From: an uncultured Bacteroidia bacterium
Lineage (GTDB): Bacteria; Bacteroidota; Bacteroidia; Bacteroidales; F082
NCBI GenBank assembly: GCA_902767725.1
Contig: CACXIM010000028.1
Coordinates: forward strand, 1-36,321
Direction: 5' to 3'
DNA: 36,321 nt
Below the pieces are notes generated by a model that was given only the letters and a program-made list of their open reading frames with translations, was not told the DNA's origin and did no database searches. Numbering within the stretch: the first letter of the stretch is position 1; every line of letters starts with the position of its first letter. Below are positions 1 to 36,321 of the stretch, piece after piece. Position numbers and translations under genes: made by a program.

Positions 1-1
1 C

Positions 2-547
2 TTTTGGGTCACATGGTATCAGGATGGCACTTGGAAACGCACACGTGATAAAATCAGCGATACCAATGTGCATATCCAATTGCCAGTCTATAAAGACACG
101 AAAGCCACCATGTTGGCTTTCTGTTATGAAAACGGCAGGGTGAATACTGTTGAATGGAGTAAGTTCAGAAGAGGTGCAAACTTGAATGTCCTTCAGACCA
201 AGAAACCTTGGAACGATGATAATGGCAACCCAAAGAACATCTTTTTAATGCTGCCGACAGATTATCTCGTGGGCTATAGTGTAGATAGTAATGGCGTTAT
301 GAAAGTTAAGCTTCATTCTATACTTGATTATCCGACTAACGATTCGTCTAAAGCCAAGGGCGGATCTTTCCTGCCTGACAATTGCAGTATCAAGACCTAC
401 GCTGTCATAGGCTCGGAACACAAGAAAAAAGTGGCGCATCTGATTGTACCCAAGGCAAAACGTTCACAAGATGCCGGTATTCCACTTGATAGCGTGTCAT
501 GTAAGACAGAGATTGAGTATCTTGAAAAGGTCTTAACGCAAGAATAA
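2..547 (+). CDS. C-terminal part of an unrecognised protein, cut by the window edge
   Basis: The frame is open from the first bases of the window, so this is the 3' end of a longer gene. A GTG at 68 is in frame, but the reading before it (FWVTWYQDGTW...) looks like real protein, so the start lies outside the window. The visible 181 residues have alternating hydrophobic and charged stretches typical of beta-rich folds (for example TMLAFCYENGRVNTVEW and DYLVGYSVDSNG), loosely recalling beta-propeller or pinwheel repeats, but I do not recognise the family. There is no membrane segment and no clear catalytic motif. The gene is followed by a strong hairpin at 582-628. Confidence 0.7.
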   Translation, partial: FWVTWYQDGTWKRTRDKISDTNVHIQLPVYKDTKATMLAFCYENGRVNTVEWSKFRRGANLNVLQTKKPWNDDNGNPKNIFLMLPTDYLVGYSVDSNGVMKVKLHSILDYPTNDSSKAKGGSFLPDNCSIKTYAVIGSEHKKKVAHLIVPKAKRSQDAGIPLDSVSCKTEIEYLEKVLTQE

Positions 548-581
548 ACTGAAAAGTTGTGTTTTTCTCGACACCCAAAAC

Positions 582-628
582 TCCGTGAGACCCATATCTG
601 AACCATTTTAGATATGGGTCTTCACGGA
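582..628. terminator. Long hairpin after the first gene, probable terminator
   Basis: TCCGTGA (582-588) plus an 11-base arm (589-599) pair with an 11-base arm (610-620), a one-base bulge and TCACGGA (622-628). The result is an 18-bp stem with a 10-nt loop. No T-run follows, so intrinsic termination is uncertain. It lies 35 bp after the stop codon and before the leader of the WG-repeat gene. Confidence 0.5.
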
Positions 629-744
629 TTGAGACGTGGGGAGCGTTATGTTTAATTTTAATTTCGCCTTCAAGTTGAAAAAACCATTCCCTGCCACTAT
701 ATATCCATAGAAAACCGATTCATTAACCCTAAAACCAAATTGCT

Positions 745-1380
745 ATGGAAAACAACAACGAATCCAAGAACAACTTTTCAGAAGTCTTCACCGGCGAAAA
801 CGGCAAAAAAGGCGTGAAGCTCAGCAATGGCAAGGTGGTCATCCCTGCGCTTTACGACGAGATTGCCTATACTTACGACAGTTTTGAAGCCGATACTCGT
901 CCTTATGTGGCTATGAAAGACGGCAAATACGGACTGGTGCTCCCCGACGGCAAGGGAACCGAGCTTACACCGTTTGTCTATGAGGGAATCTTCGCTGTGC
1001 CTGAAATTCTCAATCACTTCCTTTACAAGAAGGAAAAAGGCGAACGCTTTGGTATTATGGCAATGGACGGTCGCGAAGTCACCCCCTGCAACCTCGATTC
1101 CTACAGTTGCGACGGCCAGACGGTCTATTTCCGTAGCGGCAATCACCAAGGACTCTGGCAGTGGGTTATCGACGAACTGCTGGAACCCATCTACGACGAC
1201 ATCGAAGTTCTCAACATTGACGAGGCCACACTGTTCACCCTTAATGGTAAGAAAGGCTATGTGAAGGTCGAAGACCACAGCTTTATTCCAGCAAGTCTGA
1301 AAGAAACCATGGATGAGGACGCATGGCACGATATGCTGATTGAGTGCTTCTGCGACCAGTATCTTGATATTATAAGCTAA
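745..1380 (+). CDS. WG-repeat protein
   Basis: A 211-residue protein without a signal peptide. It contains about five degenerate copies of a unit of roughly 30 residues of the WG (KWG) type: KGVKLSNGKVVIPALYDEI, KYGLVLPDGKG...VYEGI, RFGIMAMDGREV, QGLWQWVIDELLEPIYDDI and KKGYVKV...FIP. This is the pattern G-(hydrophobic)-x-x-x-G-x-x-I-P-x-x-YD-x-I. WG repeats are common in Bacteroidota and are thought to be beta-propeller-like interaction modules; no enzymatic role can be assigned. It is a single gene between a hairpin upstream and a candidate RNA downstream. The start ATG is preceded by an A-rich leader and no Shine-Dalgarno sequence. Confidence 0.8.
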   Translation: MENNNESKNNFSEVFTGENGKKGVKLSNGKVVIPALYDEIAYTYDSFEADTRPYVAMKDGKYGLVLPDGKGTELTPFVYEGIFAVPEILNHFLYKKEKGERFGIMAMDGREVTPCNLDSYSCDGQTVYFRSGNHQGLWQWVIDELLEPIYDDIEVLNIDEATLFTLNGKKGYVKVEDHSFIPASLKETMDEDAWHDMLIECFCDQYLDIIS

Positions 1381-1464
1381 TACTTAACACGTTGATTCTG
1401 CATATCTTACTAATCACCCCGTGTTTTTTTTCTTAAAAATGGCCTAAGTATCAGACCTTTTGTG

Positions 1465-1575
1465 TACTTTTGGAGTCCCTTGTGAATGAAACAAGGTACC
1501 GAACCTGGAGAAAACCTCCTGTCATATCAAAGGCGGCAGTCGGTTGATAATTCTTTGGTTGGTTCGGCACCTTGA
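1465..1575 (+). ncRNA. Candidate structured small RNA with its own -7 box
   Basis: A perfect Bacteroidota-type -7 box TACTTTTG lies at 1465-1472, with no good -33 box visible. It is followed at about the expected transcription start by the hairpin CCTTGT (1478-1483)/ACAAGG (1491-1496). An overlapping long-range stem pairs 1493-1505 with 1561-1573 (12 of 13 bases) and encloses an inner GGAG/CTCC hairpin (about 1507-1518). No reading frame of note covers the segment. The two outer folds compete for ACAAGG, which could allow switching. Class unknown; this rests on paper folding only. Confidence 0.35.
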
Positions 1576-1601
1576 CTCAACACATAGAAGCGTCGTCTGC
1601 T

Positions 1602-2342
1602 TTATTCTTTGCCGGGAATTTCAGACGGCGTTTCTTTTTTGCCCTTACGGCGGCGCACCTTGGCGTTCTCTGCCCTGATTTGGGCATCGACGAGTCGGGC
1701 AAATGCCGCGTAAGTGGCGAGGTCCTCGTTGCACTTGGCTTCGAGATGCACCACCAGCTTCTGGTTAATGTATTCGACAATCTCGTCCTTCAGGTCGGTG
1801 GCCGATAGGGTCTTGTCCTTTTGTAGTTGGAGCTGATACTCCAACAGTGAGCTGTCGAATGCCTTTTGTGCCTCACGAAGCTTATCCACCGCAGTCTTCA
1901 GGTCGACCAAGCCTTCCAGGTGGGAGACTATGTCGGTTTCGGAGAGGCGACGGAGCATCGCGGTGATCAGGGCGGTTTTGCTCTGGTAATTGCCTTCCTG
2001 TATCGAAGAAAGGAAGTTCTCGAACACAGGACGTAACACAGTCCAATGGGACTGGACGGTTTCGTCGGACAGCTTGTCGTAACCCTTCTTGAGGTTGACC
2101 AAGGCGCTGACGCAGCGGTTGCGATGCGTGTCTTGTACCTCAAGCGAGTTGATGAGACGGTTGTTCCGTAACGAATCCAGGATACGATCCGACAGACCTT
2201 TCAGGTCTGCCATCACGTTGCGCAGACGTATGTCTGCTTTCAGCTCGGTTGCGCAGCTCTCGTATGAGCCGCACAGGTTGTGGGCCAGGCCCGCCACTTC
2301 GGCGACCTTAAGCCCTCTAAAAAGATGTGTCATGTTATACAT
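1602..2342 (-). CDS. DUF6261-like helical protein
   Basis: A 246-residue, strongly alpha-helical, charge-rich protein: MTHLFRGLKVAEVAGLAHNL near the start, then long helices such as LVNLKKGYDKLSDETVQSHW and DLKTAVDKLREAQKAFDSSL, and a basic tail RRRKGKK. The helix pattern and the LKKGYDKL / VDLKTAVDKL blocks resemble the Bacteroidales DUF6261 family, whose function is unknown. The frame is open back to an ATG at 2687, but the 115 residues before 2342 have an unnatural composition and overlie a hairpin array, so I start at 2342 (2333 is equally possible). It lies downstream of the XRE/PIN-like pair and may be cotranscribed with it. Confidence 0.55.
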   Translation of the reverse strand: MYNMTHLFRGLKVAEVAGLAHNLCGSYESCATELKADIRLRNVMADLKGLSDRILDSLRNNRLINSLEVQDTHRNRCVSALVNLKKGYDKLSDETVQSHWTVLRPVFENFLSSIQEGNYQSKTALITAMLRRLSETDIVSHLEGLVDLKTAVDKLREAQKAFDSSLLEYQLQLQKDKTLSATDLKDEIVEYINQKLVVHLEAKCNEDLATYAAFARLVDAQIRAENAKVRRRKGKKETPSEIPGKE

Positions 2343-2683
2343 AATAGTATGCTTTATGACCGCCACCTTTGATATATTTCCATCTCTCTTGCCCAGCGGA
2401 ACGCAGGTTGGCTTTTTTCTGTCGTCAAAAAGGCAAGCGGAGAGATTTTCCACGTTTTTCGCGTGCAAACGCCCCAATTGTTGTCGGGGCTGCACTTTTC
2501 CCGCGCAAAAAGCTCGCGCTGTGGTCTGGCTGTCCCTTTTCTGTCGTGAAAAGGCCAAGCCGGCAAAAGGTCTTCCCATGCACGCTCCGAACGGGCACGA
2601 TGAGGCGTTCCATTCGGTAGGTGGAATGGGGCTTCGGGCAGAGGCAAATAAAGTTGCCGTGGTAGTGATGTCAAAACGTAATA
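2343..2683. repeat. Gene-free segment with an array of short hairpins
   Basis: This 341-bp stretch separates the PIN-like gene from the DUF6261-like gene. It holds hairpins with A/T-rich stems at 2411-2434, 2453-2471, 2495-2512 and 2535-2554, spaced about 40-44 nt apart, plus GCCCC/GGGGC at 2471-2490. The first and last share the 11-mer TTTTCTGTCGT (2415-2425 and 2537-2547). Both strands are open in several frames, but the peptides look like repeat read-through (LFTTEKG, FLRGKSA, FAREKRG, FDDRKKP). It is probably a repetitive intergenic element and not protein-coding. Confidence 0.6.
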
Positions 2684-3175
2684 TCATCGTCTATAGGTTG
2701 TTGCATGGTCTTCTTCTGTTGTGTCTGCCTTGTCCTTGTAATAGGACTTCAAGCGACTCTTGCGCCAATGGTCACGACATCGTCGTTCGCATATTTCCTC
2801 AAGTTCCCTGAGGCTCACAATAGCCACGCCCTTTCGCATGGCATAACGGCTTAGGTAGCCTTTTTCGGCCAGCAGGATGTAGCCTTCGCTCTTGGCGCAT
2901 TCCACCGCGACGAAGTCCTGGAGGGTGAGGCAGCGATGTTGTTCGCAATGGTCAAACTCTTCGCAATAGCGGAACTTCTCCTGTTCTGGGAAGCGTAGCT
3001 CTTCGAGGTCTCCTTTGCGCAAGTGGGTTTGAAGTCGTTCAAGGGTTTTGGCACTCAGCCGGGACGCTTGGTAGAGGTCGAGGCTGAAGAGGGTGATGCC
3101 GGCATACTTGCTTTTCTTGGGCAAGTCATCGGCAAATAGGTTTGCAAGCTGATCAATAGAGATGATGATTTTCAT
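2684..3175 (-). CDS. Small PIN-like protein, candidate toxin partner
   Basis: A 163-residue protein encoded 3 bp after the stop of the XRE/ImmA-IrrE-like gene, so the two are almost certainly cotranscribed. The N-terminus MKIIISIDQLANLF resembles the first strand and Asp of PIN-domain nucleases. Residues 87-125 (DFVAVECAKSEGYILLAEKG...) resemble the C-terminal half of a PIN fold, where A-x-x-x-G-x-x-L-L-T-x-D is expected. The usual T-x-D is replaced by A103-E104-K105, so metal binding may be altered or lost. The C-terminus is basic (RRCRDHWRKSRLKSYYKDK). Pairing of COG2856-type regulators with PIN-like toxins is a predicted toxin-antitoxin arrangement; the assignment here rests on context and weak motifs. 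Its stop overlaps an ATG at 2687 (ATGA). Confidence 0.5.
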   Translation of the reverse strand: MKIIISIDQLANLFADDLPKKSKYAGITLFSLDLYQASRLSAKTLERLQTHLRKGDLEELRFPEQEKFRYCEEFDHCEQHRCLTLQDFVAVECAKSEGYILLAEKGYLSRYAMRKGVAIVSLRELEEICERRCRDHWRKSRLKSYYKDKADTTEEDHATTYRR

Positions 3176-3178
3176 TTC

Positions 3179-4243
3179 TTATACAAATATGTTTTTAGGG
3201 TCAATGGAATCCACCTCGACGCCGAGCAGCGAGGCTGCCTTGGCGGGGGTGATGAGTTCGTTGCTAAGGGCTTGCAGCACGAGGCGGCGCAAGTAGGTGG
3301 TGTTTTCGGGCTGCCAGAGGCTTTTGCGCACCCGGGCGCGGAGTTCTACATTGGTTTTCTTTTTTACTGTGATGTTAAAGCGCTTGAAATAGGCGTCATC
3401 GATGATTTCGTGTTGATGGGCTTTGTACATGAGGGCCTCTATGGAGATGCCAAAGTCGCGTTGCATGCCGACCAACTCCTCGAAGGTGAGGTTTTTGCGT
3501 TTCTCGCCTAGGCGTTCGATAAGGACTGAAGCGGGGATGAGCATCTCGCTGGCGAAGGCGTTGCAGAGGCGTTCGACGTCGGCACCCTCCTCGAAACGGA
3601 GCAGCAGATGCGCCATCTCGTGGAAGAGGGTGAAGCGTTTGCGTTCTGGTTCGTAGGTGGCATTGAGGACGACCAGTGGGGTGTGGTCGACCATGGCGCT
3701 GGTGCCGTCAAACTTTGAGTCGGCCTCCACCTCCACGATGCGGAAGCCGAGCGACTCAAGTAGGGCGATAGGGGTGAAGATAGGGGCTTTGCCGAGGCCG
3801 AGTTCGTTGCGGAGGCGTTGTGCCATGGCTTCGGCTTGGATGAAGGTGGCGACAGGGGTGTCGCTGTAGTCAAGTTGAAAGGGTTGGTTGATGTTGCACA
3901 CCTGTTCGATGTCGGCGATGCGTTCCATCTGGTCGGTGGCCATTTGCTGGATGGCGGCAATTTGTTTGGTGCCTAGCGAAGCCCGCTTCCGGAATTTCCA
4001 GGCACTGGCAGGGATGGTGACGGTGAAGGGGTGGTGGAAATAATCGATGTCCACCCCAAGCGCGATGGCGAGGGCCGCCTGCACCTCGCTTGTCGGCATC
4101 ATCTTGCCCGTCTCGTACTTGGCGATGGCGTTGGCCGATAGCCGTATGCCGAGCCTCTCGCTGAGCTCGCGTTGCGAGAGGCACCGCATCTTACGGGCAT
4201 TGGCCAGCCGTTCTCCAAATACCGTGTTTACTTCTTCATTCAT
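3179..4243 (-). CDS. XRE-family regulator with ImmA/IrrE-type metallopeptidase domain
   Basis: A 354-residue two-domain protein. Residues 10-66 form an XRE/Cro helix-turn-helix (GERLANARKMRCLSQRELSE, then a recognition helix near ANAIAKYETGK). Residues 130-240 form an ImmA/IrrE-like (COG2856) zinc-protease domain with the HEMAH motif at 208-212 and a downstream Glu in FASEMLIP (E233). In ICEBs1 ImmA cleaves the repressor ImmR, and IrrE/PprI cleaves DdrO; proteins fused to their own XRE domain are frequent antitoxin-type regulators. It is the first gene of a minus-strand unit with the PIN-like protein. The promoter region contains two TTTGCAAA palindromes (4323-4330, 4361-4368) that could be its operators, and a -7 box at 4327-4334. 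Confidence 0.88.
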   Translation of the reverse strand: MNEEVNTVFGERLANARKMRCLSQRELSERLGIRLSANAIAKYETGKMMPTSEVQAALAIALGVDIDYFHHPFTVTIPASAWKFRKRASLGTKQIAAIQQMATDQMERIADIEQVCNINQPFQLDYSDTPVATFIQAEAMAQRLRNELGLGKAPIFTPIALLESLGFRIVEVEADSKFDGTSAMVDHTPLVVLNATYEPERKRFTLFHEMAHLLLRFEEGADVERLCNAFASEMLIPASVLIERLGEKRKNLTFEELVGMQRDFGISIEALMYKAHQHEIIDDAYFKRFNITVKKKTNVELRARVRKSLWQPENTTYLRRLVLQALSNELITPAKAASLLGVEVDSIDPKNIFV

Positions 4244-4322
4244 CTTTTTTTACTTTTTTCATGGATTAGACTCTTCTTTACATTTTATTAATTAAGGTAT
4301 GATTATTTCCATAGTCTTTCGG

Positions 4323-4368
4323 TTTGCAAAAATACAATATTTTTGAAATCTTGAATACATTTTGCAAA
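4323..4368 (-). promoter_or_regulatory. Promoter/operator candidate of the XRE gene
   Basis: On the minus strand TATTTTTG (4327-4334) matches the Bacteroidota -7 box TAnnTTTG, about 85 bp before the start codon. The octamer palindrome TTTGCAAA occurs at 4323-4330 and again at 4361-4368, 38 bp apart, bracketing the likely promoter. That is the geometry expected for an autoregulating XRE repressor. No convincing -33 TTTG is visible. The rest of 4244-4564 is A/T-rich with a mosaic repeat at 4464-4504. Confidence 0.4.
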
Positions 4369-4463
4369 AAATATGATTTTTTTTCGTATTTTTTTCTATT
4401 CCAAGTTGAAAATGTCATAAACTGAAGCTATAAAATAGTTGTGTGAGCATTTAGCCAGCAACA

Positions 4464-4523
4464 GTCAGCCATGGCGCTACCGAGCTGATAGCTTACAGCT
4501 TAGAATTCTGTATATTAGTTTTG
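4464..4523 (+). repeat. Mosaic repeat plus -7 box before the DUF4919-like gene
   Basis: GTCAGCCATGG-C-GCTAC-C-GAGCTGATAGCT (from 4464) recurs with two substitutions at 5109, on the other side of the gene. In each copy a TAGTTTTGAA (-7 box TAGTTTTG, 4516-4523; second copy 5168-5175) follows 50-60 bp later. The gene is thus flanked by direct repeats that include a promoter-like element. Downstream of the box, 4524-4564 is an A-rich leader containing TTACTTAATAA. Confidence 0.55.
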
Positions 4524-4564
4524 AACCTTTACTTAATAAATAACCACCAAATTCAACTACAGCT

Positions 4565-5092
4565 ATGAATACAGACTACCCCAAGAAAGTAAACTACCAA
4601 GACTACGAAAACGCCTTCAACAGCTATTGGCTGAATAAATTCGTAGAAGGTCAACTGCGTGATTTCGACACGGAAACCATGCGCGGCTTGATCTATGGCT
4701 ACACCTTTACGAAGGATTATGCGAATGGCATTATCCCCGACGAACTCAGCGCGGAGTATTGGAAGCAGAAAAACAAAGGCAGGCTTTCAGGCTCCCAACG
4801 ATTAACTTGCGCACAACTTTCCCTTTCAGAATACCTGGGACAAGAACTACTGATTTGCGAGGCGATAGAAAGTACAGGGAAGGGCACGCTCGACGATCCG
4901 TATTGCGTCATCTGCGTGGGGCATGAATACGAGTTTCTCAGAAGATACTATCCGACCATGAGGGTGGTGAGTCAGCGCCTGCTTCCAGGACATATTGATT
5001 GTCTTGAGCTAGAAGAGGAAGGCGGATATACAGAGACCATCTATTTCGACAACAGCCGTTGGTTTGAGAGAGGGAAAACACATGTTTTATAG
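4565..5092 (+). CDS. DUF4919-like protein (paralogue 1)
   Basis: A 175-residue soluble protein. It is a clear paralogue of the gene at 9246-9782: both begin MN-DYP-KVNY and share FDTE, LIYGYTFT-DYA-GIIPD, DPYCVICV/NPYCVICV, HEYE and SRWFER. The YYGY-like motif near residue 45, the GxGTxxxPYxVI block and the EYE motif resemble DUF4919, a family of Bacteroidota proteins of unknown role. No signal peptide. It stands alone, has its own TAGTTTTG -7 box and is flanked by direct repeats, which suggests it moves or duplicates as a unit. Function unknown. Confidence 0.7.
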   Translation: MNTDYPKKVNYQDYENAFNSYWLNKFVEGQLRDFDTETMRGLIYGYTFTKDYANGIIPDELSAEYWKQKNKGRLSGSQRLTCAQLSLSEYLGQELLICEAIESTGKGTLDDPYCVICVGHEYEFLRRYYPTMRVVSQRLLPGHIDCLELEEEGGYTETIYFDNSRWFERGKTHVL

Positions 5093-5108
5093 CCGTCAGC
5101 TATTAGCC

Positions 5109-5177
5109 GTCAGCCATGGTGCTACTGAGCTGATAGCTAACTGCTTTTGGCCAATGATGAAACCGGATAGTTTTGAA
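5109..5177 (+). repeat. Second copy of the mosaic repeat and promoter-like motif
   Basis: This is a direct repeat of 4464-4525: GTCAGCCATGG-T-GCTAC-T-GAGCTGATAGCT, followed by TAGTTTTGAA at 5168-5177. No gene follows for more than 300 bp. It may therefore be the promoter scar of a lost gene, or one end of a duplication unit containing the DUF4919-like gene. Confidence 0.5.
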
Positions 5178-5299
5178 TAGACAAAAAAATATTTGTTATT
5201 CCGGTTGAATAATCCAATCAGCAACGCTATAACACTATAGACATAAACAAACTTCCATTAATAAGTCGATGAGCAAATAAGTTTACATACTTGACACGA

Positions 5300-5461
5300 G
5301 ACTGAGGGACTAGGACTTGTGACCATGACGGCTTCTGGCCTCTGGCTTTTGGCTTCTGGCAGCTTATCGAAAAACCTAAGAGCTTAGTTATATCATCGAG
5401 CTGCCAGTAGCCAGTGGCCAATAGCTATGGTCAATGGTCATGGTCAAAAAGTCCTGAAGTC
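5300..5461. repeat. Large imperfect palindrome of the mosaic leader family
   Basis: The left arm 5300-5362 (words GGGACT, GGACTTGTGACCATGAC, TGGCC, CTCTGGC, CTGGCAG) pairs imperfectly with the right arm 5401-5461 (CTGCCAG, GGCCA, GGTCATGGTC, AGTCCTGAAGTC). The loop region is 5363-5400. Together with the repeat at 5109-5177 and an A/T-rich segment this fills the 419-bp gap 5093-5511. The element ends 50 bp before the next start codon. The same word set recurs at 12640-12834 and 21949-22059. Confidence 0.65.
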
Positions 5462-5477
5462 ATAAGATATTGCAGTT

Positions 5478-5485
5478 TAATTTTG
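5478..5485 (+). promoter_or_regulatory. -7 box in a leader motif shared by three genes
   Basis: TAATTTTG matches TAnnTTTG and lies in the sequence GCAGTTTAATTTTGAACAG, followed by TTACTTAA. Almost the same leader occurs before 12885 (TAATTCTG at 12852-12859, then TTACTTAATAA), and a variant before 4565 (TAGTTTTG at 4516-4523, then TTACTTAATAA). The shared block suggests a common promoter class. The predicted transcript start is about 20 nt before the ATG. Confidence 0.45.
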
Positions 5486-5511
5486 AACAGTTACTTAAAA
5501 AATCAATCATC

Positions 5512-6651
5512 ATGGGCATCATCAAAACACACGACGACTTCAAACATCCTGAAGGGAAAATCCAACTGTTGAACGGCAATGTACTCGATTGCTATCCATT
5601 GGAACAGCCAAAGGCAAAAGTGGACAATGAACTGAAATTGGATACTAACGGCGCTTATATGAGTGTTGGAAAGCCCAAACCAGTTGCGACACCAACAAAC
5701 GACGAGCAAAAGAAAAAGGAGGAAAGTCTTTTCTTGCACAACGCTTTCCTGTTTCTCCAGCATAGGGATAGGATCATGTCGGATAGCCGCATGTTCCTTT
5801 GCCCTCTTCCTATCCAAAATGGGTTGGCTTACACGGGAACGAGCGGATTCAGCCGTCCGACACTGGGCGTTTATATCGAATGGTGGCTCAATTGCGAAGA
5901 AGCTACGGTTTTCAAGAAAACTAGGGTTTTCAAGAAAGACAAGACTAAGTGGCTCGTGTACCGAATTGCGGGCAGTCCTTTGTCGGGAGCCAACCGTTGC
6001 GGCATCGTCAACGAAAAGGGAGAAACGGACTCGGAATCCCTCGCCGGCTCATTCTCGCCTGTGTGGTCGAGTTTTATGAGGATCAACAACCGTTATGACG
6101 AAGCCAAGAGCCTGTACCAGGCGTACACGTTGGAGAAGACCGTTGAAATCATGGAGAAAGAAGGCCTCACTGCTGTCAATGACATGGACTTACAAATCCT
6201 TTTCTTAGACAGCGAACTTCGGCGGCTGAGAAAAACCACGACAGATAAAATAGCGTGTCTCCAAAGCAAGATAGAAAGCCTAAAATTCCAATTGTTTTAT
6301 GACCATCGAGTCGAGTTGAAGGCTTTCGTGGCGGAATACAAGGAAAGGGAAAGCCAGGTGTTGCGTCGGGCAGAGGAAATCACCGAAGAGTGCAAGGAAC
6401 TGCGCCGCAAGCTTAAGTTGTTTGAACTCAACAACAAGCAGTATCAAGAGCAGCTAACGCCATTGAGAAAGGAGAGGAAAGAGAATACTTATCAACTGCA
6501 TCGTTTTTGCGACGATACACTTGACGGGTTGTTTCCTGACCTTCATATCTCTTTGAGTGACGTGGAGCGTTTCTTGGACGATCCCAGGTTGTCAGCCCCT
6601 TTACAATCCGCACGGAAGAGGTTTTTTTCTCACGGCAGTGACGAAAAATAA
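5512..6651 (+). CDS. Unrecognised protein with C-terminal coiled coil
   Basis: A 379-residue protein starting MGIIKTHDDF; the frame is open 14 codons further upstream, but those overlap the promoter-like leader, so the ATG at 5512 is preferred. Residues about 1-220 are globular with many aromatic residues (GVYIEWWLN, FSPVWSSFMRINN). Residues about 225-330 form a long charged coiled coil (LDSELRRLRKTTTDKIACLQ, then REEITEECKELRRKLK-like heptads). The C-terminus is a short globular piece. No signal peptide, membrane span or catalytic motif is evident. It is the first gene of a plus-strand run; its leader contains a large palindrome. Confidence 0.75.
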   Translation: MGIIKTHDDFKHPEGKIQLLNGNVLDCYPLEQPKAKVDNELKLDTNGAYMSVGKPKPVATPTNDEQKKKEESLFLHNAFLFLQHRDRIMSDSRMFLCPLPIQNGLAYTGTSGFSRPTLGVYIEWWLNCEEATVFKKTRVFKKDKTKWLVYRIAGSPLSGANRCGIVNEKGETDSESLAGSFSPVWSSFMRINNRYDEAKSLYQAYTLEKTVEIMEKEGLTAVNDMDLQILFLDSELRRLRKTTTDKIACLQSKIESLKFQLFYDHRVELKAFVAEYKERESQVLRRAEEITEECKELRRKLKLFELNNKQYQEQLTPLRKERKENTYQLHRFCDDTLDGLFPDLHISLSDVERFLDDPRLSAPLQSARKRFFSHGSDEK

Positions 6652-6757
6652 TCCTTCTGGTTGAAAAATCGAAACATCGTTTCTATTATTTATTGTACGG
6701 CAGGGTGCCAGTATGCGGGTTTAACCTCGGGGAAAAACAATATAAAACAAAGTAACT

Positions 6758-7132
6758 ATGGAGATTAAAGATTTGAGCAAAACCGACTTCAAGGCTGTCG
6801 TCAAGCAAAACAGCAAAGCGGCACGCCAATTCGTAATTGAAAATGGCGTAATGTACGAGCAAGTGACTGTCGACAACATCCAGTATCGTCACAAGTTGCT
6901 TTCTGTACGTCCCCTGAGCAAAGAGGCGCTTGACAGGAAGGTGCAAGCCATTCAGCCAGGCACCCTGCCCATTCGCCTCAAAGAGAGTGCCGAAGGCGAA
7001 GTCTTGGCACTCGTATGTGGTGGCAAGACGGTGCTTTATTACCATCTGCCTATCAACTCGAAAGAGCAGAAAGCCCGTGCCCAACAAATGGTTTATTGTT
7101 ATGCCAAAAGCTTAGTCGCCAAGGCAGCATGA
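6758..7132 (+). CDS. Small unrecognised protein
   Basis: A 124-residue soluble protein starting MEIKDLSKTDFKAVVKQ. It is rich in short beta strands and conserved-looking loops (KLLSVRPLSKEALDRKVQ, LALVCGGKTVLYYHLPINSKEQKARAQQMV). I do not recognise the family. It lies 106 bp after the coiled-coil gene and 69 bp before the next start codon. The gap upstream carries a GGTTGAAAAATC word (6659-6670) that recurs before the AAA+ ATPase and the esterase-LRR genes. Confidence 0.7.
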   Translation: MEIKDLSKTDFKAVVKQNSKAARQFVIENGVMYEQVTVDNIQYRHKLLSVRPLSKEALDRKVQAIQPGTLPIRLKESAEGEVLALVCGGKTVLYYHLPINSKEQKARAQQMVYCYAKSLVAKAA

Positions 7133-7201
7133 GGGCTAAGGATCGGAAAAGTTACATTTCGCTAAAGAATAAAAACTGTAACTCGCAACAAATTGTCTAT
7201 T

Positions 7202-8476
7202 ATGTTACAAGAGAAAGGTAATGAAATAGCGAATGCTCTATCTTCAGCTTTGTTTAATTTCAATCACACTCTTTTGGTTGAGAACAAGAAGAATGATGAA
7301 GAAGAATTGAAAACGGCACTTAAGTACTTTGTGGCTGAATGGTTCTTCGATTGGGTGGATCATTATGCTAAAATTCATCCAACGTGCAATAATTCCTCTT
7401 CGTATTCAGACTATCTTTCTGTATTTCAAAAACTAAAAAGGAAAAGCTGCTCACTTTTCACAATTTCAGAAACAAAAAACAGGAAGCTTTTGTTTGTCCA
7501 TGAGAAGCCAGGAATTATCCTTTCATTATATAGAAGGGGTAAGGTTGGTGTTGTCCAGATGCTTGAAGGAAATCATTGGGGCGCGATTGCATGTAGTAGG
7601 GTGAGCGAATTGCACTTGTCTGCCCACCAGCTTTATAAGGTGTTTTCAAAAATTGAGATAATATTTGAAAAACGAAGAAAGATCTTGGCAGACTCCGATT
7701 TCAAATTGACCCTACCCATTTCTTTACAATCGCAACTAATCAGGGCTAGGCTGGGTAAAATCAGACGTAATAGTGCATTTTTTAATATTCAATCCGTCTA
7801 TGTCATAGACTACAGGCTGCAAATGGATGATAACCATGAGTTTGGTGTTGCATCCATCACGGACTGCTTTGATTTTGATCATAAAGGAATAAAGAAGTTC
7901 CATAAAATCATTAGGAAAGCATATTCGGCAATAAAGTCAGTAACTGACATGCTTCCTGCCCAAGTTGATTTCACCTGTTCGTATAATACTGAGTTCAGCG
8001 CGACCTTTATTGAGGAAACTGAGTTGTTGGATGACCATCTTAGATTAAGTATGGTTATGGAACGTATGAAAGAAGAAATTGACAAGGGTAACAAGAATAT
8101 CTGTGACGAAAATTACGCTGTGTTACTAAAAGCTGCCGAGTTGGAAGGTCGATTGACCATTGAAGCATTCAAAAAACAATATGAAGAAGGCTGGAGTAAA
8201 AGGGGACAAAGGGTAAAAGAAGCAATGTCGTATATGGGTGATTATTGTGGTCAGATCATCGTCGAGCCTAAATGGGATAGCATAATCATTTATTTGCTTC
8301 CAAAGAGAATCTGGGGGGAAAGGGAATGCCGTCTGTGCATTCCTTATTTTTCAGACCTGTACTTCTTGACTAACATCCTGTTTTTTTTGGACAAAGCAGC
8401 GCAACTAAAGGAATTATTTGATCAAAACGATGATAGGCAAATGGCAGCGGGTCTTTTGTCGAAAAAAGAATACTAA
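7202..8476 (+). CDS. Unrecognised 424-residue protein, first of an overlapping trio
   Basis: It starts MLQEKGNEIANALSSAL at the ATG at 7202; a TTG at 7193 is also in frame but less likely. The protein is alpha/beta with no membrane span or signal peptide. An aromatic-rich N-terminal helix bundle (LKYFVAEWFFDWVDHYAKI) precedes a central region with KKFHKIIRKAYSAI and a C-terminal hydrophobic stretch (YLLPKRIWG...YFSDLYFLTNILFFLD). Codon and base use is visibly more A/T-rich than in neighbours such as rmuC. Its stop overlaps the next start (TAATG). Overlapping stops suggest that it and the next two genes act together; no function can be assigned. Confidence 0.75.
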   Translation: MLQEKGNEIANALSSALFNFNHTLLVENKKNDEEELKTALKYFVAEWFFDWVDHYAKIHPTCNNSSSYSDYLSVFQKLKRKSCSLFTISETKNRKLLFVHEKPGIILSLYRRGKVGVVQMLEGNHWGAIACSRVSELHLSAHQLYKVFSKIEIIFEKRRKILADSDFKLTLPISLQSQLIRARLGKIRRNSAFFNIQSVYVIDYRLQMDDNHEFGVASITDCFDFDHKGIKKFHKIIRKAYSAIKSVTDMLPAQVDFTCSYNTEFSATFIEETELLDDHLRLSMVMERMKEEIDKGNKNICDENYAVLLKAAELEGRLTIEAFKKQYEEGWSKRGQRVKEAMSYMGDYCGQIIVEPKWDSIIIYLLPKRIWGERECRLCIPYFSDLYFLTNILFFLDKAAQLKELFDQNDDRQMAAGLLSKKEY

Positions 8477-9249
8477 TGTCAAGTATCATGAAACTGTTGG
8501 AATTGCAAAAGCGAAAATCAGAGGGCATTGATGAAATACACCCTTTGAAGGCACAGCCATTTGAGCGACAGCGTGAAGCGTTGCTTCGGATTGAGCAACA
8601 GGTGAGGGATTTGGTGGGGCTAGACCCCTTATTTCCTCGAAATGTGGAGGATAACGCGATGGATCTGAAGGTGCTTCTGTACAAGCGTTTCTTCCTGTTG
8701 GGCTGGATGCTCAAGGCATCGCCAGAGGAATATGAGCGAATGCGAATTGTTAACCAACTCCTTTTTGACAAAATGGCTCAACTAAAGGAGGCCGTGGGAA
8801 GAACTTGCAGAAGGTTGCATGACATGCCGAAGGACGACTTTGTTGACGACATCGAGGTGTGCGGGAATCTTTTCTATAGCTACAACGATGAACAATCAGT
8901 GTTGCCGATGGAGTGCGATGATGAATATGGTAGTGATTACAAGCTGATGATGTCTGTGAACGATGCGATTCAACACAGAAGAGGCATGTTTGGCAGTAAG
9001 GGAGTGGAGTATTATTACAGATATGACCAGGAAGATACCTTCTATGAACTAGACAATGGCGAATCATGGGGGCATAAATTTGGACCGGCACCGCATTTTG
9101 AGGGGATTTGTGTCTGTCATACCGCAAGTGCTTTCGTCGAACAATTTAAATATCCGATCTTTGACCTACTTCGTATGAACGATTTTTGGACAGAGATTCA
9201 TGTTGTGTTTCAGAACTTTGATTACATCAAAAAACACATGGATTTATGA
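8476..9249 (+). CDS. Unrecognised 257-residue protein, second of the trio
   Basis: The start overlaps the previous stop by one base and its own stop overlaps the next start by four bases (ATGA), so translational coupling is likely. The N-terminal half is helical (KLLELQKRKSEGIDEI, QREALLRIEQQVRDLVGL), with a helical LYKRFFLLGWMLKA segment. The C-terminal half is rich in Asp, Tyr and Phe and probably beta (YYYRYDQEDTFYELDNGESW, FWTEIHVVFQNFDYI). I see no known motif. Its place between the 424-residue protein and a DUF4919-like protein is the only hint of function. Confidence 0.75.
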   Translation: MSSIMKLLELQKRKSEGIDEIHPLKAQPFERQREALLRIEQQVRDLVGLDPLFPRNVEDNAMDLKVLLYKRFFLLGWMLKASPEEYERMRIVNQLLFDKMAQLKEAVGRTCRRLHDMPKDDFVDDIEVCGNLFYSYNDEQSVLPMECDDEYGSDYKLMMSVNDAIQHRRGMFGSKGVEYYYRYDQEDTFYELDNGESWGHKFGPAPHFEGICVCHTASAFVEQFKYPIFDLLRMNDFWTEIHVVFQNFDYIKKHMDL

Positions 9250-9782
9250 ATATCGACTACCCAAGAAAAGTAAACTACTCAGAGTACGAACATTCCTTCA
9301 GTGCTGACTTGCTGAAGGAATTTGAAGAAGGCGGGCGCAAGCTTCGCAATTTTGATACGGAGAAGGTGAGAAGCTTGATCTATGGGTACACCTTTACGGA
9401 GGATTATGCGAAAGGTATTATTCCTGATACCCTAAGCATGGATTACTGGAGGGGAAAAGTTACCAATTCTAATTATTTGAAGCCCAACAAAAACATTGTT
9501 GAAAGGCTCTCAGACCGTTCGCTTAATGAAGTTGTAGGTCAAGGAGGTTTGATAGAGGAAGCTTTAATGAGTACGGGCGATGGCACTATAGAGAATCCGT
9601 ATTGCGTGATTTGTGTGGAACACGAATACGAGATATTGAAGAGCTTAAGTCCAGTTATAACAATTAAAAGGCAGACTTTTCTTCTAGGTTACATCGATTG
9701 CTTCGAGTGTGAAGAGTATGGCGTTGCTCATGTCGAATATTTTGATATCAGCCGTTGGTTTGAGAGAGTCAAGTTGTTTTAA
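9246..9782 (+). CDS. DUF4919-like protein (paralogue 2)
   Basis: A 178-residue paralogue of 4565-5092, sharing MN-DYP-KVNY, NFDTE, LIYGYTFTEDYAKGIIPD, NPYCVICVEHEYE, GYIDCFECEE and SRWFER. Unlike paralogue 1 it has no promoter of its own: its ATG overlaps the preceding stop, so it is the third gene of a coupled trio. Base composition is more A/T-rich than in paralogue 1. DUF4919 proteins have no established function. Two copies in such different contexts suggest recruitment of the domain into an operon, or one copy breaking away. Confidence 0.7.
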   Translation: MNIDYPRKVNYSEYEHSFSADLLKEFEEGGRKLRNFDTEKVRSLIYGYTFTEDYAKGIIPDTLSMDYWRGKVTNSNYLKPNKNIVERLSDRSLNEVVGQGGLIEEALMSTGDGTIENPYCVICVEHEYEILKSLSPVITIKRQTFLLGYIDCFECEEYGVAHVEYFDISRWFERVKLF

Positions 9783-9805
9783 TTACTTATGAACATGGTA
9801 ATTCT

Positions 9806-10243
9806 ATGATTGCGAACCAAAAAACAATGGTTGATACTTTTTGGGATTGTAATGAAAAGTACTTTGGCAATTCGTTACCAACACCCTGGTTTGAAACGGT
9901 TAATAGTATTAATGTCATAGGTAAATTTGAATATCATAAAAACAAAAGAAACAGCAAGAAGCCGATTAGAGATCAGGTGATAAAAATGTCTGATTGTTTT
10001 GATTATCCAGAGAAAGATTTTATTGAAACCATGGTTCACGAAATGATTCACTATTACATTGCATGGAACAGAATTAAGGTTATTAGGTCTCATGGACGGG
10101 TGTTTATGCGAATGGCCAATGAGATGAAAGAAAAATATGGTTTGAACGTAACCAAGAAAATAGATGCATCCTCATTTAAACTGACCGAGAATGCACCTAA
10201 GCTTGTTAAAAGAAAAAGATTATTTGGTTTTTTATTTCATTAA
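9806..10243 (+). CDS. SprT-like zinc metalloprotease
   Basis: A 145-residue protein with the SprT-like signature: HEMIH at 78-82, then a third ligand candidate His96 in SHGRVF within R-x-H-G-x-x-F-x-x-M. An N-terminal helix (DTFWDCNEKYFGNSLP) is typical of the family, whose Bacteroidota members are often about 150-200 residues. Eukaryotic SPRTN/Wss1 relatives cut DNA-protein crosslinks; bacterial SprT-like proteins are largely uncharacterised. The usual C-terminal zinc ribbon is missing, but a separate zinc-ribbon protein is encoded at 10736-11143. It starts 23 bp after the DUF4919-like gene and is very A/T-rich. Confidence 0.85.
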   Translation: MIANQKTMVDTFWDCNEKYFGNSLPTPWFETVNSINVIGKFEYHKNKRNSKKPIRDQVIKMSDCFDYPEKDFIETMVHEMIHYYIAWNRIKVIRSHGRVFMRMANEMKEKYGLNVTKKIDASSFKLTENAPKLVKRKRLFGFLFH

Positions 10244-10275
10244 ATAAGCAGTTTATAAAAGATGAAGAATTACGT

Positions 10276-10362
10276 TTGAGAGCCTTTGACGCGCTCTTGT
10301 GGCGGTACCATAAGTTGTACGTCAAGCAGTGTGCCTACGGCGGTATTGATGATGGCGAATAA
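10276..10362 (+). CDS. Possible very small protein or gene remnant without ATG
   Basis: In the 152-bp gap between two genes one frame reads, from a TTG at 10276, RAFDALLWRYHKLYVKQCAYGG and then IDDGE before a stop at 10360-10362. It has a protein-like amphipathic composition (Trp, Tyr, Cys) and is open further upstream, but there is no ATG. It may be a small protein with a TTG start, or the tail of a decayed gene. Weak evidence. Confidence 0.3.
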   Translation: MRAFDALLWRYHKLYVKQCAYGGIDDGE

Positions 10363-10395
10363 GGCAGATTTTGAACATTAAAAACATAAGGTAAA

Positions 10396-10728
10396 ATGAA
10401 AGAAACGAAAACATTAGATTACAAGCTGGTTAACGAAGCCTTTGAGAGAGAGGGCTGGGTGATGTACCACCAATTCATGGCTGGTAACAGGTATGAAAAG
10501 GGAAATGACATTGTTACATGGTATTTTGGACGTTTCATGTTGAACGGCAAAAGTGTCAGTGAAGAATTTATTTGTGAAATGCTTCACATGGACAGTCGTA
10601 TGATTCAGGTGAGTGGTGCCGTTGCACCGCATTCTCTTTTTTCCAATTACGGACAGGCTTTCCTTGCAGGTGTGAGATGGGCTGACGAGAACCCGGTCAA
10701 CAAACAAGAACAAGAATCTGAAAAATAA
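10396..10728 (+). CDS. Small unrecognised protein
   Basis: A 110-residue soluble protein starting MKETKTLDYKLVNEAFE and ending in a charged tail. The C-terminal motif FLAGVRWADENP resembles a phrase common in small Bacteroidota and phage hypothetical proteins (F-x-x-G-x-x-W-A-x-x-x-P). No catalytic residues can be named. It is followed after 7 bp by the zinc-ribbon gene and is probably cotranscribed with it. Confidence 0.65.
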   Translation: MKETKTLDYKLVNEAFEREGWVMYHQFMAGNRYEKGNDIVTWYFGRFMLNGKSVSEEFICEMLHMDSRMIQVSGAVAPHSLFSNYGQAFLAGVRWADENPVNKQEQESEK

Positions 10729-10735
10729 CAATGGC

Positions 10736-11143
10736 ATGAACGAGATAAGCACCTTTTTTGCATTGCATGAGAACATGAAGACTGTTTTGGAAAAGCCTTC
10801 GCTCTTCGCTGAAAAAATCACTCGTTTTTCTGCTGGAGGGTTGGGAGCTTGCGCCTATTCGGATGATATTACTGTCAGTGAACTTGCCAGGTGTTGGCAG
10901 CATGAGGAATACCATATCAAATGTCCGCACTGCGGGGCAGAGGCGTATATTACCCAATGGGCTGGAAAAGTGGGCAGTGGTGGTTATTGGGAAATCAAGG
11001 CGTATTGCCCTCATTGCGGAAAGGAGTACCGTTATGATATGTACGCAGCCGGTAATGCTTGTAGAGCTCATTGGACGGCATTGAGGAAAATTCTGCAAGA
11101 AGAAAGGGAGGCGATTAAGGATATGGTTGAAAAATCGATTTGA
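10736..11143 (+). CDS. Zinc-ribbon protein
   Basis: A 135-residue protein with two CPHC knuckles (IKCPHCGAEAY and AYCPHCGKEYR) about 27 residues apart, the layout of a zinc ribbon. An N-terminal helix and a C-terminal charged helix (LRKILQEEREAIKDMVEKS) flank it. A nucleic-acid or protein interaction role is likely, but the partner is unknown. The ATG at 10736 is used because an ATG 5 bp earlier meets a stop at once. It might complement the SprT-like protein, which lacks such a ribbon. Confidence 0.7.
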   Translation: MNEISTFFALHENMKTVLEKPSLFAEKITRFSAGGLGACAYSDDITVSELARCWQHEEYHIKCPHCGAEAYITQWAGKVGSGGYWEIKAYCPHCGKEYRYDMYAAGNACRAHWTALRKILQEEREAIKDMVEKSI

Positions 11144-11219
11144 ATTTTCTATATTCAATTACAACGAGGCAATAGTCTCTCTGTTTCTTCCGTTGACACA
11201 TTAACTAATTCTATATTTC

Positions 11220-12629
11220 ATGATTATTAACCTTACCACCATCATCATTGCCCTTGTGGGCATCGTTTTAGGCGCTGTCATTACCGGCCTTATCTTCAAC
11301 AGCAAGAACAGCACCGTAAAAGCCAACTTGGAAAGTGCTAACCATCTGTTGGAAGAAACCAAACGTCAATCGCAGACCGACCTGCAAGAAGCCAAGGACA
11401 ATTATGAGCAGCGATTGGCTGACATGAAAGCCGACGAACAACGTCACTACGAGTCGGCTTTGGAAGCCAAAGACAAAGCCAACGAAGAGGCCATGAAAAC
11501 CCTCAAAGCGCATTATGAAGAAGCCGTGAAAGACCAGCAGGAACGCTTCGACTCCACCATGTCGCGCATCGTCACAGAGAACAAAGCCGCCACAGAGGAC
11601 TTGCTAAAAGCTCGGCAGAAAGAATTTGCCGAAAGCAGCAGCACCAACATTGGACAGATTGTCAACCCTTTGAAGGAGACCATCGCCAAAATGGAAGAAG
11701 CCATGCAGAAATCCTCAAAGGAAGCGGTGTCCATCAACAGTGCCATGCAGGAGAACCTGAAGCAAATGCTGGAGCAAAGCAAGGCAACTCAATCCACTAC
11801 TGAGGAGCTGACCAAAGCCTTCAAGCACCAAAGCAAGGTGCAGGGCGACTGGGGCGAGACGGTGCTCACCGAGTTGCTCACCTCACAAGGGCTTACCGAA
11901 GGTGTGCAGTTTGACACACAAGCCACCATTCGCAATGCAAAGGGCGAAACCATCAAGAGCGAGGACGGAAACATCATGCGTCCCGACGTCATCCTTCACC
12001 TCGACCAGAAACGAGAGGTAATCATCGACTCCAAGGTCTCACTGACTGCATTCTTCGACTTTGTCAATGCAGAAAACGAGTCGGAACGCCAGCAGTATCT
12101 GAAAGCCCACATCGAGAGCTTGCAGAAGCATGTGAAGGAGCTTGCCAAGAAGGACTATTCGTCATATATCCAGGCGCCAAAGGTAAGAATGGACTATGTC
12201 ATCATGTTTGTCCCTCACACTGGTGCCTTATGGACTGCGCTCAACGAACAGCCTGATTTATGGCGCAAAGCCATGGAGCAGAACGTCTTCATCGCCGACG
12301 AGCAGTCGCTCTATGCCGCATTGAAAATCATCAACATGACTTGGACGCAAATCAAACAGGCGCAGAACCATGAGGAAGTCTATAAACTGGCTAACGAAAT
12401 GGTTGAACGCGTAGGACAGTTTGTGAAAAAGTATGAGGATATTGGTGACGCCCTTAATAAGGCGCAAAAGGCATACGAAGGTGGCAAGGCGAAGCTTGAG
12501 GACCACGGCCAAAGCATCGTAATGTCGGCCAACAAGCTGATCAAGCTTGGTGCCAAAAACAGCAAGAATCCTCTCCCTTCCATGACTGACATCGACGAGG
12601 TGGAAGGTGTGGAATTGATTGAAAACTGA
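11220..12629 (+). CDS. rmuC: DNA recombination protein RmuC
   Basis: A 469-residue protein with an N-terminal membrane anchor (residues about 3-26), a long coiled coil (about 35-140) and the RmuC nuclease-like domain (about 190-430). That domain carries the family blocks QGDWGETVLTELL, RPDVILHLDQKREVIIDSKVSL and DYVIMFVPHTGALW. The D-x-x-x followed by E-V-I-I-D-S-K arrangement is the PD-(D/E)XK-like active site. RmuC limits inversions at short inverted repeats in Escherichia coli, which is notable in a window so full of palindromes. It has its own leader; the next gene is separated by a large palindromic element. Confidence 0.95.
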   Translation: MIINLTTIIIALVGIVLGAVITGLIFNSKNSTVKANLESANHLLEETKRQSQTDLQEAKDNYEQRLADMKADEQRHYESALEAKDKANEEAMKTLKAHYEEAVKDQQERFDSTMSRIVTENKAATEDLLKARQKEFAESSSTNIGQIVNPLKETIAKMEEAMQKSSKEAVSINSAMQENLKQMLEQSKATQSTTEELTKAFKHQSKVQGDWGETVLTELLTSQGLTEGVQFDTQATIRNAKGETIKSEDGNIMRPDVILHLDQKREVIIDSKVSLTAFFDFVNAENESERQQYLKAHIESLQKHVKELAKKDYSSYIQAPKVRMDYVIMFVPHTGALWTALNEQPDLWRKAMEQNVFIADEQSLYAALKIINMTWTQIKQAQNHEEVYKLANEMVERVGQFVKKYEDIGDALNKAQKAYEGGKAKLEDHGQSIVMSANKLIKLGAKNSKNPLPSMTDIDEVEGVELIEN

Positions 12630-12639
12630 ATCCATGCTG

Positions 12640-12834
12640 ACTGCGAGACTAAGGGACTATGACTTGTGACTATGACTATGACCTAGCATGGCTGTTAGCT
12701 ATTAGCAATTAGCCTTTAGCTAACGTGCTACTAAGCTAATAGCTAACGGCTAGAAGTTAACAGCCTATCCGAAACGGTCATAGTCATCGTCATTGGCCAT
12801 AGTCAAAAAGTCCCGAAGTCCCGCGTCCCGAAGT
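12640..12834. repeat. Nested mosaic palindrome before the gene at 12885
   Basis: The outer arms are 12640-12686 (GACT, GGGACTATGACTTGTGACTATGAC words) and 12777-12834 (GGTCATAGTCAT, GGCCATAGTC, AGTCCCGAAGTC). Inside, the perfect 12-bp arms GTTAGCTATTAG (12694-12705) and CTAATAGCTAAC (12736-12747) and an outer GGCTGTTA/TAACAGCC pair form a second hairpin. Same family as 5300-5461 and 21949-22059. It fills most of the 255-bp gap between rmuC and the next gene. Confidence 0.7.
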
Positions 12835-12884
12835 CAAAAGATATAGCAGTTTAATTCTGAATAGTTACTTAATAATTAACGATA

Positions 12885-13331
12885 ATGAAACCAGAAAACA
12901 GTCTCACATCATTCGAAGATCAAACCCCTAAGGAGTTGGTAAACGGTAGTTTTTATTCCATGGCGAAAGAATCGCTTTCCATTCAATGTTGGAACAAGGA
13001 AGGCAACCGCATGGTAATGTATATCGCTCTTGCAAAAGAAAGCCCCAGCATCCACATTCCCCAATTGGAGCACAAGGAAAAAGGAGGCCGGGTGTTGATG
13101 TTCTATGCCCATCCCGATTTGATCCCAACCAGCGAAAACGGCTACACAGACAGACTGTTGCCCCTACTTAATGATGTCATTTCGCGCATCACGAATGGGT
13201 GCGACGAAGAGGGTGAACGCCTTTTCGATTATTTTTGGTTTGACGTGAATGACTTCAGTTCCGTTGAAATCATCCGAAGAGTGGGATTCACGAAGGCTTG
13301 TGACAAGATTGTTTACAAAACAATTAGATGA
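12885..13331 (+). CDS. Unrecognised 148-residue protein
   Basis: A soluble protein starting MKPENSLTSFEDQTPKELV. Strands such as RMVMYIALAKESPSIHI and GRVLMFYAHPDLIP suggest an alpha/beta fold; DYFWFDVNDFSSVEIIRRVGF near the C-terminus is acidic and aromatic. No family is recognised. The promoter leader (TAATTCTG -7-like box at 12852-12859, then TTACTTAATAATTAAC) is almost the same as that of the gene at 5512, which suggests coregulation. The gene is followed by a T-rich hairpin. Confidence 0.65.
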   Translation: MKPENSLTSFEDQTPKELVNGSFYSMAKESLSIQCWNKEGNRMVMYIALAKESPSIHIPQLEHKEKGGRVLMFYAHPDLIPTSENGYTDRLLPLLNDVISRITNGCDEEGERLFDYFWFDVNDFSSVEIIRRVGFTKACDKIVYKTIR

Positions 13332-13437
13332 ACTTTCGTTTTGTGGAGGCACGACTTGTTGCTTGATTGCATTTGTGACGAATACGAATAGATGCGGAGT
13401 AACTTTTTTCGTTGATTCACACAATCATTAGAGTTTT

Positions 13438-13490
13438 CATGGCGCTGGAAAATTTTTTTCATCAGCCATGAAATTTTTTTCTGTTTTTTT
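13438..13490 (+). terminator. Hairpin with T-run after the gene at 12885
   Basis: CATGGC (13438-13443) pairs with GCCATG (13465-13470) and is followed by AAATTTTTTTCTGTTTTTTTTATCC. A T-rich tail after a hairpin is consistent with intrinsic termination. The rest of 13332-13643 is strongly A/T-rich and includes the palindrome GTGTTAACAC (13551-13560). The promoter of the sigma-like gene must lie here, but no clear TAnnTTTG box was found. Confidence 0.45.
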
Positions 13491-13643
13491 TATCCATTTG
13501 TTTTTCAATTGATTAAGCTTTTTTTGATTCGAAAAAAGTGCAAAAAAACCGTGTTAACACGATTGAATGATTGATTATGATTTCATATATTACAAGCATC
13601 AAAATTGAAACACATCAATTATTCACTTATAAATCATAGACTT

Positions 13644-14225
13644 ATGGCAAAAAACATCTTCACCGCTGAAAACCTGAAACTCGTGAGCAAACTTGCAAAT
13701 GAAAGAGCCGGCTACCGCAAAGACTTGCGTGACGACTTGTTCCAAGAGGGCTGTCTGGCACTGGTTAATGCCGTCGAATCCTACAATCCCCAACTGGGCG
13801 TGCCTTTCTTGGGCTATGCCTACTTTGTTCTTAGCCACGCCATGTCAAAGGCTGCGAGGAATATCAATCAGGTGCTGTCAGTCTCGTTGGAAGAGGAGTT
13901 CGACACCTGTCCCATCATCCCGATTGACGGTGACGACGACTATCCGCAAAGAGATATTTGCGATTGCGAACACCCGACGCCCTACGAAAGATATGAGTCG
14001 GCGAATACCCGTGCGGCGGTAAGAAAGCTTGTCAAGCAGTTGCCCGACAAAGAGTATAAAGCCGTGACTTTACTCTTTGGCTTCGACGGACTTTATGAGC
14101 GTTCGCTTGAATGTATTGGTGAAGAATTAGGGTGCTCTATTGAAGGTGCCAGAAAAGCTTGCAACAGAGGAATGAAAAAAATGAATGCCTGGCTGAGCCG
14201 TCCCGATTATAGCCTCTGCGCTTAA
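13644..14225 (+). CDS. Small sigma-70-family factor
   Basis: A 193-residue protein (frame open back to 13605; the ATG at 13644, MAKNIFTAENLK, is preferred). Residues about 20-75 are sigma region 2 (DDLFQEGCLALVNAVESYNPQLGVPFLGYAYFVLSHAM); residues about 128-185 are region 4 (LPDKEYKAVTLLFGFDG...CIGEELGCSIEGARKACNRGMKKM). The acidic linker DGDDDYPQRDICDCEHPTP is unlike ECF factors. The region 2 wording (FQEG, YNP--GVPF--YA) is closer to sigma-70/phage-type factors. It may direct transcription of the neighbouring accessory genes. Lone sigma-like genes without an anti-sigma partner are common in such islands. Confidence 0.8.
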   Translation: MAKNIFTAENLKLVSKLANERAGYRKDLRDDLFQEGCLALVNAVESYNPQLGVPFLGYAYFVLSHAMSKAARNINQVLSVSLEEEFDTCPIIPIDGDDDYPQRDICDCEHPTPYERYESANTRAAVRKLVKQLPDKEYKAVTLLFGFDGLYERSLECIGEELGCSIEGARKACNRGMKKMNAWLSRPDYSLCA

Positions 14226-14239
14226 AAAAATGAAACGCT

Positions 14240-14392
14240 GGTTGAAAAATCCAATTGAAGAAGCTAATAGTAAGTAGTTGCTTACCATGAGTTGTGAAAT
14301 CTCTTGACACGGGACGCGGGACTTCGGGACTCGGGCCCTTCGACAGGCTCAGGGACCCGTCTCGCGTCCCGTAGTCCCACAGTCTCGCGTCT
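14240..14392. repeat. Leader element A: 14-bp stem hairpin before the AAA+ gene
   Basis: The arm 14309-14322 pairs with 14359-14372 over 14 bp with a single G-T pair. Inside lie GGGC/CCC and CCCT/AGGG pairs around a CCTTCGACAGGCTCAGG core (within 14335-14354). The segment aligns, without large gaps, with 16160-16325 before the esterase-LRR gene: shared GGTTGAAAAATCCAA (14240-14254), GTAAGTAG, AATCTCTTGACA, the core, and GTCCCACAGTCTCGCGTC. Confidence 0.7.
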
Positions 14393-14432
14393 TAAAAAAA
14401 CATTCCGATAACCCTTCAAAAACAATATCACT

Positions 14433-16139
14433 ATGGCAAAACCTAACCATCACAGAAACCACAGCATGGACGCCCCAATCGAAAACCAATTCCCAGTCGA
14501 CATTTATGCCCCGTTGCTGGACCGCATCGATATGCTCATCGAGGCAGCAAGAGGCAGCAAACTGGACGACAACCTGTTTGCCAAATACCGCGATTTGATT
14601 CTTTCCATCGCCGTCAATCTCCAATTGAGTATGGAACAGGCGGTGTTGCTAATGCCATTCATTGCCAATGCCGACGAGACGGTGAAACACCGCGACCTCA
14701 GGTGCTTCTTTGAGTGCTCACCCACAACGATTATGCGTTACAGCGAGGATTTGACTCAACTGGTTCATCGTAGGTATCTTTTCCACAAAAACCAATATGG
14801 GACTATCGGTTTGTCTCTTACCAAAAAAGCCGGCAATGCCCTGACAGAAGGGCATGGCTTGCGTGAGGTGTCAATGGCAAACCTCAGCCCGAATGATTTC
14901 ATGAAGGCGGTTAACGAGTTGTATGAAGAGTTTATAGACAAGAGGCACCTCCTTCCCGACGAGTTCAACCAAGAATTACAAATTCTCATCGACGGCAATC
15001 GCAAGCTGCCCATCGTGAAAGCCATAGAAAACCTTGAATTGGATTATGAAAGCATCGTTTTCCTGCTTTATTTCTGCAAACGACTTGTTTACGAATCGCA
15101 GCCTAATGTTAGCCTTGACACTTTGTCGGAATTGGTTGAAGACTTTACAACGCACGGCTGGGCTTTTGCCAAGGGGAAGCATGTGCTCATCAAGAAGAAG
15201 CTGGTTCAACCCAGTGGCGGCGAACAACTCATGCGTGACATGTTCACCTTTACAACCTACGCCAAGAAGAAACTGCTGAAGGACTATGACATCATAGAAG
15301 AGCAGGAGGAAGAAGTCGATTGCAGCCGATTCAAAGTCGTCAAGGCTAAGGACATCAAGGAAAAGCATCTGTTCTACTCCGAGCAAAACCAGAAGGAATT
15401 GGAGGTTATCAGCGAGTTGCTTTCGGAAGCGAAGTGGCATGAGGTGCGCAACAACTTGAAGGAAAACGGTATGCGGCAAGGCTTCAACTGTCTGTTTCAT
15501 GGCGCTCCCGGTACGGGCAAGACGGAAACTGTGCTTCAGCTTGCCAGAAAGACGGGCAGAGACATCATGCAGGTTGACATATCCACCGTGCGCGACAAAT
15601 GGTTTGGCGAAACGGAGAAGATTGTCAAGGACATCTTTGTCCAGTATGGCAAACTGGTGAAGCAAAGTAAGCGCACACCCATCCTGTTGTTCAACGAGGC
15701 GGACGCTATCCTTTCGGTGAGGTCCAATCTGAGCAACTCGCACAGCACGGACAAGACTGAGAATGCCATCCAAAACATCCTGCTCCAGGAAATGGAGAAC
15801 CTCGACGGCATCATGATTGCCACCACCAACCTGGCTGACAACTTCGACAAGGCTTTCGAGCGCAGGTTCATCTACAAAGTCAGATTTGAGCAACCTTCCG
15901 TTGAAGCCAAGACTTTCATCTGGAAAACGCAGCTCAACGACTTGGAGGAAAACGACGCCGCTTCACTTGCCCGAAGCTATGACTTCAGCGGTGGACAGAT
16001 TGAGAATGTGGCGAGGAAGGTGTTTGTGGAGAAGTTGCTGTTCAGCAAGGAGATTGGCATCACCCGACTTGTTGAGCTTTGCGAAGAGGAAAGGCTCGAC
16101 AAGGAGTGCTCCCGCAGAGCGATAGGATTCAGGGCGTAA
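14433..16139 (+). CDS. AAA+ ATPase with winged-helix-like N-terminal region
   Basis: A 568-residue protein. Residues 1-300 are helical with a winged-helix-like block (SPTTIMRYSEDLTQLVHRRY, 96-115). Residues 340-545 form an AAA+ module: Walker A GAPGTGKTE (357-365), Walker B ILLFNEAD (417-424), sensor 1 ATTN (463-466), arginine-finger region FERRF (475-479) and sensor 2 GGQIEN (520-525). The usual Asp of Walker B is Asn421, with Glu422 kept; this variant occurs in some AAA families. The module resembles CbbX/FtsH/Bcs1-like remodelling ATPases, but no protease domain is attached. The substrate is unknown. Its leader is homologous to that of the next gene. Confidence 0.88.
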   Translation: MAKPNHHRNHSMDAPIENQFPVDIYAPLLDRIDMLIEAARGSKLDDNLFAKYRDLILSIAVNLQLSMEQAVLLMPFIANADETVKHRDLRCFFECSPTTIMRYSEDLTQLVHRRYLFHKNQYGTIGLSLTKKAGNALTEGHGLREVSMANLSPNDFMKAVNELYEEFIDKRHLLPDEFNQELQILIDGNRKLPIVKAIENLELDYESIVFLLYFCKRLVYESQPNVSLDTLSELVEDFTTHGWAFAKGKHVLIKKKLVQPSGGEQLMRDMFTFTTYAKKKLLKDYDIIEEQEEEVDCSRFKVVKAKDIKEKHLFYSEQNQKELEVISELLSEAKWHEVRNNLKENGMRQGFNCLFHGAPGTGKTETVLQLARKTGRDIMQVDISTVRDKWFGETEKIVKDIFVQYGKLVKQSKRTPILLFNEADAILSVRSNLSNSHSTDKTENAIQNILLQEMENLDGIMIATTNLADNFDKAFERRFIYKVRFEQPSVEAKTFIWKTQLNDLEENDAASLARSYDFSGGQIENVARKVFVEKLLFSKEIGITRLVELCEEERLDKECSRRAIGFRA

Positions 16140-16159
16140 AGAATCTTTTTCGCTTTGAC

Positions 16160-16325
16160 GGTTGAAAAATCCAAATGGAGGAACTATTTGTAAGTAGGTG
16201 TTTAACTTGAATTGTATAATCTCTTGACATGGGACGTAGGACGATGGACTATGGACTTGGGGTATTCGGCCCTTCGACAGGCTCAGGGGCCTGCCCCGCA
16301 GTCCCACAGTCTCGCGTCCCGTGTC
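16160..16325. repeat. Leader element B: hairpin before the esterase-LRR gene
   Basis: The arm 16226-16242 pairs with 16309-16325 (17 positions, three wobble pairs and one mismatch). The core CCTTCGACAGGCTCAGG lies inside 16269-16288. It is homologous to 14240-14392, including GGTTGAAAAATCCAA (16160-16174). The right arm ends 16 nt before the start codon, so the folded RNA would sit next to the ribosome-binding region. Confidence 0.7.
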
Positions 16326-16341
16326 CAAAAAAAAGAACAAT

Positions 16342-17886
16342 ATGAAGAAAACCATCATTTACCTTCACGGTTACGGCTCTTCGGGTTTGAGCAACACCGT
16401 GAGCTATCTGAGAAAACAGATGCCCGATTGCGAAGTCATTGCACCGGATATTCCCGTTGATCCGAAAGAGGCTTTGCCTTTTTTGAGATTTCTCTGTGAA
16501 ACAAAAAAGCCGGACTTGGTCATAGGCACAAGCATGGGTGCCATGTATGCCATGCAAATGCTGAAATGCCGACGCATCTGCGTGAATCCTGCTCTGCGAA
16601 TGTCGGAGCAGCCCGAGGTGTTGAAAGTCGGCACATTCGACTATTTCCAGCCCACGGCATCGGGCAAAACGAGTTTTGCCGTCACAGAAGAAACCATCCA
16701 ACACTTCAGAGAAATGGAGCAGCATCTGTATGACGGGCTTACCGACGAAAACCGTCGCTTGTGTTGGGGATTCTTCGGTAAAGAGGACACTACAGTCAAT
16801 TGCAAGGATGAGTTCCAGCGTCAATACTATCCGCACATCATCGACTTCAACGGAGGCCACAGAATGAACAATGCCATACTGCGCGAGGTGATTGTGCCCT
16901 TTGCGAAAATGCTCATCAACGAGGAGCAAACTGACGAGTGTGGTGTTACCTATAGCAGCTATGGCAGAGTGCTGAAGAGCGTGGACGGCAACCTTTTCAC
17001 TTGTGAAGAATACACTATACCAGAAGGTGTTGAAGTCATGGAATACGACTCCTTCTATGGTCAATCCAATCTTCGGCGCATCCATTTGCCGAGCGCTTTG
17101 CGAGAAATGGGCGACAACGCCTTCATTCATTGCCCGATTGAGTCCATTGAGATTCCCTCGGGGATTACAAAAATCAGTGCATCCCTATGTGAGTGTTGCA
17201 AGGAATTGGAAACCGTTAGTATGCCGCCAACCATCAAAAAAATCCAAATAGGTGCTTTCAATGGTTGCTCAAAACTGAAAGCCATCGAGCTTCCGGAAAG
17301 CATTGAATACGTTGACGACAATGCTTTCGCGGGTTGCTTGTCGTTGAAGCACATCAAGTTGCCAAGCAAACTCGAATGGATTGCCCCCTCAATTTTACAA
17401 TTCAGTGGCATCGAATCCATCGAGATAGGCGAGAACATCCAAGAGATTGGGTATTGCGCGTTTTATGGGTGCGAGCACTTGAAATCCCTTGTCATTCCTA
17501 AAAATGTGACCCACATTGGCTGGGGCATTGTCACGGCTCATGAAGGTTTTGAAGGCATTGTGTGCAACGCGCCAGGCTATCATGTCGAGAACGATGCCTT
17601 GATTGACGACAGCAGTGGAGAAATGCTTTGCTGTTGGACCACACAGAAGGACTATGTCGTTCCTGAATGTGTCAAACGGATTGCCGATTTCAGCCTTAAT
17701 GATTTTGTGGAAACCATCACCGTAAGGCAGTACGTTGAGATTATGGATTCTGACACTTTTGCCGGCAATTCCAATCTAAAAAAGACTAACTTCTTGAGCG
17801 GCTATGGCGCTTATCCTGAGTGTGGGAAGTCGGCTAGCAATTGGTTGCCGTTAATTGTTGTTGAAAACAACAAACAAACGAATTGA
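16342..17886 (+). CDS. YqiA/UPF0227-like esterase fused to BspA-like leucine-rich repeats
   Basis: A 514-residue protein starting MKKTIIYLHGYGSSG; a GTG at 16321 is in frame but lies in the hairpin arm. Residues 1-195 form a small alpha/beta hydrolase of the YqiA/UPF0227 type: HGYGSS (9-14), nucleophile elbow GTSMG (62-66, Ser64), Asp149 in GKEDT and His173 in GGHRM, a complete candidate triad. Residues about 215-500 hold LRR_5/BspA-like repeats (for example SNLRRIHLPSALREMGDNAF, LKAIELPESIEYVDDNAF). There is no signal peptide, so it is probably cytoplasmic. Fusion of this esterase to LRR_5 is unusual. The ester substrate is unknown. Confidence 0.8.
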   Translation: MKKTIIYLHGYGSSGLSNTVSYLRKQMPDCEVIAPDIPVDPKEALPFLRFLCETKKPDLVIGTSMGAMYAMQMLKCRRICVNPALRMSEQPEVLKVGTFDYFQPTASGKTSFAVTEETIQHFREMEQHLYDGLTDENRRLCWGFFGKEDTTVNCKDEFQRQYYPHIIDFNGGHRMNNAILREVIVPFAKMLINEEQTDECGVTYSSYGRVLKSVDGNLFTCEEYTIPEGVEVMEYDSFYGQSNLRRIHLPSALREMGDNAFIHCPIESIEIPSGITKISASLCECCKELETVSMPPTIKKIQIGAFNGCSKLKAIELPESIEYVDDNAFAGCLSLKHIKLPSKLEWIAPSILQFSGIESIEIGENIQEIGYCAFYGCEHLKSLVIPKNVTHIGWGIVTAHEGFEGIVCNAPGYHVENDALIDDSSGEMLCCWTTQKDYVVPECVKRIADFSLNDFVETITVRQYVEIMDSDTFAGNSNLKKTNFLSGYGAYPECGKSASNWLPLIVVENNKQTN

Positions 17887-17965
17887 AATGAAGCATCGTT
17901 TGGTAGCTGGTACGATTTGGACAAATAATGCATTTGTCGAATCACCAAATTGGAACAATTTTTGC

Positions 17966-17973
17966 TACTTTTG
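17966..17973 (+). promoter_or_regulatory. -7 box of the beta-flower gene pair
   Basis: TACTTTTG matches TAnnTTTG exactly and lies 43 bp before the ATG at 18009. TTGG occurs upstream, but at a shorter spacing than the usual 19-20 nt. The leader after it is A-rich without a Shine-Dalgarno sequence. Confidence 0.5.
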
Positions 17974-18008
17974 TTGCCAGAAAGTCAAACCATTAAACAA
18001 TTAGAAAG

Positions 18009-18422
18009 ATGAAAGCATTAAAATTTTTAATCATGGCCATAGCCATCATGATGGCTTCGGGCGCAATGGCGCAGACGGTCTACAATAGCAGTGGGTCGAG
18101 CTGTGGTTCGATCAATTCTGATGGCACCGTGTACAGCAAAAGCGGCTCCAGCATCGGTAAAATCAACAGCGATGGCACCGTGTGGAACAAAAGTGGCTCC
18201 AATATCGGCAAGATCGACCGTGAGGGTATCTTTTGGAACAAAAGCGGTTCACGAATCGGTAAGCTCGACAGCGACGGTACGGTACGCAACGCCTCGGGTT
18301 CTAGCATCGGTAAGGTGGAAAGCGACGGTACCGTGCGCAATGGCTCAGGCTCCAGCATCGGTAGGGTACAGGGCGTGCCAAAAGAATGGGTAGCGGCCTA
18401 CTTCTTCTTTTTCTTCGATTAG
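18009..18422 (+). CDS. Secreted 5-fold beta-flower protein (copy 1)
   Basis: A 137-residue protein with a signal peptide (residues 1-21, ...ASGAMA|QTVY). Six copies of a 17-residue unit of the form N-x-SGSSIGKI-x-SDGTV follow, ending in EWVAAYFFFFFD. The repeat pattern and the aromatic end match what is annotated in Bacteroidota as 5-fold beta-flower proteins, in which each repeat forms a blade. Function unknown; probably periplasmic or surface. Copy 1 is more diverged between its own repeats than copy 2. It is followed 24 bp later by copy 2, from the same promoter. Confidence 0.8.
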   Translation: MKALKFLIMAIAIMMASGAMAQTVYNSSGSSCGSINSDGTVYSKSGSSIGKINSDGTVWNKSGSNIGKIDREGIFWNKSGSRIGKLDSDGTVRNASGSSIGKVESDGTVRNGSGSSIGRVQGVPKEWVAAYFFFFFD

Positions 18423-18446
18423 CTTCAACTTTAAACTTACATAACC

Positions 18447-18863
18447 ATGAAAATTTTACGTGTTTTAATTCTGGCTGCCGGCCTCGCGATGGCATCGGGC
18501 GCGATGGCGCAAACCGTCTACAACAGCAGCGGGTCGAGCTGCGGCAAGATCGAGAGTGACGGTACCATCCGCAACAGCAGTGGCTCTAGTGTCGGCCGGT
18601 TCGACAGCGACGGCACCATCCGCAACAGCAGCGGCTCCAGCATTGGCAAGATCGACCGGGACGGCACTATACGCAATAGTTCAGGCTCTAGTATCGGCAG
18701 GCTCGACAGCGATGGCACGGTGCGCAACAGCAGCGGTGCCAGCATTGGCAAAGTCGAAAGCGACGGCACGGTGCGCAACAGCTCAGGATCGTACTCAGGC
18801 AAGGCGTCAGGCATTCCACGCGAATGGGTGGCCGCTTATTTCTTCTTCTTCCCGTTCTACTGA
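18447..18863 (+). CDS. Secreted 5-fold beta-flower protein (copy 2)
   Basis: A 138-residue tandem paralogue of the gene at 18009. Signal peptide 1-21 (...ASGAMA|QTVY), then six 17-residue repeats built on NSSGSSIGKI-x-SDGTVR, ending EWVAAYFFFFPFY. The repeats are nearly uniform and richer in G/C than in copy 1, consistent with recent homogenisation between 51-bp DNA units. The positions that vary are Arg/Lys/Asp after each GSSIG. The gene is followed by a strong terminator hairpin. Confidence 0.8.
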   Translation: MKILRVLILAAGLAMASGAMAQTVYNSSGSSCGKIESDGTIRNSSGSSVGRFDSDGTIRNSSGSSIGKIDRDGTIRNSSGSSIGRLDSDGTVRNSSGASIGKVESDGTVRNSSGSYSGKASGIPREWVAAYFFFFPFY

Positions 18864-18884
18864 TAGTGTAAGAGAAACAAAATG

Positions 18885-18917
18885 AAACGCCTGCCACAAG
18901 TGTGACAGGCGTTTTGG
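18885..18917 (+). terminator. Terminator of the beta-flower genes
   Basis: AAACGCCTG (18885-18893) pairs with CAGGCGTTT (18906-18914) around a loop that extends the stem with CAC/GTG. TTTTGG follows. It lies 21 bp after the stop codon; a typical intrinsic terminator. Confidence 0.75.
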
Positions 18918-18973
18918 CATTAGTGACTCTAATTCGACAGATGTACAAGTCTATCGAAAAGGAGTTTTTTGGG

Positions 18974-19378
18974 TCATCTATAAATAGCCCGGCGAGCACC
19001 GCCTATTTCAATGCCCCTGGCCGCTAGATTTTGTGCACTACCAAAAACGTGTGGCAGATTGGGTATTTCATTTACATTGCATTTGCTGCAAACCACTGTG
19101 AACCAACCAGAAGCTGCATTTTCGCCAGAAGGCAAAGCACCTTTAAATTCCCAATTTCTCAACATTCCTTGCTCATCAGGAAGTACCATGTAAACATCAA
19201 GTGCACGGCAAAGGTTTATCCATCGGTAAACCAAGGAAAAATCATCTGCGGGGTGTGTAATTTGCAAATCGTATTTGATGTCATCTCTTATTCTTAAAGC
19301 CGTGACCGTGTAACAAGTTGAATTCATCCCTAAGTAATCTTTTAGATTTTCTGGAAGCCAAAATAATCCTATTGCCAT
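18974..19378 (-). CDS. Unrecognised 134-residue protein
   Basis: A soluble protein starting MAIGLFWLPENLKDYLG. A CSKC pair near residue 100 might be half of a metal site, but no second pair is visible. ALRIRDDIKYDLQITHPADDFSLVYRWINLCRAL suggests an alpha/beta fold. Its upstream region holds the minus-strand -7 box TATATTTG (19418-19425), 40 bp before the ATG. It is a single gene between the beta-flower pair and radA. Confidence 0.6.
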   Translation of the reverse strand: MAIGLFWLPENLKDYLGMNSTCYTVTALRIRDDIKYDLQITHPADDFSLVYRWINLCRALDVYMVLPDEQGMLRNWEFKGALPSGENAASGWFTVVCSKCNVNEIPNLPHVFGSAQNLAARGIEIGGARRAIYR

Positions 19379-19417
19379 AATGTATAAGTTTTATAAGTTA
19401 ACAAATAAATTCGGGTG

Positions 19418-19425
19418 CAAATATA
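19418..19425 (-). promoter_or_regulatory. -7 box for the 134-residue protein
   Basis: On the minus strand this reads TATATTTG followed by C, matching TAnnTTTG. It is preceded by an A/T-rich stretch with CTTGATATTGC as a possible weak -33 region. The 5' leader would be about 33 nt. Confidence 0.45.
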
Positions 19426-19492
19426 CATTTATTTTGCAATATCAAGTGTTTTTTTTTGTTTTTTGCAAAACTAATTGCTATTGAAGCCTGAT

Positions 19493-20863
19493 TCATCCAA
19501 ACAGTTCACTTCCTAATTCATACACCGAAGCCACCGGCACAATCTGAATCTTAAACCGCTTGGTGTCCAGGCCTTTGGCATTGTATTTCGAAACGAAAAT
19601 CTTCTCGAATCCAAGTTTGTCAGCTTCAGCGATGCGGGCTTCGATACGAGTTACGGCGCGAATTTCGCCCGAAAGACCTACCTCGGCAGCAAAGGCATAG
19701 CGTGACGGAATGGGAATATCCGCATTCGATGAAAGCACCGCCGCAATAACAGCCAAGTCGATGGCGGGGTCATCCACGTGGAGACCACCGGCGATGTTCA
19801 AGAATACGTCTTTTATGGAAAGCCTAAATCCAGCGCGTTTTTCCAACACGGCCAAGAGCATGTTCATCCTGCGGATGTCGAAACCCGTAGCGGAGCGTTG
19901 TGGGGTGCCGTAGGCCGCGCTGCTCACCAAGGCCTGCGTTTCAATGAGCATGGGGCGTTGGCCTTCCATGGTGGCCGCAATGGCAATGCCGCTCACTTCC
20001 TCGTCGCGTTGCGAGAGGAGGATCTCGCTGGGGTTGGTCACCTCGCGGAGGCCCGTGGCGTTCATCTCGAAGATGCCCAACTCGGAGGCCGAGCCGAAGC
20101 GGTTCTTGATGGTGCGCAGGATGCGAAAACCGTAATGGCGGTCGCCCTCAAACTGCAAGACGGTGTCGACGATATGCTCCAAGATCTTCGGTCCGGCGAT
20201 GCTGCCGTCCTTGGTGATGTGGCCGATGAGGAACACCGGCACCTGATAGGCTTTGGCGATTTTATTCATCTCGGCTGCAGTCTCACGAATCTGTGAAAGG
20301 CTGCCCGCCGTGGCGTCTACATAAGGCGATTCCAGCGTCTGTATGGAGTCGACAATCACGATGTCGGGCTGAACATTCTTGAAGTGTTTCAGAATCTCTT
20401 GCGTGTTGGTCTCGGTGAGGATGAGGCAGTCGGTATTGTGGATGCCGATGCGCTCGGCACGCATCTTGATTTGGGTCTGGCTTTCCTCGCCCGAAATGTA
20501 AAGTATCTTTCTGCCCGCCAGTTGCAAGGCCGTCTGCAAGAGCAAGGTCGACTTGCCAATGCCAGGCTCGCCGCCCACGAGGGTGAGCGAACCGAGCACC
20601 AAACCGCCGCCCAATACGCGGTTGAGCTCCTCGTAGGGCAGGATGATGCGCTGCTCCTTGGCGTTGCTGATTTCCTTGATGGGCAAGGGGAGGCTCTGGC
20701 TTTCAAGCGCAATGTTTTTCTTTACCGATTTGGCCTCCTTTCCCGTGACGACGGTCGACTCCTCGCAGGTGTTCCATGCGCCGCAGGCGGGACATTTTCC
20801 GAACCATTTCGGCGACTCGTTGCCGCATTCCTTGCAGAAAAAGACGTTTTTCTCTTTTGCCAT
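19493..20863 (-). CDS. radA: DNA repair protein RadA
   Basis: A 456-residue branch-migration ATPase of homologous recombination. Residues 10-27 are the C4 zinc finger (CKEC...CPAC). Walker A is GGEPGIGKST (97-106), Walker B ends in VIVDS (168-172), the RadA-specific KNRFG motif is at 253-257, and the C-terminal Lon-protease-like domain follows. The frame is open to 20938, but the family N-terminus MAKEKNVFFC fixes the start at 20863. A minus-strand -7-like TATTTTTG lies at 21068-21075. If it is used, the leader would include the whole four-way-junction element at 20911-21036. Confidence 0.96.
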   Translation of the reverse strand: MAKEKNVFFCKECGNESPKWFGKCPACGAWNTCEESTVVTGKEAKSVKKNIALESQSLPLPIKEISNAKEQRIILPYEELNRVLGGGLVLGSLTLVGGEPGIGKSTLLLQTALQLAGRKILYISGEESQTQIKMRAERIGIHNTDCLILTETNTQEILKHFKNVQPDIVIVDSIQTLESPYVDATAGSLSQIRETAAEMNKIAKAYQVPVFLIGHITKDGSIAGPKILEHIVDTVLQFEGDRHYGFRILRTIKNRFGSASELGIFEMNATGLREVTNPSEILLSQRDEEVSGIAIAATMEGQRPMLIETQALVSSAAYGTPQRSATGFDIRRMNMLLAVLEKRAGFRLSIKDVFLNIAGGLHVDDPAIDLAVIAAVLSSNADIPIPSRYAFAAEVGLSGEIRAVTRIEARIAEADKLGFEKIFVSKYNAKGLDTKRFKIQIVPVASVYELGSELFG

Positions 20864-20910
20864 AGTGTTTACCTTAATGACTGACCACAGGGACACACAA
20901 CACTGCCTTT

Positions 20911-21036
20911 TACCCTCATTGCGGGCTTGACCCCGCAAATCCCCGATTCGACGATGCGAAGCGAGTCAATCTCCCTAGCGCAAAGGATTCGTCTCCGCGC
21001 TTGGGAGATGGCGGATGTTCCTCCGCCATGAGGGTA
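20911..21036. repeat. Four-way-junction element, copy 1
   Basis: The closing stem TACCCTCAT (20911-20919)/ATGAGGGTA (21028-21036) is perfect over 9 bp. Inside lie an arm TGCGGG/CCCGCA (20920-20925, 20932-20937), an arm 20969-20981/20997-21009 (12 of 13 pairs) and an arm GGCGGA/TCCGCC (21010-21015, 21022-21027) with loop TGTTCC. About 30 extra bases (20938-20968) with a TTCG/CGAA hairpin (20947-20950, 20957-20960) interrupt the junction. Same architecture, loops and arm words as 31565-31661. Confidence 0.75.
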
Positions 21037-21116
21037 ATAGTAAGGGTTGTGCCCCTTGGTCCAGTCGCAAAAATAAGAAAAACGCCTCGTAAAAGAATAG
21101 AGTCTGAGATTTTTCC

Positions 21117-21151
21117 TATTTTTGTCCCAAATTCGTTGATTAAACAGGAGG
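21117..21151 (+). promoter_or_regulatory. -7 box and unusual Shine-Dalgarno of the jelly-roll gene
   Basis: TATTTTTG (21117-21124) matches TAnnTTTG, 32 bp before the ATG. AGGAGG at 21146-21151, four bases before the ATG at 21156, is a full Shine-Dalgarno sequence. Such sequences are rare in Bacteroidota, and this is the only clear one I noticed here. Confidence 0.45.
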
Positions 21152-21155
21152 TTGG

Positions 21156-21881
21156 ATGAAAAGACGTCTACTCACCTTTATCGTATGGCTCTTCTCCATG
21201 GCGGCATTTGCCCAGCAGGGCGACGTGATGCTGTGTGAGGGTTTCTTTGCCCCTTGGCTCGAAGAGGGCTGGGATGCAAAGGGCGACGACTGGGTGGTGT
21301 GGTATGTCTCCAACACGACTTTTGCCGGTGGCAAGTCACACGAGATGCAGATGTATCCTGACTTCAACTTCGAAGGGACTACACGCCTCGTGACGCCTAT
21401 CGTGGATCTGAACAAATACGATTTCATCAACTTCCAGTTCAACCATGCCCTTGAAGCCACACAGGGCAAGATCGACGCCCGCATCGGCATAGGCATCTCG
21501 CAAAACGGTGAGGATTGGGAGAGCATCTGGGAAGACACCATTGTGGGTAGCATCGCACAGAGCCAGTATCTGCTTACCTTCGACATGGAGGAATGGACCA
21601 CCAAGGAGCCGCAGTTTTGCTTGTATTTCACAGGTCATGGGGCATACGTTACCAGCTGGTATATTGACAACATTTTCATCTTTGCCTCAAAGAAGAATAA
21701 GTATGGCGGCATCGACGACACCGATGAGAACGGCTTCATTGCCTCCGCCTCACACGTCACCACCCTGAAGGGCCCCTCTGCGGGAACGATAACACATTTC
21801 TCGAAGATGCGGAAGTCGCGCAGCCGCTATGCCCGAGTGGTGGAAGGCCGACAGAAAAGATGGTGGCAGTTCTGGAAATAA
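21156..21881 (+). CDS. Secreted jelly-roll (cleaved-adhesin/MAM-like) protein
   Basis: A 241-residue protein with a signal peptide (residues 1-19, ...SMAAFA|QQG). Residues about 25-175 have the strand pattern of cleaved-adhesin or choice-of-anchor-J domains: EGFFAPWLEEGW, W-x-x-V-S-N, LVTPIVDLNKYDFINFQFNHA, and the closing YIDNIFIF. This group binds carbohydrates or proteins at the cell surface. The C-terminal 65 residues are basic (KMRKSRSRYARVVEGRQKRWW) and carry no T9SS sorting domain. It is a single gene after a TATTTTTG promoter-like box. Confidence 0.7.
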   Translation: MKRRLLTFIVWLFSMAAFAQQGDVMLCEGFFAPWLEEGWDAKGDDWVVWYVSNTTFAGGKSHEMQMYPDFNFEGTTRLVTPIVDLNKYDFINFQFNHALEATQGKIDARIGIGISQNGEDWESIWEDTIVGSIAQSQYLLTFDMEEWTTKEPQFCLYFTGHGAYVTSWYIDNIFIFASKKNKYGGIDDTDENGFIASASHVTTLKGPSAGTITHFSKMRKSRSRYARVVEGRQKRWWQFWK

Positions 21882-21948
21882 ATATGAGTTGATGTGCATG
21901 GTAAATCAAACTTCTAAGTACATGAGCAGAATCAGTTTTCACATAAAA

Positions 21949-22059
21949 CACGAGACTGTGAGACTATGGCTTGTGACTATGACAATGACCACTTCAACCG
22001 AGGGCTGAAATTTCAGCATTCTCGTGAAAGCGGTCATGGTCATGTTCAATAGTCATGGC
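21949..22059. repeat. Mosaic palindrome before the CotH gene
   Basis: The left arm 21949-21990 (CACGAGACT, GTGACTATGACAATGACC) pairs imperfectly with 22032-22059 (GGTCATGGTCAT, AGTCATGGC). Inside is the perfect palindrome GCTGAAATTTCAGC (22004-22017). It uses the same words as 5300-5461 and 12640-12834 and ends 30 bp before the start codon. Confidence 0.65.
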
Positions 22060-22089
22060 TAAAACAACAAAAACTACCTTGAACGAATC

Positions 22090-24117
22090 ATGAAGAATAG
22101 CATTATAGTCCTACTATTTGTTTTTCTGTCGATGACGGTCGCAGCCCAGACCTTCACCGACAGCAACCTGCCCATCGTAGTCATCGATACCGACGGAGGT
22201 GCCAGCATCCCTGATGAGCCAAAGGTGTTGGCCACGATGAAGATCATTTGGCATCAGGATGGCTCGCGCAACTACATGAGCGACATCGACAACCCCGAAT
22301 TTCTCAACTACGACGGACGCATCGGCATCGAGCGGCGTGGCTATTCCTCGCAGATGGTTTCGGACAAGAAGCCTTACGGCCTGACGACGCTCCAAGACGA
22401 CAATGTCTCAAACAACAATGTCAGTCTCTTCGGGATGCCTGCCGAAAACGACTGGATCCTCAATCCCTTGGCATACGACCAAACTGGGATGCGCGACGTG
22501 TTGGCCTACGAGTTGTCGAACCAAATCGGCCAATACGCCTCACGAAGCCAGTATTGCGAGGTGGTCCTCAATGGCAATTACCGAGGCCTTTATGTCTTTA
22601 TGGAGAAAATCAAGGTCGACAAAAACCGTGTCAACATTGAGAAGATGGACGAAACCTGCAACCAACCGCCTGAGGTAACTGGAGGCTACATCGTGCAAGC
22701 CAACCGCGGCGACTACGACCCTGTGGCATGGACCATGCAGACCTATCTCATGAGTTGGTGGTGGCCCGTCTACACCGAGTTTCTTCACCATTACCCCAAA
22801 CACGAAAACATCACCAGCGAACAGAACGACTATATCCACGGCGTGTTCCTCGACCTTGAATCAGTGGCGCACGATTATGACACCGACATCACAACAGGCA
22901 TTCCTTCAGTCATCGACATTCCTTCTTTCGTCGATTTCATGATCATGGCCGAGTTCACTTCCAATGTCGATGTGTATCACCTCAGCACCTTTTTCCACAA
23001 GGATCGTTGTAGCAAGCTGCGGGCAGGCCCTATTTGGGACTATAACCTTGCCTTCGGTTACGATGCTTTTGGCAACCGGAGTGGTTACGATGTGTGGCAG
23101 TTCGACAACCAAGACAACACGGGACCGCGGTTTTGGAAAGACCTGTTCGACACGGATGTGTTCCGTTGCTATTTTGCCAAACGCTGGTTTGAATTGACAG
23201 ATGAAGGTATGCCTTTGGATTACGACCGCATCTGCAACCGCATCGATGAGATTGATGCTGTCATCGCTGAAGCTATCGTCCGCGACAATCAGCGCTGGAA
23301 TCAGATGAACCAACACACCCAGTATGTGAACAATATGAAGAACTGGCTGCAGCAACGCATCAACTGGCTGAACAGCCATATCGGCTCTACCCAAGGTTGT
23401 TCCGATGTCGACCTGCCGCCTTTGGTCATCTCCAAAATCCATTACCACCCCCAAGACTGGTGGAGCATCGACGGTGACCTCCTCGAGTTCGTCGAAATCA
23501 CCAACAACGGCGATGTGGAGGTGGACTTGACGGGCATCTATTTCCGCGAGTTGGGTCTCACTTATCAATTCCCTGATGGTGCGCATCTTGCTGGTCGACA
23601 ATCTGTTGTGATTTGTTCTGATTCTTTGTTGTTTAGCGAATACTATGGTATCACGCCCTTTGGCCAATACATGCGCAAGCTCGACAACAAGTCGGAAAAC
23701 CTAGTGCTAGTCGACGCTTGGGGCAACATCATCGATCAAGTGCAATACTACGACAGCGAGCCGTGGCCCACGGAAGCCGACGGGAATGGGCCATTCCTCC
23801 AACTCAAGGATTTGGACAGCGACAATAGTTTGGCTGAGAATTGGACAATCAGCTACGACCTAACGGGCATTGAGGAAGAGCCTCTTGGGTTGGCGCACCT
23901 CTATCCTAATCCCACTTCGGGAATGATTCGCATTACCTTATCAGAAAACGCCATCCGTTGCCAAATTGTTGATTTGATGGGCGATATGTTACAAGAAACA
24001 TCGCCTTCAAGTCCTGACTTTGAGCTGGATTTGAGCGGATTGCCTTCTGGGATGTATTTGGTGAAGTTGCAGTTTGCTGATGGGAAGATGGCTTTCAAGA
24101 AAGTTGTTAAACAATAG
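22090..24117 (+). CDS. CotH-kinase-family secreted protein with lamin-tail and T9SS sorting domains
   Basis: A 675-residue protein. Signal peptide 1-19 (...TVAA|Q). Residues about 45-410 form a CotH kinase domain: RIGIERRGYSSQ, KKPYGL, ENDWILNPLAYDQT, and the signature GPIWDYNLAFGYD (313-325) with the catalytic-type Asp. Residues about 440-575 form a lamin-tail domain (LEFVEITNNGDVEVDLTGIYF). Residues about 600-675 are a type IX sorting domain (YPNPTSGMIRITL, then SGLPSGMYLVKL, KKVVK). It is therefore exported and attached to the surface by T9SS. CotH proteins are atypical protein kinases in Bacillus; the substrate here is unknown. Confidence 0.9.
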   Translation: MKNSIIVLLFVFLSMTVAAQTFTDSNLPIVVIDTDGGASIPDEPKVLATMKIIWHQDGSRNYMSDIDNPEFLNYDGRIGIERRGYSSQMVSDKKPYGLTTLQDDNVSNNNVSLFGMPAENDWILNPLAYDQTGMRDVLAYELSNQIGQYASRSQYCEVVLNGNYRGLYVFMEKIKVDKNRVNIEKMDETCNQPPEVTGGYIVQANRGDYDPVAWTMQTYLMSWWWPVYTEFLHHYPKHENITSEQNDYIHGVFLDLESVAHDYDTDITTGIPSVIDIPSFVDFMIMAEFTSNVDVYHLSTFFHKDRCSKLRAGPIWDYNLAFGYDAFGNRSGYDVWQFDNQDNTGPRFWKDLFDTDVFRCYFAKRWFELTDEGMPLDYDRICNRIDEIDAVIAEAIVRDNQRWNQMNQHTQYVNNMKNWLQQRINWLNSHIGSTQGCSDVDLPPLVISKIHYHPQDWWSIDGDLLEFVEITNNGDVEVDLTGIYFRELGLTYQFPDGAHLAGRQSVVICSDSLLFSEYYGITPFGQYMRKLDNKSENLVLVDAWGNIIDQVQYYDSEPWPTEADGNGPFLQLKDLDSDNSLAENWTISYDLTGIEEEPLGLAHLYPNPTSGMIRITLSENAIRCQIVDLMGDMLQETSPSSPDFELDLSGLPSGMYLVKLQFADGKMAFKKVVKQ

Positions 24118-24153
24118 AATGCTGTTCGTGCCGTTCGATCGTTCGTGTTGTTC

Positions 24154-24295
24154 GGTCGGATTTGCAATCCGACCGCATCGAACTTGCGGATTTGTAATCC
24201 GCTTAACAACAAAAACAACATAAACATTTGATAAACATAAATTTATCGGATTACAAATCCTTATATTCACAACCGGCGGATTGCAAATCCGCCGG
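24154..24295. repeat. Four GGATT-N3-AATCC palindromes between convergent genes
   Basis: The copies are 24154-24174 (9-bp perfect arms, centre TGC), 24186-24202 (7-bp arms, centre TGT), 24248-24260 (5-bp arms, centre ACA) and 24273-24295 (10-bp arms, centre GCA). All share GGATT-N3-AATCC with differing outer bases. They fill the 209-bp gap between the CotH gene and recJ, which converge. They may act as terminators, but no T-runs follow. Confidence 0.8.
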
Positions 24296-24326
24296 AACTA
24301 TAGCCGGATTAAACCTGATTTTGAAT

Positions 24327-26105
24327 TTACAACTCCTCCGCAAACTTAATGTCCTTCACATTAAGTTGCAAGTTGGTCTTGCCCTGCCAAGTGTTGTATT
24401 CCAGATGGTAGCAGATGCTGAAAGGCTCGCCGTTGTGGATGCGGTCGAAGAGGTCGCCCTTTTGGAAGGCGATGCCCGAGAAGGGTGCCACACCTTGTTC
24501 GGCGTCGCCTACCTGCGACACGGTGAGTTTCAGGTGACGGTGGCCGCCCACGGGACGTGAGCCACCTGCGTCAATGACGTTATCGGTCCAAAACACGGGT
24601 GCCATGTTGCCCGGACCGAAAGGCGCAAACTGGTTGAGGATGCGCATGAACTTAGGTGTGATGTCGGCGAACTTGATCTTCAAGTCCACTTCAAGCTCTG
24701 GAACAAAGTCTTCGTCGATAAGGTGTTCGCTGACATAGGCTTCGAAACGGCGACGGAACTCGGGCAGGTTTTCGGGCTTCATCGACAGACCTGCGGCGTA
24801 TTTATGGCCACCAAAGTGCTCGAGCAGGTCGGAGCAATGGTCGATGGCATCATAGATGTCGAAGCTCTTGATGGAGCGTGCCGAGCCGGTGACCAAGCCG
24901 TTGGCGCGGGTCAGGACGATGGTGGGGCGGTAATAGTAATCGGTGAGGCGTGAGGCCACGATGCCGATGACGCCACGATGCCATCTCTCGTTGAAGACCA
25001 CGGTGCTCTTGGCTTCCTTCAGCTCTTGGTCGGCATCAATCATGCCGAGGGCTTCCTCAGTGATGCGGTTGTCGAACTCGCGACGCTCGTCGTTGAGGTC
25101 GTTGATGGAGGCGGCTAGTTTTTCGGCGTGTTCCTTCTTGTCGGCGATGAGCAGGCGCACCGAGTCGGAGGCCTTGGCGATGCGTCCCGCAGCGTTGATG
25201 CGAGGTCCGATGAGGAAGACCAAGTCGCTGATGGTCAGCTCTCTAGTGAGCACGTTTTCGTCTTCGTCCAGCTGGTCTTCGTCACGGCGGTAGATGTTGG
25301 CGTGTTGCAGGATGGCCTCGATGCCCGGACGCGGTTTCTTGTTGAGTTGCTTCAAGCCGAAGTAGGCCAGCACGCGGTTTTCGCCCGTGATGGGCACGAT
25401 GTCGGCGGCAATGCTCACGGCGAGGAAGTCGAGCAGTTCATACACCTCTTCGATGGTGCCGTAGCCCTTCATCGAGAGGGCGGTGACCAGCTTGAAGCCC
25501 ACGCCACAGCCCGAGAGCTCGTCGTAAGGATAGTTGCAGTCGGGGCGCTTGGCGTCGAGCACGGCCACGGCATCGGGGATGACATCGCCAGCGCGGTGGT
25601 GGTCGCAGATGATGAAGTCGACGCCTTTGGCGTTGGCGTATTCGATGCGTTCCACGGCCTTGATGCCGCAGTCGAGGGCGATGACAAGCTTGAAGCCGTT
25701 GTCAGCCGCATAGTCGATACCTTTGTAGGAGATGCCGTAGCCTTCCTCGTAGCGGTCGGGGATATAGAACTCGATTTTCTTCTTTTTGAAGAAGCGCTTC
25801 AAGTAAGTGTAAACCACCGCCACGGCTGTCGTGCCGTCCACGTCGTAGTCGCCGTAGATCAGCACCTTCTCGCCATCGTTGATGGCGCGGATGACCCTTT
25901 CCACGGCTTTGTCCATGTCCTTCATGAGGAAGGGATCGTGGAGTTGGGAGAGGGAAGGACGGAAGAATGTTTTGGCCTCCTCGTAGTTTGTAATTCCGCG
26001 TTGGACAAGCAAAGTGGCAAGGTTCTCATCGATATTGAGCACCTTGACAATTTCGGCAACTTGCTGTTTGTCAACAGGTTGGTTTAAAATCCACTTTGTT
26101 TCCAT
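24327..26105 (-). CDS. recJ: Single-stranded-DNA-specific exonuclease RecJ
   Basis: A 592-residue 5'-3' exonuclease of the RecF pathway and mismatch repair. DHH-family motifs: GDYDVDGTTA (85-94, with Asp86, Asp88 and Asp90), Asp145 in ALDCG, CDHH (167-170), and the DHHA1 glycine motif FGGHKYAAGLSM. Residues about 465-592 are the RecJ OB-like domain. Length is normal for Bacteroidales. The start METKWILNQP follows a non-coding A/T-rich region shared with the divergent purH. Confidence 0.96.
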   Translation of the reverse strand: METKWILNQPVDKQQVAEIVKVLNIDENLATLLVQRGITNYEEAKTFFRPSLSQLHDPFLMKDMDKAVERVIRAINDGEKVLIYGDYDVDGTTAVAVVYTYLKRFFKKKKIEFYIPDRYEEGYGISYKGIDYAADNGFKLVIALDCGIKAVERIEYANAKGVDFIICDHHRAGDVIPDAVAVLDAKRPDCNYPYDELSGCGVGFKLVTALSMKGYGTIEEVYELLDFLAVSIAADIVPITGENRVLAYFGLKQLNKKPRPGIEAILQHANIYRRDEDQLDEDENVLTRELTISDLVFLIGPRINAAGRIAKASDSVRLLIADKKEHAEKLAASINDLNDERREFDNRITEEALGMIDADQELKEAKSTVVFNERWHRGVIGIVASRLTDYYYRPTIVLTRANGLVTGSARSIKSFDIYDAIDHCSDLLEHFGGHKYAAGLSMKPENLPEFRRRFEAYVSEHLIDEDFVPELEVDLKIKFADITPKFMRILNQFAPFGPGNMAPVFWTDNVIDAGGSRPVGGHRHLKLTVSQVGDAEQGVAPFSGIAFQKGDLFDRIHNGEPFSICYHLEYNTWQGKTNLQLNVKDIKFAEEL

Positions 26106-26299
26106 CCACGTAGTTTTGAATCGGTAAAAATAATAAGAAAAACAATACGGAAAACGTGAATTTGTAGTTTATACTCAACTTTTCTTTTATAACATTCATT
26201 TTCAGCGGATTATTTATTCGCTTTTTTGTTGTATTCTACATAACAATTCAATTTTCAAAAAGGCGTGAATTGTTGAAAAATATGTTCAAAAAAAATGCT

Positions 26300-26329
26300 T
26301 TTGGCTCTTGCGCGGTGTGCATATTTTTG
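26300..26329 (+). promoter_or_regulatory. Promoter of purH
   Basis: TTTG (26300-26303), an 18-nt spacer and TATTTTTG (26322-26329) closely match the Bacteroidota vegetative consensus TTTG-N19-TAnnTTTG. The predicted leader is about 33 nt, too short for a purine riboswitch. Confidence 0.7.
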
Positions 26330-26367
26330 GTATTCTTGCAGTTTAAAATCACTTAAACTTTCTACCC

Positions 26368-27885
26368 TTGAAAAAGATTAAAACTGCTTTAATATCAGTA
26401 TTTTATAAAACGGGCATCGACACCATCGTCGACTTGTTGAAGCAAAATGGCGTGCAGATTTACTCCACGGGAGGCACGTACGATTTCATCAAGCCGTTGG
26501 ACCCCTCGGTGAAGACCGTCGAGTCGCTCACGGGCTATCCGTCCATCTTGGGCGGTCGCGTGAAGACCCTCCATCCCAAAGTGTTTGGCGGCATTCTGGG
26601 TCGCACTCAGCTTGAGTCCGACCAGAAGGAAATGCAGGAGTATGACATCCCGCCATTCGACCTCGTCATCGTCGACCTCTATCCTTTCGAGGAAACCGTG
26701 GCCAAGACCGAAGATGCCTCTGCCATTATTGAGAAGATCGACATCGGTGGCATCTCCCTCATTCGCGCCGGCGCGAAGAACTTCAACGATGTACTGATTG
26801 TGCCTTCACAAAAATACTATGGCGAGCTCATCCAGCTGCTCAAAGACCAGCAGGGTGAGACCTCCCTTGACGACCGCCGCCGTTTTGCAGCCTATGCCTT
26901 TGGCGTGAGCTCGCACTACGACAGTGCCATCATGAACTGGTTTACGAAAAATGATGACACCAAGCCGCTGCGCATTACCGAAGAAGAAGGTACTGCTTTG
27001 CGTTATGGCGAAAACCCGCACCAGAAGGGCACCTTCTATGGCGATTTGGATGCGATGTTCGAAAAGCTGCATGGCAAGGAATTGTCGTACAACAACTTGC
27101 TTGACCTCGACGCAGGCCTCAACCTCATCCGTGAGTTCGACGAGCCTACCTTCGCCATCCTCAAGCACAACAATCCCTGTGGCATTGCTTGTCGCCCGAC
27201 TGTGAAAGAAGCCTATCTCGCAGCTTTGGCAGGCGACCCTGTGTCGGCCTTTGGTGGCGTGCTGGTGTGCAACCGCCCCATTGACCTCGAAGCGGCTGAG
27301 GAGATCAACAAGCTCTTCATCGAAGTCATCGTGGCACCCAAGTATGAAGACGGCGTGCTCGACCTGCTCTTCTCGAAGAAAAACCGTGTGGTGCTTCGCC
27401 TCAAGGCCGACCTCTATAGACCCCAAACGGTGAAGACTGCCTTGAATGGCTTCCTCGTGCAAGACCGTGACCTTCACACCGAAACGGCTGAAGATTTCAA
27501 AGTCATTACCACCAAGGCACCTGCTGCCGAAGAAGTGACAGACATGATTTTCGCCAACAAAATTGTGAAGCACAGCCGCTCCAATGCCATCGTCCTTGCC
27601 AAAGGCAAGCAACTCTATGCCTCAGGCATCGGGCAGACCTCGCGTGTGGATGCCCTGCGCCAAGCCATCGAGAAAGCCCGTTCGTTCGACTTCGACCTCA
27701 AAGGTGCCGTCTTGGCTTCCGATGCTTTCTTCCCCTTCAAGGACTGCGTCGAATTGGCCCACGAGGCGGGTATCACTGCCATCGTGCAACCTGGCGGCTC
27801 GGTGCGCGACCAAGAATCCATCGACTGCTGCAACGAACACGGCATCGGCATGGTGTTTACGGGATATAGACATTTTAGACATTAA
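26368..27885 (+). CDS. purH: Bifunctional AICAR transformylase/IMP cyclohydrolase PurH
   Basis: A 505-residue enzyme of the last two steps of IMP synthesis. The N-terminal MGS-like cyclohydrolase domain (residues 1-190) shows [28 protein letters not shown] and DLYPFEETV. The C-terminal transformylase domain shows [14 protein letters not shown], the substrate/catalytic block KHNNPCG, and [10 protein letters not shown]. The start is a TTG: the in-frame stop TAA lies five codons upstream and the first in-frame ATG would remove most of the first domain. It is the first gene of the cluster that continues with mreBCD, after a 91-bp spacer. Confidence 0.96.
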
Positions 27886-27897
27886 CGAATGATGATG

Positions 27898-27925
27898 GTA
27901 GAGACGCGCCACGGCACGTCTCTAC
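27898..27925. repeat. GTAGAGACG hairpin between purH and mreB
   Basis: GTAGAGACG (27898-27906) pairs perfectly with CGTCTCTAC (27917-27925) around a 10-nt G/C-rich loop. Hairpins of this wording are a widespread dispersed repeat type. After it come short tandem-like words GACAACTGA / CAACTAACAACTT up to the mreB start. Confidence 0.65.
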
Positions 27926-27976
27926 AAAGGAACAATTAACTGACAACTGAACAACTGACAACTAACAACTTAAAAA

Positions 27977-28999
27977 ATGGGAGCATTTTCATTCCTCAAT
28001 AAAGAAATCGCTATTGACCTTGGTACGGCCAACACGATCATCATATACAACGACAAGGTAGTCGTTGACGAGCCTTCCATCGTGGCCCTGCAGCGCGACA
28101 CGAAGAAAATCATCGCTGTCGGAAAGCGCGCCATGATGATGCACGGCAAGACCCACGAAAACATCAAGACCATCCGCCCGCTGCGCGACGGTGTTATTGC
28201 CGACTTCCAAGCCGCAGAATACATGATGCGCGAGATGATCAAGATGATCAATTTCAAGAACACCTTGTTTCCGCCCAGCCTGAAGATGGTCATCTGCATT
28301 CCTTCGGGTATCACCGAGGTGGAGGAGCGTGCCGTGAAGGACTCGGCAGAACAGGCTGGCGCCAAAGAGGTACGTCTGATTCACGAGCCCATGGCTGCTG
28401 CCATCGGTATCGGCATCGACGTGCTTGAGCCGACAGGTAACATGATTATCGACATCGGTGGCGGTACTTCCGAAATCGCCGTCATTGCCTTGGGTGGTAT
28501 TGTCAACAACAAGTCCATCCGTATTGCTGGTGACGACTTCACTGCCGATATCGAAGAATACATGCGTAAGCAGCACAACATCATCGTAGGTGAGCGCACT
28601 GCCGAACGCATCAAGATTGAGGTCGGTGCCGCTATCCCGCAGCTCGACAATCCGCCCGATGACTATGCCGTGCAAGGCCGTGACATGCTGACGGGTATCC
28701 CGAAGGAAATCCGCGTCAACTATGCCGAGATCGCTCACTGCCTCGACAAGAGCATCATGAAGATTGAGACCGCTGTGTTGAACGCCTTGGAGCAGACCCC
28801 GCCCGAGCTGTCGGCCGATATCTACCGCACGGGTATCTACCTCACCGGTGGTGGTGCTTTGCTGCGTGGCCTCGACAAGCGTCTCAACGCCAAGACCAAG
28901 TTGCCCATCCACGTGGCTGAAGACCCGCTGCGCGCCGTCGCCCGTGGTACCGGCATCGCCCTGAAGAACTTCGACAGATTCACCTTCTTGATCAAATAA
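27977..28999 (+). CDS. mreB: Rod-shape actin homologue MreB
   Basis: A 340-residue actin-like ATPase that organises the elongasome. Phosphate-1 loop IDLGTANT (13-20), conserved IPSG near residue 110, HEPMAAAIG, phosphate-2 loop IDIGGGTSEIAVI (158-170) and the adenosine motif LTGGGALLRGLD are all intact. The length is normal. The gene ends shortly before a repeat-rich leader (about 29000-29075) that separates it from mreC. Confidence 0.97.
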   Translation: MGAFSFLNKEIAIDLGTANTIIIYNDKVVVDEPSIVALQRDTKKIIAVGKRAMMMHGKTHENIKTIRPLRDGVIADFQAAEYMMREMIKMINFKNTLFPPSLKMVICIPSGITEVEERAVKDSAEQAGAKEVRLIHEPMAAAIGIGIDVLEPTGNMIIDIGGGTSEIAVIALGGIVNNKSIRIAGDDFTADIEEYMRKQHNIIVGERTAERIKIEVGAAIPQLDNPPDDYAVQGRDMLTGIPKEIRVNYAEIAHCLDKSIMKIETAVLNALEQTPPELSADIYRTGIYLTGGGALLRGLDKRLNAKTKLPIHVAEDPLRAVARGTGIALKNFDRFTFLIK

Positions 29000-29075
29000 G
29001 GACACGAGACTATTTGACACGAGACACGAGACATTAACTAAATCTCGAGTCTTGCATCTTGAAGTCTTGCGTCAA
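29000..29075. repeat. Mosaic repeat leader between mreB and mreC
   Basis: The segment is made of the words GACACGAGACT, TTGACACGAGACACGAGAC, AATCTCGAGTCTTGCATCTTGAAGTCTTGCGTC. The left half (GAGAC/ACGAGAC) is complementary to CTCGAGTCTTG in the right half. The words overlap with those in the other mosaic leaders (TTGACACGAGACT occurs at 5291-5303). It separates two genes that are normally closely coupled. Confidence 0.5.
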
Positions 29076-29085
29076 TGATAACGAC

Positions 29086-29901
29086 ATGAACAATCTTCGG
29101 CGTTTTATTCTGAAATATCACTTCGTCATCTTGTTCATCCTGCTCGAGGTGATTTCCATCTTACTGCTCGCCAATAGTCAACGCTTTCATCGCAATCGTA
29201 TGGTGAACACCACCAACGATGTCGTGGGCAAGATCTATGAGTGGGGTAGTGAGGTGGGCAACTATTTCCGTCTCAACAACGCCAACAAGCAATTGGCCGA
29301 AGAGAACGCCATGCTCCGCCAACAACTCTCCGTGATGTATGACACCACCACTTGTACCTATGACATCAACAAGGGTGACACCTTATTTAAATACATCCCT
29401 GCACAAGTTGTCAACAACAGCACCAATCAGGTCAACAACTACATCATCATCAACAAAGGTACAGTGGATGGCATTGAGCGTGACATGAGCGTCATTTCCA
29501 CCGATGGCATCGTAGGTGTGGTCACGGATGTCAGTCGCCACTATGCTTCCATCATGAGCTTGCTCCATAGTAAGTCTGTGGTTGGAGTCCGCATCAAAGA
29601 GAGCCAAGAACTCGCCAGCTTGAAGTGGGAGACCGCCAACTATCGCTATGGTATGGTTGAAGACATTCCCACCCACATCGTCTTAAAGCAAGGCGACACC
29701 ATTGTGACCAGTTCCCATTCCAATATCTTTCCAGAAGATTTGATGGTGGGCACTATAGAAGAGTTTTATCCCACTGCCGTTGATGCGTTGAACAAGGCCA
29801 AAATACGTTATGCCACCGACTTCGCTACGTTGAGACATGTGTATGTGATTAGAGATTTGCACAAACCCGAGCTCGATTCGCTCAAAGCCAGACTCCAATG
29901 A
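29086..29901 (+). CDS. mreC: Rod-shape-determining protein MreC
   Basis: A 271-residue protein: N-terminal membrane segment (about residues 8-28, FVILFILLEVISILLL), a coiled coil (about 55-80, NANKQLAEENAMLRQQL), then the beta-rich periplasmic MreC domain (NYIIINKGTVDGIERDMSV, GIVGVVTDVSRHYASIMSLLH). The frame is open back to a TTG at 29059, but MNNLRRFILKYHF at 29086 is the natural start. It forms the elongation complex with MreB and MreD. The gene ends 1 nt before the mreD start. Confidence 0.93.
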   Translation: MNNLRRFILKYHFVILFILLEVISILLLANSQRFHRNRMVNTTNDVVGKIYEWGSEVGNYFRLNNANKQLAEENAMLRQQLSVMYDTTTCTYDINKGDTLFKYIPAQVVNNSTNQVNNYIIINKGTVDGIERDMSVISTDGIVGVVTDVSRHYASIMSLLHSKSVVGVRIKESQELASLKWETANYRYGMVEDIPTHIVLKQGDTIVTSSHSNIFPEDLMVGTIEEFYPTAVDALNKAKIRYATDFATLRHVYVIRDLHKPELDSLKARLQ

Positions 29902-29902
29902 T

Positions 29903-30432
29903 ATGAACAAGACCGTGCTACAAATCATCCGTTTCGTCGTGCTCGTGCTCCTTCAGGTGCTGGTCATCAACCACTGGTCATCAACCATATCCGCCTGGGA
30001 GGGTATGTGCATCCATATATTTATTTGGTTTTCGTCATGCTGTTGCCCTTTAGCACTCCAAAATGGCAATTGTTGGTTTTGGGTTTTGCCATAGGGCTGA
30101 CCGTAGATCTGTTTACGGGTACACCTGGCCTTCACGCTGGGGCCACCACTTTGATGGCGTTTAGTCGTCCGTCCATTATCAAGTTGATTTCGGGCAACCA
30201 GAAATTCGAAAACATCACCGAGCCCAATATCAGTCAGTTGGGCGGACTATGGTTTTTCCGCTACGCGCTGTTTTTGGTGCTCATCCATCATTTTGCGCTG
30301 TTTTTCCTTGAGTCGTTCAGCTTCAGGCTCATCGGACAGGTCTTGCTGCGCATCCTGCTCAGCGTCCCCGTCTCCATCTTCCTCATCATGATGATCATGT
30401 ACATCTTCAAATCGGAAAAGAAAAGAGAATAA
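29903..30432 (+). pseudogene. mreD: mreD, frameshifted by a 14-bp tandem duplication
   Basis: The frame starting at 29903 reads MNKTVLQIIRFVVLVLLQVL-VINH and then changes to nonsense and ends at 30094. The remainder of an MreD protein (HPYIYLVFVMLLPF to YIFKSEKK) is in another frame up to 30432. The cause is visible: the 14-mer CTGGTCATCAACCA stands twice in a row (29960-29973, 29974-29987). Removing one copy gives VINHIRLGGYVHPYIYLVF without a break and a 171-residue protein of normal MreD length with several membrane segments. A GTG at 30007 could start a truncated product. It is either a real lesion, a revertible slippage state or an assembly error. Confidence 0.9.
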
Positions 30433-30452
30433 ATATAAACAACTAATTTACT

Positions 30453-31541
30453 ATGAAAAAAAACTTGTTATTCCTGCTTGCACTCGCGTTTGGCTTGACC
30501 GCCTGTAACGAGAGTGCCAATAGCTTTAAGGTCAATGTCAGTTTGGCCAATGCCAATGCCAAAACCGTTTACTTGCAGAAGTTTGTCAACAACGAGCCTG
30601 TCACCATCGACTCTGCTGTCGTCAACAACGACCAAGCTGTGTTGACAGCGCCCCTCGACGACCCGCAGATTCTTTATGCCCTGAGAGTGAAGGGCAGAAA
30701 AGGCTCGATGCCGTTCTTTGCCGACAACAAGGATGTTGTGTTTGTGGGCGATATGAACAACCCGCAAGATGTAGAAATCATGGCTTCGGAAACCCAAGCC
30801 GAGTTGGATGCCTACAACAAGCAGGTGAGCCAATTCGACACACAAATCTCTGAGCTGTATATCGCGATGCAGCAGGCCTTTAACAACGAAGACTCAATCC
30901 AAATGGACTCGCTCAACAAGGTTGGTACGGCACTGATGGAACAGCAGGACAATTTCCGTGACGAGTACATCAAAGCCCACCCTGAGAGCTTCGTCGCACA
31001 TTACATCCTCGATGGCGTGAAGCAGGACTATCCCGTCGACCAGCTGAAGGAAATGGTGGGTGCTTTCACCACCGAATCCATCTATCGTGACCACCTCAAT
31101 GAATACATCGCCTCACAAGAACGCTTGGAGATTGGTCAGCCATTCATCGATTTCACCTTGACGACCAAGGCCGGCGAGAAAGTCAGTCTTGCCGAGGTCA
31201 TTGCCAAAAACAAGATCACGATGGTCGACTTCTGGGCTTCGTGGTGCGGTCCTTGCCGTCATGAAAACCCCGTTGTGAAAGCCGCTTACGAGAAATTCCA
31301 TGAATTGGGTTTCGATGTCCTCAGTGTCAGTGTCGACCAGGACGAAGCCGCATGGCTGAAAGCCGTTGAGGAAGACGAACTGCCTTGGACGCAGGTGCGC
31401 GACAGCGAAAACAAAGCCAGCCAAGACTATATGATTTATTATATCCCTGCCAATTTCCTCTACGACCAGACTGGCACCATGGTGGCCAAAGGCTTGAGAG
31501 GCGAAGACTTGGAGGCTAAACTGTCTGAACTATTGAAATAA
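30453..31541 (+). CDS. TlpA-like thioredoxin lipoprotein with DUF4369-like N-terminus (CGPC)
   Basis: A 362-residue lipoprotein: signal peptide with lipobox LTAC (Cys18). A DUF4369-like beta domain (about 25-115) is followed by a helical linker (115-220) and a TlpA/AhpC-TSA thioredoxin fold (225-362) with WCGPC (Cys265, Cys268) and the cis-Pro region YYIPANFLYD. It is a periplasmic disulfide reductase/oxidoreductase anchored in a membrane. It starts 20 bp after the broken mreD, where mrdA is usually found. It is paralogous to the next gene. Confidence 0.9.
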   Translation: MKKNLLFLLALAFGLTACNESANSFKVNVSLANANAKTVYLQKFVNNEPVTIDSAVVNNDQAVLTAPLDDPQILYALRVKGRKGSMPFFADNKDVVFVGDMNNPQDVEIMASETQAELDAYNKQVSQFDTQISELYIAMQQAFNNEDSIQMDSLNKVGTALMEQQDNFRDEYIKAHPESFVAHYILDGVKQDYPVDQLKEMVGAFTTESIYRDHLNEYIASQERLEIGQPFIDFTLTTKAGEKVSLAEVIAKNKITMVDFWASWCGPCRHENPVVKAAYEKFHELGFDVLSVSVDQDEAAWLKAVEEDELPWTQVRDSENKASQDYMIYYIPANFLYDQTGTMVAKGLRGEDLEAKLSELLK

Positions 31542-31564
31542 AATGGGGCAAAAGACATTCAGCC

Positions 31565-31661
31565 TTAGTCGTCATAGCGGGCTTGACCCGCTATCTCCTG
31601 AAGAAAAAGGTCTCCCTTCTTTTTCAGGAGATGGCGGATGTTCCTCCGCCATGACGACTAA
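31565..31661. repeat. Four-way-junction element, copy 2 (perfect)
   Basis: The closing stem 31565-31575/31651-31661 is perfect over 11 bp (TTAGTCGTCAT/ATGACGACTAA). Arm 1 AGCGGG/CCCGCT (31576-31581, 31587-31592) has loop CTTGA. Arm 2 has a 10-bp perfect stem ATCTCCTGAA/TTCAGGAGAT (31593-31602, 31623-31632). Arm 3 GGCGGA/TCCGCC (31633-31638, 31645-31650) has loop TGTTCC. The four stems follow each other without an unpaired base. It lies between two paralogous lipoprotein genes. Confidence 0.85.
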
Positions 31662-31705
31662 AGAAAAGGTCATAGTACCGCATAAAATCGATTAACAATA
31701 CACTT

Positions 31706-32752
31706 ATGAAAACAAAGTATTTTCTTTTAGGTTTGGTTTGTGTCGGGCTTTTCGCCTGCACTTCAACCCCTAAGGCCGAGACCTTCAAGGTCAACGTGAA
31801 CCTCGCCAACGCTGATGGAAAGATAGTCTATCTGCAAAAGGACGGTCAAACGCTGGATTCGGCCGTGATTGCCAACTGGGATGCTGTGTTTGAGACTCCA
31901 AAATGTGAAGACAACGAGATGTACAGCATCATGCTTCAGGGCTGGCGCCGCGCCTTCCCGTTTTTCACCGACAATGTGGACGTGACTCTTGAAGGCGACG
32001 CGCAAAATCCCAATGCCATCTTGGTGAAAGGCTCAGAGTCGCAAGACCGACTCAATGCCTTCACTCAGAGTTATAACGAGCTTGAAGAGAAACTGGAGGC
32101 CGACAGCACGATGGCCCAAGCCGATAAGGACGAGGTCCTGAAGATGCAATGCTTCGACTATGTGTGGGAAAACCCCACCGACCCCGTGGCGCATTATGTG
32201 CTTTACCGTTACAAGTGGGCCTTCGGTCCCTGTGAGCTGCGCACGATGATTGACAACATCCATCATGCCGACAGCAACCTCGTTACTGCCAACCTGAAAC
32301 TGGCAGAGGAGTATGTGGAGAAGCAAGAACGCGTGCAAGCCGGCCAGCCCATCATCGACTTCACCCAAAACGACGCTGACGGCAACCCTGTGACGCTTTC
32401 ACAGTTGGCAGAAGGCAAGCTCCTGCTCGTCGACTTCTGGGCTTCGTGGTGCCCCGACTGCCGCAAGGAGAACCCCAACGTGGTGGCAGCCTATCAGAAG
32501 TTCCACGACCAAGGCTTTGACGTGCTTGGCGTGTCGTTCGACACTGAAAAGGAGAAATGGCTCGCTGCCATCGAGAAGGACGGCCTCACGTGGACCCACG
32601 TCTCTGACTTGCAAGGCTGGAGCAATGCTGCTGGTGCTCTTTATGCCATTTCCTTCATCCCGCAGAATGTCCTCATTAAAGACGGCATGATTGTCGCCCG
32701 CAACCTGGAAGGGGAGGAGCTGATGGAGGAAGTTGAACGGCAGTTGAAGTAA
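31706..32752 (+). CDS. TlpA-like thioredoxin lipoprotein with DUF4369-like N-terminus (CPDC)
   Basis: A 348-residue paralogue of the gene at 30453. Lipobox LFAC (Cys18), a DUF4369-like domain (about 25-110), a helical linker (110-210), and a TlpA-type thioredoxin fold with WCPDC (Cys249, Cys252) in place of WCGPC. The cis-Pro region is ISFIPQNVLI. The change in the active-site dipeptide should shift redox potential relative to the paralogue, so the two may have different clients. The pair arose by duplication; the four-way-junction element sits between them. A convergent hairpin follows directly. Confidence 0.9.
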   Translation: MKTKYFLLGLVCVGLFACTSTPKAETFKVNVNLANADGKIVYLQKDGQTLDSAVIANWDAVFETPKCEDNEMYSIMLQGWRRAFPFFTDNVDVTLEGDAQNPNAILVKGSESQDRLNAFTQSYNELEEKLEADSTMAQADKDEVLKMQCFDYVWENPTDPVAHYVLYRYKWAFGPCELRTMIDNIHHADSNLVTANLKLAEEYVEKQERVQAGQPIIDFTQNDADGNPVTLSQLAEGKLLLVDFWASWCPDCRKENPNVVAAYQKFHDQGFDVLGVSFDTEKEKWLAAIEKDGLTWTHVSDLQGWSNAAGALYAISFIPQNVLIKDGMIVARNLEGEELMEEVERQLK

Positions 32753-32785
32753 GAGATTCCCCGAGCGAAGCGAAGGGGAATCTCT
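32752..32785. terminator. Bidirectional terminator hairpin between convergent genes
   Basis: AGAGATTCCCC (32752-32762) pairs perfectly with GGGGAATCTCT (32775-32785) around the loop GAGCGAAGCGAA. It overlaps the stop codons of both flanking convergent genes. The GAGCGAAGCGA loop wording also appears in part in the four-way-junction element at 20953-20966. Confidence 0.7.
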
Positions 32786-34181
32786 ATTCCTTTACGATTC
32801 TCTCCAAAATAGTATTACCTTCCTTGTCGGCAATGCGCAGCAGGTACACACCTTCGGGCAGACCTTCTACGCTGATCCTGTTGGTATTGGTAAAAGACTT
32901 AACCTTTACGCCGAGAACATTGTAAACCTGGATTTCGGCGACATCCCTTCCTTCGATGTTCACCATGTCTTTGACGGGATTGGGGAAGACCGCCAGTTGC
33001 TGCTCTTCTTTGCTATTGACGGAGAGGTCGGTCCTGACCAGAATCGGAAATCCGTCGTTGATGTTGTTCACGTCAAATCCCCAAACAGCATTGCCTTGGT
33101 TGAGCCTATCCACAAAGGCCTCTTCACGCATTTCTTCAGCGCTTTTCGGGATGCCATACTCGTCGCCTGAACAAACATTGAGGTAGTAACAATTTTCGAA
33201 AATCATGTTCTCGGGTCGAACGGTGAATCCAAGCAAACATCCAACATGATGGTTCCCAGTGATTTCTCCAACACTATAACTGTTTTTGGCCTCTCCACGA
33301 GGAGAAGCCATGCCAAACAAACCGCCAGCGGCTGGATAATAGGCTGATGTGTCGCCAATTGCGGACACATTGCCTGTGTTGTAACAATTGTCGATCTTCG
33401 CCTGATAAGAAATAGAAAGTATACCACCGCCAAGTCTACTCGCCTCAATATCGCCTTCGTTGAAACACTCGGAGATTTCAACCGACGACATCGTGCCGGC
33501 GATTCCACCCACATTGGAACCTTTCAGACGGCCAATATTAGAGCAATTACTGACCACTTTAGCGCCCATCCCCACAATTCCACCAACATTATTGCCTTCA
33601 ATATCAGCACCATTTCTGCAACGAGAGATAATGACTATTCCGCCATGGCCGACGATGCCACCGCTTTCATTTCCGTTGATGTATCCATTGGTGACATACA
33701 CATTCTCAATTACCACAGTGTCTCCCTCAATCCAAGAATTTGCATATCCAAACAAACCTGCATAACTGCCTTCATTGTCAACGTAAATGTTGGAAATACT
33801 ATGGCCGCCACCATCAAAATGACCCCTGAACATTGAGCGAGGAGCAAAGCCCGTACTATTCAGATTTCCTCTGTCGCAACCATCCTCATCAAATCCTCGG
33901 TTATACAAACCAATGGGTATCCATGGCTGGTCTTCGCTGCCATTTAGGTCGATATCGGTGGTAAGACGAAAATACAGGCCTTGCGTATCGAAATCCTTAT
34001 TGACCATGTAGGACAGGAACGCCAGTTGCGCTGCCGTCTCAATCAGATAGGGGTCGCCTTCCGTACCGCTTCCTCTTGTCCATAGTTCTCTGCTGCCGTC
34101 CCATACGCTGGGCTGGGCTTTGGCCATGATACCCGCCAAAAGAAGCATCATTAGGATATAGAATCTTTTCATCTTATTCAT
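32784..34181 (-). CDS. Secreted GLUG-repeat protein with T9SS sorting domain
   Basis: A 465-residue protein; the start at 34181 gives a clean signal peptide (MKRFYILMMLLLAGIMAKAQ), though ATGs at 34199 and 34172 are possible. Residues about 35-370 contain GLUG-type repeats of a beta-helix (GHFDGGGHSISNIYV, YAGLFGY, SGGIVGHGG, VGGIVGMG, VGGIAGTM, LGGGILS, AGGLFGMA). The C-terminus (about 390-465) is a type IX sorting domain with VFPNPVKDMVNIE and EGVYLLRI. Members are surface adhesin- or protease-like stalks. It is cotranscribed after the gene at 34204, 22 bp upstream. Confidence 0.85.
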   Translation of the reverse strand: MNKMKRFYILMMLLLAGIMAKAQPSVWDGSRELWTRGSGTEGDPYLIETAAQLAFLSYMVNKDFDTQGLYFRLTTDIDLNGSEDQPWIPIGLYNRGFDEDGCDRGNLNSTGFAPRSMFRGHFDGGGHSISNIYVDNEGSYAGLFGYANSWIEGDTVVIENVYVTNGYINGNESGGIVGHGGIVIISRCRNGADIEGNNVGGIVGMGAKVVSNCSNIGRLKGSNVGGIAGTMSSVEISECFNEGDIEASRLGGGILSISYQAKIDNCYNTGNVSAIGDTSAYYPAAGGLFGMASPRGEAKNSYSVGEITGNHHVGCLLGFTVRPENMIFENCYYLNVCSGDEYGIPKSAEEMREEAFVDRLNQGNAVWGFDVNNINDGFPILVRTDLSVNSKEEQQLAVFPNPVKDMVNIEGRDVAEIQVYNVLGVKVKSFTNTNRISVEGLPEGVYLLRIADKEGNTILERIVKE

Positions 34182-34203
34182 TGTTAAATAGTTAGACATT
34201 CTA

Positions 34204-35748
34204 TTATTTTCCGAAGTTGCTGTTGAACAAGTCCCTGATATGGTCGATGATGGCGCCTTTGCGCTCCATTGCCGACTGATTGTCGTTTTTCCATACGGTA
34301 ATCATCGCACAGTCCAATTCCTGCATACTCCCACCAGCGAAATTGAAAGGTCCTATCGTAGCAAGGCCTCTTCTGTCGGAGGGTTGGTTTTCGTTTTGCT
34401 CTTCGGTCCAGTATTTATCTTCCGTGTTAAATCCATCGTTGGGAGCGATGCCGTTGGTGCCGAAGTTGCATGGGTCGCTGTCGCCAGGATAGGCAAAATT
34501 GCACTCGGGACCCACCATCTGCGCTCCACCGAAGCCGTTGCCACCATACTGCATGTGGTTGCCATTTTTCCATATACAACGCAAATAATTGTATTGGTCT
34601 AGAGCACTATCGGGTTCTCCAGACGCATTATAATTGTTTTTATAGATGAACCCACACAGACCCAACCGTTCGTCATCGACAATACCGTTGCCGAAATTGT
34701 ATCCATTGTAAGCATATTTATCCAAAGGATGTGCTTCATCGAACAAGGCTTCGCAATCTCCTTCGAAAGCAGGGTTGTCGCGCCCGTCTGCCTCCATATA
34801 TGGGCCCGCGAGCACCGTGCAGACCTGTACGGGTGGGTCGTCGCCGAAGGCCCACGGCTGTCCTTGGCCATCGACAGGCGTACCATTGTACCCAAAACAC
34901 GAACCACGCTGTACGTCACAACCGACATAGTCGTCCCAACCGTAACCGATGTCCCAGTCATTCCAAATCCCAAGATACACTTCATGATAATCCGAAGAAG
35001 AACGGTTGTAGATTTTGTAATTGAAAAAAACCGTGTTGTTGACAGCCTCGTCATCAGGCGCATCAAAGGCATAGACCATGGTTTGGACTTCGAGGCCCAG
35101 TGACGGGCCACCTGACTCGGTATGCCTGGTATAGTTGTCATTGAAGATGAAAAACAAGCATTGATCGCCTTTGATATCGGGATAGTCGCCGTCGGCAGGA
35201 TTGTAATGTCCGTCGCCGTTGACGTCGACAAATGGCGCCAAGTTCTCGGCATAGCCTTCCTCGCCATGCGCCGGCCATGTCAGGATGTCTTCAGGAACGA
35301 CGTAACCACCGTTGTCATGATTGGCGATGAATTGTTCTATTTCAGCGCGAGTCAAATTCCAAACTCGATGAAACTTCAAGGAAGTCATCAGATCCGTTGT
35401 ACCCTCCATGGGTTTGAGCGGCCCTGACCAATAATCCATTCCAACCTGGCCGTATTGGAAAGCGGCAACATGAAGGCTGTCGTCCGTATCCAAGCCTCCA
35501 AACCACAACGCCAGTTGGAAAACCGTTTCTTTGCCACTGCCTTGTGGCACTTCCCAAGTAGGACAATCGCCATGACTTTCTTGCCATTCCTCGTAATAGG
35601 TGCCTTGTTGAGGAACGAAACACGTACCATTCCCAAGGATGGTGGCCCTCACATTATTGGTCTCGATATGCGAGATGGGAGGATATTGTGCCAAAGAGGC
35701 CAGATAGGTCGCGCACAATACAAATAACAGAAGCATTTTCTTTTTCAT
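34204..35748 (-). CDS. Large secreted protein without a sorting domain
   Basis: A 514-residue protein with a signal peptide (residues 1-20, ...YLASLA|QYPP). The body is aromatic and acidic with a dockerin-like or calcium-loop-like DVNGDGHYNPADGDYPDIKGD, and blocks such as IYNRSSSDYHEVYLGIWNDWDIGYG and GLEVQTMVYAFD. These occur in large Bacteroidota surface proteins that normally end in a T9SS domain. Here the protein stops at RDLFNSNFGK and no sorting domain follows. The gene downstream has its own signal peptide and a sorting domain. A minus-strand -7 box TAGTTTTG lies at 35792-35799. Specific function unknown. Confidence 0.75.
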   Translation of the reverse strand: MKKKMLLLFVLCATYLASLAQYPPISHIETNNVRATILGNGTCFVPQQGTYYEEWQESHGDCPTWEVPQGSGKETVFQLALWFGGLDTDDSLHVAAFQYGQVGMDYWSGPLKPMEGTTDLMTSLKFHRVWNLTRAEIEQFIANHDNGGYVVPEDILTWPAHGEEGYAENLAPFVDVNGDGHYNPADGDYPDIKGDQCLFFIFNDNYTRHTESGGPSLGLEVQTMVYAFDAPDDEAVNNTVFFNYKIYNRSSSDYHEVYLGIWNDWDIGYGWDDYVGCDVQRGSCFGYNGTPVDGQGQPWAFGDDPPVQVCTVLAGPYMEADGRDNPAFEGDCEALFDEAHPLDKYAYNGYNFGNGIVDDERLGLCGFIYKNNYNASGEPDSALDQYNYLRCIWKNGNHMQYGGNGFGGAQMVGPECNFAYPGDSDPCNFGTNGIAPNDGFNTEDKYWTEEQNENQPSDRRGLATIGPFNFAGGSMQELDCAMITVWKNDNQSAMERKGAIIDHIRDLFNSNFGK

Positions 35749-35791
35749 AGCAGTAGCGTTTAAATGAATACTGTTTGTCGTTTTTCATGGG

Positions 35792-35823
35792 CAAAACTAC
35801 AAACAGACCCCTCCGCTGTCAAG
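35792..35823 (-). promoter_or_regulatory. Promoter of the secreted-protein pair
   Basis: On the minus strand CTTG (35820-35823), a 20-nt spacer and TAGTTTTG (35792-35799) fit the Bacteroidota pattern TTTG-N19-TAnnTTTG. The predicted leader is about 38 nt. Position and orientation fit the gene starting at 35748. Confidence 0.5.
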
Positions 35824-35870
35824 AAAAAGATGGTGCGGATAGGTGCGGAATCTTACATTGAAAATGGAAA

Positions 35871-36320
35871 TCAAGGCTTTGCGTCTGATTTGGCAAAGTC
35901 ACGCAAAGTGGTCGACAGTGGTTCGTCGCTACCAAAAATGCCTTTCAACTTGCGGCTGCGCTCGCACACCGTGTTGAAGGCGCGCTGCATCAAGGCGGCC
36001 ATGTCGGCTTCCTCCATGCCCAGGAGATAGAGGCAGCAATAGTCGATGTCGCCCTTGGTCAGCGAAGGGAAGTCTTGTTTGAGGCGCGTGGTGAACTGCC
36101 CAAAGTGGACATCGGCAGCCTCGCGCAAGGCCATCAACTGCTCCTTGTTGAGCGCATAGTCCTTATACACCCTATAGTCCATCTTCGACTTGAACTGTCC
36201 CTCGTTCACCCGCTCCATGATCAGGCGGCAGATGGGTTCCTCGGCAAACGAGGCGGCCTCCACCCGTTTCTTCATCGCCGAGAGGGCCTCGCCCTGCTCC
36301 TGCAACTGCCCCGAAAGGAC
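35871..36320 (-). CDS. C-terminal part of a regulator with a degenerate LuxR-like HTH, cut by the window edge
   Basis: The frame runs off the right edge; the visible 149 residues are the C-terminal end. A coiled-coil-like stretch (QLQEQGEALSAMKKRVEAA) precedes a helical domain. The block FPSLTKGDIDYCCLYLLGMEEADMAALMQRAFNTVCERSRKLKGIFG matches the LuxR-like helix-turn-helix common at the end of Bacteroidota sensor/TPR proteins (L-T-x-x-D-x-x-x-C-x-L-x-x-L-G-x-x-x-x-x-I-A-x-x-L). The recognition helix is degenerate, as is usual in this group. The N-terminal sensor part is outside the window. Confidence 0.65.
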   Translation of the reverse strand, partial: VLSGQLQEQGEALSAMKKRVEAASFAEEPICRLIMERVNEGQFKSKMDYRVYKDYALNKEQLMALREAADVHFGQFTTRLKQDFPSLTKGDIDYCCLYLLGMEEADMAALMQRAFNTVCERSRKLKGIFGSDEPLSTTLRDFAKSDAKP

Positions 36321-36321
36321 C

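Follow-up and report, generated by a model that had tools for sequence, protein, structure and literature searches.

The window, meaning the whole stretch of DNA analysed here, is one complete contig of 36,321 nucleotides (C28) from a genome of 3,062,197 bases in 153 contigs (79.6% complete, 5.8% contaminated). It carries purH, mreB, mreC and mreD in this order, followed by two genes for TlpA-like lipoproteins. Assignment of the fourth gene to the MreD family (TIGR03426) relies on its position after mreB and mreC and on the resemblance of its tail to the family. It differs from the family in that its frame is interrupted as assembled, and mrdA and rodA are located on a separate contig (G000:C9:15053-18132), where both are present and open. 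With mreB, mreC, mrdA and rodA all open, these genes gave no further sign that the rod-shape system has been lost.

The two TlpA-like genes after mreBCD encode DUF4369 lipoproteins (window 30453-32752), and a second TlpA-like match follows the first in 25 of the 30 sequences having the first. Elsewhere in the window, two adjoining genes (18009-18863) encode small, secreted-looking proteins from 51-bp repeats, with a match to the Pfam family Bflower_2 (5-fold beta-flower). Tandem arrays of 7-8 bp are located between genes at 27938-27970 and 29016-29033; such arrays are common also in other stretches of this genome and in the loci of relatives.

Within mreD, the 14-bp unit CTGGTCATCAACCA occurs twice in tandem, and the two copies are 100% identical. 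The unit length is not divisible by three. Read from its ATG at 29903, the gene runs for 63 codons to a TAG at 30092-30094, with the tail open in a different frame. The preliminary description had reported both the exact duplication at 29960-29987 and the broken frame, and both are present in the sequence as assembled, where we found no continuous full-length mreD frame. The tail frame is open from just past the mreC stop, and a GTG at 30007 would give a protein of 141 amino acids. On its own, the tail matched TIGR03426 shape_MreD with an E-value of 2e-8 and 34.4 bits, just below the cut-off of 34.85. No Pfam family was matched by the tail. The Pfam MreD profile (PF04093) had its only match in this genome at E 4.1 on a different contig, and is of no use on this divergent protein.

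Table 1 Features of the purH-mreBCD locus in the window and of the duplication in mreD.
Feature	Position	Strand	Basis or remark
purH, open in the window	26368..27885	+	broken near codon 21 in the MAGs RUG13948 and RUG358
mreB, open	27977..28999	+	
mreC, open	29086..29901	+	ATG 29086 read from the sequence; the ORF list has TTG 29059
99-bp block identical to RUG13948 (L037, G029) and RGIG9351 (L038)	29875..29973	+	k-1 at k = 100
mreD frame from ATG, 63 codons and TAG stop	29903..30094	+	as assembled
14-bp unit, first copy; end of presumed left contig	29960..29973	+	sequence; end of the 99-bp shared run
14-bp unit, second copy; start of presumed right-hand piece	29974..29987	+	sequence; missing in 29 of 29 aligned same-genus loci
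mreD tail, other frame, MreD-like	29977..30432	+	ORF reading, TIGR03426 match

The nearest named relatives are MAGs from the rumen or other ruminant guts, namely RUG13948 (L037), RGIG9351 from yak (L038) and RUG382 (L039); the genome G029 was taken as RUG13948, the same as L037. The MreD proteins of same-genus relatives that were read for comparison have 170-175 amino acids. A comparison with related genomes, proposed in the preliminary description, was run with the MreD of L003 as query against 99 genomes of the genus, this genome included. MreD was matched in 94 genomes, including all 46 with completeness of 90% or more and contamination of 5% or less; the five genomes with no match are 58-84% complete. 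The comparison turned up no second instance of the break: MreD is unsplit and in one frame in all 93 other matching genomes (a TAA counted inside the match of G035 is the gene's own end) and lies in two pieces in this genome only. The extra 14 bp were likewise found in none of the 29 aligned same-genus loci, each of which has one copy. Judged by these alignments, the duplication is an insertion relative to its kin, and we rejected a chance repeat on this ground.

We also surveyed the window and 43 named loci (44 sequences in all) for split genes, counting matches at an E-value of 1e-5 and 30% identity. Of these sequences, 38 had a PurH match, which was split in two of them (RUG13948 and RUG358); MreB was present in 42 and MreC in 43 with no split, and MreD in 41 with one split, in the window. 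Against L037, L038 and L039, replacement differences occur in 3, 5 and 5 codons of the mreD tail, next to 28, 25 and 22 silent differences, and the dN/dS of the tail is about 0.03-0.06. On these figures, the tail looks constrained. To weigh a chimaera of two species, we followed the nearest relative along the locus; it changes often, with no single switch at the junction between the two copies.

Alignment to the relatives revealed that the sequence to the left of the junction (29973|29974) is an exact run of 99 bp to both RUG13948 and RGIG9351, or 100 bp for RGIG9351 if one more base is counted. Three other frame-breaking indels end runs of the same length. The purH of RUG13948 lacks 7 bp (L037 near 1458), 3.5 kb from the mreD junction, and that of RUG358 lacks 32 bp (L059 near 1492); the two deletions start at about the same base, and the left run is 99 bp for each against the other. 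In the genome studied here, a 43-bp deletion at C9:6758 (L088:6758) breaks a long gene, the two pieces of which match alpha-2-macroglobulin domains. Three relatives have the missing bases, and the left run is 99 bp against G029, or 100 bp with one ambiguous base. These four indels amount to three independent shared blocks, since the purH pair shares one. Their right-hand runs have no fixed length (23, 37, 62 and 25-26 bp). Where the window and four 20-kb stretches could be aligned, two mid-gene frame-breaking indels of more than 2 bp distinguish this genome from its relatives, namely the mreD duplication and C9:6758.

The frequency of such runs was estimated in several ways. For 7,200 positions in the mreD neighbourhood, the longest run to any of 26 relatives was determined; its median was 20 bp, and it reached 99-100 bp at six positions. 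These six, two of them at the junction, fall in three runs, which are the junction's own, one at the purH place and one that stops at 29952, where there is no indel. Runs of 99 bp or more were found at 0 of 686 sampled positions. When 27 sequences were aligned in pairs (351 alignments, 4,256 gaps), left runs had a 99th percentile of 35 bp. Left runs of at least 90 bp occurred at six of these gaps: two belong to the mreD duplication, three to the purH deletions, and one (122 bp) to the closely similar pair L060 and L061. Right runs of at least 90 bp occurred at three gaps (101, 115 and 190 bp); they are unlike the signature and are accounted for at most by close relationship or conservation. 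Comparison of this genome's own sequence with G029 gave 12 exact runs of at least 95 bp, one nested in another, and among these an indel of more than 2 bp terminates the 99- and 100-bp runs only. The runs longer than 100 bp end in substitutions, in one- or two-base shifts or in unclear alignment. A strict co-assembly with G029, with a ceiling of 100 bp on shared runs, fails, as the runs reach 556 bp. The longest (L084:8728-9283) ends in a one-base shift and is possibly another join or a recent transfer. The 99-100-bp block at mreD partly reflects plain conservation, as it is shared also by RGIG9351, a yak MAG of other source.

When a de Bruijn graph is built at k = 100, a contig that stops at a branch has 99 bases in common with the contigs next to it. 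The largest k of idba_ud is 100 by default. While the 99-bp run at the junction was noticed post hoc, the overlap of contig termini alone was predicted beforehand. This genome has 306 contig termini, of which 61 were read: both ends for C1-C20 and C28, and the starts for C21-C27 and C29-C40. Exact overlaps of 99 bp at the very ends were found in three pairs (the start and end of C4, the start of C5 with the end of C20, and the starts of C10 and C16). A fourth overlapping pair shares 58 bp, so that 99 bp is the length in three of the four pairs found. No overlap of this length was seen at either end of the window itself. The three pairs are seen directly, as are the junction positions, and the assembly of this genome therefore has 99-bp contig overlaps. 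According to the accessible parts of the two RUG studies, single samples were assembled with idba_ud with no k option given, which may not be this genome's assembler, and co-assemblies with MEGAHIT at k up to 87 (PMC6785717, PMC5830445). A maxk of 100 is set explicitly in the available text of two papers.

Over 0.44 of the genome's 3.06 Mb (436,321 bases), we searched for exact tandem repeats with units of 8-80 bp and obtained 43. Fifteen have units of at least 10 bp, and every one of these was inspected. The mreD duplication is the one that breaks a gene; each of the other 14 is inside an open frame, has a unit length that is a multiple of three, or is located at a gene edge or between genes. 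With one gene-breaking repeat among 15 in these bases, we rejected the idea that tandem-duplication errors abound in this genome.

We interpret the duplication, with high confidence, as a mis-sized join of two contigs in a de Bruijn-graph assembly at k = 100, because the junction ends a 99-bp run and 99-bp contig-end overlaps occur in the same genome. We infer that the sequenced sample held this species together with a RUG13948-like species, and that the two shared a stretch holding common 100-mers. This stretch would be about 108 bp, that is, the 99 bp plus the 9 bases by which the 23-bp run from the second copy exceeds the unit, a length that fits common 100-mers. At such a stretch the graph would have branched, and the left contig would have stopped at 29973, 99 bases past its last own base (29874). 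The next piece would have opened with the same 14 bases and been placed alongside unmerged, leaving the duplication; at the other three indel places, bases would have been omitted instead of duplicated. Longer shared runs, up to 556 bp, come with no large indels, and therefore not every branch leads to an error. Neither the size of the individual errors nor the sparing of the longer shared runs is explained by the join model. In the organism itself, mreD is most likely an ordinary open gene, as in the relatives, an expectation that we hold firmly. An assembly artefact was one of three options in the preliminary description, and it is strongly favoured by the k-1 signature of the genome's own assembly graph. 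The description's reading of the sequence was correct, and its headline of a broken mreD, taken as a statement on the organism, is not supported: none of the 93 other matching genomes has a split MreD, and the tail looks constrained.

A rival reading is a real 14-bp duplication of very recent date that inactivates mreD in the strain sequenced or in part of its population. The duplication is exact and clean, the remaining locus is open, and the tail of a newly hit gene would still look constrained. We nevertheless regard it as unlikely, as the junction is located exactly at the k-1 point, as with three other indels, MreD is split in none of the 93 other genomes, and the open mreB, mreC, mrdA and rodA indicate no wider decay of the rod-shape set. 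The particular case of a real duplication that turns off MreD, and rod shape with it, in a fraction of a rumen Bacteroidales population is very improbable; if it were true, the k-1 position would be chance, or the assembler would have stumbled on a mixed population.

Slippage between the copies could also turn MreD, and thus rod shape, off and on reversibly, as the preliminary description had considered. The unit length, not being a multiple of three, would suit such a switch, and there is a precedent in the pneumococcal capsule genes, for which the consulted part of PMC4022640 describes phase variation by spontaneous sequence duplication (cap8E, tts and the type 3 locus). Both cases have a short tandem duplication within an open reading frame. 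In mreD, however, there are two copies only, no second state was seen in the kin (the split is seen in 0 of 93 other matching genomes of the genus, and the duplicated state in 0 of 29 aligned loci), the tail looks constrained, and the assembler explains the k-1 position of the junction. We consider a switch extremely improbable. The split gene might instead still be used, with translation of the tail beginning at an internal or near-cognate start codon, or reached through frameshifting, as its open frame from just after the mreC stop and the GTG at 30007 (141 amino acids) would allow. The product would be without the N-terminal hydrophobic stretch present in the aligned relatives, and the arrangement occurs in no relative, so we give this a negligible chance.

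As far as these sequences can tell, the mreD duplication is very probably a product of assembly and not biology. Broken genes in metagenome assemblies prompt stories of gene loss or phase variation, and false pseudogenes from assembly errors are known, as the available text of Cooley and Wright (2024, PMC11017572) describes. The likeness to mreD is a frameshift-broken gene owed to the assembly and not to the organism; the difference is that here a 14-bp duplication is located at a k-1 contig end in a metagenome, whereas there, in the portion consulted, frameshifts and internal stops in general are concerned. Our comparison offers a test that needs no reads: the exact run flanking an indel, measured against relatives, is set against the contig-end overlap of the same genome, and equality at k-1 points to the assembler. 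The purH genes of RUG13948 and RUG358 and the alpha-2-macroglobulin-like gene of this genome carry the same signature, and the two purH breaks are probably the same kind of assembly error. These genes should not be counted as pseudogenes without reads.

Further differences between this genome and its relatives are one- and two-base indels (for example, at L084:9282, L084:17667, L096:7267-7273, L096:8605 and L088:13143) and differences at gene edges. At L088:10675, a 22-bp difference was seen against one relative. A stretch of about 180 bp (L088:14849-15029) recurs on many contigs of G029, G093 and G082 at about 85-91% identity, like a dispersed repeat family, and shorter recurring pieces are located at L088:1941-2014, 6901-6941 and 9214-9309.
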